From a virus, in IMG/VR virus record IMGVR_UViG_3300009124_000018, positions 1 through 53,862 of that record: a DNA stretch of 53,862 nucleotides; one strand, written 5' to 3'. A model generated the notes under the pieces. The model made no database searches. It was not told where the DNA came from and worked only from the letters and a program-made list of their open reading frames with translations. A program made the position numbers and the translations under genes. Positions 1-53,862 of this stretch are shown one piece after another (position 1 is the first letter of the stretch; each line of letters starts with the position of its first letter).

Positions 1-20
1 GGGGGGCACCCCATGCCTAT

Positions 21-52
21 AATGACTTCAGTTCAAACAAACACCATGACCA
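21..52 (+). repeat. 32-base leader repeat, copy A
   Basis: This element matches copy B at 292-323 at 29 of 32 positions. Both copies end in ACCATGACCA, so the second ATG of each is a possible start codon. If read as protein from the first ATG, both encode Met-Thr-Ser-Val-Gln-Thr-(Asn/Lys)-Thr-Met-Thr. Two of the three differences are silent and one changes Asn to Lys. It may be a shared untranslated leader, a promoter-proximal element, or a shared N-terminus; the sequence alone does not decide. Confidence 0.75.
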
Positions 53-237
53 AGCAACAGACCCTCCAGGCAGCACGGAACATCATCACTGGCAAGCGTG
101 CTGCCTCCCTCGCTGATGTGACCCGCAACGACCTCAAGGCGGGTGCCCGTGCCATGGGTCGGGGTGCTGAGGCAGTCAGCAAGGCATCCACCCTCCGCCT
201 TGCCTTCTGGGCAAGCGTGGGCAAGAGCGCCATCTGA
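22..237 (+). CDS. Small basic unrecognised protein
   Basis: I do not recognise the family. The frame encodes a 71-residue, Ala- and Arg/Lys-rich, mostly helical-looking protein ending in KSAI. The start is uncertain: ATG at 22 opens inside the leader repeat, ATG at 46 lies at the end of that repeat and would give 63 residues, and an ATG at 13 is also in frame. No clear Shine-Dalgarno sequence precedes any of them. A GC-rich hairpin (246-264) follows the stop codon. Base composition is far more GC-rich than the structural genes downstream and closer to that of a marine Synechococcus host. The reverse-strand frame over the same bases looks like a shadow. Confidence 0.55.
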   Translation: MTSVQTNTMTKQQTLQAARNIITGKRAASLADVTRNDLKAGARAMGRGAEAVSKASTLRLAFWASVGKSAI

Positions 238-245
238 GGACAGTC

Positions 246-264
246 GGGGGAGTGTCCCTCCCCC
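246..264 (+). terminator. GC-rich hairpin after the first small gene
   Basis: GGGGGAG at 246-252 pairs perfectly with CTCCCCC at 258-264 around a five-base loop, nine bases after the stop codon of the preceding gene. No run of T follows, so it is not a classical intrinsic terminator. It may be an RNA-stabilising or processing hairpin that separates two small genes. Confidence 0.4.
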
Positions 265-291
265 CTCGCTGCTGACCCCCCCTGTCTCTAG

Positions 292-323
292 AATGACATC
301 AGTTCAAACCAAGACCATGACCA
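292..323 (+). repeat. 32-base leader repeat, copy B
   Basis: Second copy of the element at 21-52, with 29 of 32 bases identical, again lying across the probable start of a small gene and preceded by C-rich sequence from a hairpin region. Duplication of the same leader in front of two unrelated short genes suggests shared expression control. Confidence 0.75.
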
Positions 324-541
324 TCATCGATCGCATCGCAGGCAACGTCCGATTCTACATCGCTCGCCCCTCCAGCGCCGTCGCTGGAATCGAATTCTAT
401 CCTCTAACTGGCACCGCCTATTGTGATTGGAAATCGGGTTCAGAATCCATGCATAAGTGTAAGAAACGCCACATGCTGTTGGCATCACTCCCGATGGTAT
501 CTTTGGGTCGCTTCGCTAACACTTACTTGAAGGGTCGCTAA
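293..541 (+). CDS. Small unrecognised protein (82 aa)
   Basis: I do not recognise a named family. The frame is open far upstream, but the sensible starts are ATG 293 (82 residues, beginning inside the leader repeat) or ATG 317 (74 residues, at the repeat end). The protein is basic, with Cys residues near the middle (AYCDWKSG and HKCKKRH) and a C-terminal segment rich in Leu and Met. The two cysteines could be metal-linked or accidental. The gene shares its leader with the gene at 22-237 and is followed by the repeat-rich non-coding stretch from 542. The function cannot be deduced from what is visible. Confidence 0.6.
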   Translation: MTSVQTKTMTIIDRIAGNVRFYIARPSSAVAGIEFYPLTGTAYCDWKSGSESMHKCKKRHMLLASLPMVSLGRFANTYLKGR

Positions 542-550
542 ATGTAAAAC

Positions 551-599
551 AGTGGGGCACTAAGTAACACAAACTGTGCCCCACTAAGTAACACAAACT
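551..599. repeat. Interleaved inverted and direct repeats
   Basis: AGTGGGGCAC (551-560) is the exact reverse complement of GTGCCCCACT (576-585), a ten-base-pair stem with a 15-base loop. An 18-base direct repeat, CACTAAGTAACACAAACT, occurs at 558-575 and again at 582-599, offset by 24 bases. The loop of the hairpin is therefore repeated immediately after it. It lies just downstream of the small gene ending at 541. No T-run follows, so terminator function is doubtful; a protein-binding site or structured RNA is possible. Confidence 0.8.
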
Positions 600-610
600 C
601 TCCGAGAGTT
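596..610. repeat. Short palindrome AACTCT-CCG-AGAGTT
   Basis: A perfect six-base-pair stem with a three-base centre that begins inside the end of the second direct repeat. It is directly followed by AGTATAAAGC, which contains a weak -10-like TATAAA. It could be an operator-like palindrome or a small hairpin; no function is shown. Confidence 0.55.
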
Positions 611-625
611 AGTATAAAGCAGTCG

Positions 626-640
626 GGGCGATTAGCGCCC
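626..640 (+). other. GC hairpin followed by AT-rich tail
   Basis: GGGCG at 626-630 pairs with CGCCC at 636-640 around a five-base loop, followed by TTAAATATAA. The tail is AT-rich but not a pure T-run, so this is only a weak terminator candidate. The eight-base palindrome GCGGCCGC lies just after it at 651-658. Confidence 0.35.
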
Positions 641-674
641 TTAAATATAAGCGGCCGCTACGGTTAAAATGCAT

Positions 675-730
675 GGGTCCCTCCTAACCTACAAAAGTAT
701 CCCAACGAGCGATAAATATCGAAGGGACCC
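675..730. repeat. Long inverted repeat enclosing a late-promoter-like palindrome
   Basis: GGGTCCCT at 675-682 is the exact reverse complement of AGGGACCC at 723-730. Immediately inside the right arm lies the palindrome CGATA-AA-TATCG (710-721), which contains GATAAATA. The arrangement looks like a designed regulatory region in front of the 761 gene, but it may also be only an RNA structure in the leader. Confidence 0.6.
711..718 (+). promoter_or_regulatory. Candidate late promoter GATAAATA
   Basis: Matches the NATAAATA pattern proposed for T4-like late promoters in cyanophages (T4 consensus TATAAATA, read by the gp55 sigma factor). It sits 43 bases before the first gene of the PAAR cluster, within a 219-base gap, and inside a perfect palindrome. 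Confidence 0.45.
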
Positions 731-760
731 CTATTTCTAAAAATTTTTCCCAGGTAAAAA

Positions 761-919
761 ATGATGAAAACCCCGATTGACGAAAAGTATCCAATGATCA
801 GTTATGACAGTTGGATTGATAGATTTGTACTAGATTGCCCTGATGGGGACACGGTGTATTTTAGGGACTACGAGGGTGCCGAGGATTACTTTGTATTGAA
901 CTACGAGAAATGCCAGTAG
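761..919 (+). CDS. Small unrecognised protein (52 aa)
   Basis: A short acidic, Tyr-rich reading frame with tandem possible starts (ATG 761 and ATG 764). Its final ten bases overlap the start of the next gene at 910, which supports translational coupling. The product reads roughly as MMKTPIDEKYPM at the start and YFVLNYEKCQ at the end. It is the first frame after the promoter-like palindrome and leads into the PAAR cluster. I do not recognise a family; evidence for coding is the tight overlap with its neighbour and the sensible composition. Confidence 0.5.
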   Translation: MMKTPIDEKYPMISYDSWIDRFVLDCPDGDTVYFRDYEGAEDYFVLNYEKCQ

Positions 920-1653
920 CGACTACATTCTATGCTGCCCAGCCGACTCCGAATAGTATTGTAGAGCAACCAGTAGTATGGACACCAATGGTATGGACTG
1001 CTGTGCAATGTACGAATCCGCCGCCGAATGGATCACCAGAGACATTTACAGTAACTGTCACGTCATTCAGTCCTAATATTGCTCCTGCAGCGTATAACGG
1101 AGATCCTGGGTTAGTTATTGATTTAACTGCAGTAGGGACGAATGCTGTAAGTGCCCAGTATGTGAATGGGATTGGCACAGCAGTTGCGAGTGTAACGTTT
1201 CCTGGTACGATTACGATGACAGTATCAGGAAAATATACTGAGTATTTGTTTCCGAATAAGGAATACAGGTATAGGAATGATGCTGGAGTAGTCCACGAGG
1301 CGACGACAACGACTTCAGATTCTGGGTATGTTGCTACTGAGGGAGTATTAAATCAAGATACTGCCTTAGTATTTACTGTATATTTGAATCCAGAGACAGG
1401 GGAACCAATTGCAGGTGTACCTGGGACAGGTATGATTGCAGAGATTCCCACTCCTGAGCATATGCAGCATTATATTCCAGATCCTGCATATGTTATTACC
1501 GTTACATATACGATTGTTATAACTAGTAGTTGTGTACCACCAGTAGGGGCAGGTACATTTACGACAACTCAGGGTGTCTATGACGATAAAGACATAGCAA
1601 CTCAGAGGTTTGTAGATAAGATTGCTAGTCAGACAAATCAGGGAGGACTGTAA
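910..1653 (+). CDS. Unrecognised protein upstream of PAAR, probable virion component
   Basis: A 247-residue protein rich in Thr, Val, Pro and Gly, with predicted mostly beta structure and no signal peptide or membrane segment. The N-terminus has a Val-Val-Trp-Thr-Pro-Met-Val-Trp-Thr duplication near residue 22, and the C-terminus is charged and ends in Gln-Gly-Gly-Leu. Only three bases separate it from the PAAR gene, so the two are probably co-translated. I infer a baseplate or central-spike role from this position; there is no recognised domain. It overlaps the preceding small frame by ten bases. Composition resembles a structural beta-rich protein rather than an enzyme. Confidence 0.7.
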   Translation: MPVATTFYAAQPTPNSIVEQPVVWTPMVWTAVQCTNPPPNGSPETFTVTVTSFSPNIAPAAYNGDPGLVIDLTAVGTNAVSAQYVNGIGTAVASVTFPGTITMTVSGKYTEYLFPNKEYRYRNDAGVVHEATTTTSDSGYVATEGVLNQDTALVFTVYLNPETGEPIAGVPGTGMIAEIPTPEHMQHYIPDPAYVITVTYTIVITSSCVPPVGAGTFTTTQGVYDDKDIATQRFVDKIASQTNQGGL

Positions 1654-1656
1654 GAC

Positions 1657-1971
1657 ATGGCAGGTGTTACAAGATTAGGTGATAATAGCACAGGACATAT
1701 TTGTTATCCTGGCACACCACTTACAACCATCACCCCAGGTGCTGGCGGACCTGTGTATGTGAACAATGCTCTTGCAGGTCGTCTGGGAGATTTGTACACA
1801 GCACATTCGTGTACGACTCCAAATCCTCCTCCACCACATACTATCAGAGCAATTTCGAAGGGTTCGACGAAACTGACGTACATCAACGGGAAACCACCAG
1901 GCATTATTGGCGGGATTATCTCATGTGGAGACACGATTACTGTCGGATCTACGAATGTTTTTGCACCTTAA
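1657..1971 (+). CDS. PAAR-repeat protein, tail spike tip (T4 gp5.4-like)
   Basis: A 104-residue Gly/Pro-rich protein with the PAAR layout: an N-terminal RLGDNSTGH segment, three blocks of Gly-rich turns, and His/Cys residues available for metal binding (His14, Cys16, His50, Cys52, His61, Cys90). PAAR proteins form a small sharp cone on the tip of the central spike of contractile tails and hold a metal ion; T4 gp5.4 is the phage example and is about the same length. Here it is in the baseplate gene cluster, three bases after an unknown partner. Exactly which residues bind metal is inference. A 99-residue frame overlapping it in another phase is a shadow. Confidence 0.85.
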   Translation: MAGVTRLGDNSTGHICYPGTPLTTITPGAGGPVYVNNALAGRLGDLYTAHSCTTPNPPPPHTIRAISKGSTKLTYINGKPPGIIGGIISCGDTITVGSTNVFAP

Positions 1972-1974
1972 CGC

Positions 1975-2003
1975 TTGACAGGGCGGAAAAAATCTGTTAA
2001 AAT
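1975..2003 (+). promoter_or_regulatory. Sigma70-like promoter TTGACA-N17-TAAAAT
   Basis: TTGACA at 1975-1980, a 17-base spacer, and TAAAAT at 1998-2003, starting four bases after the PAAR stop codon and ending 31 bases before the ATG of the next gene. This matches a host-type promoter and implies that the two tiny genes downstream can be expressed apart from the late structural genes. Confidence 0.7.
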
Positions 2004-2033
2004 CACTTTGTTCTTTAAAAAAATCGCGTAATT

Positions 2034-2183
2034 ATGGCTGCTCGTTCAAAAATCGGACTTTCTGGCGTACAATTCGAACCAGGAAAACCAAAACTGACTC
2101 GTCAGGGTCGTTCGAAGAACACAAAACTGTCTGCGACTGCTCGTAACGGACGTAAAAAGCGTTATCGGGGGCAGGGTAAGTGA
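2034..2183 (+). CDS. Very small basic protein (49 aa)
   Basis: Starts with MAARSKIGLSGVQFEPGKPK and ends with KKRYRGQGK. It has a strong positive charge (many Lys and Arg), few acidic residues and no hydrophobic core, like a nucleic-acid-binding or internal tail peptide. I have the impression that small basic proteins of this kind recur in cyanomyoviruses, but I cannot name a function. It follows a good sigma70-like promoter and overlaps the next frame, which begins with GTG at 2180. The clean ATG, promoter spacing and four-base GTGA overlap support it as real. Confidence 0.75.
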   Translation: MAARSKIGLSGVQFEPGKPKLTRQGRSKNTKLSATARNGRKKRYRGQGK

Positions 2184-2338
2184 GACCAGAGACCAGAAAA
2201 TCCATGGAAATGCTGTTTACTGCCAAATGGAACGTTCCAAAAGCAGCAGAAAACTGTAATTTGACATGGAAAGAGATGAAAATCACGTTCAATGAGTATT
2301 GTGCGTTCCATCCAGCGACTTATTCTAATGGTCAATAA
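2180..2338 (+). CDS. Small unrecognised protein with GTG start (52 aa)
   Basis: The frame opens with GTG overlapping the previous stop (GTGA) and encodes a protein starting MRPETRKSMEMLFTAKW, with a Cys-containing helical middle (KAAENCNLTWKEMKITF) resembling a short helix-turn-helix, and ending PATYSNGQ. The resemblance to a DNA-binding fold is only impressionistic. Tight coupling to the 49-residue gene suggests joint expression from the promoter at 1975. An ATG at 2204 would give a shorter product. The stop codon overlaps the AATAAATA motif in front of the next gene. Confidence 0.65.
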   Translation: MRPETRKSMEMLFTAKWNVPKAAENCNLTWKEMKITFNEYCAFHPATYSNGQ

Positions 2339-2341
2339 ATA
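2334..2341 (+). promoter_or_regulatory. Candidate late promoter AATAAATA
   Basis: NATAAATA-type motif overlapping the end of the preceding gene and 55 bases before the ATG at 2397. It may drive the small gene at 2397 and the gp25-gp6-gp7 run. Confidence 0.45.
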
Positions 2342-2396
2342 AAATTGGAGATAGCAACCTCCCAAAAAGTTCTGGAAACAGATTTTTGGAGGAAAA

Positions 2397-2588
2397 ATGG
2401 CAAATCATCCAATTCCAGACCAAGGTGAGGACTTTATTAAATCAGGAAAAGTACTAATTACCGATCCTAGATCTGATTACTACTTAAAACTGGCACAAAA
2501 ACCTGCCAATGACCCACCCAAGGACCGTTTAAGTCGCCCTTGTGGTGGTAAAGGTGGGTTTGACGACTATGCCGAATGGTTGACCTGA
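2397..2588 (+). CDS. Small unrecognised protein (63 aa)
   Basis: ATG 2397 is preceded by TTGGAGG at a good distance, a strong Shine-Dalgarno sequence. The product is hydrophilic, with a PDQGEDFIKSG start, a Pro-rich middle, a Cys-Gly-Gly-Lys-Gly-Gly loop and a C-terminus DDYAEWLT. I do not recognise the family. It sits between the small-gene pair and gp25, 25 bases before the gp25 start, and may be co-transcribed with the baseplate genes. Confidence 0.7.
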   Translation: MANHPIPDQGEDFIKSGKVLITDPRSDYYLKLAQKPANDPPKDRLSRPCGGKGGFDDYAEWLT

Positions 2589-2613
2589 TATATAAAGTAT
2601 AAAAACAAGTAAA

Positions 2614-3006
2614 ATGGTCAAGGTATCTAAAAAATTTGTTGATCTGAACCCTAATTTTGAGAGTCATCCTATTACAGGGGACGTACTTTTACTAAAAAAT
2701 GAGGATGCAGTCAAACATGCAATCAAAAACATTGTTTTGACTGCTCAGGGCGAGAAAGTTTTTCGCCCTCTTTTTGGTACAAAGGCAACAACAAAGCTTT
2801 TTGAACTATTTGACCCTACTGTTGCTGACGAAGTAACCGTTTCTATTGAAGATGCTATTCGACAGTATGATTCGAGAGTTAAAGTTGATCGAGTCGAATA
2901 CATTGATGATATCGATAACAACGCTTTAGAGATCACTATTTACTATGAAATCGTTGGACTTCCTTTAGATGCACAATCGCTAAACCTTATCTTAGAAAGA
3001 GTATAA
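2614..3006 (+). CDS. gp25: gp25-like baseplate wedge subunit
   Basis: A 130-residue protein matching the GPW/gp25 family (lysozyme-like fold without enzyme activity) in length and pattern: an N-terminal DLNPNFESHPITGDV, a central VLTAQGEKVFRPLFG, and a C-terminal ITIYYEIV strand. In T4, gp25 joins the gp6 ring to the sheath and primes sheath polymerisation. Its usual Glu-Pro-Arg motif reads Asp-Ser-Arg here (in RQYDSRVKV). The stop codon overlaps the gp6 start by one base (TAATG). In T4 genes 25 and 6 are not adjacent in this way. Confidence 0.93.
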   Translation: MVKVSKKFVDLNPNFESHPITGDVLLLKNEDAVKHAIKNIVLTAQGEKVFRPLFGTKATTKLFELFDPTVADEVTVSIEDAIRQYDSRVKVDRVEYIDDIDNNALEITIYYEIVGLPLDAQSLNLILERV

Positions 3007-4850
3007 TGGCTTTCAATACAGTCACTAATTTAGATTTTGAAGACATTAAGACAAGTTTAAAGGAATACCTACGTTCCTCGGAAACTTTTAGCGATTATAA
3101 TTTTGAGGGATCCGTTTTATCTCAAATTTTAGACGTATTATCATATAACACCTATTATTCCGCACTCAATGCGAATTTAATCGCAAATGAGGTCTTTTTT
3201 GACAGTGCATCCATCAGAGAGAACGTAGTTTCTCTTGCAAAGATTGTTGGATACACTCCAAGATCGGCAAAATCCTCAAAAGCGGTGATTTCAATGGAAA
3301 TTCCCGTGCCTCCGCAGATTGAAGCACTCACTTTGAAGAAAGGTGAGGCATTTTTAGGCACAAATTCCAATGGAAGTTACATTTTTTCCGTATTAGACGA
3401 TGTAACACGCGAAGCATACCTGAATTCTGCTGGAATTCGCGTAGTTACCTTTAGTGAGATTGAACTTTACCAAGGAAATCTCTTAAAAGTTCAATATACC
3501 GTAGATACTTCAACAAAACAGCACTTTATTGTTCCTAGTGCGAGCGCAGATGTTGACTTATTGCTCGTAACTGTAAATCAGAACAATACTTCAGCTCCGT
3601 TGACTTACAGAAAGTCAACAAACATCACAAATCTTAGACCAGACGATTTAGTATACTTCATTCAAGAGAATAAGAACGAACAGTTCGAGTTAATCTTTGG
3701 TGATAACGTATTTGGGCGTAAATTAGAAAATCTTGAAGTTGTAGGTATCGAATATTTGACCTGCAACCAAGATGAAGCAAACGAATGTTCTAATTTCCAG
3801 TTTACAGGCAATTTTACCTTTAATGGTGCTGTCATTCGAAATGTAAACCCAACAATCACTGTAAATCAGAGTTCTCTTGGTGGAGCAACACCAGAAAACA
3901 TCTCATCGATCAAATATCTTGCTCCTAGGTACTATGCAGCACAGAATAGAGCAGTCACGATCAAGGACTATGAAACTCTGATTCTTCAACTGTATCCAAA
4001 CGTCGAATCCTTCTCTGTATTCGGCGGGGAAGACGCTTCTCCACCTCAGTATGGTAAAGTATTCATCGCAGCGAAACCATACGGCGCAGAGACCCTTACA
4101 ACCACCGCAAAACAAGAATTACAAAAGGCAGTCAGAGAGTATACCATCCTTTCTGTCATTCCTGAGATTATTGACCCATCATATCTCTATCTTGAGATTG
4201 ATTCTTTCGTATATTACAATAATACTACTACAAAGCGTACAAAGCAGCAACTTGCCGAGATTGTACGTAATGTCATTCTAGGATATGGTGCTGATAAAGA
4301 TCTGAATCGTTTCAACGGTAAATTCAAGTATAGTAAACTGGTAGGAACCATTGATGATACTGATGTTGGTATCACATCAAACATTACTAGGATTAGAATG
4401 CAAAAACACATGAAGTTCCTTACCAATGTGTTTGCCTCCTATGAAGTTTGCTATGGTAATCGCATTTCACCAAATACTGATCTGAGATCTAGTGGATTTA
4501 AGATCACTGGTGAAAATTCAACCTATGTCTACTTCTTTGAGAAGATGGGAACCAATACGATTGCTATTTACAGACAGAATGGATCTGAAAAGATTTATTA
4601 CTCGAAGAATGCTGGAACAATTGACTATGAGAAGGGTGAAATAAATATTAATGCGATTAATATTAATTCTGCTGTAGGTGGTCTTGATTACATTGAACTT
4701 TCTGTTATTCCAACATCAAATGACATTGTAGCATTGAGAGATACCTATCTTTCAATTTCACAAGCAGATGTATCAGTAACTGCAATTCTTGATACGATCG
4801 CATCTGCTTCTAGAACATCAGGCGTCGGACAAATTCCAGTATCTAGTTAA
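3006..4850 (+). CDS. gp6: gp6-like baseplate wedge subunit (baseplate J family)
   Basis: A 614-residue protein, close to T4 gp6 (660). It starts MAFNTVTNLDFEDIKTSLK and includes the conserved run GSVLSQILDVLSYNTYY and the segment ANEVFFDSASIRENV near residues 60-75. A middle region, AAQNRAVTIKDYETLI near residue 315, fits the baseplate J / gp6 core. In T4, gp6 forms the inner baseplate ring as dimers with gp7 and gp25. It begins by one-base overlap with gp25 and ends three bases before the gp7-like gene, so the wedge core is one translation unit. The C-terminal ~130 residues look more variable. Confidence 0.93.
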   Translation: MAFNTVTNLDFEDIKTSLKEYLRSSETFSDYNFEGSVLSQILDVLSYNTYYSALNANLIANEVFFDSASIRENVVSLAKIVGYTPRSAKSSKAVISMEIPVPPQIEALTLKKGEAFLGTNSNGSYIFSVLDDVTREAYLNSAGIRVVTFSEIELYQGNLLKVQYTVDTSTKQHFIVPSASADVDLLLVTVNQNNTSAPLTYRKSTNITNLRPDDLVYFIQENKNEQFELIFGDNVFGRKLENLEVVGIEYLTCNQDEANECSNFQFTGNFTFNGAVIRNVNPTITVNQSSLGGATPENISSIKYLAPRYYAAQNRAVTIKDYETLILQLYPNVESFSVFGGEDASPPQYGKVFIAAKPYGAETLTTTAKQELQKAVREYTILSVIPEIIDPSYLYLEIDSFVYYNNTTTKRTKQQLAEIVRNVILGYGADKDLNRFNGKFKYSKLVGTIDDTDVGITSNITRIRMQKHMKFLTNVFASYEVCYGNRISPNTDLRSSGFKITGENSTYVYFFEKMGTNTIAIYRQNGSEKIYYSKNAGTIDYEKGEININAININSAVGGLDYIELSVIPTSNDIVALRDTYLSISQADVSVTAILDTIASASRTSGVGQIPVSS

Positions 4851-4853
4851 AAT

Positions 4854-7800
4854 ATGTTTAACGATTATAAGGTATCCAGTTCCGTAGAGAGTCAGGTATC
4901 TACGTTTACTGCTACTCAATACCCAAAACTTATTGAGTTCCTCCAGGAATACTATTCGTACATGGAGACGAATGGTAGTCCGTTGAATATCCTTTATGGT
5001 ATTCAGGATCTATTGGATACTGACACATATGATGATGTAACACCATATGCAATTCTTGCATTACCTTTGACTGCTACTAGCACTACAGTTAGAGTATATC
5101 AGCACGCAGAGTTTCCATTAAATGATGGATTGATCAAGATTTCAGATGAAGTCATTCTCTACAAGAGAAGACAGCATATTGAGGAAAACGGAGTAAAGTA
5201 CACAGAATTCACTGATTGTGTTAGAGGATATTCTTTTAATGATCTTTCTATAGAAGGAGAGTTAACTCCTAATGTTTCTACCTCTCCTAGAGATCATTTC
5301 GCAGGTAAGAATGTCTGGAACCAATCGTTCCTGTATTTTGGATATTTCTTAGAAAAGATCAGAAGTCAGTATCTGACAGAGTTTCCAGCAAATATCCTAC
5401 AAGAGAATTTTGAAAACCTTAACGTCAATACTGTAAGTAAGCGTATTAAGGATTTCTACTTATCAAAGGGAACACCAAGCTCGATTTCTTTCTACTTTAA
5501 GTTCCTTTTCCAGAAAGAAGCATCGATTATTAACTTTAAAGATTATTTGATGGCACCTTCTAATGCCATCTATCAAAACAAGAGTATTGTAAGGTTAGAA
5601 ACTCTTGATAATTATCCTCTGGGTGAATTAGTCAATAAAGGTGCTATTTTACTGCAGGGTGACTTTGAGTTTCCAGTTCAAACTGTAGAAAACATCTTCT
5701 CATTTGCAAGTCAAGTATTTGAGGTTGAGATCTCAAATTCCAATAATATTGTACCCACTAAATTCACCAAAGTTACAGCAAGACCCATCACAGAAAATGG
5801 CATTGTCTATCTGTACGTTGATTCTACCTATGGATTTGATAGAGAAGGTGCTATAAGAATTAGAGATTCAGTATACACGTATTATAACAAAGGATTCAAC
5901 TATTTCATTTTTGATGAATCTGAAAACCCAACTCTTTCTACTGATGTTGTAGGTCAATATGCTTATGATATTGATACTCTTGCAACAGTAAAAGAAAGAG
6001 ATGGCACAGTCAGAAATGACTCGTATTTCCTGATTTATGCTGGAGTTAGTGATTTTACGGTTGATAACAATTCAACATTCTATCAAGAAGGAGACCTGGG
6101 ATTTGTATCTAATGTTGTAGATGAAAATTCTCCATTAGTTACTACCTGGACATTTAATGATTTACTTCCAGTAAGATTAAATCAAAACCTCATTGCAGGT
6201 ATTAATACTATCTACACAGATGAGGAAAGTGTCTATGTTTATACTACGGGTCTTCCCTGGTATGAGTTAAATTCAACAATACTTAATTCTAATGATCTGA
6301 CGGTGACGGATGCTCGTCTAGTCACTAAGTTCCCAAGACAGTTTGAAAAAACTTACGAAGATAATAAGATTTCTACAGAACCCAATGAGCGTGTTGGATT
6401 GCTGAGAGATGGTACTTATATTAAGAACTGGAAGAGCGACGAGAGGGTAATTAGAGGTCGTTTAGAATCTGTATCCATTGTCGATGGTGGTGATAATTAC
6501 AACGTAAATAATCCTCCAGTTTTAGAATTTGAAGCACCTCTTGTAAATTCTATCGGCACATTTACTCATACTGCTGGCACATCAATTGCATCTCAGGCAA
6601 ATACCAGTTATGAAGTGTCTGTAACTAATTTGTCTGAATCTGTAACTGGATTTAGAATTACTAGAGGGGCATCTGGAGAGATCTCTGATGTCTCTATCTT
6701 AGAACAATTTACGGGAAGTGGATATACCGTTGGAGACACATTTGCAATCCAAGGTAGTGATATTGGTGGGCAATCTCCTGCTGATAATATTACCATTACC
6801 GTAACTTCTACTTGGAGTGGAACTCAGGCAACTGGAGAGTTGATTATTAATGGTTCTGTGAAGGAACTGTATCTTATTGATGGTGGATCAACGTATTTGA
6901 ATGACAATACAGTTATCACTATAATCAAAGACCCTACAGATACTGTATTTACTGGAGATAGCTTTAGAGATGCTGTATTAAAACCTGTTGTAGTTGACGG
7001 TCAAATTACTAAGGTTAGAATTATTGATCCAGGAACAGGATATACAAAACAACCTACAGTATTGATCACACCACAACTACCTAATGCTATTGCTGCAAAA
7101 ATTGGATTATTTGTTGGTGGTCCAATCCATAACGTAAATATTACCAATAGAGGTAGCAACTATCGTAAAAATCCAGAGTATCAAATTAAAAAGGGTGAAG
7201 GTGCCTCTGGACTACTCAACATTGAAAACGGCATCATTACAACCGCTTCTGTGATCACTGGAGGGGCAGATTATAACAGTCGTCCTATTGTCAATATTAT
7301 TGACGATTCTGATAATCCTGGTGTTGGTGGGCAAATCATTCCAACTTGGGATTCTGTCAGTAAGCAAATTCAAGATCTTATTGTTGTCAACGGTGGTTTA
7401 AATTACGATGACACTTCAGTAAGTATTTTAATCGAAGAATCTGGTTCTGGAGCAATCTTGCTTCCAGAGGCAACTTATTGGACAAAAGTTAATAATACTA
7501 ATCCTTTACTTTCCCAGTATTTTGATATTAATACTGGTGGTTTTTATGGTACTATTAAAACCATTACTGATTCTGGATCTACAATCAATTATTCTGTTTT
7601 AGGAGCACCAAAACAGTTACAGATTTTAAACAGAGAAAATAGAACAAGATCAACAGTCAATTTTACAAATTCAGCACAGCACTCGCCAATTATCGGTTGG
7701 GCATTGGATGGTGCTCCAATTTATGGTCCTTATGGATACTCAAATCCACTGCAAGTTAGTGCTATCAAAAAGATGGCATCTGGATGGAAGAAATTAACTA

Positions 7801-10800
7801 CATCTGCACTTCCTGCCGAAAGAACAGCGTCTTTTGCTAATGGTGGTCTGATTAACAATTATGGTATTGGTGAATTTGCCGAAGATTATGTCTGGACCTC
7901 TACTGGTGCTGATTTAGACGATAATAATGGAAGATATTGTGTTACTCCAGAATTCCCCAATGGAGTTTATGCTTACTTTATGACTGTAAGTTTGACAGAT
8001 AAAACTCAAGGATTCCCATATTTCATTGGACCATATTATGCGGGTAAAATTGACACAGGATTCAATGTTACTAAGTTTGTTGATGTTGAGTCACTCTCTA
8101 ATGTAAGAAGGTACAATAATGCAGATTCTACTTCTGCAACTAAACCAATCGATACTGGGTTCTTTAAAATTTCAAGAACACCGTCTTCAGTTGATGCTGG
8201 ATTAGATGCAATTAAGATCGTAACACCAGGAACTCAATATCAAGTTGGAGATGTTGTTAAGTTTGATAATACTGGGACTGGAGGAGATGGCGCTGCAGCA
8301 TTTGTTAGTGTTTTGCGAGGTGCTAATGTTTCATCCGTAACAAAAGCAACATATGACTATTTGGAATATGTTGAGGATCGTGGAACGTTCTCTGTAGGCG
8401 ATATTATTAAAACTGCAAGAGGGTTTAGTGCAGAGATTCACTCTATTGACCCAAATAATAGAAGATTTTATCTTACCAGTGTCGTTGGTTCTATTCCAGT
8501 AGAGGGAGAGCAGTTTTATAACGAATCTCTCACTACAAATGCTGCATTAGTTACAGAAACTGCAGGTGAAGATATTTCAACACCGATGATTGCCCAACAA
8601 CCAGTAACTTCACTATTGAATGAATCTGGTGGTATTAGTTCTACAACTTCTTATTTTGGAATTGATACTTTTAATGGTGGTTCAGGAAATATTTCAGATT
8701 ACACTCCAGGTGCAAATGGTAACAAATATATCAAGATTGATAATGAAATCATGAGGGTTGTTAGCACTGTAGGTGCTAATAAGTTAATTGTCGATAGAGG
8801 ATTTAATAGTAGTGCTGTTCCTCATGATGAGGATGCCCAAATTACTAGATTAGATGAACTTGCAGTATTTGATAGTTCATTATTCTCTGTTGGTGACGTT
8901 ATTCAGGTCGATAGCGAGAAGATGAGAATTGTTGATATTTTAGTACAGAAATCAACAACTGATGATGTAGTAGCAACCAAAATTGTAGACAGCAGCGGAA
9001 CCAACGGCAGCACTCAATATTATCTTTATTATAATACCGAAATTCAAACTAATACTACGGTATCTGATGTATTCACTATTACTGATGGTGCCATTACCGA
9101 TATTATAGTTGATGAAACCGCAGGTAGTGAGTTATTCTTCAATAATCCAACAGTAAGTGTTTCTACCAATAATACTCTTCTAAATGGAGAAGTTCAAGAT
9201 ATTGTTAGTGGAACAAATATTGTAGCTACAACTTATAATCACATTTTAATCGTTGAAAGAGGATTATTCGCAACTGTTCTTGCAGATCACACTCCAAGAA
9301 CAGAAGTTCAAGGATTAATTTTCAGCAACGCACTAACCTCCAAATATGAAGAAGATAGGATTGTAAGTAAGTTTAATGCTGGAACAAATGGATTAGTTTT
9401 AGATGATTCTGTTACAGTATACGCCAGTTCTAAAATCTCTAAGATTTTTGACGTTAATATGAAGAGTGGAGTTTCTAATGGAACTGCAATTGCAAGATTA
9501 TTTGATTTAGATGCTACTAATCCAAATACTTTGTTCTCTACTTCATATCCAAATGGTTTAGTATTCTATGAGGGATCTACATATAGATTTGACATTGATT
9601 ATACCGCTGCAGGAACTCAACCAGTAGCAATCTCATTCTACAGTGGAGAATCTGACGCATCTCAAAGAAAAGAGTACTTTGATATTAATATTAAAAGAAC
9701 TTTTGGATCTTCTGGAGTAACATTAAACAAATTAACTAGTTTTAGTATCTTGCCTGATGATTCAGATTTGACTAAGGTCATCATGGAAGTTAGAAACTTG
9801 ACTAATAATGCGGTTGTAGAAATCCCAATTACTATCAAACCAGAACCAATTAATGGAACTTATGATGTAATTAACTCATCTTCAAGTTTCTTTGAAGTTT
9901 ATAGTGAAACTGACCCAGATCCAGATAGCGAATTATTTGGAAACTACAATTTAAACACTATAAGATATACTACTACTTCAAAAAATGCAAGTGGTCCAAT
10001 TGCTGTAGTTACATTAACTTCTAATGGATTTAACTATAATACACTTCCAAATATCAATAGTATTGTAACTGATAATGGAACTGGTGCGATTTTGGAGGCA
10101 CTATCATATAGTGTTGGTTCTATTGAAGCAGTAGAATCTGTAAACTCTGGGTATGGTTATAATCCAGACCCAACTCAAAGACCAACATTAAATTTCCCAA
10201 CCATTACCAGATTAAAGAATAACTTTAAGGTAACTGATACTGTAATTACTAATGGTGGAGCAGGTTATCTGTTTACTCCTAGAATTACAGTTTCTGGTGG
10301 AGGTCTTAGTGCTGGAAGTACAGATCATGCAAGATTCTCTGCAACAATTGCTAATGAACTTATCTCAGAAGTTTCTATTGATTATCCTGGATACAAATAT
10401 TCTTCAGCACCAACAATAAGCATTGAAAAATACTATTATATTAGTGCTATTTCTGGAACTGATATCCTGTTTAATATCAACTTTAAACAATACTTTATTG
10501 AAGGTGATGCATTTAAGGTAAGAGCATATTATTTCAATACTCAAGATGATGAGTCAAACGGAATCTATTCATATATTGAAAGTACTACCTTCTATGCATA
10601 TCTTGGAAATGTTTCACTTAAGGGAAGAGCGTCTGGAGGTTTAGTCGATCTTCAAATCCTTGACGATCAGTATTGGTTGAGATCTGATGGAACTCCTGGT
10701 GCAATTTCTGATATTGCTGCAAAGAATGGTATCTATTATGAATCTATTGTACTTGCAAGGACTGCTTCAGTGACTGCAATTATTAAAAAATCTCCATTTG

Positions 10801-13800
10801 CTCCAGCGGAAAAAGTTATAATTCAAAGAAATGATGTCAGTAATAATTTAGTTCCAGTTGGATTTGGATACGTAGCAGCAATTAAAGGATGGCAACCAAA
10901 TAACTCGGTTCTTCGCATTGAAAATCCAAATGTAAGTGTTGAATTAAATGATATTGTATATGGTGTCAATACAAAGTCCGTTGGTACTGTTGATGAATTG
11001 TTTATCGTTAAAACTAGTGCCGAACTTGGTGCTGTGGTTCAAACTCCAAAGCAATTCTTAACCACAGATTCATTCTTAGGTGCAAACGCATTAAAAATTC
11101 AAGATAGTAAGAAATATCAAAAATTTGCATATGAAGTTACCGTTGGGGTTCCATCTGATCAATGGAGAACCAACTATGAGAATTCCTTGCATCCAGCTGG
11201 ACATAAACTATTCTCTAAAACTGAAGTACTTGGATCTAATCTGGGACAAATCACAAAATTAAACAGTTCCATTGCTTCTGTTGGCACTACTGCAGCAGAA
11301 GAAGTAAGCACTAGAAAGAAATATAATTATCTCGTAACTAAAAATAATGGATTTGATAGAGTAAATGTTGCAAATAAACTTCTCACTGACGTATTGAATA
11401 TCAAGACATCTATTGTTGGTGTATTTGAAGATATCTCTGATCAATTTGATGGTGTTCAAACACTATTTGAGTTAAAAGTTGTTGACCCAATTACTCCTGT
11501 AGAAAATGGTCAGACGAACTATATTAGTGGTTATGAACCAGATCAAATGGTTGTAATGTTGGACAATATCATTCAAACTTACGGTACTTCATGGGAATTG
11601 ATTGATGCTGATAAAGTTATCAAATTCGACTCTCAGAGAAATGCTGGAGAAGTAATGCCAGATGGCATTAAGATGTCTTACAGACAGTTTAACGACAATA
11701 GTGTAATCTATTCTTTCAATACTACAGTAACTGGTGCTACAGACACATTTACACTGATTGATAACGATAGTAATTTATTCCCCACTGGAATTTTTGCTAG
11801 TATTGATGAGAATAATTGGATTGTTTTTGTTGATGGTATTCTTCAAGAGAATGCATCATTTACATTACAATTGGATGGAGGAACTACTCCACAAATTACG
11901 TTTGCAACAACATTACCAGTAGATAGTCAAATATCAGTTAGATACTCACAAAATTTTACAAAGAACGAATTTACAAGTGGAAGTGTAACTACAGGAACTC
12001 CCGTAGTTCTTGCAAATAAACCAACTGTTGCATCTAAGCATGATTATTTTGTTTTTGTAGAAGGTGTCTTATTAGAAACTGATGATTATGAGTTAAATTC
12101 AAGTTTTGATATTATCTTTAATTATGACTTTACATATGACTCACTTCAAGTGGTTGTTGATTCTCAAGGTGTGTCATTAAATGAGTTGTCTCATTTATTA
12201 TCAACCACTAAGTACGATTATAAGATTGAAGACGGTCAATTGGAAATTCCAACTGGATATACCATTAAACCTGAACAATATCTTGTTGATATCTCTGGTG
12301 TTGTTCAAACTCCATATGTTGTTTATAATACCAGCACTAGTGGTATTAGAAAAATTAGATTCTTTGAAGCTCCTGAAAGATATATCTTCTCTAATGTTTT
12401 AGGGGATAGATCTGAAATTGGAAGACAATTTATCGGTCTTCTTTATACTAGAAATGATCCAACAGGAATTTCTACAACACCAAACTATCAATTTGAAGAT
12501 GTCAGTCAAAATCTACTTCACGTTGCTTCAAATCCAGAGAATTTTGTAGTTGGTGATTATATTACTACCTCAACATCCTCTGCTGTTATTGCAGATAAGG
12601 TCACGACAACATCTAGATTATTAGTTTCCAACGGAATTACTAACACTGCAGTTGCTGCAGGTAGCACTTTTGATATCACAGTTACTAGTGCAACAAGAGC
12701 ATTTGTTGGTGATTTAGTTAAATTTAATGCTGCATTTGGCATGACAAGTAATGCAAGTGATGAATTACAGATTAGTGCAGTCAATTATACTACAAATGTA
12801 ATTACAATTGAAAATATCAGCACTTCAACTCTAACAATTAATATTAACATTAATGCTTCTATTGACTTTATTCATTATGAGTTACTTCTTAATCAAATTG
12901 AAACAACTGCTTCAGATAGAGATGATGCTTTCCAAAATGGCGATCTGCCATTGAGTGGTATTATTTCATCCCCAAAAACTGGAGCAGTCACTACATTAGA
13001 TGAACCATATGGTGTATTGGAAACTGATACTGAAATTACTGTAACTGATGGATCAATATTTGCTCAAAATGATTATGCTGTAATTGATGATGTTGAAGTT
13101 GTTAAAATTACAAATATTGCTACAAATGTTTTGACTGTCGAGCGTGGTGCTTTAACTACACTTATCAAAACTCATGGAGACAATAGATCTATTGAAAAGA
13201 TAACTCCTTATGATTTAGAAGTTGTATCATTTAGACGTGGATTTGATGGGCAAAAAACAACCTTTGAATTGAAAGAGAATAAAACAAACATTAATATTGG
13301 ATCTGATAAAGATATTTTTGTTATTATCAATGGTATTCTTCAGAAAAAAGGTGCTGATGAATCTTATTTGATTAATTTAGTCGATCCAGATGGAACTCCA
13401 GATAGTGGTGATGAATATTCAGTCCTTGAATTCGGTGAAGCACCTCCAGAAAATGCTCCATTCAATGCTTTCTATCTTGGAGAACTTCAAAAAATCAAGG
13501 ATATGTCCCCATTGTTTAATGGATCTGATAGGGCATTTAATTTGATTAATCCTACAAATGATGAGGTATTCAGTTTGATTGCTAAATCACGTTCTGGAGC
13601 AAATATTTCTGCTAACTTAATCATATTCATTGACGGATCTTTACAGATTCCTTCCACACAAGAGGCAGGAAGAGTTGCTGCATATCCACAAAGTTTAGTA
13701 TCTTACAAGTTATTTGGTAGTGTTGTTGAATTTACATCTCCACCAAAAGAAGGATCTGATTTTGAAGGTTACATTTATGTTGGTTCTGATGAAGATTATG

Positions 13801-15179
13801 AAGTAATTGACGTAGATCCTTCTGTAGAAAGAGGTGATGTAATTGAACAAGATAATGAGAGAGCACCTAGAAACGTAAACTTAGTATTAAGTTCAGATCT
13901 ATTATCAGTTGGATCTTCATTTGGAAAAGTCAATCCTAATGCTAATGTAGGTTTTGTACTTAATGATGGAGATACTGGTTGGAATTTAACCAACTTATAT
14001 CAATCCCAAGACATTAGAGAATCTTTACGTGTAAGAAGAACGTTAAAATCTCCTATTTTAAGTGTTAATGGAAATTCTTTCCCATTAACTGGTAAAACAA
14101 GATATACTCTGCCAGTTTCAAGTATTGTTCTTCAAAATATTTCAGATTCTCTCCCAACTGAAACTGATGCAAATTCATTCTCTATTATTAATCTTGCTGC
14201 TAATTCTTCTTTCCCAGCAAGGCATTTGAACACTACCTACTCAAACTTTGCAGCAAGAAGTAGTTTACAAACAACTACATATAGTTTTGACTCATCGACT
14301 AATATTAGTGGAACTTCAGTTTATCTTGCTGATGATACTGATTCATTTGAATCACATTCATTGACTAGTGGATCTACTGTAGTTTATGATAATAATGGAA
14401 ATAGTGATCTTACTGGTTTAACAAATGGTGAAACTTATTATGTTTCTAAAAATAATCAATGGTCAGTTATTTTATATCCAACTTTAGCTGATTATATTGC
14501 GTCTACCAATGCCATTTCAGTCACTGCGATTGGAGGTTCGGAGACACATAACTTGATCGGTGCTGACGTAGATTTAATATCTAATGCTCTAGTTGGATAT
14601 GATCTACCATTCAATCAGATTATTCAATTAGATGCAAGTGCTGCTAATGAAACATTCCAAACACTCAATGAGGTTGAATTTGAAAAAGTTGGTAGTTTGA
14701 TTATTGTTGATCCAGGCACCAATTTCCCCAATGGAACAACTAATAACGTTCAAGTGCAAGCAAAAGACCAAAATGGTAATGTAACTAATAATAGTGCTAC
14801 AGCAAATGTAACTGTAACTTTTGGTGTTGTATCTGACGTTGAAGTTGTAAATCAGGGTAGTGGATATCTAGATGCTCAAGAAGTATTCCTAAATGGATTT
14901 ACAGGAGTCAAACTACAGGTTTCTGTGATAAATCCAACGATTACTTATGATACTGATAAAACTGCTACTGTAATCAATTACACTGCAGGAGAAACTGTTG
15001 ATGGTAGTGCGTCAACTGTAAGGTATCTTTATGTTCAACTTAATGATTCAGCAAATCCAATTACAACAAGTACCCCAATCACTACTAGCAGAGGTATTAC
15101 ACATAATGTTACCGATGATGATTTAATTAATGCATACCAACAAATTAATGTTGGTGATGAATTTGAATATAATTTCTAG
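4854..15179 (+). CDS. gp7: Giant gp7-like baseplate wedge protein with YHYH domain and repeats
   Basis: A 3,441-residue uninterrupted frame, over three times T4 gp7 (about 1,030). The first 300 residues contain YPKLIEFLQEYYSYME and KDFYLSKGTPSSISFYFKF (about residues 198-216), which resemble the C-terminal part of T4 gp7 (FYSTKG...FLFK...). A YHYH-type domain lies near residues 940-1066 (HSPIIGWALDGAPIYGPYGY, then EFPNGVYAYF). Around it are at least a dozen GG-x-GY-type repeats, several IDxE...VxRG...H repeats, and about six VDGILQ-type repeats between residues 2220 and 2980. The gene lies in the T4 gene 7 position between gp6 and gp8. I infer that the wedge core has been extended by surface domains. 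No catalytic site is visible. Confidence 0.85.
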   Translation: MFNDYKVSSSVESQVSTFTATQYPKLIEFLQEYYSYMETNGSPLNILYGIQDLLDTDTYDDVTPYAILALPLTATSTTVRVYQHAEFPLNDGLIKISDEVILYKRRQHIEENGVKYTEFTDCVRGYSFNDLSIEGELTPNVSTSPRDHFAGKNVWNQSFLYFGYFLEKIRSQYLTEFPANILQENFENLNVNTVSKRIKDFYLSKGTPSSISFYFKFLFQKEASIINFKDYLMAPSNAIYQNKSIVRLETLDNYPLGELVNKGAILLQGDFEFPVQTVENIFSFASQVFEVEISNSNNIVPTKFTKVTARPITENGIVYLYVDSTYGFDREGAIRIRDSVYTYYNKGFNYFIFDESENPTLSTDVVGQYAYDIDTLATVKERDGTVRNDSYFLIYAGVSDFTVDNNSTFYQEGDLGFVSNVVDENSPLVTTWTFNDLLPVRLNQNLIAGINTIYTDEESVYVYTTGLPWYELNSTILNSNDLTVTDARLVTKFPRQFEKTYEDNKISTEPNERVGLLRDGTYIKNWKSDERVIRGRLESVSIVDGGDNYNVNNPPVLEFEAPLVNSIGTFTHTAGTSIASQANTSYEVSVTNLSESVTGFRITRGASGEISDVSILEQFTGSGYTVGDTFAIQGSDIGGQSPADNITITVTSTWSGTQATGELIINGSVKELYLIDGGSTYLNDNTVITIIKDPTDTVFTGDSFRDAVLKPVVVDGQITKVRIIDPGTGYTKQPTVLITPQLPNAIAAKIGLFVGGPIHNVNITNRGSNYRKNPEYQIKKGEGASGLLNIENGIITTASVITGGADYNSRPIVNIIDDSDNPGVGGQIIPTWDSVSKQIQDLIVVNGGLNYDDTSVSILIEESGSGAILLPEATYWTKVNNTNPLLSQYFDINTGGFYGTIKTITDSGSTINYSVLGAPKQLQILNRENRTRSTVNFTNSAQHSPIIGWALDGAPIYGPYGYSNPLQVSAIKKMASGWKKLTTSALPAERTASFANGGLINNYGIGEFAEDYVWTSTGADLDDNNGRYCVTPEFPNGVYAYFMTVSLTDKTQGFPYFIGPYYAGKIDTGFNVTKFVDVESLSNVRRYNNADSTSATKPIDTGFFKISRTPSSVDAGLDAIKIVTPGTQYQVGDVVKFDNTGTGGDGAAAFVSVLRGANVSSVTKATYDYLEYVEDRGTFSVGDIIKTARGFSAEIHSIDPNNRRFYLTSVVGSIPVEGEQFYNESLTTNAALVTETAGEDISTPMIAQQPVTSLLNESGGISSTTSYFGIDTFNGGSGNISDYTPGANGNKYIKIDNEIMRVVSTVGANKLIVDRGFNSSAVPHDEDAQITRLDELAVFDSSLFSVGDVIQVDSEKMRIVDILVQKSTTDDVVATKIVDSSGTNGSTQYYLYYNTEIQTNTTVSDVFTITDGAITDIIVDETAGSELFFNNPTVSVSTNNTLLNGEVQDIVSGTNIVATTYNHILIVERGLFATVLADHTPRTEVQGLIFSNALTSKYEEDRIVSKFNAGTNGLVLDDSVTVYASSKISKIFDVNMKSGVSNGTAIARLFDLDATNPNTLFSTSYPNGLVFYEGSTYRFDIDYTAAGTQPVAISFYSGESDASQRKEYFDINIKRTFGSSGVTLNKLTSFSILPDDSDLTKVIMEVRNLTNNAVVEIPITIKPEPINGTYDVINSSSSFFEVYSETDPDPDSELFGNYNLNTIRYTTTSKNASGPIAVVTLTSNGFNYNTLPNINSIVTDNGTGAILEALSYSVGSIEAVESVNSGYGYNPDPTQRPTLNFPTITRLKNNFKVTDTVITNGGAGYLFTPRITVSGGGLSAGSTDHARFSATIANELISEVSIDYPGYKYSSAPTISIEKYYYISAISGTDILFNINFKQYFIEGDAFKVRAYYFNTQDDESNGIYSYIESTTFYAYLGNVSLKGRASGGLVDLQILDDQYWLRSDGTPGAISDIAAKNGIYYESIVLARTASVTAIIKKSPFAPAEKVIIQRNDVSNNLVPVGFGYVAAIKGWQPNNSVLRIENPNVSVELNDIVYGVNTKSVGTVDELFIVKTSAELGAVVQTPKQFLTTDSFLGANALKIQDSKKYQKFAYEVTVGVPSDQWRTNYENSLHPAGHKLFSKTEVLGSNLGQITKLNSSIASVGTTAAEEVSTRKKYNYLVTKNNGFDRVNVANKLLTDVLNIKTSIVGVFEDISDQFDGVQTLFELKVVDPITPVENGQTNYISGYEPDQMVVMLDNIIQTYGTSWELIDADKVIKFDSQRNAGEVMPDGIKMSYRQFNDNSVIYSFNTTVTGATDTFTLIDNDSNLFPTGIFASIDENNWIVFVDGILQENASFTLQLDGGTTPQITFATTLPVDSQISVRYSQNFTKNEFTSGSVTTGTPVVLANKPTVASKHDYFVFVEGVLLETDDYELNSSFDIIFNYDFTYDSLQVVVDSQGVSLNELSHLLSTTKYDYKIEDGQLEIPTGYTIKPEQYLVDISGVVQTPYVVYNTSTSGIRKIRFFEAPERYIFSNVLGDRSEIGRQFIGLLYTRNDPTGISTTPNYQFEDVSQNLLHVASNPENFVVGDYITTSTSSAVIADKVTTTSRLLVSNGITNTAVAAGSTFDITVTSATRAFVGDLVKFNAAFGMTSNASDELQISAVNYTTNVITIENISTSTLTINININASIDFIHYELLLNQIETTASDRDDAFQNGDLPLSGIISSPKTGAVTTLDEPYGVLETDTEITVTDGSIFAQNDYAVIDDVEVVKITNIATNVLTVERGALTTLIKTHGDNRSIEKITPYDLEVVSFRRGFDGQKTTFELKENKTNINIGSDKDIFVIINGILQKKGADESYLINLVDPDGTPDSGDEYSVLEFGEAPPENAPFNAFYLGELQKIKDMSPLFNGSDRAFNLINPTNDEVFSLIAKSRSGANISANLIIFIDGSLQIPSTQEAGRVAAYPQSLVSYKLFGSVVEFTSPPKEGSDFEGYIYVGSDEDYEVIDVDPSVERGDVIEQDNERAPRNVNLVLSSDLLSVGSSFGKVNPNANVGFVLNDGDTGWNLTNLYQSQDIRESLRVRRTLKSPILSVNGNSFPLTGKTRYTLPVSSIVLQNISDSLPTETDANSFSIINLAANSSFPARHLNTTYSNFAARSSLQTTTYSFDSSTNISGTSVYLADDTDSFESHSLTSGSTVVYDNNGNSDLTGLTNGETYYVSKNNQWSVILYPTLADYIASTNAISVTAIGGSETHNLIGADVDLISNALVGYDLPFNQIIQLDASAANETFQTLNEVEFEKVGSLIIVDPGTNFPNGTTNNVQVQAKDQNGNVTNNSATANVTVTFGVVSDVEVVNQGSGYLDAQEVFLNGFTGVKLQVSVINPTITYDTDKTATVINYTAGETVDGSASTVRYLYVQLNDSANPITTSTPITTSRGITHNVTDDDLINAYQQINVGDEFEYNF

Positions 15180-15182
15180 TCC

Positions 15183-15190
15183 TATAAATA
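15183..15190 (+). promoter_or_regulatory. Late promoter TATAAATA before gp8
   Basis: Exact T4 late-promoter consensus in the 32-base gap between the gp7-like and gp8 genes, 21 bases before the gp8 ATG. Placed correctly for a gp55-dependent start just upstream of gp8. Confidence 0.7.
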
Positions 15191-15211
15191 AAAAGAAAAC
15201 GTTTCTAAGAA

Positions 15212-16708
15212 ATGGCAGCTATATTAACTGATAAATTTAGAGTACTACTTGCCCAACGTTTTAGGGAAAGAGTATTCGCAGATGAAACGGATAGCAATGC
15301 AAACACCACTGGTTTGTGGTTGTTTTTTGCTAGACCCAGAGGTTGGACGGATCCTTCAACTGGCAATGCCACTAGTGTTCCAAATTCCCCAATTGATAAC
15401 CAAGAAAAGGAATTTGACATTTATGATCAAATGATTGGATTGAAAAAGATCCCTTCATCAGAAATTAGACCTGTTATTAGAAACAATAAGTGGTTGAGTG
15501 GAAACGTTTACGATTATTATCGTCATGATTTTGGATCTATCCAAAGTGCCACAAGTGGTCAAATTTCATATATTAAAGGATTTTCTAACGAAGTAAAACT
15601 CTACGAAACTAATTTCTACGTAGTAACTTCAGAGTATAAGGTTTATAAGTGTATTGATAACAATAATAATTCAGCATCTACAGTAGAACCATCATCTACA
15701 TCACAATCTCCATTTATCCTTTCTGATGGTTATACATGGAAGTACATGTTTACTATTAATGCTAATGACTTTGAAAAGTTTAAGAGTGATGAATATATCC
15801 CTATCCCTTCTACAGTTCAAACATCTAATAGTATTGATGCCTCTTCAAATTATGGAGGAGCAATTTACAAAGTAGATATTAATCTCGATTCAAATAGAGA
15901 TCGAGTAATTGGTAGTGGATATATTATTGGAAATACTTTTAATATTGTAGGTGATGGGCAAAATGCTCAAGTTAGAGTTATTGCAACGAATGAGAATGGT
16001 GGTATTACCAAGTTGAAAGTAATTAATCCAGGATCTGGTTATACTTATGGTCAGATTGATACTACAAAGGTTGTAGATACTCAGGGTAACGTTACTACTG
16101 GCACTGGAACAGGTGCATCACTTAAACCCATCATTTCCCAGAAAGAAGGAATTGCAGTAGATTTTGCAAAAGAACTAGGTGCTAATAAAGTATTACTTCA
16201 TACAAAATTAGAACCAGATGATTTTGTATTCAAAAATGATTTTACTGTAGTAGGATTGTTACTCAATCCTACATTTACTAATTCTAATATCACCAGTACT
16301 GCCATTGGTACTCATGTAATGAATTTGTCTGCAGATCTGAGTTCATACAATTCACCTGAAGATTTTGAAGATGTTCAGGTCAGAACAACCTCAGGAACTG
16401 CTCCATATGCCACTGGAACAGTTGTTCACTATGAAACTGATGGTTCTACAGTATTTAAGTTGTATTTCTCACAAGAGAACATTGAAAATTATGGTATTGA
16501 CAGCGATGGTGTTAGAACTGCATTTGATTTAGGAGATACTATTCAAGTTGGCACTTCCTCAACGGGAACTGTCAGTTCTAGCACAGGATCTGTAATTTCT
16601 CCAGAAGTCGTAAGGGGTTCTGGAGATATCATCTACATAGATAATAGGAATGCAATTTCCAGAGCAGAAGATCAGACCGAAGATTTCAAAATTATTTTAG
16701 AGTTCTAA
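15212..16708 (+). CDS. gp8: gp8-like baseplate wedge subunit
   Basis: A 498-residue protein recognisable by its ends. The N-terminus TDKFRVLLAQRFRERVF and the motif SGNVYDYYRHD resemble T4 gp8, and the C-terminus IIYIDNRNAISRAEDQTEDF lines up with T4 gp8 IYMENRPPIIMAMDQTEE. A segment DGYTWKYMFTI near residue 174 matches the T4 GDGYVWEYLFEI region. It is about 160 residues longer than T4 gp8 (334); the extra lies in the second half and includes one GSGY-type repeat (INPGSGYTYG) also found in the giant proteins. In T4 gp8 dimers sit in the wedge beside gp7, gp10 and gp53. Followed after four bases by the DUF4815 gene. Confidence 0.92.
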   Translation: MAAILTDKFRVLLAQRFRERVFADETDSNANTTGLWLFFARPRGWTDPSTGNATSVPNSPIDNQEKEFDIYDQMIGLKKIPSSEIRPVIRNNKWLSGNVYDYYRHDFGSIQSATSGQISYIKGFSNEVKLYETNFYVVTSEYKVYKCIDNNNNSASTVEPSSTSQSPFILSDGYTWKYMFTINANDFEKFKSDEYIPIPSTVQTSNSIDASSNYGGAIYKVDINLDSNRDRVIGSGYIIGNTFNIVGDGQNAQVRVIATNENGGITKLKVINPGSGYTYGQIDTTKVVDTQGNVTTGTGTGASLKPIISQKEGIAVDFAKELGANKVLLHTKLEPDDFVFKNDFTVVGLLLNPTFTNSNITSTAIGTHVMNLSADLSSYNSPEDFEDVQVRTTSGTAPYATGTVVHYETDGSTVFKLYFSQENIENYGIDSDGVRTAFDLGDTIQVGTSSTGTVSSSTGSVISPEVVRGSGDIIYIDNRNAISRAEDQTEDFKIILEF

Positions 16709-16712
16709 AGAG

Positions 16713-19700
16713 ATGCCCCAGTCAACTAATCTGAACACTCCTCCATATTATGAGGATTTTGACGTAAACGACAATTTCCATAAGGTATTGTTTCGTCCAG
16801 GATTTCCCCTGCAGGCGAGAGAACTAACAACACTTCAATCTATCCTTCAGGATCAGGTTGAGAAGTTTGGGTCTAGCATTTATAAGGATGGCGCTATGGT
16901 CATCCCTGGTCAGATTGGTTATGACTTAGCATACAATGCTATCTTAGTTGAAGATGAATATTTTGGAATTGACTCTGGATTGCTTGTAGCAAATCAAGTT
17001 AATAATGTTCCTGTTATTGTAGGGAAGGTAATCAAGGGAAATACCTCTGGAGTTAGAGCACGTGTAGTAAATGCCATCTCCAGCGAAGCATCAGAAAAGG
17101 GTAAGACCACCCTCTACATCAAATATATTAATTCTGGATCTACTGATGAAACTACAGAAACTCAATACACCACTTTCTTAGATGATGAGATTTTAATTAC
17201 TGAGCAAGCATTTTCTGTTGGAACTACAGTAATTCAAGCAAATACTGATTTTGCCAAGTGTATTACATCACAGTCAACTCATGTTGGTTCTGCTGCTAAG
17301 ATTACAACAGGTATCTATTTTGTCAAGGGTTATTTTGTAACTGTTAAAGAGCAAGAGATTATTCTTGATCAATTTGGAACATATCCATCATATAAAGTAG
17401 GTCTTCAAGTACTAGAAGAGATTGTAACTCCAGAGGATGATCCTACACTTAACGATCAAGCACAGGGATATTCTAACTATTCTGCACCTGGAGCACACAG
17501 ATTAAAGTTACAAGCAGTATTAGTCAAGAAGAGTTTAGACGATACTACTGCTACTGATTTTATTGAGCTGCTTAAAATTGAAGATGGCGTTGTCAAGGAA
17601 ATCGTCAGCACATCTAAAGCACAGATTGCAAAGACCTTAGAAGATACTCTTGCAAGAAGAACTTATGATGAATCTGGAGATTATGAAGTAAATCCATACA
17701 GATTTTCCTTTGCTGAGTGCGTAGATAATGGTATCAATAATGGTGTCTTTAAATTAGGTGAAAAAACTAATCAAGACAATATTGCAACTAACAATTTATT
17801 TGAAGTTGTAGTGTCTCCTGGTAAAGCATATGTAAGAGGATATGAAATTGAAACTATTTCAAACACATATGTAGATATTGAAAAACCAAGAACATCAGAA
17901 TCTATACAGAACAAAACTATTAGTACTAATGGTGCAGGAGTTGCATTTAGATTAGCAGGTACGACTAGAATTAGTCAAACTGATTTAAATAGTGAACTCA
18001 CTGGTGATAGAATTGTCACTTTAAAAAATAGCTCGTCAACTACAATTGGATATGCTATTTTTAAATCATACACTGAAGGATCAACTTATAATCTGGTAAG
18101 ATTAGCAAATATTTCCTTTACTGGCACTAATACTCTAAGTAATATAGCAAAAATTACTGTTGGATCTAGTAACTACGATCTAGTCACTAGTGCTAGTAAA
18201 TATGTTGGTTCTGCTAAGGATCATTTCTTTAGAGTATATGGAAATGCTGAAATTAAAAACATTTCAGATCTTAAAGTACAGCAAGTTTTAACTTATGCTG
18301 CTGGAACTACTTCTGGCAACAGCATTACTATCTCAAATAGAGAGTATTTCTCGACAACTTCTGGTGATTATACTGTAAGATTAGCTGGAGAAAATTCTTC
18401 AGATCTTACCTTTACTGTTACTGGAGATCCAACTACAGGTACTCTTAGTGGAACTGTAAGTGGTAGAAGTGGATCTGGCGATGCAGCATTTATTTTGATT
18501 GGTCCTGAAAAAATTAGTGTTCCCACATTAACACTTTCCTCACATCAAAAAATGAGGATTGTTAAACTTGTAGATATTACAAACAAGTATGACGTAAATG
18601 ACACATTGTTACCTCTTGGAGTAACAAGAGTAGACAAGGTTCATGCGATTTATACTGGTGATACTATCGGTGCAGTTATTCCACAGATTACTTTAGTAGG
18701 TGCTACTGGAACTTTTGAGATTGGTGAAATTATTGAGGGTACAAAGAGTGGTGCAAAAGCAAGAATTATTAGACAAAATAGCAATACAGTAAATTTTGTT
18801 TATATTAGCACGATCACTTTCCTGGACAATGAAGAAATTAAAGGATTAACCTCAGGAACATCTAGAAATATTAGTACTGTAGATAATAATGGTGGAGTTA
18901 ATATTAAATCTAGATATAGATTAAATGATGGTCAAACTAATCATACTTTTGAGTATTCATCTTTAGAGAAAGTATCAAGTGAAAGTGCTCTGAGTGGTAC
19001 GGTATGGGTAGTATTTGATTATTTTGAAGATGTTGTTGATGGTCAGTTCTATACTATTAACTCTTATTATGACACCACTTATGATGAGATCCCTTATTAT
19101 GATACAAATGAATCCAGAGTATATTTAAGTAATGTTCTTGACTGGAGAATCAATCAGAGTAATGCAGTTACTGGAAATGGAGATTATTCAGATCCATTCT
19201 TGATTGATGCTACCCAAATTGCATCTAGTACTACATTATTGACTTATACTAATGCAAACTATAAGTTCAATCAATATTTACTGCCAACAGGATCAACTGA
19301 TGGTGATATTGAATACTATCTTGGAAGAATTGATGATCTATATCTTGATAAGAATGGAAACTTTATTAATAAAAAAGGAATTCCATCTTTACTTGCATCA
19401 AAACCAGATGAATCTTTAGCAAATGCAATGAAAGTTGGCACCATTACGATGCCACCATATGTTAGAGATTTAAATAAGGTTAATTTTGAAAGAGCAACTA
19501 ATAAGAGATACACAATGAGAGACATTGGTCTCTTAGAGAAAAGAATTACAAATATTGAATATTATACTCAATTGAGTTTACTTGAATCTGATACTGCTAA
19601 TCTTCTTATTACTGATTCTAATGGAAATACTAGATTAAAGAATGGATTCTTAGTAGATAATTTTACCAGTCATTCAATCGGAGAACCAAGTCATCCAAAC

Positions 19701-22700
19701 TATAAGTGCTCTATCAGTGCTACTTATGGAGAACTAAGACCCCAACACTATACAACAAACAGCACCTTAAGTTATAAGACCACCCCATCAAATTATATCA
19801 AGGGTGACTTGATCATGCTTGATTATACTGATCAGTTAATCATTGAACAACCATATGCAGCGGTTTCAGAAAACGTAAACCCATTTGCTGTTGTATCTTG
19901 GGTTGGTTTGATGCAGATCTTCCCAGCATCTGATGATTGGATTGATGAAAATAGATTACCAGATACTGTCACAGAAGTTGAAGGTGACTATACAGCAACT
20001 CTGTATGCACTGGACGTAGATCCTAACACTGGATTTGCTCCAACTGAATGGGGTGCATGGGAAACTCAATGGACTGGTAGTAGAACTTCATCTTCTACTC
20101 AGAATTTGAGAAGAGATCAGCATCCTTATGTAAGACAGATTACTACTACAACAACTACTACAACAACTGCTCAAACTAGAAGTGGTGTAAGATCTAGTGT
20201 CACTCCTACTTATGATACTGTTGTACTCGGTGACAGAGTAGTTGATACTAAGTATGCAAGATGGAAGAGATCTAGAAATATTGCTTCTACAGCATTTAGA
20301 TTAAAACCAAATGTAAGAGTTTATCCATTCTTAGAGGGTAAATCAGTAGAAGCATACACTACTCCAAAGATCATTGGTATTCAAATGACTTCTGGAAGTG
20401 GTGCATTCCAAGCAGGTGAAGATATTGTACTTTCTGGTACTATTAGTGGTAGAAAGTTCAGAGCAACTCTTAGCGCACCAAAAGCAGGAATTGCTAGATT
20501 AGATAAACCATATGAAGTTGATCCATATACTGGAAATGCTATTACTGCAACTGCATACACAGCATCATCTACATTCTTGAATATTAATATTGAATCCATG
20601 AATGAACTGGATGGATCTCCTTATGGTGGATACTTACTGGAAGGTGATAAAATCTTAGGTCTTACTAGTGGTGCTACTGCAACTGTAACTAAAAAGCGTT
20701 TAATTGCCGATGAAAAGGGCAACCTTCGCGTCAGTGTTTATATTCCAGATCCAAATGTCGAAGGCAATCCTAGATGGGCTGTCGGTGACTCAGTTCTCAA
20801 ACTGACTGATAGTAAGGAAAACTCAGTAATTCCAGGTGTTGTAGATAGTTCTGCTGAAGGAGTTTACAGTGCAAGAGGAACTATCTTGTCTAAGCAGACA
20901 GATACTCTTCTGGTTAGAAATGCTGAGATTACTCAAGATACTGTAACTGACAACAGAATCGTAACATCAAGTAGTTCAAGTACAAGAGATAGTGGTTGGT
21001 ATGACCCATTAGCACAATCATTCTTAATTGAGAATGCAGGTGGTTGTTTTATTAGCAAAATTGATGTGTACTTCAGAACCAAGGATGATAATCTGCCCGT
21101 CACCATGCAGATTAGAGAGATGGTAAATGGATATCCATCTCCTACAGTTCTTGCTACCATCAATAAGGATCCATCTGATGTATCTACTTCTGATGATGCT
21201 AGTGTATCTACCACATTTGTATTCACAACCCCAGTATATTTGGCAGAAAGAAAAGAGTATTGCTTTGTTCTTTTAACCGCATCAGTTGAGTACAATGTAT
21301 GGTTGTCTGAAATGGGCAAAGATGATTTGAGTGGCGAGAGAATCTCTAAGCAACCATACGCAGGCGTATTGTTTAAATCTCAAAACGCATCTACTTGGAC
21401 TACTGCTGAATATCAAGATATGAAGTTCAAGATTTACAGATGTAAGTTTAAGATCAATGAAAAACCACAAATTGATTTTGTAAATGACAATTCTGGTAAT
21501 CTGTTCTTCAAGAAACTCAGACCTGATCCTATTGAATTAACTATTAACTATACTAATACAAGTACAGGTAATGGATATATGAAGGTTCATCATGCAAACC
21601 ACAACATGTATGATAATGCTTCATTTGTTGAAATTAAAGGAGTCAGCACAGAAATTTATGCTGATCTGTATTCTAACTGGAATGGTCAAGTAGGTGCAGG
21701 TGGAACAACTGGAGGCATTCCAAATAATGCTATTAGATTGAAAGGTAACAGAGATCTTTTCCACGAAGATTCTAATGAACTTGCTTATGATCAAACAGTA
21801 TCTCCTACAAGAAATGGTATTCTCGGTGCAGCACCATCTGCAAGTAATCCAGGTTACTTAAAGATTGGAGATTATATCTACTCCTATGATCCATCTGCTG
21901 TAAGTGCCGTTGACGGTACTACTGGAATGTATTATATTCAGTTAATTGAAAAAATTAGCACCGAATCAGTTCCATCAGGTGGATTTAAATCTGCTGATAA
22001 GTGGAAAGTAGAATTATATGTCAAGAATGGTATTCCTCTGACTAAGATTAATACTACTCACTCATCTCTGAAGTATATTACTTTAGACAGTTATCAAATT
22101 AACCTTGGAACTCTTAGAAGAAACATTGATGATTTAAATACCACCTTTGGTGGTGAGAATGCTACTGCAAGTACTAATCTTCAGTACAATTATATTGAAC
22201 CTATGGTTTCTTATAAAGAACTTCCAGGAACTGAACTTACTGCTGAAATTAAAACAACTTCTGCTACTTCCCTTGGTGATTCTTCCCACTCAGATCCAAC
22301 CACAAGTGTTTCATTGGCAACTTCAAACAGGTCATACCTGAAAGATGGAAGTTATCGTGAAGTTAATTTGAATGCTACTAATTGGTTTACCTCACCAAAA
22401 CTGATTGCATCTAGCATCAACGAAGATCGTCAGATGTCTGAAGCAAAATCATTTGAACTTAGATTTACTCTGTCAAGTACTGCGGATAACTTAAGTCCTG
22501 TCATTGATACTGACAGAATTAGCGTAATTACCACTGCCAATAGAATTTGTGATTTTGATGGTACTTTTGATAATGAGTATTTCTTTAATGATACTGGTAC
22601 TTACAATATCGGTCAAAGTGCTAAGTATGATTTTAATGCTGCTAACTACATCACCAAATACATTACACTTGCGAACGAATGTACTTCACTGAAGATTTTA

Positions 22701-22976
22701 ACTACTGCATTCAATAGTGCTAATACTGATATTGATGTTTACATCAAACTCTTAACTGGTGATGAATCTAATCCAAATGTTATTGCTTGGGAAGAGTTGA
22801 CCGCAAATGATTATTCAGGCACTAAGAGTGAAGAGGATTATAAGGAGTATTCATATACTAAAGAATTGACTGGAGATGATACCTTCACTAAATATGCAGT
22901 GAAGGTTAGATTGAGATCTAGAAACACTTCAGAAACTCCAGTATTACAAGATTTAAGATGCATAGCTCTAGCATGA
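16713..22976 (+). CDS. Large DUF4815 virion structural protein
   Basis: A 2,087-residue protein starting with NDNFHKVLFRPGFPLQAREL, a hallmark of the DUF4815 family of phage structural proteins. The N-terminal domain covers roughly residues 1-500. A run of nine Thr occurs near residue 1148. Around residues 1425-1585 is a domain with DPLAQSFLIENAGGCFIS, VTMQIREMVNGYPSPTV and LFKSQNASTWTTAEYQD that recurs in big phage proteins and looks like a beta-sandwich. Several G(D/E)xIxGxTSG-type repeats lie near residues 103, 670, 1234 and 1310. The position after gp8 is that of T4 genes 9 and 10, so I infer a peripheral baseplate and fibre-attachment role. This is not proven. Confidence 0.8.
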   Translation: MPQSTNLNTPPYYEDFDVNDNFHKVLFRPGFPLQARELTTLQSILQDQVEKFGSSIYKDGAMVIPGQIGYDLAYNAILVEDEYFGIDSGLLVANQVNNVPVIVGKVIKGNTSGVRARVVNAISSEASEKGKTTLYIKYINSGSTDETTETQYTTFLDDEILITEQAFSVGTTVIQANTDFAKCITSQSTHVGSAAKITTGIYFVKGYFVTVKEQEIILDQFGTYPSYKVGLQVLEEIVTPEDDPTLNDQAQGYSNYSAPGAHRLKLQAVLVKKSLDDTTATDFIELLKIEDGVVKEIVSTSKAQIAKTLEDTLARRTYDESGDYEVNPYRFSFAECVDNGINNGVFKLGEKTNQDNIATNNLFEVVVSPGKAYVRGYEIETISNTYVDIEKPRTSESIQNKTISTNGAGVAFRLAGTTRISQTDLNSELTGDRIVTLKNSSSTTIGYAIFKSYTEGSTYNLVRLANISFTGTNTLSNIAKITVGSSNYDLVTSASKYVGSAKDHFFRVYGNAEIKNISDLKVQQVLTYAAGTTSGNSITISNREYFSTTSGDYTVRLAGENSSDLTFTVTGDPTTGTLSGTVSGRSGSGDAAFILIGPEKISVPTLTLSSHQKMRIVKLVDITNKYDVNDTLLPLGVTRVDKVHAIYTGDTIGAVIPQITLVGATGTFEIGEIIEGTKSGAKARIIRQNSNTVNFVYISTITFLDNEEIKGLTSGTSRNISTVDNNGGVNIKSRYRLNDGQTNHTFEYSSLEKVSSESALSGTVWVVFDYFEDVVDGQFYTINSYYDTTYDEIPYYDTNESRVYLSNVLDWRINQSNAVTGNGDYSDPFLIDATQIASSTTLLTYTNANYKFNQYLLPTGSTDGDIEYYLGRIDDLYLDKNGNFINKKGIPSLLASKPDESLANAMKVGTITMPPYVRDLNKVNFERATNKRYTMRDIGLLEKRITNIEYYTQLSLLESDTANLLITDSNGNTRLKNGFLVDNFTSHSIGEPSHPNYKCSISATYGELRPQHYTTNSTLSYKTTPSNYIKGDLIMLDYTDQLIIEQPYAAVSENVNPFAVVSWVGLMQIFPASDDWIDENRLPDTVTEVEGDYTATLYALDVDPNTGFAPTEWGAWETQWTGSRTSSSTQNLRRDQHPYVRQITTTTTTTTTAQTRSGVRSSVTPTYDTVVLGDRVVDTKYARWKRSRNIASTAFRLKPNVRVYPFLEGKSVEAYTTPKIIGIQMTSGSGAFQAGEDIVLSGTISGRKFRATLSAPKAGIARLDKPYEVDPYTGNAITATAYTASSTFLNINIESMNELDGSPYGGYLLEGDKILGLTSGATATVTKKRLIADEKGNLRVSVYIPDPNVEGNPRWAVGDSVLKLTDSKENSVIPGVVDSSAEGVYSARGTILSKQTDTLLVRNAEITQDTVTDNRIVTSSSSSTRDSGWYDPLAQSFLIENAGGCFISKIDVYFRTKDDNLPVTMQIREMVNGYPSPTVLATINKDPSDVSTSDDASVSTTFVFTTPVYLAERKEYCFVLLTASVEYNVWLSEMGKDDLSGERISKQPYAGVLFKSQNASTWTTAEYQDMKFKIYRCKFKINEKPQIDFVNDNSGNLFFKKLRPDPIELTINYTNTSTGNGYMKVHHANHNMYDNASFVEIKGVSTEIYADLYSNWNGQVGAGGTTGGIPNNAIRLKGNRDLFHEDSNELAYDQTVSPTRNGILGAAPSASNPGYLKIGDYIYSYDPSAVSAVDGTTGMYYIQLIEKISTESVPSGGFKSADKWKVELYVKNGIPLTKINTTHSSLKYITLDSYQINLGTLRRNIDDLNTTFGGENATASTNLQYNYIEPMVSYKELPGTELTAEIKTTSATSLGDSSHSDPTTSVSLATSNRSYLKDGSYREVNLNATNWFTSPKLIASSINEDRQMSEAKSFELRFTLSSTADNLSPVIDTDRISVITTANRICDFDGTFDNEYFFNDTGTYNIGQSAKYDFNAANYITKYITLANECTSLKILTTAFNSANTDIDVYIKLLTGDESNPNVIAWEELTANDYSGTKSEEDYKEYSYTKELTGDDTFTKYAVKVRLRSRNTSETPVLQDLRCIALA

Positions 22977-23197
22977 TTCCTGTAGAGGGTCACAAAGATT
23001 TAGTTCGTGACCCTGTAACAGGTGCTATTATTAATACAAATAAATCAGATTTCCAAAAATACGTCGAGCAGAGAAATTTAGAATCCCAACAAAGGAAACA
23101 AATTCAAACTACTGCAGATGAAGTCAAAGATTTAAAGAAGGAAATCTCAGAGATCAAAGAACTACTACTTAAATTAACTAGTAGTATAAATACTTGA
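22973..23197 (+). CDS. Small protein with C-terminal coiled coil
   Basis: The start is taken at ATG 22973, which overlaps the previous stop as ATGA and gives 74 residues beginning MIPVEGHKDLVRDPVTG. An ATG at 22958 would add five residues inside the previous gene. The middle and C-terminal part (VEQRNLESQQRKQIQTTADE and LKKEISEIKELLLKL) is a heptad-like coiled coil. The N-terminal motif resembles a short conserved segment of cyanophage structural genes, but the function is unknown. It may be a small assembly or connector protein for the neighbouring baseplate and fibre proteins. Confidence 0.8.
   Translation: MIPVEGHKDLVRDPVTGAIINTNKSDFQKYVEQRNLESQQRKQIQTTADEVKDLKKEISEIKELLLKLTSSINT
23185..23192 (+). 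promoter_or_regulatory. Late promoter TATAAATA before fibre block
   Basis: Exact late-promoter consensus overlapping the last codons of the preceding gene and 24 bases before ATG 23216. It probably starts a late transcript through the small structural genes and the 742-residue fibre. Confidence 0.65.
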
Positions 23198-23215
23198 TGA
23201 AGTAGGAACACAGTA

Positions 23216-23554
23216 ATGTTATCTGCGGTAACAAATCTTGTAGTATATCAAGGCGCTGACTTTGAGACCACTTTTTATGTGACAAAAGATAATGGTTCAA
23301 GTTTTGATTTGACTAACTATACAGGTGCTTCTAAAATTAAAAAGCACTATGAAAGTAGCACCTCGACAGATATGACAGTTGAAATCACTCCTCCTGCTGC
23401 TGTAGGGGCAGTGAAATTGAGTTTATCCAATGCTGTTACTTCTGCCATGACACCTGGTAAATACGTTTATGATGTAGTTCTCACTGCTCCAGATGACATT
23501 AAATCTAGAGTCCTTGAGGGCGTGTTAACAGTAGTAGAAGGAGTAACTATCTAA
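23216..23554 (+). CDS. Small beta-rich structural protein (112 aa)
   Basis: A 112-residue protein with alternating hydrophobic residues and no Cys, starting LSAVTNLVVYQGADFETTFY and ending VLEGVLTVVEGVTI. The pattern resembles an Ig-like or baseplate-upper (BppU-type) beta-sandwich module used in tail adhesion devices, but this is judged by eye. It follows a TATAAATA promoter, and one base separates it from the next small gene. I treat it as a fibre-linked structural protein with unknown exact role. Confidence 0.75.
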   Translation: MLSAVTNLVVYQGADFETTFYVTKDNGSSFDLTNYTGASKIKKHYESSTSTDMTVEITPPAAVGAVKLSLSNAVTSAMTPGKYVYDVVLTAPDDIKSRVLEGVLTVVEGVTI

Positions 23555-23555
23555 A

Positions 23556-23765
23556 ATGGCTAGAATTAGATTTGGGGATCAAAATTTTCCCCAGGTTTCT
23601 AGAGTTGCTGTTGGTGGTGCTGCGACGTTGCAAAATCTCGCAGATATTGATACTCAGACAAATGGACTTGATGATGGATACTTATTAATTTATGATTCAG
23701 CATCTCAAAAGTTCCAAACAGGAAATGTATTAAACAACGTAACAGTTAACGGAGGATCATTCTGA
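23556..23765 (+). CDS. Small fibre-associated protein (69 aa)
   Basis: A 69-residue protein starting MARIRFGDQNFPQVSRVA with the segment LADIDTQTNGLDDGYLLIYD, a phrase found near the N-terminus of many phage tail fibres and small adhesion proteins. The stop overlaps the next start by one base (TGATG), indicating coupled translation with the 742-residue fibre. It might be a separate adapter at the fibre base. No enzymatic motif is present. Confidence 0.75.
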   Translation: MARIRFGDQNFPQVSRVAVGGAATLQNLADIDTQTNGLDDGYLLIYDSASQKFQTGNVLNNVTVNGGSF

Positions 23766-25993
23766 TGGCATCAACCATCCTAATTAAAAGAAGTACGGGT
23801 ACGACAGTACCTGCTTCGCTAGAGTTCGGTGAACTTGCAGTAACGGTTGGTGCTGGTACTCAGGTTAACCGTGGCGATAGAGTTTTTGTTGGTGATAATA
23901 ATACCACTGTTCAGGTTATTGGTGGTAAGTATTTCACCGATATGCTGGATCACGTACATGGTACGCTGACAGCAGATTCAGGAGTTATTACAGATAGTAA
24001 CTCAAAGGTAGATAGATTTAGAGTTGATGATGTTAATATTGATGCTAACGTAGTTGAAACTGATACTACTGATACTGATTTAATCTTCAGAGCAAACGGT
24101 ACAGGTAAGCTTGTAGTAGAAGACAGTCAAGAACTGGAGTTCGGTACTACTGGAGATATTGAATTTAGATTTGATGAAGTAGCAAACGTTCTTAGGTTAG
24201 ATCGTGTTGGTGTAAACACTCCTGAGTTTCGTTTAGATGACGATCTCAAAATTCAGTTTGGTACTGACGGAGATGGTGGCATTCGTTATGACGAATTAAA
24301 CACCGATACTGTTAGAGTAGATGGTGCTGATTGGACCTTTGATAATGGAGTTGCACTTCAATTTAATGATACTACTAATGCAACCAGTGATACTACTGGT
24401 GCAGTAAAGATTGCGGGTGGTCTTGGGGTTGCCTCCACTGCATGGATCGACAACATGGTTGTTGATAATGATGTAACTCTTGGTACTGATGCAACAGATA
24501 TTTTAACTGTTGAATCAACAACAACATTCAACGCCGATGTTACTGTTGTTGGAACCCAAACTGTAACAGGTACTACTACTCAAACTGGTCAGTTTAACCT
24601 TGATAATATTCGTTTAGATGGAAATACAATTTCCACAAACGCTGGTAGTCAGTTAATTCTTGACCCAGACCCAAGAAGTGGTGATGCTGCTGGTGATCTG
24701 ATCATTCGTGGTAACCTTCAAGTCGCTGGTACAACCACAACTGTTAACTCAACTGAGATGACAGTCAATGATCCTGTATTCAACATTGGCGATACAACTT
24801 CAGAAAAAGCATTGACTGCAGATGCTCTGGCATCATCAACTACAATCAATGTAGATAATCCTAGTGGAATTGCTACTGGTGGTTTGGTCACTGGTGACTT
24901 TGTAGGATCTGGTGGAAGAAATATCACTTCAATTGAAGTAGTATTCCATACTGCTTCTGGATTTAGCAGTGCTCCTTCTATTGGGGATCCAGTTTACCAT
25001 TATGATGGTGGTGTATATCAGCAGATTGGTACATTCCAAACACAAACTGCATCTACTGTAAGAATCACTTTACTTTCTGCTCTTTCTTTAAGAGAAAGTG
25101 CTTTCTATGAAGGTGGTCAACTTACAGATGGTAATACTGGAACGCCACAAGCAGTTGATCTCGTAAAAGATGCAACAAATCAAACTGTATTTGAAACCAC
25201 TACATTAAATCTTAGTGGTGGTCTTTCTAGTGCTGGTTCCACAGGAGATTATGTTAGTGTAACCCAGGGATCCAATGATGGAATGGATCGTGGTATTCAA
25301 TATTCATACCACAACGGTTCTACCATCAAACAAGGTTTCTTTGGTTTTGATAGAACTGCTGGTGAAGATGGTTTAGGGGCATTCACCTTTATTGAGGATG
25401 CTACTAATACTAATAACATCTTCACTCATACTTTTGGTGCTGTACAATCTGTTAAGATTGAACAGGGTGATCTTGATTATGAAGTATCAACTACTCTTGT
25501 AGGTGCAGCAAATCAAATATATACCAATCTCAACCCAACTGGTGGGCAAGGTTCTGGTCTTGAAGTTACTGTTGCTAGAGATGCAGCAGGTGCTATCTTA
25601 ATTGGTAATATTACCATTACTGGCAATGGAACCTACTATCAAGAAGGTGACCTGCTAACCATTACTGGCAATTTGATTGGGGGTGTTGCTGGTGTAGATG
25701 ATCTCCAGTTAAGAGTAACTGCTATCACAGTTTCGAGAGGCACAGTTTTACTGGGCGATCTTGAACTTGATGTTGATCTTGCTGTTAAGCATGGTGGTAC
25801 TGGAAGATCTGAGTTTAATAGCAAAGGTATTCTTTATGGTAATGGCGCTGGCGAACTCTTAGAGACCGCTGCTGCAAATATGGCAAACCCAGGCGTTGGT
25901 CCTGACGTTGCCACATCATTCCAGATCCTGACAGTAACTGCTGCTGGGGTCCCCGTCTGGACTGATACTGTTGATGGGGGAACATTCACCTGA
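23765..25993 (+). CDS. Tail-fibre-like protein (742 aa)
   Basis: The N-terminus (STILIKRSTGTTVPASLEFGELAV) matches the short module at the base of many marine phage fibres and of Mtd-type adhesins. Residues about 80-200 contain shaft-like repeats (GTTGDIEFRFDE, then FGTDGDGGIRYDE). A segment TTTVNSTEMTVNDPVFNIGD near residue 325, a GTYYQEGD repeat near residue 620 and the C-terminal GGTGRSEFNSKGILYGNG (from about residue 678) are standard in such fibres. It is probably a trimeric virion adhesin of the distal tail. The gene starts inside the stop of the previous one and is ten bases from the next small gene. Confidence 0.8.
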   Translation: MASTILIKRSTGTTVPASLEFGELAVTVGAGTQVNRGDRVFVGDNNTTVQVIGGKYFTDMLDHVHGTLTADSGVITDSNSKVDRFRVDDVNIDANVVETDTTDTDLIFRANGTGKLVVEDSQELEFGTTGDIEFRFDEVANVLRLDRVGVNTPEFRLDDDLKIQFGTDGDGGIRYDELNTDTVRVDGADWTFDNGVALQFNDTTNATSDTTGAVKIAGGLGVASTAWIDNMVVDNDVTLGTDATDILTVESTTTFNADVTVVGTQTVTGTTTQTGQFNLDNIRLDGNTISTNAGSQLILDPDPRSGDAAGDLIIRGNLQVAGTTTTVNSTEMTVNDPVFNIGDTTSEKALTADALASSTTINVDNPSGIATGGLVTGDFVGSGGRNITSIEVVFHTASGFSSAPSIGDPVYHYDGGVYQQIGTFQTQTASTVRITLLSALSLRESAFYEGGQLTDGNTGTPQAVDLVKDATNQTVFETTTLNLSGGLSSAGSTGDYVSVTQGSNDGMDRGIQYSYHNGSTIKQGFFGFDRTAGEDGLGAFTFIEDATNTNNIFTHTFGAVQSVKIEQGDLDYEVSTTLVGAANQIYTNLNPTGGQGSGLEVTVARDAAGAILIGNITITGNGTYYQEGDLLTITGNLIGGVAGVDDLQLRVTAITVSRGTVLLGDLELDVDLAVKHGGTGRSEFNSKGILYGNGAGELLETAAANMANPGVGPDVATSFQILTVTAAGVPVWTDTVDGGTFT

Positions 25994-26002
25994 GGTTAAA
26001 AA

Positions 26003-26212
26003 ATGAACAATGAATTAGATGTAAATGTCCTTATTGCTACCTTACAAAAAAAGGTAACTGACTTGACTCTTACAAATATTGTATTAGAGGCGAGAAATAA
26101 AGATTTATCAAATCGGTTAAATAGTATTATAGAAACAGAGAATGCTATAAATGGCAAGCAGAATCAAGTTAAAGAGATCCCTAACTCCGAACTCAGCTCC
26201 GACGACTTCTGA
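26003..26212 (+). CDS. Small coiled-coil protein overlapping the next gene
   Basis: A 69-residue, strongly helical protein beginning MNNELDVNVLIATLQKKVTD with heptad-like Leu/Ile/Val. The last 62 bases overlap the start of the 2,552-residue adhesin in another frame, an unusually long overlap for this window. The coding potential of the first two-thirds is convincing (a coiled coil, and a start just after the fibre stop). The C-terminal third may be shaped by the overlap. It could be a helper or attachment protein for the adjacent fibre; the function is not known. Confidence 0.7.
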   Translation: MNNELDVNVLIATLQKKVTDLTLTNIVLEARNKDLSNRLNSIIETENAINGKQNQVKEIPNSELSSDDF

Positions 26213-29200
26213 TCTTACAGATAAGGAAGTCGCCCTTAATATTGTCGATAGAACCCTATTTGTCAACAATGCGGGTACTATCGAGGAGATTGCCAATGCG
26301 GATCCGAACGATGAAAAAATCGTTCCTTCCATGTTTTCAAGTTCCATTACAGATGGAGTTGGAAACACCTGGTATGTTTCAAAAAATGGAACAGACAAGG
26401 CAACACTTGGTTCTGTAAATCCTAGACATGGGGAAACTACAGGAGCAAATGCTTGGGGTAAAACTCCAAGCACTGCTTTTCAAACTTTAAAGTATTGTTT
26501 GGATAATTATGCTCAATCTGGTGATACGATTTTAGTTTCAGCAGGAACGTTTGACGAAATTTTTCCATTAACAGTTCCTGTCGGAATTTCAATTAAAGGT
26601 GCTGGGTTAAAATCAACATTTATTAAACCTACAGTACCTACAAATGATCAAGATGCATTTTTAATTGAAGGTGATTGTAATATTGAGGATCTCTGTGTAA
26701 ATGATTTCTATTATAATTCTACAAATGATACTGGATATGCATTTAGATTAAAATCAACATATTCAGTTTCTGCTGACGGTAGAAGACCTTATATTCAGCG
26801 TTGTAGCGTAATTACTAAGGGTAGTGCTACTTCGGGGTCTGATCCTCGTGGATACGCTGCTGGAGACGCTGGTAGAGGTGCCTTAGTAGACGGATCAGTT
26901 GTTAATGCATCTTCTGATGAAGCAGCACTGCTGTTTAACGAGTGTACATTTGTTGTACCCAATTCAGTAGGTCTGTATCTCAAAAATGGTGCTCGTAGTG
27001 AGTGGTTAAACTCATTCACGTACTTTGCATCTGATAGTATTTTAGGGGAAAACCCTGGAGGATCTGGTTTCAAAGGAGCAGGAAAAACCAGATTAAAATT
27101 GAATAATGTACTTGGAACATTCAATGCTTCCGATACAATTACATATTATGATACTGATGGAACAACTGTGCTTGCGAGTGGCACAATTGATTCTAATGAT
27201 GGGACTTATGTTTATATCGATGGTCAAGGTACTGGTCAATTTGTTGAAGCAGAAGCAGATACTACTGGAAAATTAGTTACTGCAATTGGTGATGCTCAGT
27301 TAGATACTGATATCAAATACTTTGGTACAGCATCTTTACTACTTGATGGTTCTGGAGATTACCTTTCATTAGCAGGATCTTCCGATTTCGGTTTTGGTAC
27401 TAGTGATTTTACTGTAGAGGGATGGATTCGCCCAACAACAGTAACTGGAACTTTACATATTTACGATAGCAGAAGTTCTGCTGGAGATAGTGCTGGTCGT
27501 TTGTATCTCGATAACGGTCAAGTACGATATGCAGTTGGTGGTAGTGACATTGTAACTTCTGGTGGCACTACGGTTAGTATTAATACTTGGACCCATGTTG
27601 CAGTTGTTCGTAATTCATCAACAACTAAGATTTATGTAGATGGTGTTGAAAGAGGATCTGCAGCAGATTCTAATGATTTAGGATCATCAAGAGCACTGTA
27701 TATTGGTGCTAACTTTGGGGGATCTAATGCATTTACAGGCAATATTGATGAGTTTAGAGTAAGTAAGGGACTTGCTCGATATACTTCAACTCCATTTACA
27801 GTTCCAACTTCTGAGTTTATTGTTGATACTAACACACAACTCTTACTGCACTTTAATGGTCTTGACGGATCTACCGATATTTTAGATGGTAGTGTTTCTG
27901 TTCAAGATATTCGTTCATCTTCAGGTGGTACTGCTGCATATATTGGTCTTGCAGATTACACTGACTTTGGTGCTGAACTGCGTTCTATTGGTTCTGCATC
28001 CGTATATGGTGAGCGTGGTATTACTGCAGATGGTAAAGGTGTAAGATTACGTTGTATTGTTCATAACTTTGGTTATGTTGGAGTTGGAGATGATATTTCT
28101 AATGACATCTCTAATGTAAATCAAGCAAATGAAATTATTGAATCTAATGGTGGTAGAGCACTCTTCACCAGTATGGACCAAAACGGAGATTTCCGTGTAG
28201 GTAATGCATTCTTTGTAGATCAAGAAAATGGCACTGTATCGTTCGTTGGTGGAACTTCTGGTGGCGGTACAACCTTTGACCAGTTAATTGTTACTGGTAC
28301 TGGTAATACTACTACTATTCTCCCTACCAGCATCAGCCTAGGTAATCTTTTACTTTCGGGTAATACTTTAGAATCTACTCTTGGTAACTTAATTCTTGAT
28401 GCTCCTGGTGGTAGTAGTGTACAAGTAGATAAGCGTCTTCTTCTCGCAAATGGTACATATGATGTTCCATCATTAGCATTTACTAATGATAATGATACTG
28501 GTATTGCTAGAACTCAACCTCTTGCAGATGGTGAATTTAGTTTAATCTCCAATGGTGCAGAAAAAGTTAGAGTTTCTCCAGAAGCGGTAAACACATATAC
28601 TACTTCTAACTTTATTTCAATTGGTATTGGTCAAGATCAAGCTGATATTTCAGTAAGTCCAGTTGGTTCTCAATATCCACCTGGAACTTTCACAAATGTT
28701 CCTCTTTCTGGTGGTTCTGGAACTGGTGCTGCAGCAACAATTACCACTACAGCATTTGGTGGCACTATTACCAATGGTGGTAGTGGTTACACTACAGGGC
28801 AGCTAACAGATATTCCATTAACAACCAGTGGATCTGGAACTGGTGGTGTAGTAAATGCTACTGTTACTGGAATTTCTGGCGTTATCACTCAAGGTGGATC
28901 TGGATATGTTGATGGAACTTATAATGCAGTTCCTCTTCAAACGACTGGAAGTGGTCTTGGAGCAACTGCAAATCTCACTATTACTGCTGGAGAAGTATCA
29001 GAAGTAGTATTTGTTAATAGTGGGGTTGGGTATGCAATTAATGATATTCTCACTGTAAATAATTCTAATTTAGTATATGGAGATCCCCCACAAACTAGTG
29101 GTGGGTCTGGATTTCAGTTTGAAATCCAAGCAAACCAAGAAGGGTATGGTCCAGGTGTAGTAACTGGAATCACTGCAGTTGCTAATTGGTTAGGTACTGG

Positions 29201-32200
29201 ATATCAAGCAGGAGATACCATTGGATTAAATACAACTCCTGGATCAGGATTTGTATATACACTATCTTCTGCTGGTGCAATTTCTACAGTTGAAATTACT
29301 AATAGTGGTGCAGATTATGTAGAAAATGATATAGTAACTCCAGATGTCAAAGTTAGCACCACTAATGATGCAGTCAGTGGTATTTTACGTACAGTAAATT
29401 ACTATGTTGATGCAGTAGATACGGGTGGTGGAACATATGTGTTTACCATTGCAGATGGTCCAACTGCAACTCCAGTTAACAATCCCGCTCTTAGTTTACT
29501 AAGAAATACAGTATATAATTTTATTTTCCAAGATGGAAATACATTTGGAACATATCCACTATTATTCTCTACAGATAGTGGAAATAATGTTCCATACACT
29601 GCACTTAGAAATACTCTTCAAGATTCCCTTGGAGTTCAATTAGTAATTGATTCTCCAACTGTAGAAGTTGTAGTTGATGGTTCATTCCCTGCGGGATCTA
29701 TTGATATTACAGTAAAAGACGCAAGTAGAGCAACTGCTGGTGGATCTATTACAGGTGCTGGCACTTTTAGTATTTCTGCAATTTCAGGTAATGTAATTAC
29801 TTTAGATACCCAAACAGGCACTACAAGTAATTTATCTTCTGGGGATGTTCTTACAGTAACTCTGCCAACCACCATTTACTATTATAGTTCCAGTCAACCT
29901 GGAATGGGCAATAGTGCAACCATTGGATCTAATTATGGCACTGGTGCTCAAATTCAAGTTGTTGGACTTAACGATGGACAGAGCACTACAATTACAGGTT
30001 CAAATATTAACGCACCATCTATTGATATTTCAGGAGCGTCTAATTTTGGATCAACTAATATTACTGGAAACTTAAATGTTTCCAATAATGCAACTGTTAC
30101 TAATGTTCTTACTGCAGGAACTCTTGTTGCAAATACTGTTGTAAACCAGAGTGCTTTACAAACAACTGGTAATATTGTTCAAACTTGGTCTGACGATACT
30201 GATCCCGAAAATGTAATAACTTATACTAATTTTAGTGCTAAGGTAGACGATGATAACTTTAAGTATGTAACAGTCAATACTGATAGTTCTTTCTTTAACT
30301 TTGAAGTTGATGGTAAAGCAAAAGTAAGTAATAGCACTTATATTGCAACTCTTACAGATGCTAAAGTAGGTATTGGTGTAGAACCAACAGTTGATGAATC
30401 TGTAGATCCTCCAGTTGTTGGGGAGATTGGAGAAAAACTTGAAGTTGTTGGTAATGTAAAAGTAACGGGAACCTATAAATCTTCTTCAGGTGCAGTTGAT
30501 GCTCCTGATATTACTTTCCAAGATGATGAACGTTTAGGTCTTTATCAGTATAATGATGGTACAGATAATAATTTAGGTGTTACATCGTCCACAGGTAAAA
30601 TTGTATCTTTAAATGGATCAACATCAACGTTCCATAAAGATCTTCAATTTGATTCTTCATCTATTGATGAATTTACTCTAACTAACGGATCTGAATACGT
30701 CACAGGAGTTTATAATGATGTTGAATTCCAGGCAGGAACTGGCGGTGGAGCTATTGGTAATGTAACCATTGCGTTTGGTACTACATTAACAAATCCAGGT
30801 GCTGGGTATAGTGATGCTGAATACATCAATGTACCTCTTTCATATGCAGTTCCACCTGGAGGAAATGTAACAGGATTTACTAATCTTTCAGGTGGATCTG
30901 GTTATGTTGATGGAAACTATACTAATGTAGATTTATTTGGTGGATCTGGTGTTGGTCTTACTGCTGATTTTACTATCAGTGGCGGTTCCGTAACCAATTT
31001 AGTTGTAAATGCTGGCGGTTCTGGATATTCAAATACAGATACTGGATTGACCGTTGATCCAGAAAATGTTGGTGGTAGTGTTCTTCAAACAGTTACTATT
31101 ATTAATGGTGGAGGAAGTTACTATGATGGAAACTATACGAATCTTCCAATTCAAAATATTTCATCAAATGGATCTAATGGTACTGTTGACGTTACTGTTA
31201 CCAGTGGAACAGTAACAAATATTACTGTCAACAATGGTGGAGGTGGATATACAACTACTGATCAATTTACAATTTTAAGTTCTTTATTAAATCCCACTCA
31301 AACATTAACAGCATCAGTTACTAATAATGGATCTACTGATTATGTATTTACAGGTGACATTACTGGAAATGATCCATCACTTTCAGTTACTGAAGGAGAT
31401 ACAATTACACTTAATGTAAATGCCACTGGACATCCTATTCATATCGTATCACAACTTGGTCCAGGTGGATCATATGATGCACAATATGATGTTTCATCTG
31501 TAACTGGTCAGGGAACTGAAACTGGCACTCTTTTCTTTGATACTGCAGCACTTGATGCTGGTCCTGGAACTTATTACTACATTTGCGAAAATCATCCAAC
31601 CGCAATGGTTGGAGTAATTACAGTAGGTAATGCGACTGTTGGTAGTGGACTTGCATTTAATGCATCGACAGTATCTACTGGTGCTGGATTCTCTGTTGAT
31701 GTTGCATCTACTGGAACTGCTGGTGTAGAAGGAACTGGAGCAACAGCATTTATTTTAGTTGAGAGTGGAGAAGTAACTCAGTTCTATGTGACTAATCCTG
31801 GTGATGAAAATTATCAGGCAGGTCAAACTCTTTATGTTGCAACTGCTGATATGCAGTATTTGGATCCATTTGGAACTCCAACTCCAACAACTACTCCAAC
31901 TACAGAATTTAGAGTAGTTGTTGGAAATTCTGGATCAGTTTCTTTTGTAGAACTCACTGATACTGGAAATGGTTATGAGGTAGGAGACATCCTCAGATTA
32001 CCAGATACCTTCAGACCAACTACAATTGATTACGAAAATGGTCTTACAGCTGCCACTGGTAATTATATTTTAAGTGGAAATAATATTTACTTTGTAAGCA
32101 CTGGTGGAGTTTTAGCAGATCCTGCTCCATCACATACAACTGGTTCGGTTGCTAATGGAACTGCAATTTTAGATTTCTATAGTCCTGTAGGCATTGAGTT

Positions 32201-33809
32201 TGGACTCAATGTATCTACATTACTTTCTGAAAATACTATTCAAATTGATACTTCTGATGGTAAAATTACGTCTAAACAATTAGAAGTAACTGGCGGAACA
32301 TCTCTTCTTAATGAAGTTAGTGTTTCTGGCAATACTATTTCTAGAAGTGTTCCTGGAAATCTAGTTATTAATTCTGGCGTAAATGGATTTGTAGAATTTG
32401 GTGGAACTTCTGGTATTATTTTACCAAGAGGAACTACTGATCAAAGACCTTCTGCTGTAGCAGGAACAATTCGATTTAATAGTGAGGAGAATATTTTTGA
32501 GGGTAATAATGGTTCTGCCTTTGTTTCTCTCGGTGGTGTACGTGACGTTGACTTAGATACATTTATTAGACCCGAAACTGCTCCTGGTGAAGACGATGAT
32601 GTTCTTGAGTTCTTTGCGGGTGGAATTAATGTTCAAAAGATTGGAACCAATTTTGCAGAGTTTAATAACTTAACCCAACATAGGCATACAAATTTAAATA
32701 ATGTTTTCCTTTGGGTAGAGGGAACTTCTGTAGTAGCACCAACAGATCCTATTGTATTTGATCCATCTACAACAGTAGACGATACTGCAGACACGATTCT
32801 TTTTACTGCTCATACATTTATTGAAGAGCAAGAAGTAACGTATTCTAATGGTGGTGGTTCTGATATTACAAATCTTGTTGACGGTGTTAACTATTTTGTT
32901 CATGTTGTAGATGAAAACACTATTCAACTTGCAGGATCTACTGCTGATCTTGCAACACAAACATATGTAGATTTGGTTGGTACTGGATCGGGAACAACTC
33001 ATAGTTTGACTAAGGTTAATCCTCAACCAGTATTATACTATTATGGAGATAATGTATACTCTGTAACTTCATCTGGAACATTTGATGCAGATCCAGCAAA
33101 CTTCCCAAGTCATACTACAGGAAGTGCTACAAATGGCACTGTTGATTTAGATTGGGTTAGAACTATCTATGGTGATGTTACCATCACTTCCAAAGTATAC
33201 TCTCTATCCCTAGAAGAACTTAGAGTTAATGGTAGCATCATTGCATTTGGTGATTCTTCAGTATCTACAATTCTTAGTGCGGCATCTGATTTTAAACTTG
33301 GATTTAGAGGTGCTGCAGACGAATCATTAATCAAACTTTCTTCTAACGGATCTTTCGGAGTAAATACATCATATAGTTCTCAAACAGAATCGTATGTGAC
33401 TGTATTTGAATATGACCTTAAGAAATTTACTCTTGCTGATACAAGAGTAACTTCAGGAGAAGGTACAATTGACACCTCAGTTGGCAATTCAGTTAATATT
33501 ATAATTTCAGAATATGATTCAATCAATTCTAGATATCCTGCACATTCTGGAAAAGTCATGTTTGAAATTTATGATGATTCACCAACACCAAGAAGACAAT
33601 ATTCTGAAATATCTTTCTTATTAGCATCCGATGGAAGTGATATTTTCTACACAGAAAGTAACAAGATATATACAAGTGACCTATTGGTAGATGTTGCAGT
33701 TGATATTGTTAGTGGCACCAATAATATTGTAGCAAATATTGTTGATGTAACTGGATCTTCAACAGTTGTTTATACCATCAAGGTAGTTTCTCAATCCATT
33801 TTAACGTAA
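26151..33809 (+). CDS. Giant adhesin/fibre with beta-helix, LamG and cupredoxin-like domains
   Basis: A 2,552-residue protein. Residues 1-50 carry the short fibre-base module (MASRIKLKRSLTPNSAPTTS). Residues about 65-245 begin with NTWYVSKNGTDK and FQTLKYCLDNYAQSGDTI, a right-handed beta-helix (pectin-lyase-like) entry. Residues about 390-560 form a LamG/ConA-like domain (LLLDGSGDYLSL, then WTHVAVVRNSSTTKIYVDG). A degenerate cupredoxin-like stretch lies near residues 1085-1160 and a full copper-site-like one near 1740-1830 with His1764, Cys1812, His1815 and Met1819. About a dozen GG-x-GY repeats are scattered between 870 and 1960. It is probably a host-binding adhesin; the copper domain is unusual for a fibre. 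The ATG lies inside the previous frame, with no obvious Shine-Dalgarno sequence. Confidence 0.82.
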   Translation: MASRIKLKRSLTPNSAPTTSDLTDKEVALNIVDRTLFVNNAGTIEEIANADPNDEKIVPSMFSSSITDGVGNTWYVSKNGTDKATLGSVNPRHGETTGANAWGKTPSTAFQTLKYCLDNYAQSGDTILVSAGTFDEIFPLTVPVGISIKGAGLKSTFIKPTVPTNDQDAFLIEGDCNIEDLCVNDFYYNSTNDTGYAFRLKSTYSVSADGRRPYIQRCSVITKGSATSGSDPRGYAAGDAGRGALVDGSVVNASSDEAALLFNECTFVVPNSVGLYLKNGARSEWLNSFTYFASDSILGENPGGSGFKGAGKTRLKLNNVLGTFNASDTITYYDTDGTTVLASGTIDSNDGTYVYIDGQGTGQFVEAEADTTGKLVTAIGDAQLDTDIKYFGTASLLLDGSGDYLSLAGSSDFGFGTSDFTVEGWIRPTTVTGTLHIYDSRSSAGDSAGRLYLDNGQVRYAVGGSDIVTSGGTTVSINTWTHVAVVRNSSTTKIYVDGVERGSAADSNDLGSSRALYIGANFGGSNAFTGNIDEFRVSKGLARYTSTPFTVPTSEFIVDTNTQLLLHFNGLDGSTDILDGSVSVQDIRSSSGGTAAYIGLADYTDFGAELRSIGSASVYGERGITADGKGVRLRCIVHNFGYVGVGDDISNDISNVNQANEIIESNGGRALFTSMDQNGDFRVGNAFFVDQENGTVSFVGGTSGGGTTFDQLIVTGTGNTTTILPTSISLGNLLLSGNTLESTLGNLILDAPGGSSVQVDKRLLLANGTYDVPSLAFTNDNDTGIARTQPLADGEFSLISNGAEKVRVSPEAVNTYTTSNFISIGIGQDQADISVSPVGSQYPPGTFTNVPLSGGSGTGAAATITTTAFGGTITNGGSGYTTGQLTDIPLTTSGSGTGGVVNATVTGISGVITQGGSGYVDGTYNAVPLQTTGSGLGATANLTITAGEVSEVVFVNSGVGYAINDILTVNNSNLVYGDPPQTSGGSGFQFEIQANQEGYGPGVVTGITAVANWLGTGYQAGDTIGLNTTPGSGFVYTLSSAGAISTVEITNSGADYVENDIVTPDVKVSTTNDAVSGILRTVNYYVDAVDTGGGTYVFTIADGPTATPVNNPALSLLRNTVYNFIFQDGNTFGTYPLLFSTDSGNNVPYTALRNTLQDSLGVQLVIDSPTVEVVVDGSFPAGSIDITVKDASRATAGGSITGAGTFSISAISGNVITLDTQTGTTSNLSSGDVLTVTLPTTIYYYSSSQPGMGNSATIGSNYGTGAQIQVVGLNDGQSTTITGSNINAPSIDISGASNFGSTNITGNLNVSNNATVTNVLTAGTLVANTVVNQSALQTTGNIVQTWSDDTDPENVITYTNFSAKVDDDNFKYVTVNTDSSFFNFEVDGKAKVSNSTYIATLTDAKVGIGVEPTVDESVDPPVVGEIGEKLEVVGNVKVTGTYKSSSGAVDAPDITFQDDERLGLYQYNDGTDNNLGVTSSTGKIVSLNGSTSTFHKDLQFDSSSIDEFTLTNGSEYVTGVYNDVEFQAGTGGGAIGNVTIAFGTTLTNPGAGYSDAEYINVPLSYAVPPGGNVTGFTNLSGGSGYVDGNYTNVDLFGGSGVGLTADFTISGGSVTNLVVNAGGSGYSNTDTGLTVDPENVGGSVLQTVTIINGGGSYYDGNYTNLPIQNISSNGSNGTVDVTVTSGTVTNITVNNGGGGYTTTDQFTILSSLLNPTQTLTASVTNNGSTDYVFTGDITGNDPSLSVTEGDTITLNVNATGHPIHIVSQLGPGGSYDAQYDVSSVTGQGTETGTLFFDTAALDAGPGTYYYICENHPTAMVGVITVGNATVGSGLAFNASTVSTGAGFSVDVASTGTAGVEGTGATAFILVESGEVTQFYVTNPGDENYQAGQTLYVATADMQYLDPFGTPTPTTTPTTEFRVVVGNSGSVSFVELTDTGNGYEVGDILRLPDTFRPTTIDYENGLTAATGNYILSGNNIYFVSTGGVLADPAPSHTTGSVANGTAILDFYSPVGIEFGLNVSTLLSENTIQIDTSDGKITSKQLEVTGGTSLLNEVSVSGNTISRSVPGNLVINSGVNGFVEFGGTSGIILPRGTTDQRPSAVAGTIRFNSEENIFEGNNGSAFVSLGGVRDVDLDTFIRPETAPGEDDDVLEFFAGGINVQKIGTNFAEFNNLTQHRHTNLNNVFLWVEGTSVVAPTDPIVFDPSTTVDDTADTILFTAHTFIEEQEVTYSNGGGSDITNLVDGVNYFVHVVDENTIQLAGSTADLATQTYVDLVGTGSGTTHSLTKVNPQPVLYYYGDNVYSVTSSGTFDADPANFPSHTTGSATNGTVDLDWVRTIYGDVTITSKVYSLSLEELRVNGSIIAFGDSSVSTILSAASDFKLGFRGAADESLIKLSSNGSFGVNTSYSSQTESYVTVFEYDLKKFTLADTRVTSGEGTIDTSVGNSVNIIISEYDSINSRYPAHSGKVMFEIYDDSPTPRRQYSEISFLLASDGSDIFYTESNKIYTSDLLVDVAVDIVSGTNNIVANIVDVTGSSTVVYTIKVVSQSILT

Positions 33810-33813
33810 TTCC

Positions 33814-34587
33814 ATGGCAAAAATTTTAAAGTCCTTACAGTCGGATGGTGGATTTTCGGTTGCAGAATCTACCATCATTGATCCACAAAGAAATGTAATT
33901 GATGTTAATACTTTAAAAGTATTAAACAACTCTAATGATAAAACATTTAAAAAAGAATATATTGCACACTCAGAGTTAGATAACAACTCTCCATCTGTAG
34001 TCATGTCCCCAGGGCATGTAGTTGAGGCAGATAGAATTGTATTTCTTAATGGATTTTTCTTAGGGACCTGGGAAGGATACCCTATCGTTGAGTGGACTGC
34101 AAATGCGAATAGTCCCATTCTTAGTGGAACCCTATCTAATCATGGATTTACAACTGGAGATAACATCACTATTGAATTGACAAATAGTGCATATTCTGCA
34201 GGAAATGGAACTTATCCAGTAACAGTAACTGGGGTATCGACATTTACTGTAGAACTTCCTGCTGCGTTAGATCAAAATAATCCTATTTTAAATGAAACTT
34301 ATGAAATTACCAATTTAGGATCTAATTGGGAGTATGCTGTTAAAATTGAAAGTGCTGTTTTAAGTGACTCTAATAATATTTTAACTGCTGCGGCAACTTC
34401 AAGTACTGTAGTTAAAGATAATGTTCCACTAGGTCATGTTTGGACAATTTCACCAGATGTAAACAATACCACTAAAGAGTTGTCATTTGCAACTGCAGTT
34501 TCAACTAACGGATCTTTGGAATTAAGAGGTACTGGAATCAAGTGGTCAGGAAAGATTGAAATTGTGTATACCCAAAGGGGTTATTGA
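33814..34587 (+). CDS. Unrecognised beta-rich structural protein (257 aa)
   Basis: A 257-residue protein, starting MAKILKSLQSDGGFSVAEST, rich in Asn, Thr, Ser and Val with no Cys. The middle contains HGFTTGDNITIELTNSAYSA, a phrase also seen in modified form in the 2,552- and 3,469-residue adhesins (GHGLNTSDAVIYYEGTG), so it probably uses the same structural modules. It starts four bases after the preceding adhesin and stops 43 bases before the next, which has its own late promoter. I infer a fibre-linked virion protein; I cannot name a family. Confidence 0.75.
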   Translation: MAKILKSLQSDGGFSVAESTIIDPQRNVIDVNTLKVLNNSNDKTFKKEYIAHSELDNNSPSVVMSPGHVVEADRIVFLNGFFLGTWEGYPIVEWTANANSPILSGTLSNHGFTTGDNITIELTNSAYSAGNGTYPVTVTGVSTFTVELPAALDQNNPILNETYEITNLGSNWEYAVKIESAVLSDSNNILTAAATSSTVVKDNVPLGHVWTISPDVNNTTKELSFATAVSTNGSLELRGTGIKWSGKIEIVYTQRGY

Positions 34588-34596
34588 TTAAAAAGA

Positions 34597-34604
34597 GATA
34601 AATA
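34597..34604 (+). promoter_or_regulatory. Candidate late promoter GATAAATA
   Basis: NATAAATA-type motif in the 43-base gap before the 3,469-residue adhesin. The gene also has a good Shine-Dalgarno sequence, AGGAG at 34623-34627, near the ATG at 34631. Confidence 0.5.
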
Positions 34605-34630
34605 ACTTTATACGGAGACCATAGGAGCAA

Positions 34631-37600
34631 ATGGCTTTAGAATTTAACGCCGATAAGGAGATTATTAAATCTAATCAACTAAAGGTTAAAAACGATACCA
34701 GTGTTAGGTTTGATCTGGGTGGTGGTGCTGATGAGAAATCCGCCCTGTTTGGTATTTTGACCAATGATGCTGATAAACTTGTTCGTGTTGGTATTAACAC
34801 AGTTGACCCTTTATATGAATTAGATGTTAATGGTCAGATTAGAACCACAACATCTATCATTTCTGATACTGCTCGTATTAATAACCTGGATATTGATACC
34901 ATTGTCAATCCAGAACTGAATCTTAAAGCTCCTCGCCTTAATACATTTACTGATCCAGATACTGGTGAAGTATTTTGGCCAGTTTCTGAAACTCCTGCGT
35001 TTGATGATGATAGCAACAAGATTGCTACTACAAACTTTGTTTATAATATTGCTACCAATGACGTTGGTGGTCGTATTTATGTTTCTGAACAAATTGGTAA
35101 TGATAGTTTTGACGGTCGCTCCGCTACAAAACCCGTCAGATCTATTAAGAGAGCAACACAACTTGCTGCATTAACTGATCAAAAAGAAACTCTGATCGTT
35201 GCAGGTGGAGATTACTTAGAAGATAACCCAATTTCTCTGCCAGATCAATGCTCAGTTGTTGGTGATAATATTCGTCTGTGTATCATCAGACCCCAGAATC
35301 CTGGGAAACATATGTTCAAGGCAGCGAACGAGAACTATGTTACAGGTATTACTTTTAGAGATAATTTAAATGCCGAAGGAAATCCTGCATTTACTTGGGG
35401 GTATGCGTATGTATTTGATGATAGACAAAGGTTCTACTATCCAAAAACTCTTGGTGGTCAGTATGGAAGAACTTTTGAATTAGGTCATAAAATTGCTGCA
35501 CCTGAAGAATGGAAACTTAATTTTACTTCCAACAATGGTAATGCTCTCCTTGTAGTTGGTTTAACTGTTACTAACCAAGATACTTTAGGTACTGGTGTAA
35601 TTACTGAAGTTGTATTTACATCAGGTGAACAACAGGGATATATTGTAATCAATCAAATTTCTGGTGAAATTAATTCAGTTGGTGCTATCTATAATTATGA
35701 ATCTGGAGCAACTTACAATATTAATGTTTCTGATGGAGAGCAGTTAACACCTGACGCTCAAGTAGTTAAGCACGTAACAAATCATACAACTTATGGTTTA
35801 AGAAGTGTAAAATATGATCCAGTAAATTATCCTCAAGGATTAATTTTTGAAGTTGTTACTGATTTCTATCATGACTATGAAGTTGGTCAATATGTAAATA
35901 TTAATAATTTACCTAGCGTCGGTACGTTTGGAGATCTTTCTAGATTTAATGGTAGGCAATATGTTTCTCATAGAATTGAAACAGCTGATGGATTTAGTCA
36001 AAAATTTGTAGTATTTAAGGATACACCAACAGATCTAATTACATTGGGTGCTGTTAATGGAGAATATGATGTTACTGCAAATGGCGCTACCGTAACATCT
36101 GATGACCATTACGTAGTATTCTCTCTTGACAACTCTCCTAAGAAGTTTGAAGAGTCAAATAAGAGTCCTAATAGATATCTTGATGCTGCTGATCTGATAG
36201 GTAGAAACAAAACAGGAATCACAGAAGAAGCACTCAGAAGAGCTAAAGAAGAGTATCCTGCACTTGTAGTTCCTGATGAAACTCAGTGCAAAACTGACAT
36301 TGGTCATATTGTTGATGCTATCAACTATGACCTCACTTGGGGTGGTAATGCTGCAACTAAGGAAGCAGCGGATTACTACTATGATGCTGGTGCATTAACA
36401 CATATTGAGAATCAACTTAAAGAAACCACTTACGCATTTGAGCAAGCAAGAGACCTGTCTATCAGGGCAATGCGTAACCAGTTGAATTATGTTGATACTT
36501 CGGGAGTTGGTACATTTACTAGGGTAAATGGATACACTGGAGGTCTTCGTAATGCAATTTGGGACAATGAAAAGTTCGTTGCTGTTGGTGATACTGGAGC
36601 AATCCATACTTCAGTAGACGGAGAAACTTGGACTGCCCAAGCAAGTGGTACATCACAAAATCTTAGAGATATTGTTTGGAATAAGTGGGCAGTTGGTGAA
36701 AGAGGAGTTCCAGAATATGTCGTAGTTGGTAATAACGGAACCATTCTTTGGTCAAGCAATGGTGAAGATTGGTATACTGTAACTTCAGGAGTTACTACTA
36801 ACTTTACTGCTCTTGCATATAACGGTAATACCTATGTTGCAGTTGGTGGTGCTGGTGATGTACTATACTCTAATAATGTAACTTCATGGCAATCAGGAAC
36901 AAGTGGAGTATCTACTAATCTTTTAGATATCATTTATAATGATGATATTGATAAGTTTATTGCAGTTGGTGTTGATGGTGTAATTTTAGAATCCTCCGAT
37001 GGAAATACTTGGACTGCACAGGAAAGTGGAACCACTGATGCACTTCTTGGAATTTCTTGGACTGAAGGCAGAATGGTGGTTGTTGGCGGTAATGGTAGTG
37101 TCATTACCAGTGATGATGGAGGATTAACATGGGACACTGGCGTTCTTTCTAATGCAGGTCCAGATAATAATCAAGGTGATCGTTTTGCCGATGCTGCAGA
37201 TCTGATTCTACAAAATAAAGCAATTATTGCTGAAATCTCAGTCAATAAGATGCTTGATAATAATCCTGGATTTAATATTCCAAATGGAAGTTCTTCATGT
37301 AAAGATGACGTAATTGACTTCTTGGAGTCAATGGTTATCAACCTGGAGTTTGGTGGTAACGATGAAGTATACGATGCAGCAAACCGCTATGTAACTGGTG
37401 CTCATGTTTCTGGTGAAGAAGATGAGTCAGTAGAAGTATTTGGATATGCAGAAACTCTTGCTATTCAAGCAATGAGGAATGAGGCATTTAATGCTAGTGA
37501 TGTTCTGAACTTTGCTTCAGGTCTTACTCAATATACAGATAATACTATTACTGTAGATACTGGTTCTCCTGCATGTGCAAACGTTGCTAGTGCGATCAGC

Positions 37601-40600
37601 ACCTTCTTTGGTATTTTAACAACTGCTATTGGTACTACTGCTGCTCCTGGCAATCTCACCAGTGTTACACGATCTCCTGCTGCTGATGAAGGAATTACTG
37701 GTCAAGCAAATAGATATTGGGACGCTTCAGATCTTATCCTTGAGAATAAGAAACTGATTGCTGCACAGGCAGTTTATGCATATGTTGATGCAAACTCATT
37801 TACTATCCCAACTGGCAACCAGAACTGTGTAGACGATGTTGTAGATGTTCTGGAAGCAATTGCCCATGACCTTAGACATGGAGGAAATGCTAAGTCGTAT
37901 GATGCAGCGTCTTACTATGTTGGTACAACACATGTAGACGGCGAAGAAGCAGAAACAGTAGCAATTATCAACAATGCAAGAGATCTTGCAATTCAAGCAA
38001 TGCGTAATATTTCAATTACGCTTTCATATCTTGGAGATAGTGCATATCTTGCAGGTTTAGAATCTCAATTTACTACTGGAATTACTCAATTTACAAAAGC
38101 AGATATCACTATTGATGCTAGTGTAGAAATTGAAAGATGCTCTAATGTGGCATCTGCAATTACTACGTTAACAACAATTGTTACCGATGCAGTAACAAAT
38201 GACAATCTCAATCATGCTACTAGAACTTTACCTTCTGGTAATATTTCAAACAATACTATTAGTGAACTTGTTCATGATGGAAATAGATTCTGGTCAGTTT
38301 ATAATGCGGCATCAGATTCATATGTATATACTTCCCAAGACAAAGGTAGAACTTGGAATTTAGAATATACTTCAAACAATGGTCCAACTTATGGATTCGC
38401 ATTTAGTTATACTAAGGCGGTTCTTCTTGGATCAAATAATGCTGATAAAGTATTTGATGGAGTAGGAACTCAGTTCGACTCATCTCTCGGTATTACTCCA
38501 TATCAAGATACTACTATTTCAAATTCATATGACGCCAATAGATCATTTGCTTGCGATAATGTAGCATCTTCACTGTATACTCTGTGGAACATTGTTGTTG
38601 ATAGAATCAATGGTCGTACAGTTGATGCAACAGAATATGCAACCGTACACTTTGAAGATAGTAATAATAAATTCTTCAATGTAGGTCACTCATATGATGA
38701 TCTTCCAATTATTGAAGTATCTCCATACATCTTCAATGCATCTGTAATTTCATTCCTTGGTGGTAATGGTTGTGAAATTGATGGATCTAAAGTAGCAACT
38801 CCAAACGTTAAGAGACCTGGACTTCCACCACAAGGTAAGTCGATGGTTGCTGCTGCGTTTACAATCATCTCGTTTGGTGGTACAGGTTATCGAGTATTCA
38901 ATGATGGATATACTCAGCTAGTTTCGGTCTTCTGTATTTTTACTCAAGATGGTGCATTGGTTGAATCTGGTGGTTATGCATCACTGACTAACTCTGCATC
39001 TAACTTTGGTACATACTCTCTGAGAGCAAATGGAGTTAGAGCAGAAGCATATAGTTTCCATAAAGGTGATATTGATAACATTACGTTTAATGATGTTGGT
39101 AGACCAATCTTTACTGTTACTGGATTAGGTGAAGCTCCTCTTGAACATTATATTATTAATCCAAATGGATTTGAACTCTCGACTACTCCTGGTCAAAATC
39201 CACGTTACTTCATTGAAGTAACAGAATCTGCAACACCAACAACTCCAGTTACTGCAGAAGTTAGAGCAAATGCTAACATGAGTGTCAGAGGTAACTACAA
39301 CCGTTACACTGATGCCTCAGTTCTTCTTGAGAATAATGCTCGATATATTGCAGAGGAAGCATACTTTAGCACAGCAGCAACATCATCAAATGCATTTGAT
39401 CAAAATAGAGATAAGTGCATTCGTGACGTAGAAGAGATCGTTAAAGCATGGGCAACTGATATTAAGTATGATGCTAATGATGCTACATGGGATGCTGCTA
39501 AACTTTATGTAAGTGGTAGTTCGATTCAGCACGTTGCTGGATATGAAGCAGCAACCAAGGAAGTTATTGATACTGCAACAACACTTGCTAAGAAAGCAAT
39601 CAATAACTTACTGCAAATCAAAGGATCTACAGCACAAACTGCAGATTATTACGTTGCAGAATGGACTGATGAAATTCCATATGTAGATACTGCTGTTATT
39701 CATGATATCTCAACTGCTCCTGATTATGTAAGCGGTGATTGTGCTAACGTACAATCTGCCATTCAAACTCTTAGTGATCTGTTTGATGAAATCATTGATA
39801 ATCCAACAGTAACTTCTCCAATGCCTTCAACGGCAGTAAGAGAAAACGGATTCTTTACTATCAATGAGTTCAATAAAGATAAACTTCAGAATCACCCAAT
39901 TGACTTTATCAGACCTTCCATTTGCAACTCATCTTCGCATACCTGGGAATTCTCTGGTTCTGGTAATGATTATAATGCTCTACCACAAAATGGTGGTAAG
40001 AGAGGATCTTCAGAAACTGGTGATTTTGAACAAGTATCTCAATTAAATGGTCGTGTTTATGCATCAGGTACTGACGAACTTGGTGACTTCAAGATTGGTT
40101 ATTTTGCTAACGTTGAGAACAGAACTGGTAACATCACCTTTGGTGGTACTGTTGAAATTTCTGAGGTTAGCTTCCTGAAGATTGCTGGTGGTAATGTCAC
40201 TATTGAAGGATTTGGACCTGAAGTTAACTTGAATGCTATCGAACTTGGTGGTGTTGCTCCTGGTCCTTCTGACGGCATTCTGCCAACTCAAAGAGCAGTT
40301 TATCAATATATCAATAACCAGCTGGGTATTTACATTGGTCGTACTTATTCAACTACACCAACTCCAAATGCACTGGTTCAGCTAGACAACTCTGGTCGTA
40401 TTAATATTGACCAACTTCCTGCATTGAGACCATTCAATATCTATACTGTTGTTGATGAAGCAGAACGTCTTGCATTTGAAGGTCCTCTTGCAGGTGACAT
40501 TGTTATTGAAACCGCAACTCAAGAGTTTAATTTCACATCTGCTGATATTTCTGGTAATGAATTTACCATCACTGGACATGGATTGAATACTTCTGACGCT

Positions 40601-43600
40601 GTTATTTACTATGAGGGTACAGGAACAGTAACTGCACCTTCACCACTTGTTGATGGAGAAACTTATTATGCAATTGTTATTGATACAGATACCATTGAGT
40701 TAGCATCTTCAATTACAGATGCCTCTACTGGTGCTAATATTATTATCTCATCTGCTGGTTCTGGTAACCATATCTTTGAAACTCAAGGAACTCCAATTTC
40801 GTTCATTCTTAATAATGACTTAGATAGTCAAATTCTTGAATTTGAACCAGATGTAAATCATGCATTCTCAAATGGTGATATTACTCTTGCATCTCCTGGT
40901 GGTGGTCAAGGTCAAGTTACTAATTTCCTCGTAGGTACAGTTAAGCAAGTTGTTGTCACTGCTGGTGGTAGTGGTTATCAAACTGGAGATACTGTAACAT
41001 TCTCAACTCCTAGCGGTGGAACTGCAGCAACTGGTACACTTAATGTAAATGGTGGTGTTGTTACTTCCGTAACTTTGACTTCGGGTGGAGATAATTACTT
41101 CACTGCACCTTCTACTGCAGGTGGAACAATTACTATTACTACTTCTGCTGGTGTTGGCGCTGCCCTTACTGCAATTGTAAGATCTAGATTGAGTATTAAT
41201 ATCATCAATAACATCAAAACTGAAGTTACTGACACTATTGACGATCAAGCTCAACCAACTGCTAATACAATTACATTAGCAAATGTTATTAATACCTCAG
41301 GTTTTAATATTGATAACTGGATTCAGTTAACTTCATCTACGATTGATGCTTCGTTCATTACTTCTGGTATTATCAACCCAACTCGTCTTGCTGGTGTTAC
41401 TGCACAAAACCCTGCAAGTTCTCTGACATATCTCAGAGGTGATTCTCTGTTTGCTCCAGCAGTAGCATCACTTAAAGTTGGTGATGCATCTCCTGTTATC
41501 CTTGGTGGTAATAATAGCACCAGTACTTATATTAAATCAGTAGAACTTGCTGATGGTGGCGAAGGATATACGACTGGAACTTATACTGATATATCTCTTC
41601 TTGGTGGTAACGGTCAAAACTTGAAGGGAACTGTTAAAGTTTCCGATGGAACTGTAAGTTCTCTAACTGTTACTAATGGTGGTACTGGTTATATTTCAGC
41701 ACCAACAATTACATTTAAGGACAATTGGACTGATCCACAAAACCCATCAGTAATTAATGGAATTAGTGCAAGAGCATATATTTCTGGTGGTCAAGTTGTA
41801 AAGATTAATGTTCTTGATGGTGGTAGTGGACTGGGATCTAATACCCCTCTTGTTGAAATTACAGGTGGTGGCGGTGTAGACGCAACTGCAACATCAACTG
41901 TAACTGATGGTGCAATTCAATACATTCAAATTACAGATGGTGGTGTTAACTACACTCCAACTGCTGGAAATATCTTCTTCACAATTAGTCCAAATCCAGC
42001 AATTATTGGTACTACTCCAACATCTGCTGCTGATATTGAAGCGTACTTTGCAACAATTCCAAAACTATTCAATGATATTACAATTGACGTAAATAGAGTT
42101 AATGGCAATACTCCAAATTCCAACAACTACAGTACTGTAGGTGTTGCTAAGTTTAGAAAATCAGATACTGGATCTGGTGTAAGGATTGGTCAATTTATCA
42201 TTGGAAATGATGGTGCTATTGATATTGACCAGGGTCAAGGTTCTGGTCTTGATGCAGATACATTAGACAACCAAGATTCTAACTTCTATGTCGAGTGTGA
42301 TAACTTTGTACCAGGTAGTTCACCAACACCAGGTTTGCCTGCAAATTGTCTGATTGGTACTTATGGTATTGATATTGAAGGTACTGCTGACTTTGCTGAT
42401 ATTACTGTCGCAAAGGATGCAAGAAGTTCAACATTCCAACCATCTAACTACTTAGCAGGTGGTCACTTACAGTGGAAAGATAATGATGCTAATCCTGGTT
42501 ATGCTAATGATTGGGAATTCTTAGAAGATGGTGGGCAATATCATAGCGTACTTACGTTTAGAAGAGGTGGTACTGGAAGTACTTTCAGTGAAGGTGCTAC
42601 AAATCAATTAGCATTTACAGATAACAATAACATCTTTATTAGAAATAGTGGTGCTAACCAAGTCAATGCTTTGACCATTACCACTGGTGGTTCTGGTTAT
42701 CCAGATGGAATCTACTATGATGTACCTCTCGGTGGTGGCGATGGATTTGGATTAAAGGGAAATCTCACTGTAGTCAATGGTTCATTTACTCAGGTAGAAC
42801 TTACAGACAAAGGCTGGGGTTATAACGTTGATGGTGGTGCTAGCACTTCATTTACCGTTGTTCTTCCATTCTCATATTTTGGTGAGCAAAATACGAGACA
42901 AATTACAACCCCAGCAGTAATTACAGCATCACTTCCTGTATACCAGAATAATGCAGGGCAAAATACGTGGTCTTCTTGGAAAAAGGTTTGGCATGAAGGT
43001 AATGATGGGGTTGATTCTGGATTAGATGCAGATTTCCTTCAAGGAAAAGAACTTCGCTGGTTACAAACTGCATTGAATCTTTCTGAAGATGAAACTTTAA
43101 TGAATAGCAAACTGCCATCATTGATGGATGAAACTGCTTTCAATAAAGAAATTAGAATTACAGTTCCAAATCCAGCATTCCAAGTAAACAATGGTGGTCA
43201 CTATGATATTTACATTGAAGGATATAATTTAACTCAAGAGCAAATTGAATCTTTAGATACAACTGCAGGTACTGGAGTATTACAAGCAGGTGTTCAATTA
43301 AACCTGTATACCGCAAACAATGTCAACGAAGGTACAGTTAAATTACTGAATAGAAAAGTTAATCTTGATCCAGCAAACTACTTGACTGGAACTCAATATG
43401 TTGAGCAAAACTATGAATGGGAAGCAAATGCAACGTTCCAAAGAAATGATCGTGTAGTATATGGTCATAACATTTATGTTGTAAACAACATTAGTTCTGG
43501 TGGATATACTGCAGGAACTGTGCCTCCAGTACATGGGAGCGGCACAGTAACTGCAACAAATGGAACTGCAGAGTTCTTATTTGAAAGAAAAGTTAATAAT

Positions 43601-45040
43601 CCATACACGATTCTAACAGTTGAATTGCAATCTGGTAACTTAACAAGAGCTATCAGAAAAGTTGGTACTGCTACTGCACCTGCTGAGTATTATCCAGTTA
43701 CAGATTTTGCTCAAACTACTGATGAATCATATGCATTAGATAAAGTAAAACTTGGATCAGATGCATCTGGAAATCCATTCTTAACTTTAGGTAATAATAC
43801 TCAAGCATTATCCCCAGAAATTAACTTCAAGTCATCAGGTAATGGAGTATATGATGCTAAGATTAGTATCACTGGTGGTTCATCAACCGCTGGAACTGGT
43901 GATATGGACTTTGATGTTAATACTGCATCAATTAATGGTAATATTATTTGGCACGCAGGTAACTTAGGTGTTTCTACTGGTATTGGAACTGGTAATCTTT
44001 ATGATACCAATTCTAATGGTGATGCAGTATTGCGTTCCGCTGATGGAGATTTTGCTGCAAGATTTATCTACGCAACAGGTACTCCTGGTGGGGATGAAGT
44101 AGGATTTAAGGGAACTGCAAGCGGCAACCTTCCACTTTCGGGTGGAACCATGAGTGGTAATATCAACTTCAACCAAGATGAAGCAGGTATTACCTGGGCA
44201 AGAAATAGTGATGGTGCGTCTATTCTATTCTATAATGACGAGGATGCAGATACAAACTCTAGATTAGAGTTTAATATTAACGATAATGGTAATGAGTTCT
44301 TCCGTTGGACTGGAACTCAAGGTGGAACTATTAGGGAGTTCATGAGATTGACTCCTGCAACCTCTGAGTATAATGGTGCATTAAGTGTTTATGGAAGAAC
44401 ATTAATTGAAGCAAGTCACACTGGAGCGGATCCATACGCTCAATTAGTTGTTAAAGGTAGAGGAACTGGCGCTGCGTCATATACTGGTATCCTTCTCGAT
44501 AACCCAGCAGGTCTGCAATCTCATATTAGATTTGCAGATAATGGAGAACTAAAAGCACAGTGGAGATGGCAGAGTGGAACAACAGTTGACAACAAACTGA
44601 AGTTCTTCTCTTGGACAACTAATACTGACTTCTTTACCCTCGATGCTACCAATGGAAATGTTGGTATCAACACAACTACACCATCAACCGATTATAAACT
44701 TGAAGTTAACGGTGCATTTGCTGCAACAAGCAAGTCGTTCGTTATTGACCACCCAACCAAGGAAGGGTATAAGTTACGTTATGGTTCACTTGAAGGTCCA
44801 GAGCACGGCGTATATGTCCGTGGTAAGGCAGATGATGTTATCGAACTTCCAGATTATTGGACCGCTTTAGTTGATGAAGATAGCATTACCGTTCAACTCA
44901 CACCGATCGGTAATCACAACTCCTGGGTAGAAAAAATTGAAAACAATCGAGTATACATAGGAGGAGGACAGTGTTTCTATTTCGTCCAAGCAGAGCGCAA
45001 GGATGTAGATAGAATCGTTGTTGAATACGAATCTAAGTGA
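34631..45040 (+). CDS. Giant adhesin with BNR propeller and helical repeats
   Basis: A 3,469-residue protein, the largest here. Residues about 52-68 contain VGINTVDPLYELDVNG. A beta-helix entry lies near 148-260 (RIYVSEQIGNDSFDG). Four helical repeats of about 110 residues start near residues 514, 850, 1027 and 1557 (NRYxDAxxL...NK...IA, a conserved Cys-x-x-Asp, GGN, AMRN). Between the first and second is a BNR/Asp-box-like propeller of about 200 residues (634-836). GG-x-GY repeats follow near 2110-2460, then SGLDADxL motifs near 2539 and 2795. The C-terminal 100 residues (KSFVIDHPTKEGYKLRYGSLEGPEHGVYVRG) form a terminal domain found on other fibres. Probable host-recognition fibre, with no enzyme site seen. 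Confidence 0.82.
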   Translation: MALEFNADKEIIKSNQLKVKNDTSVRFDLGGGADEKSALFGILTNDADKLVRVGINTVDPLYELDVNGQIRTTTSIISDTARINNLDIDTIVNPELNLKAPRLNTFTDPDTGEVFWPVSETPAFDDDSNKIATTNFVYNIATNDVGGRIYVSEQIGNDSFDGRSATKPVRSIKRATQLAALTDQKETLIVAGGDYLEDNPISLPDQCSVVGDNIRLCIIRPQNPGKHMFKAANENYVTGITFRDNLNAEGNPAFTWGYAYVFDDRQRFYYPKTLGGQYGRTFELGHKIAAPEEWKLNFTSNNGNALLVVGLTVTNQDTLGTGVITEVVFTSGEQQGYIVINQISGEINSVGAIYNYESGATYNINVSDGEQLTPDAQVVKHVTNHTTYGLRSVKYDPVNYPQGLIFEVVTDFYHDYEVGQYVNINNLPSVGTFGDLSRFNGRQYVSHRIETADGFSQKFVVFKDTPTDLITLGAVNGEYDVTANGATVTSDDHYVVFSLDNSPKKFEESNKSPNRYLDAADLIGRNKTGITEEALRRAKEEYPALVVPDETQCKTDIGHIVDAINYDLTWGGNAATKEAADYYYDAGALTHIENQLKETTYAFEQARDLSIRAMRNQLNYVDTSGVGTFTRVNGYTGGLRNAIWDNEKFVAVGDTGAIHTSVDGETWTAQASGTSQNLRDIVWNKWAVGERGVPEYVVVGNNGTILWSSNGEDWYTVTSGVTTNFTALAYNGNTYVAVGGAGDVLYSNNVTSWQSGTSGVSTNLLDIIYNDDIDKFIAVGVDGVILESSDGNTWTAQESGTTDALLGISWTEGRMVVVGGNGSVITSDDGGLTWDTGVLSNAGPDNNQGDRFADAADLILQNKAIIAEISVNKMLDNNPGFNIPNGSSSCKDDVIDFLESMVINLEFGGNDEVYDAANRYVTGAHVSGEEDESVEVFGYAETLAIQAMRNEAFNASDVLNFASGLTQYTDNTITVDTGSPACANVASAISTFFGILTTAIGTTAAPGNLTSVTRSPAADEGITGQANRYWDASDLILENKKLIAAQAVYAYVDANSFTIPTGNQNCVDDVVDVLEAIAHDLRHGGNAKSYDAASYYVGTTHVDGEEAETVAIINNARDLAIQAMRNISITLSYLGDSAYLAGLESQFTTGITQFTKADITIDASVEIERCSNVASAITTLTTIVTDAVTNDNLNHATRTLPSGNISNNTISELVHDGNRFWSVYNAASDSYVYTSQDKGRTWNLEYTSNNGPTYGFAFSYTKAVLLGSNNADKVFDGVGTQFDSSLGITPYQDTTISNSYDANRSFACDNVASSLYTLWNIVVDRINGRTVDATEYATVHFEDSNNKFFNVGHSYDDLPIIEVSPYIFNASVISFLGGNGCEIDGSKVATPNVKRPGLPPQGKSMVAAAFTIISFGGTGYRVFNDGYTQLVSVFCIFTQDGALVESGGYASLTNSASNFGTYSLRANGVRAEAYSFHKGDIDNITFNDVGRPIFTVTGLGEAPLEHYIINPNGFELSTTPGQNPRYFIEVTESATPTTPVTAEVRANANMSVRGNYNRYTDASVLLENNARYIAEEAYFSTAATSSNAFDQNRDKCIRDVEEIVKAWATDIKYDANDATWDAAKLYVSGSSIQHVAGYEAATKEVIDTATTLAKKAINNLLQIKGSTAQTADYYVAEWTDEIPYVDTAVIHDISTAPDYVSGDCANVQSAIQTLSDLFDEIIDNPTVTSPMPSTAVRENGFFTINEFNKDKLQNHPIDFIRPSICNSSSHTWEFSGSGNDYNALPQNGGKRGSSETGDFEQVSQLNGRVYASGTDELGDFKIGYFANVENRTGNITFGGTVEISEVSFLKIAGGNVTIEGFGPEVNLNAIELGGVAPGPSDGILPTQRAVYQYINNQLGIYIGRTYSTTPTPNALVQLDNSGRINIDQLPALRPFNIYTVVDEAERLAFEGPLAGDIVIETATQEFNFTSADISGNEFTITGHGLNTSDAVIYYEGTGTVTAPSPLVDGETYYAIVIDTDTIELASSITDASTGANIIISSAGSGNHIFETQGTPISFILNNDLDSQILEFEPDVNHAFSNGDITLASPGGGQGQVTNFLVGTVKQVVVTAGGSGYQTGDTVTFSTPSGGTAATGTLNVNGGVVTSVTLTSGGDNYFTAPSTAGGTITITTSAGVGAALTAIVRSRLSINIINNIKTEVTDTIDDQAQPTANTITLANVINTSGFNIDNWIQLTSSTIDASFITSGIINPTRLAGVTAQNPASSLTYLRGDSLFAPAVASLKVGDASPVILGGNNSTSTYIKSVELADGGEGYTTGTYTDISLLGGNGQNLKGTVKVSDGTVSSLTVTNGGTGYISAPTITFKDNWTDPQNPSVINGISARAYISGGQVVKINVLDGGSGLGSNTPLVEITGGGGVDATATSTVTDGAIQYIQITDGGVNYTPTAGNIFFTISPNPAIIGTTPTSAADIEAYFATIPKLFNDITIDVNRVNGNTPNSNNYSTVGVAKFRKSDTGSGVRIGQFIIGNDGAIDIDQGQGSGLDADTLDNQDSNFYVECDNFVPGSSPTPGLPANCLIGTYGIDIEGTADFADITVAKDARSSTFQPSNYLAGGHLQWKDNDANPGYANDWEFLEDGGQYHSVLTFRRGGTGSTFSEGATNQLAFTDNNNIFIRNSGANQVNALTITTGGSGYPDGIYYDVPLGGGDGFGLKGNLTVVNGSFTQVELTDKGWGYNVDGGASTSFTVVLPFSYFGEQNTRQITTPAVITASLPVYQNNAGQNTWSSWKKVWHEGNDGVDSGLDADFLQGKELRWLQTALNLSEDETLMNSKLPSLMDETAFNKEIRITVPNPAFQVNNGGHYDIYIEGYNLTQEQIESLDTTAGTGVLQAGVQLNLYTANNVNEGTVKLLNRKVNLDPANYLTGTQYVEQNYEWEANATFQRNDRVVYGHNIYVVNNISSGGYTAGTVPPVHGSGTVTATNGTAEFLFERKVNNPYTILTVELQSGNLTRAIRKVGTATAPAEYYPVTDFAQTTDESYALDKVKLGSDASGNPFLTLGNNTQALSPEINFKSSGNGVYDAKISITGGSSTAGTGDMDFDVNTASINGNIIWHAGNLGVSTGIGTGNLYDTNSNGDAVLRSADGDFAARFIYATGTPGGDEVGFKGTASGNLPLSGGTMSGNINFNQDEAGITWARNSDGASILFYNDEDADTNSRLEFNINDNGNEFFRWTGTQGGTIREFMRLTPATSEYNGALSVYGRTLIEASHTGADPYAQLVVKGRGTGAASYTGILLDNPAGLQSHIRFADNGELKAQWRWQSGTTVDNKLKFFSWTTNTDFFTLDATNGNVGINTTTPSTDYKLEVNGAFAATSKSFVIDHPTKEGYKLRYGSLEGPEHGVYVRGKADDVIELPDYWTALVDEDSITVQLTPIGNHNSWVEKIENNRVYIGGGQCFYFVQAERKDVDRIVVEYESK

Positions 45041-45050
45041 GGAACTAACT

Positions 45051-45260
45051 ATGGAAAGACGTTTTAAATTTACTGGTCCAGACGGAGAAATTGAGTATGA
45101 TATGGTGGAAACTGATGGTATGGAAGTAGAAATCCATGCCGAAAATATTAGAGCATATCAAGCACACCCAGACCACCCAGACGTTTGGGTGGAAGATGAT
45201 GATGGTCTTTGGGAATTAATTCCACCCCTTGCATATCCAGATGACGTAAATCCAGAATAA
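45051..45260 (+). CDS. Small acidic protein (69 aa)
   Basis: The start is set at ATG 45051 because GAGGA lies nine bases upstream; an ATG at 45018 would extend it into the previous gene. The protein begins MERRFKFTGPDGEIEYDMVE and is very acidic, with a His-Pro-Asp-His-Pro-Asp stretch and Trp near VWVEDDDGLWELIPP. No family is recognised. It lies between the giant adhesin and the first LamG-like gene and ends one base before the next ATG, so it probably belongs to the same unit. It may be a chaperone or small adhesin accessory; this is only an inference from position and charge. Confidence 0.7.
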   Translation: MERRFKFTGPDGEIEYDMVETDGMEVEIHAENIRAYQAHPDHPDVWVEDDDGLWELIPPLAYPDDVNPE

Positions 45261-45261
45261 T

Positions 45262-45954
45262 ATGCCTATCACTTGGGGACCACTAGGAGCTACTGATGGG
45301 TTGGTGTTAGCACTCGATGCTGCCAACCCAAAAAGTAATTTTAATGTAAGTACTGGATGGTACGATGTTGGACCAACTCGTAGTTATGTTGCTGCATCTT
45401 CAGGTCCAACTTTAGGAACTAGAGGTGGTGTTCAATGTATGGTATTTGATGCATTAGGTGAAAGATTTCAATCTTCTCCTGTAGGATTTGAAAGTCCAGC
45501 ACGCACTTTAACATTAGAAGCATGGATATATCCAGAAGCAGATCTTGCTAGTCCTTCTGATAGAATGAATATCATTAGAGCAAATAGTGGAGGAAGTAGA
45601 GCATATCTTTCACTCAATAGATCTAATAATAAATTAAGTAACTATTGGTATGGTTCTGATAATAATGGATATCATGAAACAGTATCATTCGTTCCTGGTA
45701 GAAATACCTGGCAACATTTTGTTGGTGCTTGGGATGGTACAACTCTTAGACAATATGTAAATTATGAACACCAAGGAAGTGTCGCAACTAATACTACAAA
45801 TTCAACCTTTGGGACAGAAATACAAATAGGATGGGAAGGTAATGGAAGGCAATTTGTTGGTGGAATTGCTTTAATTAGAGTATACAATAAAGCATTATCA
45901 GATGAAGAAGTATTTCGTAATTTTAATTCAACCAAAGGGAGGTTTGGATTCTAA
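45262..45954 (+). CDS. LamG/ConA-like lectin-type protein (230 aa)
   Basis: A compact protein with the LamG_3 / concanavalin A-like pattern: TDGLVLALDAANPKSN near the start, RTLTLEAWIYPEADLA, a TWQHFVGAWDGTTLRQYVN strand pair, and a final ALIRVYNKALSDEEVFRNF. This fold is common in phage adhesins and often binds sugars or acts as a distal domain. It resembles the next gene, sharing the LDAANPKS phrase and a closing KGRF, so the two are probably duplicates that diverged. The stop overlaps the next start by one base. No signal peptide is present; it is probably a virion surface protein. Confidence 0.8.
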   Translation: MPITWGPLGATDGLVLALDAANPKSNFNVSTGWYDVGPTRSYVAASSGPTLGTRGGVQCMVFDALGERFQSSPVGFESPARTLTLEAWIYPEADLASPSDRMNIIRANSGGSRAYLSLNRSNNKLSNYWYGSDNNGYHETVSFVPGRNTWQHFVGAWDGTTLRQYVNYEHQGSVATNTTNSTFGTEIQIGWEGNGRQFVGGIALIRVYNKALSDEEVFRNFNSTKGRFGF

Positions 45955-46730
45955 TGGCAAGTTATTCTGGACCAAACATTAATGGTAATAATACCTGCGT
46001 ACTGTATCTAGATGCAGCAAATCCAAAGTCATTTCCAGGTTCTGGAAACATTTGGTATAACATGGCAAATACTACAATTCCTGATGCTGCTCCTGTATCA
46101 GGATTTAATTCGCAATGTTTTTGGAATAGTGCTGGATACTTCACTATTAATAGCAATATTGACAATCCTCAAGCAAACGCAATTCAAACAAGCACTAATA
46201 ATGCACATATTTTTCATACTATTCCAAGTGAATATAGAATGAACAATAACACTCAACCAAGAACATATGAAGTTTGGTTTAGGGTGACAAGTTTAGCAGA
46301 CACCAGAAATGGTCCAGTATTCAGAACCATGACTGGTACTGGATGTTCTTATGGGTGTAACGGTGGGATTGAAATTATTGGAGGACAAATTAAAGGTATG
46401 CATTATAATACTACAGATAGTTATGTATATACAGGAACAACTAATGTAGTTGAAAATAAATGGTATCATGCAGTATTAACATATGATCCATCACTAAACC
46501 CAAACAAAAGATTTTACGTTAATGGTCAGTTAGATGCAACTTTTCAAACAGTTGCATGGAACTATGGATCTGGTGGTGTTCAATATGAAATTGGATTTAA
46601 TAGAAAATCCAATTCACCAAAAACATTCTGTGGTGATATTGCAGTTGTAAAAATGTATATGGATAAAGCATTAACTGCAGAAGAAGTTTATGAAAACTAT
46701 GTCGGATATAAAGGGAGGTTTAACATCTAA
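45954..46730 (+). CDS. LamG/ConA-like lectin-type protein, paralogue (258 aa)
   Basis: Starts MASYSGPNINGNNTCVLYLD and repeats the LDAANPKS phrase and the EEVYENYVGYKGRFNI ending of its upstream neighbour, so they are paralogues. The central run KWYHAVLTYDPSLNPNKRFY matches the LamG strand pair. It has Cys-Ser-Tyr-Gly-Cys-Asn-Gly-Gly (near residue 125), a cysteine pair that the neighbour lacks. Its stop overlaps the next gene's ATG by one base. The likely role is an accessory adhesin decorating a fibre. Confidence 0.8.
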   Translation: MASYSGPNINGNNTCVLYLDAANPKSFPGSGNIWYNMANTTIPDAAPVSGFNSQCFWNSAGYFTINSNIDNPQANAIQTSTNNAHIFHTIPSEYRMNNNTQPRTYEVWFRVTSLADTRNGPVFRTMTGTGCSYGCNGGIEIIGGQIKGMHYNTTDSYVYTGTTNVVENKWYHAVLTYDPSLNPNKRFYVNGQLDATFQTVAWNYGSGGVQYEIGFNRKSNSPKTFCGDIAVVKMYMDKALTAEEVYENYVGYKGRFNI

Positions 46731-47668
46731 TGTCAGCACTAATCGGAAGACAAGACATCGGTTTATTTGATAATGGTTCATTTGAAAGTGGGACTGTTGC
46801 TAATTTTACTGGTGCAGGTGGATATGCATCTTCCCGAGATCCAAAAAGAGGAAATTGGCATTGGGAATCTTCTAGTAGATCTAATGCAAATTTTTCACAG
46901 TTGGTTCCAGTGGATACTAGCAAAAGATATGTATTTTCTATTTCATCCAAAACATTTGAGAGAAGCGGGAGTGGATTATTAGGAAGACATTATTTAGGAT
47001 TTAGTTGTTATGACGAAGATAGAAACTTTATCAGATTAGAACATTGTGGTGGTATCGGTAATAGTTATCTTTCTAGAGATCTGAATCCTGGCGATGCATA
47101 TATGTATTTTACAAGTGCTAGTGGGTGGTATACTGGAGCTGATGTAACAAATCAACAAAATTATTTTAGAAACATTGGATTGTATCCACCTACACATCCA
47201 AAATATAGTGCTCCTCATAGATACACTAGAGTAGGAACTAGAGGTGGGTCTGTAGGTAATTCTCAAATTCAATATAGATCAATGGTTCAAACTGCACAAG
47301 GAGATTGGCAGGTAGAACTTTGCGATACAAATAATAATCCAAGAAATTGGACATATAATGAACCATATCCAACTCCTGCGGGAACTCCTGTTCACAAAGG
47401 AACTGCAGGTGGAACATATAATTATGCGTTTAGTAGAAGACAATATACTGATACAGATTGGACAACTTATCAATTAATTGTAGAGGGTCCAGAATCTAGG
47501 AATAGTGGTAGAATTTTTAGGTATGATACCAAATATATTAGATTTATGATCCTTGGAAATTATGCTCTTGCCGCATCTTCAACTCCACCAACGTATCCAA
47601 TATATGGATTGGATGATCTTATATTCCTTGAGGAAAATCCAGTTAGAAATTATAACTTTGTTTACTAA
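46730..47668 (+). CDS. Probable jelly-roll adhesin (312 aa)
   Basis: A 312-residue protein with alternating aromatic and polar strands (GNWHWESSSRSNANFSQLV, then VDTSKRYVFSISSKTFERS) and a late segment IYGLDDLIFLEENP, resembling carbohydrate-binding-module jelly rolls. The segment TSKRYVFSI resembles NPDKAYRSIVWVRR in the 853-residue fibre, suggesting a shared domain type. It overlaps the previous gene by one base, and AATAAATA spans its stop codon. Sugar binding is an inference from fold resemblance only. Confidence 0.7.
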   Translation: MSALIGRQDIGLFDNGSFESGTVANFTGAGGYASSRDPKRGNWHWESSSRSNANFSQLVPVDTSKRYVFSISSKTFERSGSGLLGRHYLGFSCYDEDRNFIRLEHCGGIGNSYLSRDLNPGDAYMYFTSASGWYTGADVTNQQNYFRNIGLYPPTHPKYSAPHRYTRVGTRGGSVGNSQIQYRSMVQTAQGDWQVELCDTNNNPRNWTYNEPYPTPAGTPVHKGTAGGTYNYAFSRRQYTDTDWTTYQLIVEGPESRNSGRIFRYDTKYIRFMILGNYALAASSTPPTYPIYGLDDLIFLEENPVRNYNFVY

Positions 47669-47674
47669 TAAATA
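47667..47674 (+). promoter_or_regulatory. Candidate late promoter AATAAATA
   Basis: NATAAATA-type motif that includes the last bases of the preceding stop codon, 24 bases before ATG 47699. An AGGA ribosome-binding sequence lies between it and the start. Confidence 0.5.
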
Positions 47675-47698
47675 CATTTAGGAAAAAGACGCTAAAAG

Positions 47699-50260
47699 AT
47701 GGCAAATTCAGATAAGAATATTTTAATAACTCCGAACAGGAACCAAGCATCTGAACCTGAAATTTCTTTTGCTGGATTTGACAATCAACCTATTAGTTTA
47801 AGAGTACTTAATGACAATACTTTATCATTTCAAGGATCTAATGGTCAAGTATTTTCTGTAAGTAATAATCTTACTGATGGTATTATTTTTAGTGCTTCTG
47901 ATGTTTCGGGTATTCCTGGTATCAGTTTAGATGCTGATGGTATTGTTCAATTAGCACCGTTTGGTGGTAAGGTTGCTGTTGGATTTCCAATCCCTAAAGC
48001 AACCTTAGAAGTTGCTGGTCCAGACCAAGCACCTGGTAGTGCTGCTAATACTGATACTCCAGAACCAACATTTAGAGTTACCCGATATGATGGTGGTGAT
48101 GCAAGATACTGTGTTGACTTTGGTACTTATCAAGGTGGTGGATATTCTTGGGTTAGAGCAACTACAAGAAATAATCTACAGGCAGCTCATAACCTTGCCC
48201 TGCAACCAATTGATACTACGACTGCATCGGTATCGATTGGACAAACAACAGCAGATGCAAATACCAGATTACATGTAAAAACATACGGTAATGGTTCTAG
48301 TGCAGTTGCTGCTAAGTTTGATAGTGGTGCTGAGTTTGATGCCTCTTCTATTGTAGAAATTAGAAATAGATGCACTTCCTTTGGAAGAACTCAACTTAAT
48401 CTGTATGGAAGAACCCAGGCAAATAACTCTTCATTTACCAATCCAAGAAATGAAATTCGTTGGTATAGGAGTTATTCGGGAACTGCAGGATCTCCAGGTG
48501 CTGATACTTTTGCGTTTAGAGATGGTGTTGAGTTAACTAATAATGTAAGATTTATCGGTAATGCTGGTGGTCAAGTCAATTTTGCCATCAATCAGGGAAA
48601 CAAAGTTTACATTGGTAATGTAACTGATGCTCTTCCTAACTTTACTAATGGTGGTAAAAATTGGGGTGGTATTGATGGTTCGTATCAATCAAGATCTCAG
48701 TTACTTGTAACAAGAGGTCACTTTGCAGATGGTCTTTGGGCACCAGGAGTACTGACAAACTATGGTACATCTAGAAGTTGGACTACTGGAAATAGTTCTG
48801 CAACTGGTCACTATGAAGGAAATTTTGGACAAAACGGTGCCGCTAATGAGCAGTCAAGGCAATGGTTTGACACTCCAGGGCATGGTAGAGGTATTGTCTG
48901 GAGATGTCTGAACAATGATACTGGATCCAACTCTGACGGTGGTTGGAACAAATACGTGTATGGTGTTAACCCAGATAAAGCATATAGATCTATTGTTTGG
49001 GTTAGAAGAAATAGTAGCTCAGGTAGTGGTACTTTCTATCATGGTACTGATAATGGTACTACAAGTTACCTGAGTGGTAATGCGGCTAATAACCCATACT
49101 TTAACTGTTGGGGTATTGGAAACCTTGCTCAAGGTGTATGGTATCTGTCTGTTGGATATATTCATGCATATAATGATAACTCCACTCAAACATGGGGTGG
49201 CATTTATGATTCCAGAACTGGTAGAAGAACTAGAAACTATAGTTCAGCAAACGGTAACTGTGCCTCAGAATTTAAGTGGAGGGGTACAGGAACTTATAGA
49301 CAGAGACAAAGGGTTTATCTATTCTATTCCACACAACCTTCTGCTGCCTTAGAATTCTGGGGTCCAAGATTTGAGGAAGTCAATGGTGAAGAACCATCGA
49401 TTGGAGCACTTCTTGGTCTGAATATGACCAGACCAGAATACATGGAAGGTCTTCGTGTTGGTGGTATTAATAATGGTACTGCATGTTTCTCTAGAACCGC
49501 ACGAGAAGGTTCTGGACTTGGAGGTAGTGATGCAGTTGTCTATGCGAGAGATAATTCTAATAGCGATTGGGGATTTATTTCTGACAAGCAAAGTACTAAC
49601 TATGGAATGTATGTCCGAGTAAGTTCTAATGCATCATATGCATATGCTGTACGTGCCAACAATTTAAATGATTGGAGATTTAGAGTTCAAGGTAATGGGC
49701 AAATTAGATCTGACCAATCTACATCCATTGCAACAGGTGCTGACTATGCTGAATTATTTGAATGGCAAGATGGTAATCCAAATGGTGAAGATCGTGTTGG
49801 GCATACAGTATCTCTTGTTAATCAACAAATCAAGTTTGCAGAACCTGGAGAAACTCCTATTGGTGTAATCTCTGCTAATCCTGCAGTTATTGGTGACACC
49901 AGAGATTTCTATTGGGCGGGTAAGTATCAAACTGACGAATGGGGCAGACAGATTATGGAACAAGTTCCAGCATGGAGATGGAAAGAAGAAGGTGATGACA
50001 AGATTCATGAATATCGCAAGGATGAAGTTCCTGAAGATATTACAGTACCATCCAACGCAGAAGATACTACTCTAGGATTCCCAGTATTGAATCCAGATTA
50101 TGATCCAAGTACAGAATATGTACCTAGAGATGAGCGCCCAGAATGGGGATGTGTTGGACTTGTTGGTAAACTCAGAATCAAAAAAGGTCAAGTCATTGGT
50201 GACCGTTGGTTGAAGATGAGAGATATTAATGATGAGATTGAAGAGTGGTTGGTGAGATAA
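47699..50260 (+). CDS. Tail-fibre-like protein with C-terminal Peptidase_G2-type self-cleaving domain
   Basis: An 853-residue protein. The first half is fibre shaft and adhesin-like (SLDADGIVQLAPFGGKVAVG near residue 80), followed by a jelly-roll-like part near residues 395-580 (NPDKAYRSIVWVRR, then EFWGPRFEEVNGEEPS). From about residue 672 to the end is a module with SIATGADYAELFEWQDGN, IGVISANPAVIGD and RPEWGCVGLVGKLRI, matching the Peptidase_G2 family first seen in the phage GA-1 neck appendage, where a trimeric chaperone folds the fibre and cuts itself off. I cannot identify the exact cleavage residues here. It is preceded by a late-promoter motif and followed by a strong promoter for the next unit. 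Confidence 0.82.
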   Translation: MANSDKNILITPNRNQASEPEISFAGFDNQPISLRVLNDNTLSFQGSNGQVFSVSNNLTDGIIFSASDVSGIPGISLDADGIVQLAPFGGKVAVGFPIPKATLEVAGPDQAPGSAANTDTPEPTFRVTRYDGGDARYCVDFGTYQGGGYSWVRATTRNNLQAAHNLALQPIDTTTASVSIGQTTADANTRLHVKTYGNGSSAVAAKFDSGAEFDASSIVEIRNRCTSFGRTQLNLYGRTQANNSSFTNPRNEIRWYRSYSGTAGSPGADTFAFRDGVELTNNVRFIGNAGGQVNFAINQGNKVYIGNVTDALPNFTNGGKNWGGIDGSYQSRSQLLVTRGHFADGLWAPGVLTNYGTSRSWTTGNSSATGHYEGNFGQNGAANEQSRQWFDTPGHGRGIVWRCLNNDTGSNSDGGWNKYVYGVNPDKAYRSIVWVRRNSSSGSGTFYHGTDNGTTSYLSGNAANNPYFNCWGIGNLAQGVWYLSVGYIHAYNDNSTQTWGGIYDSRTGRRTRNYSSANGNCASEFKWRGTGTYRQRQRVYLFYSTQPSAALEFWGPRFEEVNGEEPSIGALLGLNMTRPEYMEGLRVGGINNGTACFSRTAREGSGLGGSDAVVYARDNSNSDWGFISDKQSTNYGMYVRVSSNASYAYAVRANNLNDWRFRVQGNGQIRSDQSTSIATGADYAELFEWQDGNPNGEDRVGHTVSLVNQQIKFAEPGETPIGVISANPAVIGDTRDFYWAGKYQTDEWGRQIMEQVPAWRWKEEGDDKIHEYRKDEVPEDITVPSNAEDTTLGFPVLNPDYDPSTEYVPRDERPEWGCVGLVGKLRIKKGQVIGDRWLKMRDINDEIEEWLVR

Positions 50261-50270
50261 CCGACCCCTC

Positions 50271-50299
50271 TTGACAATATAAATAAAATTGTCTATAAT
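50271..50299 (+). promoter_or_regulatory. Consensus sigma70 promoter TTGACA-N17-TATAAT
   Basis: Perfect -35 (50271-50276) and -10 (50294-50299) hexamers separated by 17 bases, placed before the small coiled-coil gene. A TATAAATA late motif lies within its spacer, so the same stretch may work both with host sigma70 and with the phage late sigma factor. Confidence 0.85.
50278..50285 (+). promoter_or_regulatory. Late promoter TATAAATA inside the sigma70 spacer
   Basis: Exact T4-like late consensus within the 17-base spacer of the sigma70 promoter. The predicted start would fall close to the sigma70 -10 box. Confidence 0.55.
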
Positions 50300-50317
50300 T
50301 TACACCTGAGTTGAACT

Positions 50318-50602
50318 ATGTCAATGTCTATTGAAGAAATGATTGAAAGCTTCAAAGAACAACAAAAAGAAGTTGTTGAAGAAGTCCGCAATCTTGAAAA
50401 TCAAATTAACAGCAAGAAAGAAGATTACTTTAAATTGCAGGGTGCAATTGAAGCACTAACGATTCAACTGAATCCTCCTGAAAATGCAGGACCTGCTGAT
50501 CAATCAGGACAATCTCCATCACAACCTCCTGGTTATGAAATGCCCGAAAACCTTACAGACATCCCTGGAATTGATGTAATTCCAGCTACCCCTGAAGGAT
50601 GA
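50318..50602 (+). CDS. Coiled-coil protein (94 aa)
   Basis: Begins MSMSIEEMIESFKEQQKEVV (a second ATG at 50324 is possible) and has a clear heptad coiled coil to about residue 50, then a Pro/Gln-rich tail ending PATPEG. No family is recognised. It overlaps the oxygenase start by four bases (ATGA), so the two form one operon behind the dual promoter. It could be an adaptor or regulator; nothing links it to an enzyme except adjacency. Confidence 0.8.
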   Translation: MSMSIEEMIESFKEQQKEVVEEVRNLENQINSKKEDYFKLQGAIEALTIQLNPPENAGPADQSGQSPSQPPGYEMPENLTDIPGIDVIPATPEG

Positions 50603-51168
50603 GTTTAAATTATATTAGAGAATACTCAATGAGTTCCACTGAAATATGTGATGAACTCATTGAGTTATTCAAAAAACATGATAAAAAAGGAAATACTCAA
50701 CCAGGGCAAATATCTAGAGGAGTTGATAAAAGTACTAAAGATAGTACAGATTTAGTGCTTGGTGCTATCTTTAAGGAAGATCCACATGCAGAAAGATTAG
50801 CAGATCGCTACATGCAAGTGGTTAAGAAATGCACGATGGAATATTGTGATTACCATAAACTTCCTATTCGTGGAGTAAACCCACAATCAACTCCACAAAT
50901 ACAATATTACAAACCAAAGGGTGGGTATAAAGAGTGGCACTCAGATGCTACATTTACTGGTAACCAATCCAGATGTTTAGTATACATTACATATTTAAAT
51001 GACGTTCCTGATGGTGGAACTATGTTTAGAGATTGGAAGTATACAACTAAAGCAAACAAAGGTAACACTGTAATTTTTCCTGCATTCTTTACTCATGTCC
51101 ATAAAGGGCAGATATCTAAGAAGCATGAAAAATATATTATTACTGGTTGGTTGCATTATGTGGATTAG
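50599..51168 (+). CDS. 2OG-Fe(II) oxygenase (prolyl-4-hydroxylase-like)
   Basis: A 189-residue single-domain protein with the double-stranded beta-helix iron site: His114 and Asp116 (in EWHSDATF), a distal His near 166-168 (FFTHVHKGQ), and Lys178 ten residues after His168, where Arg or Lys normally binds 2-oxoglutarate. The segment PQIQYYKPKGGYKEWHSD is typical of the family, and such genes are frequent in cyanomyoviruses. It has a promoter shared with the coiled-coil gene and is embedded between fibre and neck genes. Its substrate is unknown; it may modify a virion or host protein. A terminator-like hairpin begins at its stop codon. Confidence 0.88.
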   Translation: MSLNYIREYSMSSTEICDELIELFKKHDKKGNTQPGQISRGVDKSTKDSTDLVLGAIFKEDPHAERLADRYMQVVKKCTMEYCDYHKLPIRGVNPQSTPQIQYYKPKGGYKEWHSDATFTGNQSRCLVYITYLNDVPDGGTMFRDWKYTTKANKGNTVIFPAFFTHVHKGQISKKHEKYIITGWLHYVD

Positions 51169-51200
51169 TCCTCTGCTAAATAAGGTAGAGGACTATTTTT
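51166..51200 (+). terminator. Hairpin with T-run after the oxygenase
   Basis: TAGTCCTCT (51166-51174, containing the oxygenase stop TAG) pairs with AGAGGACTA (51187-51195) around a 12-base loop, followed by TTTTT. This is a convincing intrinsic terminator. The right arm contains AGAGGA, 20 bases before the gp13 ATG, so it could also mask a ribosome-binding site. Confidence 0.75.
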
Positions 51201-51210
51201 ATGCGTATAC

Positions 51211-52020
51211 ATGGCGCAACCAACAAGTAGAGCAGAATTAAAGGAATATTGTTTACGTCGATTAGGTAAACCTGTTCTGGAAATCAACGTCGATGATGAC
51301 CAGATTGATGATCTTATCGATGACGCTATTCAATTATTCCAGGAGCGTCATTTTGATGGCGTAGAAAGAATGTTCCTGAAGTATCAATTTACTTCTGCTG
51401 ATGTAGATAATTTTGGAACCAGTGCTGGTGATGTAACTACCACCATCAATGGAAGGGACTGGGTAGAAAGAAATAATTACATTGACATTCCTCCACAAGT
51501 TCTTGGAGTAAACAAGATCTTTGGAATTAAGGGAAGTAATATTAGAAGTAATCTTTTTGGATTGGAGTATCAGCTGTTCCTTAACGATCTTTATCAGTTC
51601 GGATCTGTTGATATTCTTAGTTACTACATGACTAAATCATATCTCGAAACATTAGATATGGTTTTGAATAATGGTGCAGTTATCCCATACCGTTTCAATC
51701 GTCGTCAAGATCGCTTGTACATTGATACAGGTAAAGATCTTATCGATGAAGGTGCATACTTAATTATTGACTGTTATAGATTGCTTGATCCGACAGAGTA
51801 TACTCAAATTTATAATGATTCCTTTTTAAAATTATATACTACTGCATTGATCAAGAGGCAGTGGGGTCAGAATCTGATTAAATTCCAAGGCGCTCAATTG
51901 CCTGGTGGTATTACAATGAATGGCAGACAACTCTATGATGATGCTGTTGGAGAATTGCAGCAGATTGAATCAGAGATGTCATCTAAGTATGAACTTCCAC
52001 CTCTAGACATGATCGGATGA
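51211..52020 (+). CDS. gp13: gp13-like neck protein
   Basis: A 269-residue protein, starting MAQPTSRAELKEYCLRRLGK, of the size expected for T4-like gp13 (about 309). The segments VLEINVDDDQIDDLIDDAIQ and YQLFLNDLYQFGSVDILSYY, and the C-terminal QLYDDAVGELQQIESEMSS, match cyanophage neck proteins. In T4 gp13 and gp14 form the neck that joins head to tail and retains DNA. The start has no strong Shine-Dalgarno sequence and lies 11 bases after the terminator-like T-run. The gp14 gene follows after one base. Confidence 0.9.
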   Translation: MAQPTSRAELKEYCLRRLGKPVLEINVDDDQIDDLIDDAIQLFQERHFDGVERMFLKYQFTSADVDNFGTSAGDVTTTINGRDWVERNNYIDIPPQVLGVNKIFGIKGSNIRSNLFGLEYQLFLNDLYQFGSVDILSYYMTKSYLETLDMVLNNGAVIPYRFNRRQDRLYIDTGKDLIDEGAYLIIDCYRLLDPTEYTQIYNDSFLKLYTTALIKRQWGQNLIKFQGAQLPGGITMNGRQLYDDAVGELQQIESEMSSKYELPPLDMIG

Positions 52021-52021
52021 T

Positions 52022-52906
52022 ATGGCTAAGAATACTTATTTTAGGCACGGCACTAGAAATGAACAGATGCTCCAGCAATCGCTGGTAGATGAGTTCATTA
52101 AAATGTTTGGTCAGGATATTTTATACATTCCGAGAAAGTTAGTTCGTAAGGATACTATTTTAAATGAGGAAGTAATTTCTCAATTTGATGATTCATTCTT
52201 AACATATGCATACTTTGAAAACTTTGAAGGATTTGCTGGAAACGGAGATATCTTAACTAAGTTCGGAATCAGATCTACTGATGAGATTACTTTAAGTATG
52301 TCAAGGCAAATATTTCAAGATTTTATTGCCGTTCAAATGGTTAATGTAGAAAACATTGAAGTTGGTTCTAGACCACAAGAGGGTGATCTTGTATATTTCC
52401 CATTGACTGATAACTTATTTGAAATTAAATTTGTAGAGCATGAAGTTCCATTCTACCAGTTTGGAGCATTATACACTTATCAAATTAAGTGTGAATTGTT
52501 TGAGTACGAAAATGAAACTGCTGGTGTAGATATCTTTGATACTCAAGAAAACGAAGGATTCATTGTCAAATATTACTATGATCCTCAATCTATAACAGGA
52601 GAGCCTACTATTGGAGAAATGGTAGTTGGGTCTGTTACTGGAATTACTGCAATGGTAAACAAATGGGTTCCAAGGGAAAGTTATGTTGAACTTAGAGCAC
52701 CAATTGCTACTGCAGATTATAATGTATATCAGATAGGAGAAACATTGACTGGACAGGAATCTGGTTTCTCTATAAATATTTCTAGCTTTGATGAACTTGA
52801 TATGGAAGATCCATTTGCTCAAAACATTGAATTTGAGAATACTGGTGATTCGATTTTAGATTTTACTGAAGTAAACCCATTTGGAGAATTTGGAAATAGG
52901 AGTTAA
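52022..52906 (+). CDS. gp14: gp14-like neck protein
   Basis: A 294-residue protein, somewhat longer than T4 gp14 (256). It starts MAKNTYFRHGTRNEQMLQQS and includes EFIKMFGQDILYIPRKLVRK. Residues about 195-260 carry two copies of a G(D/E)xxxGxxSG-type repeat (GEMVVGSVTGITAMVNKW, then IGETLTGQESGFSINI), which is also seen in gp8, the gp7-like protein and the DUF4815 protein and probably accounts for the extra length. gp14 assembles with gp13 in the head-tail neck. The next gene starts two bases later, so gp13-gp14-gp15 form a tight unit. Confidence 0.9.
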   Translation: MAKNTYFRHGTRNEQMLQQSLVDEFIKMFGQDILYIPRKLVRKDTILNEEVISQFDDSFLTYAYFENFEGFAGNGDILTKFGIRSTDEITLSMSRQIFQDFIAVQMVNVENIEVGSRPQEGDLVYFPLTDNLFEIKFVEHEVPFYQFGALYTYQIKCELFEYENETAGVDIFDTQENEGFIVKYYYDPQSITGEPTIGEMVVGSVTGITAMVNKWVPRESYVELRAPIATADYNVYQIGETLTGQESGFSINISSFDELDMEDPFAQNIEFENTGDSILDFTEVNPFGEFGNRS

Positions 52907-52908
52907 TT

Positions 52909-53715
52909 ATGTTAGGTAATTATCAATACAATCAGATTATTAGAAAGTGTGTTGTTGGATTTGGCACGCTTTTTAATAATCTTGAAATTCGTAAATTTAA
53001 TGAGGATGGATCAGTATACCAGAGGATGAAAGTTCCTTTAGCATATGGTCCTCGTCAGAAGTTTCTTGCACGTCTAACTGAGCAACCTGATCTCGGAAGA
53101 CCAAACGCTATCACTCTACCAAGGATGTCATTTGAAATGACTGGTATGAGTTATGATCCTTCTCGCAAACAAAGTCCTGTTCAATATTGCTTGACTAACG
53201 AGGACGCAGAAGGAGTTAAAAAAACATATGTTCCAGTTCCATACAACCTGGAATTTGAACTTAATATCTTGAGCAAAACACAAGATGACTGCTTGCAAAT
53301 TGTAGAGCAGATTGTACCATACTTTCAACCATCCTTTAATCTCAGCATTAGATTAGTTGAGGAAGCAGGAATTGTCAAGGATGTTCCTATTGTAATGAAT
53401 GACATTTCATTTGAAGATGATTACCAAGGTGATTTTGATACCAGAAGAGCATTGGTATATACCTTAAGATTTACAGTTAAAACTTATATCTACGGTCCTA
53501 CTTCAGATACAGGTCTTATCAAGAAGGCAATTACAAAAGAATATACATCCACAGACCTCAATGTTCCAGGTCGTTACAGACAATATGAAGTCACTGCTAA
53601 AGCATTGGAAGACAAGAACAATGATGGAGTCATTGATGTAATTGATGATTCACTTCTTATCTCAGGTGATGACTTTGGATTTAATGAAACTACATCTTTC
53701 TTTGAGGACGTATGA
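52909..53715 (+). CDS. gp15: gp15-like tail sheath stabiliser / tail completion protein
   Basis: A 268-residue protein close in length to T4 gp15 (272). The N-terminus LGNYQYNQIIRKCVVGFGTL and the run VPLAYGPRQKFLARL match the gp15 family, which caps the tail tube and sheath as a hexamer before the head attaches. VPVPYNLEFELNILSKTQDD and YTLRFTVKTYIYGP are further conserved strands. It ends by a four-base overlap with the gp16 start (ATGA), consistent with the T4 order 13-14-15-16. Confidence 0.93.
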   Translation: MLGNYQYNQIIRKCVVGFGTLFNNLEIRKFNEDGSVYQRMKVPLAYGPRQKFLARLTEQPDLGRPNAITLPRMSFEMTGMSYDPSRKQSPVQYCLTNEDAEGVKKTYVPVPYNLEFELNILSKTQDDCLQIVEQIVPYFQPSFNLSIRLVEEAGIVKDVPIVMNDISFEDDYQGDFDTRRALVYTLRFTVKTYIYGPTSDTGLIKKAITKEYTSTDLNVPGRYRQYEVTAKALEDKNNDGVIDVIDDSLLISGDDFGFNETTSFFEDV

Positions 53716-53862
53716 GCGAAAACTACGAAGGAATTGAAGACGCCCTAAATGTAGATACAGAGATTGTACCTGCAGAGCAAACAGAAAAACCAAAGAAGAG
53801 AACAGAGCGTATTATTGATATCGATAAGGATATCAAAAAAGATTACGACTATTCTAGGGGTC
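53712..53862 (+). CDS. gp16: gp16-like small terminase subunit (partial, 5' end)
   Basis: Only the first 50 codons are inside the window. The product begins MSENYEGIEDALNVDTEIVP and continues through an acidic, then basic linker (EKPKKRTERIIDIDKD) to KKDYDYSRG. The acidic start and the DYDYxR phrase are typical of cyanophage gp16, the DNA-recognition subunit of the packaging motor. Position directly after gp15 agrees with T4 order. Its start overlaps the gp15 stop as ATGA. The rest lies beyond the right edge. Confidence 0.82.
   Translation, partial: MSENYEGIEDALNVDTEIVPAEQTEKPKKRTERIIDIDKDIKKDYDYSRG

Follow-up and report, generated by a model that had tools for sequence, protein, structure and literature searches.

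The tail machinery of a marine T4-like phage carries what is almost certainly a cupredoxin domain with an intact type 1 copper site (H1761, C1812, H1815, and M1819), located at aa 1714-1829 of a 2,552-aa protein encoded in the window, by which we mean the whole stretch of 53,862 nucleotides analyzed here. The cupredoxin fold is known; its place in a virion protein is new. We found no description of cupredoxin, plastocyanin-like, or blue copper domains in virions or phage tails in the open-access PMC literature, and a soluble phage plastocyanin (petE) was already known (PMC2984593). The ORF, as read in the window, and its residue numbers agree with those of the first-pass annotation, with GHPIHI at aa 1760-1765 and YYYICENHPTAM at aa 1808-1819:

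26151..33809, plus strand: tail/baseplate-associated fiber protein carrying the cupredoxin (ORF, PHROG, P-HM1 relative)
27345..27767, plus strand: Laminin G-like/ConA-like lectin domain, aa 399-539 of the same ORF (Pfam Laminin_G_3, E 3.7e-25)
31290..31637, plus strand: cupredoxin domain with intact site, aa 1714-1829 (Pfam PF00127, AF2, Foldseek)

The 2,552-aa ORF matches baseplate wedge subunit families of PHROG (E values down to 1e-236), and its nearest annotated relatives belong to the Prochlorococcus phages P-HM1, P-HM2, and MED4-213. The closest one, annotated as "gp7 baseplate wedge subunit" in P-HM1 (42% over the first 999 columns), itself contains a cupredoxin domain (GHPLEF...CQTHGGGM). 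The flanking ORFs are T4-like baseplate wedge, tail fiber, and neck proteins. The assignment of the window to a marine T4-like phage, with the domain sitting inside a tail/baseplate protein, is therefore supported, and the initial reading of a cupredoxin within a virion-type protein holds in this genomic context. The lectin domain of the same protein is likely a carbohydrate-binding module. In another region of the window (1657-1971), a small ORF starting MAGVTRLGDNSTGHICYPG resembles, by eye, a PAAR spike-tip protein.

Several methods converge on the same fold. The domain alone matched Pfam PF00127 (Copper-bind) with an E value of 3.4e-7 and 31.0 bits, and the full protein did so with 24.9 bits, against a cutoff of 21.2. 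When the protein sequence was shuffled 20,000 times, a loose version of the ligand pattern (H-x44..54-C-x2..5-H-x2..6-M) appeared in only 4 of the shuffles, which, together with the Pfam score, indicates a match beyond chance. A single-sequence AlphaFold run gave a poor model (pLDDT 44.8), and AlphaFold2 with a 72-sequence alignment (A2, whose members are 32-51% identical to the window copy) gave an all-beta model with a pLDDT of 96.5 and a pTM of 0.89. Foldseek searches of the PDB with this model returned CuNiR (6.7e-6) and rusticyanin (1.6e-5) as the best structural matches, along with azurin and plastocyanin, all with a probability of 1.00 and with modest TM-scores (best TMq of 0.61 among the matches listed). 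The structure prediction that had been proposed as a check thus yielded the Greek-key cupredoxin fold, as judged by AlphaFold2 and Foldseek. When its profile was compared with that of six type 1 copper proteins (probability 98.2, E 4.9e-14), the Cys, His, and Met fell in register, with the first-His region offset relative to plastocyanin. Structural matches in BFVD include a blue copper protein of Fadolivirus and "beta-sandwich" proteins of Marseillevirus- and pithovirus-like type.

The only His, Cys, and Met residues within aa 1741-1840 are five, and they were assigned as follows:

31431..31433, plus strand: His1761, predicted first equatorial ligand (His in 143/146 unique copies, 98%; invariant in alignments A1 and A2)
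31440..31442, plus strand: His1764, non-ligand (column W/Y/F/R/L in relatives)
31584..31586, plus strand: Cys1812, predicted thiolate ligand and sole Cys of the domain (Cys in 144/146; invariant in A2)
31593..31595, plus strand: His1815, predicted second equatorial ligand (His in 144/145)
31605..31607, plus strand: Met1819, predicted axial ligand (Met in 144/145)

The relatives behind these counts were gathered from viral contigs, phage records, and cellular genomes (the diversity of alignment A1 ruled it out for pattern scanning). The ligand set of type 1 copper cupredoxins (His, Cys, His, Met) is conserved throughout, with each of the four columns at 98 to 99% among 146 unique copies, values that are somewhat inflated because most loci were found by peptide patterns, several of them covering ligand residues, and that give no formal probability, as the copies are related by descent and phylogenetically non-independent. 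Less biased support comes from the copies at the C terminus of the cyanophage protein gp9, which were found by tblastn and have all four ligands in the 12 phages inspected (loci L182-L190 and L027-L029), and from further copies, most of them intact, that share a contig with a seed match but are distinct from it. The search of other cyanophages for the four ligands, suggested at the outset, therefore shows them to be widespread.

Three of the four ligands first proposed (Cys1812, His1815, and Met1819) stand, and the fourth has to be replaced. The first-pass annotation had taken His1764 as the first ligand, a position that is mostly Trp (70) or Tyr (45) among the 146 unique copies; since H1761 is the conserved residue, the ligand is the His in GHP. 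GHPIHI aligns with GHSFDI of rusticyanin, whose sequence was confirmed and in which the His directly after the Gly is the copper ligand. With H1761 as the first ligand, the His-Cys distance becomes 51 instead of the 48 originally given, for a family mode of 46-47, and the window copy exceeds almost all relatives by one residue in its His-Met loop. We rejected disulfide formation by C1812, as it is the sole Cys of the domain; exactly one Cys is present in 104 of the 146 copies.

The domain shares with type 1 cupredoxins (rusticyanin, plastocyanin, amicyanin, pseudoazurin, and CuNiR; PF00127) the Greek-key beta-sandwich and the His followed by a Cys-x2-His-x2..4-Met loop, and its GHxFxI...TYYYxC pattern is closest to rusticyanin. 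It differs from them in being embedded in a virion protein without a signal peptide and in the residue after the first ligand His, which is Pro in this family (142 of 143 copies) where the known cupredoxins in the alignment have Asn or Ser. Pro is never found at Cys+2 in the family, and we infer that this placement keeps one backbone NH-to-sulfur hydrogen bond, on the opposite side from that of plastocyanin. The original description as "plastocyanin-like" is right as far as the cupredoxin family and fold are concerned, and a special link to plastocyanin is not borne out. The NCBIfam models for plastocyanin, pseudoazurin, and amicyanin all gave weak matches far below their equivalog cutoffs (25.7 bits versus 87.85 for plastocyanin, TIGR02656), which indicates a cupredoxin that is none of these three. 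Plastocyanin has Pro-His-Asn at the first ligand and Cys-x-Pro-His in the loop, whereas the window copy has Gly-His-Pro and Cys-Glu-Asn-His. Recent capture of a host or phage petE plastocyanin was also rejected, given these scores and the structural preference for CuNiR and rusticyanin.

The domain family was found in at least 353 of 50,697 phage records, chiefly cyanophages, for whose tail and baseplate proteins no metal role seems to have been reported; searches of phage records at the DNA level gave no match. In T4-like cyanophages, the domain is commonly the C terminus of gp9, the baseplate wedge-tail fiber connector (phrog_677), whose N terminus, tested in P-RSM4, matches T4 gp9 and gp10. 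Residues 330-408 of P-RSM4 gp9 align with aa 1740-1825 of the window protein (38%, E 4e-6). Significant alignment between gp9 and the window ORF is confined to the cupredoxin region, with the N-terminal region of gp9 absent, and the domain that ends a 400-aa protein in gp9 is internal in the 2,552-aa protein of the window. The best explanation is that the domain family has been inserted repeatedly into exposed tail, fiber, and baseplate proteins of marine phages. Phages of Pelagibacter, Methylophilales, and an Actinomycetia bacterium carry it too, as does a podovirus, so the tie to phages of photosynthetic hosts that was first drawn is needless. Outside phages, matches were found in 12 of 296 Bacteroidota genomes, in proteins of the same domain family (HPF..C..H..M). 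Unlike the window protein, those inspected have N-terminal signal or lipoprotein-like sequences that predict export, and one (L031) has a type IX secretion tail (Por_Secre_tail). Some of the Bacteroidota loci with this cupredoxin family (L031 1860-2921 and L196-L198) have His-rich repeats (SHPAHIH) alongside.

Copies that have lost the site help to decide what the ligands are for. Among 172 unique copies of nearly full length, 162 have every ligand motif, and in the remaining 10 the Cys-His-Met loop motif is missing entirely. Loss of the Cys goes with loss of the His and Met in that loop, so these ligands behave as a unit; the coupling is claimed for the loop only, because the regular expression for the first His also counted unrelated HG/HL in degenerate copies. 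The protein downstream of gp9 (T4-GC 399) has an intact cupredoxin followed by a copy with the site lost in each phage compared (loci L182, L184, L186, L187, L189, L190, and L027). As the fold survives without ligands beside copies that keep all of them, the ligands appear to be kept for a metal and not for folding. The window ORF may contain such a degenerate copy as well:

29388..29933, plus strand: probable second cupredoxin-like domain, aa 1080-1261, with degenerate site (TYPLLF, IYYYSSSQPGM; weak profile match)

This region matched with an i-E value of 0.0047 and 7.7 bits in a profile search covering the proteins of the window, and it resembles the ligand-poor copies of other phage proteins. 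A tblastn search of phage records with it gave no match, so the second domain is tentative, and its reading as a cupredoxin copy that lost its site must be taken in the same way.

Such degenerate copies, probably including the one in the window ORF, are what the main rival explanation draws on, namely, that the domain is a beta-sandwich scaffold alone, an Ig-like spacer or binding module whose site is empty or holds any metal present. Weak matches of the domain to Ig-like Pfam families and the copper-poor cyanobacterial cytosol speak for it as well. Nevertheless, we consider it unlikely, as the conservation of the four ligands equals or exceeds that of nearly every core residue, and the loss of the Cys-His-Met loop as a unit would be needless in a pure scaffold.

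The soft axial Met suits copper better than Zn or Fe, and with the His-Cys-His-Met set it makes copper the natural reading. Judging from the residues conserved, the site probably binds copper in the virion, and the predicted export of the Bacteroidota relatives counts in favor of a copper site. As a whole explanation, we lean toward the domain being a copper-binding structural/adhesive module of marine phage tail proteins. The virion protein would fold in a copper-poor cytosol and acquire Cu(I)/Cu(II) once the cell has lysed or close to the host envelope, and the bound copper would then stiffen and protect the domain as a metal-locked structural or adhesive module, serving an almost cysteine-free fiber where disulfides could not. 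That the role is such a structural lock, instead of redox chemistry or metal delivery, is a tentative choice, a little short of an even chance.

Delivery would mean that a copper-loaded fiber engages metal-uptake or metal-binding structures of the host surface, as a copper counterpart of the Ferrojan Horse hypothesis (cited in PMC5797145). Iron-binding HxH sites have been reported in phage tail fibers, those of cyanophages included (PMC11705849), and the cupredoxin fiber gene of P-SSM2 lies three genes upstream of piuC. The HxH fibers (T4 gp37 and Alteromonas phage R22Y; PMC11705849) are likewise cases of a metal site proposed in a phage fiber, but theirs is octahedral iron, without Cys or Met and without a cupredoxin fold. 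Repeated HxH motifs were not found in the window protein: the His residues of the domain are 1761/1764 (HxxH) and 1815, and the sole HxH of the ORF (2177/2179) is outside the domain. Delivery seems improbable, given that none of these phages is known to use a copper receptor and that the cupredoxin copies often lie in the gp9 connector or in the interior of proteins and not at tips.

A redox switch, by which the copper site would swap electrons with the host surface or sense its redox state and so alter the fiber-baseplate joint, is slightly more improbable still. It would fit the intact site at the baseplate-fiber connector of cyanophages, the light-dependent adsorption of several cyanomyoviruses (PMC2984593, PMC9229316), and the distinctive second sphere (the His-Pro pair and a Cys+2 position that is never Pro), which may tune the potential. 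Against this, the domain is also found in phages of heterotrophs and in exported Bacteroidota proteins, and neither a partner protein nor an electron path is known. The most specific form of the idea, that a redox-active type 1 copper at the joint (gp9 and its neighbors, the window protein included) gates adsorption or baseplate triggering, is the least probable of all; if it were true, infection would be tied to light or to the redox chemistry of the host surface.

For the preferred reading as a copper-binding structural/adhesive module, the consequences reach beyond the window. One result is a fold for the C-terminal domain of gp9, a protein conserved in cyanophages. A type 1 copper site conserved in the tail apparatus of some of the most abundant marine phages would represent a new class of virion metal center and would offer a concrete, color-based way of testing whether cyanophage adsorption or stability depends on metal, and marine phage particles would become possible copper ligands in seawater.
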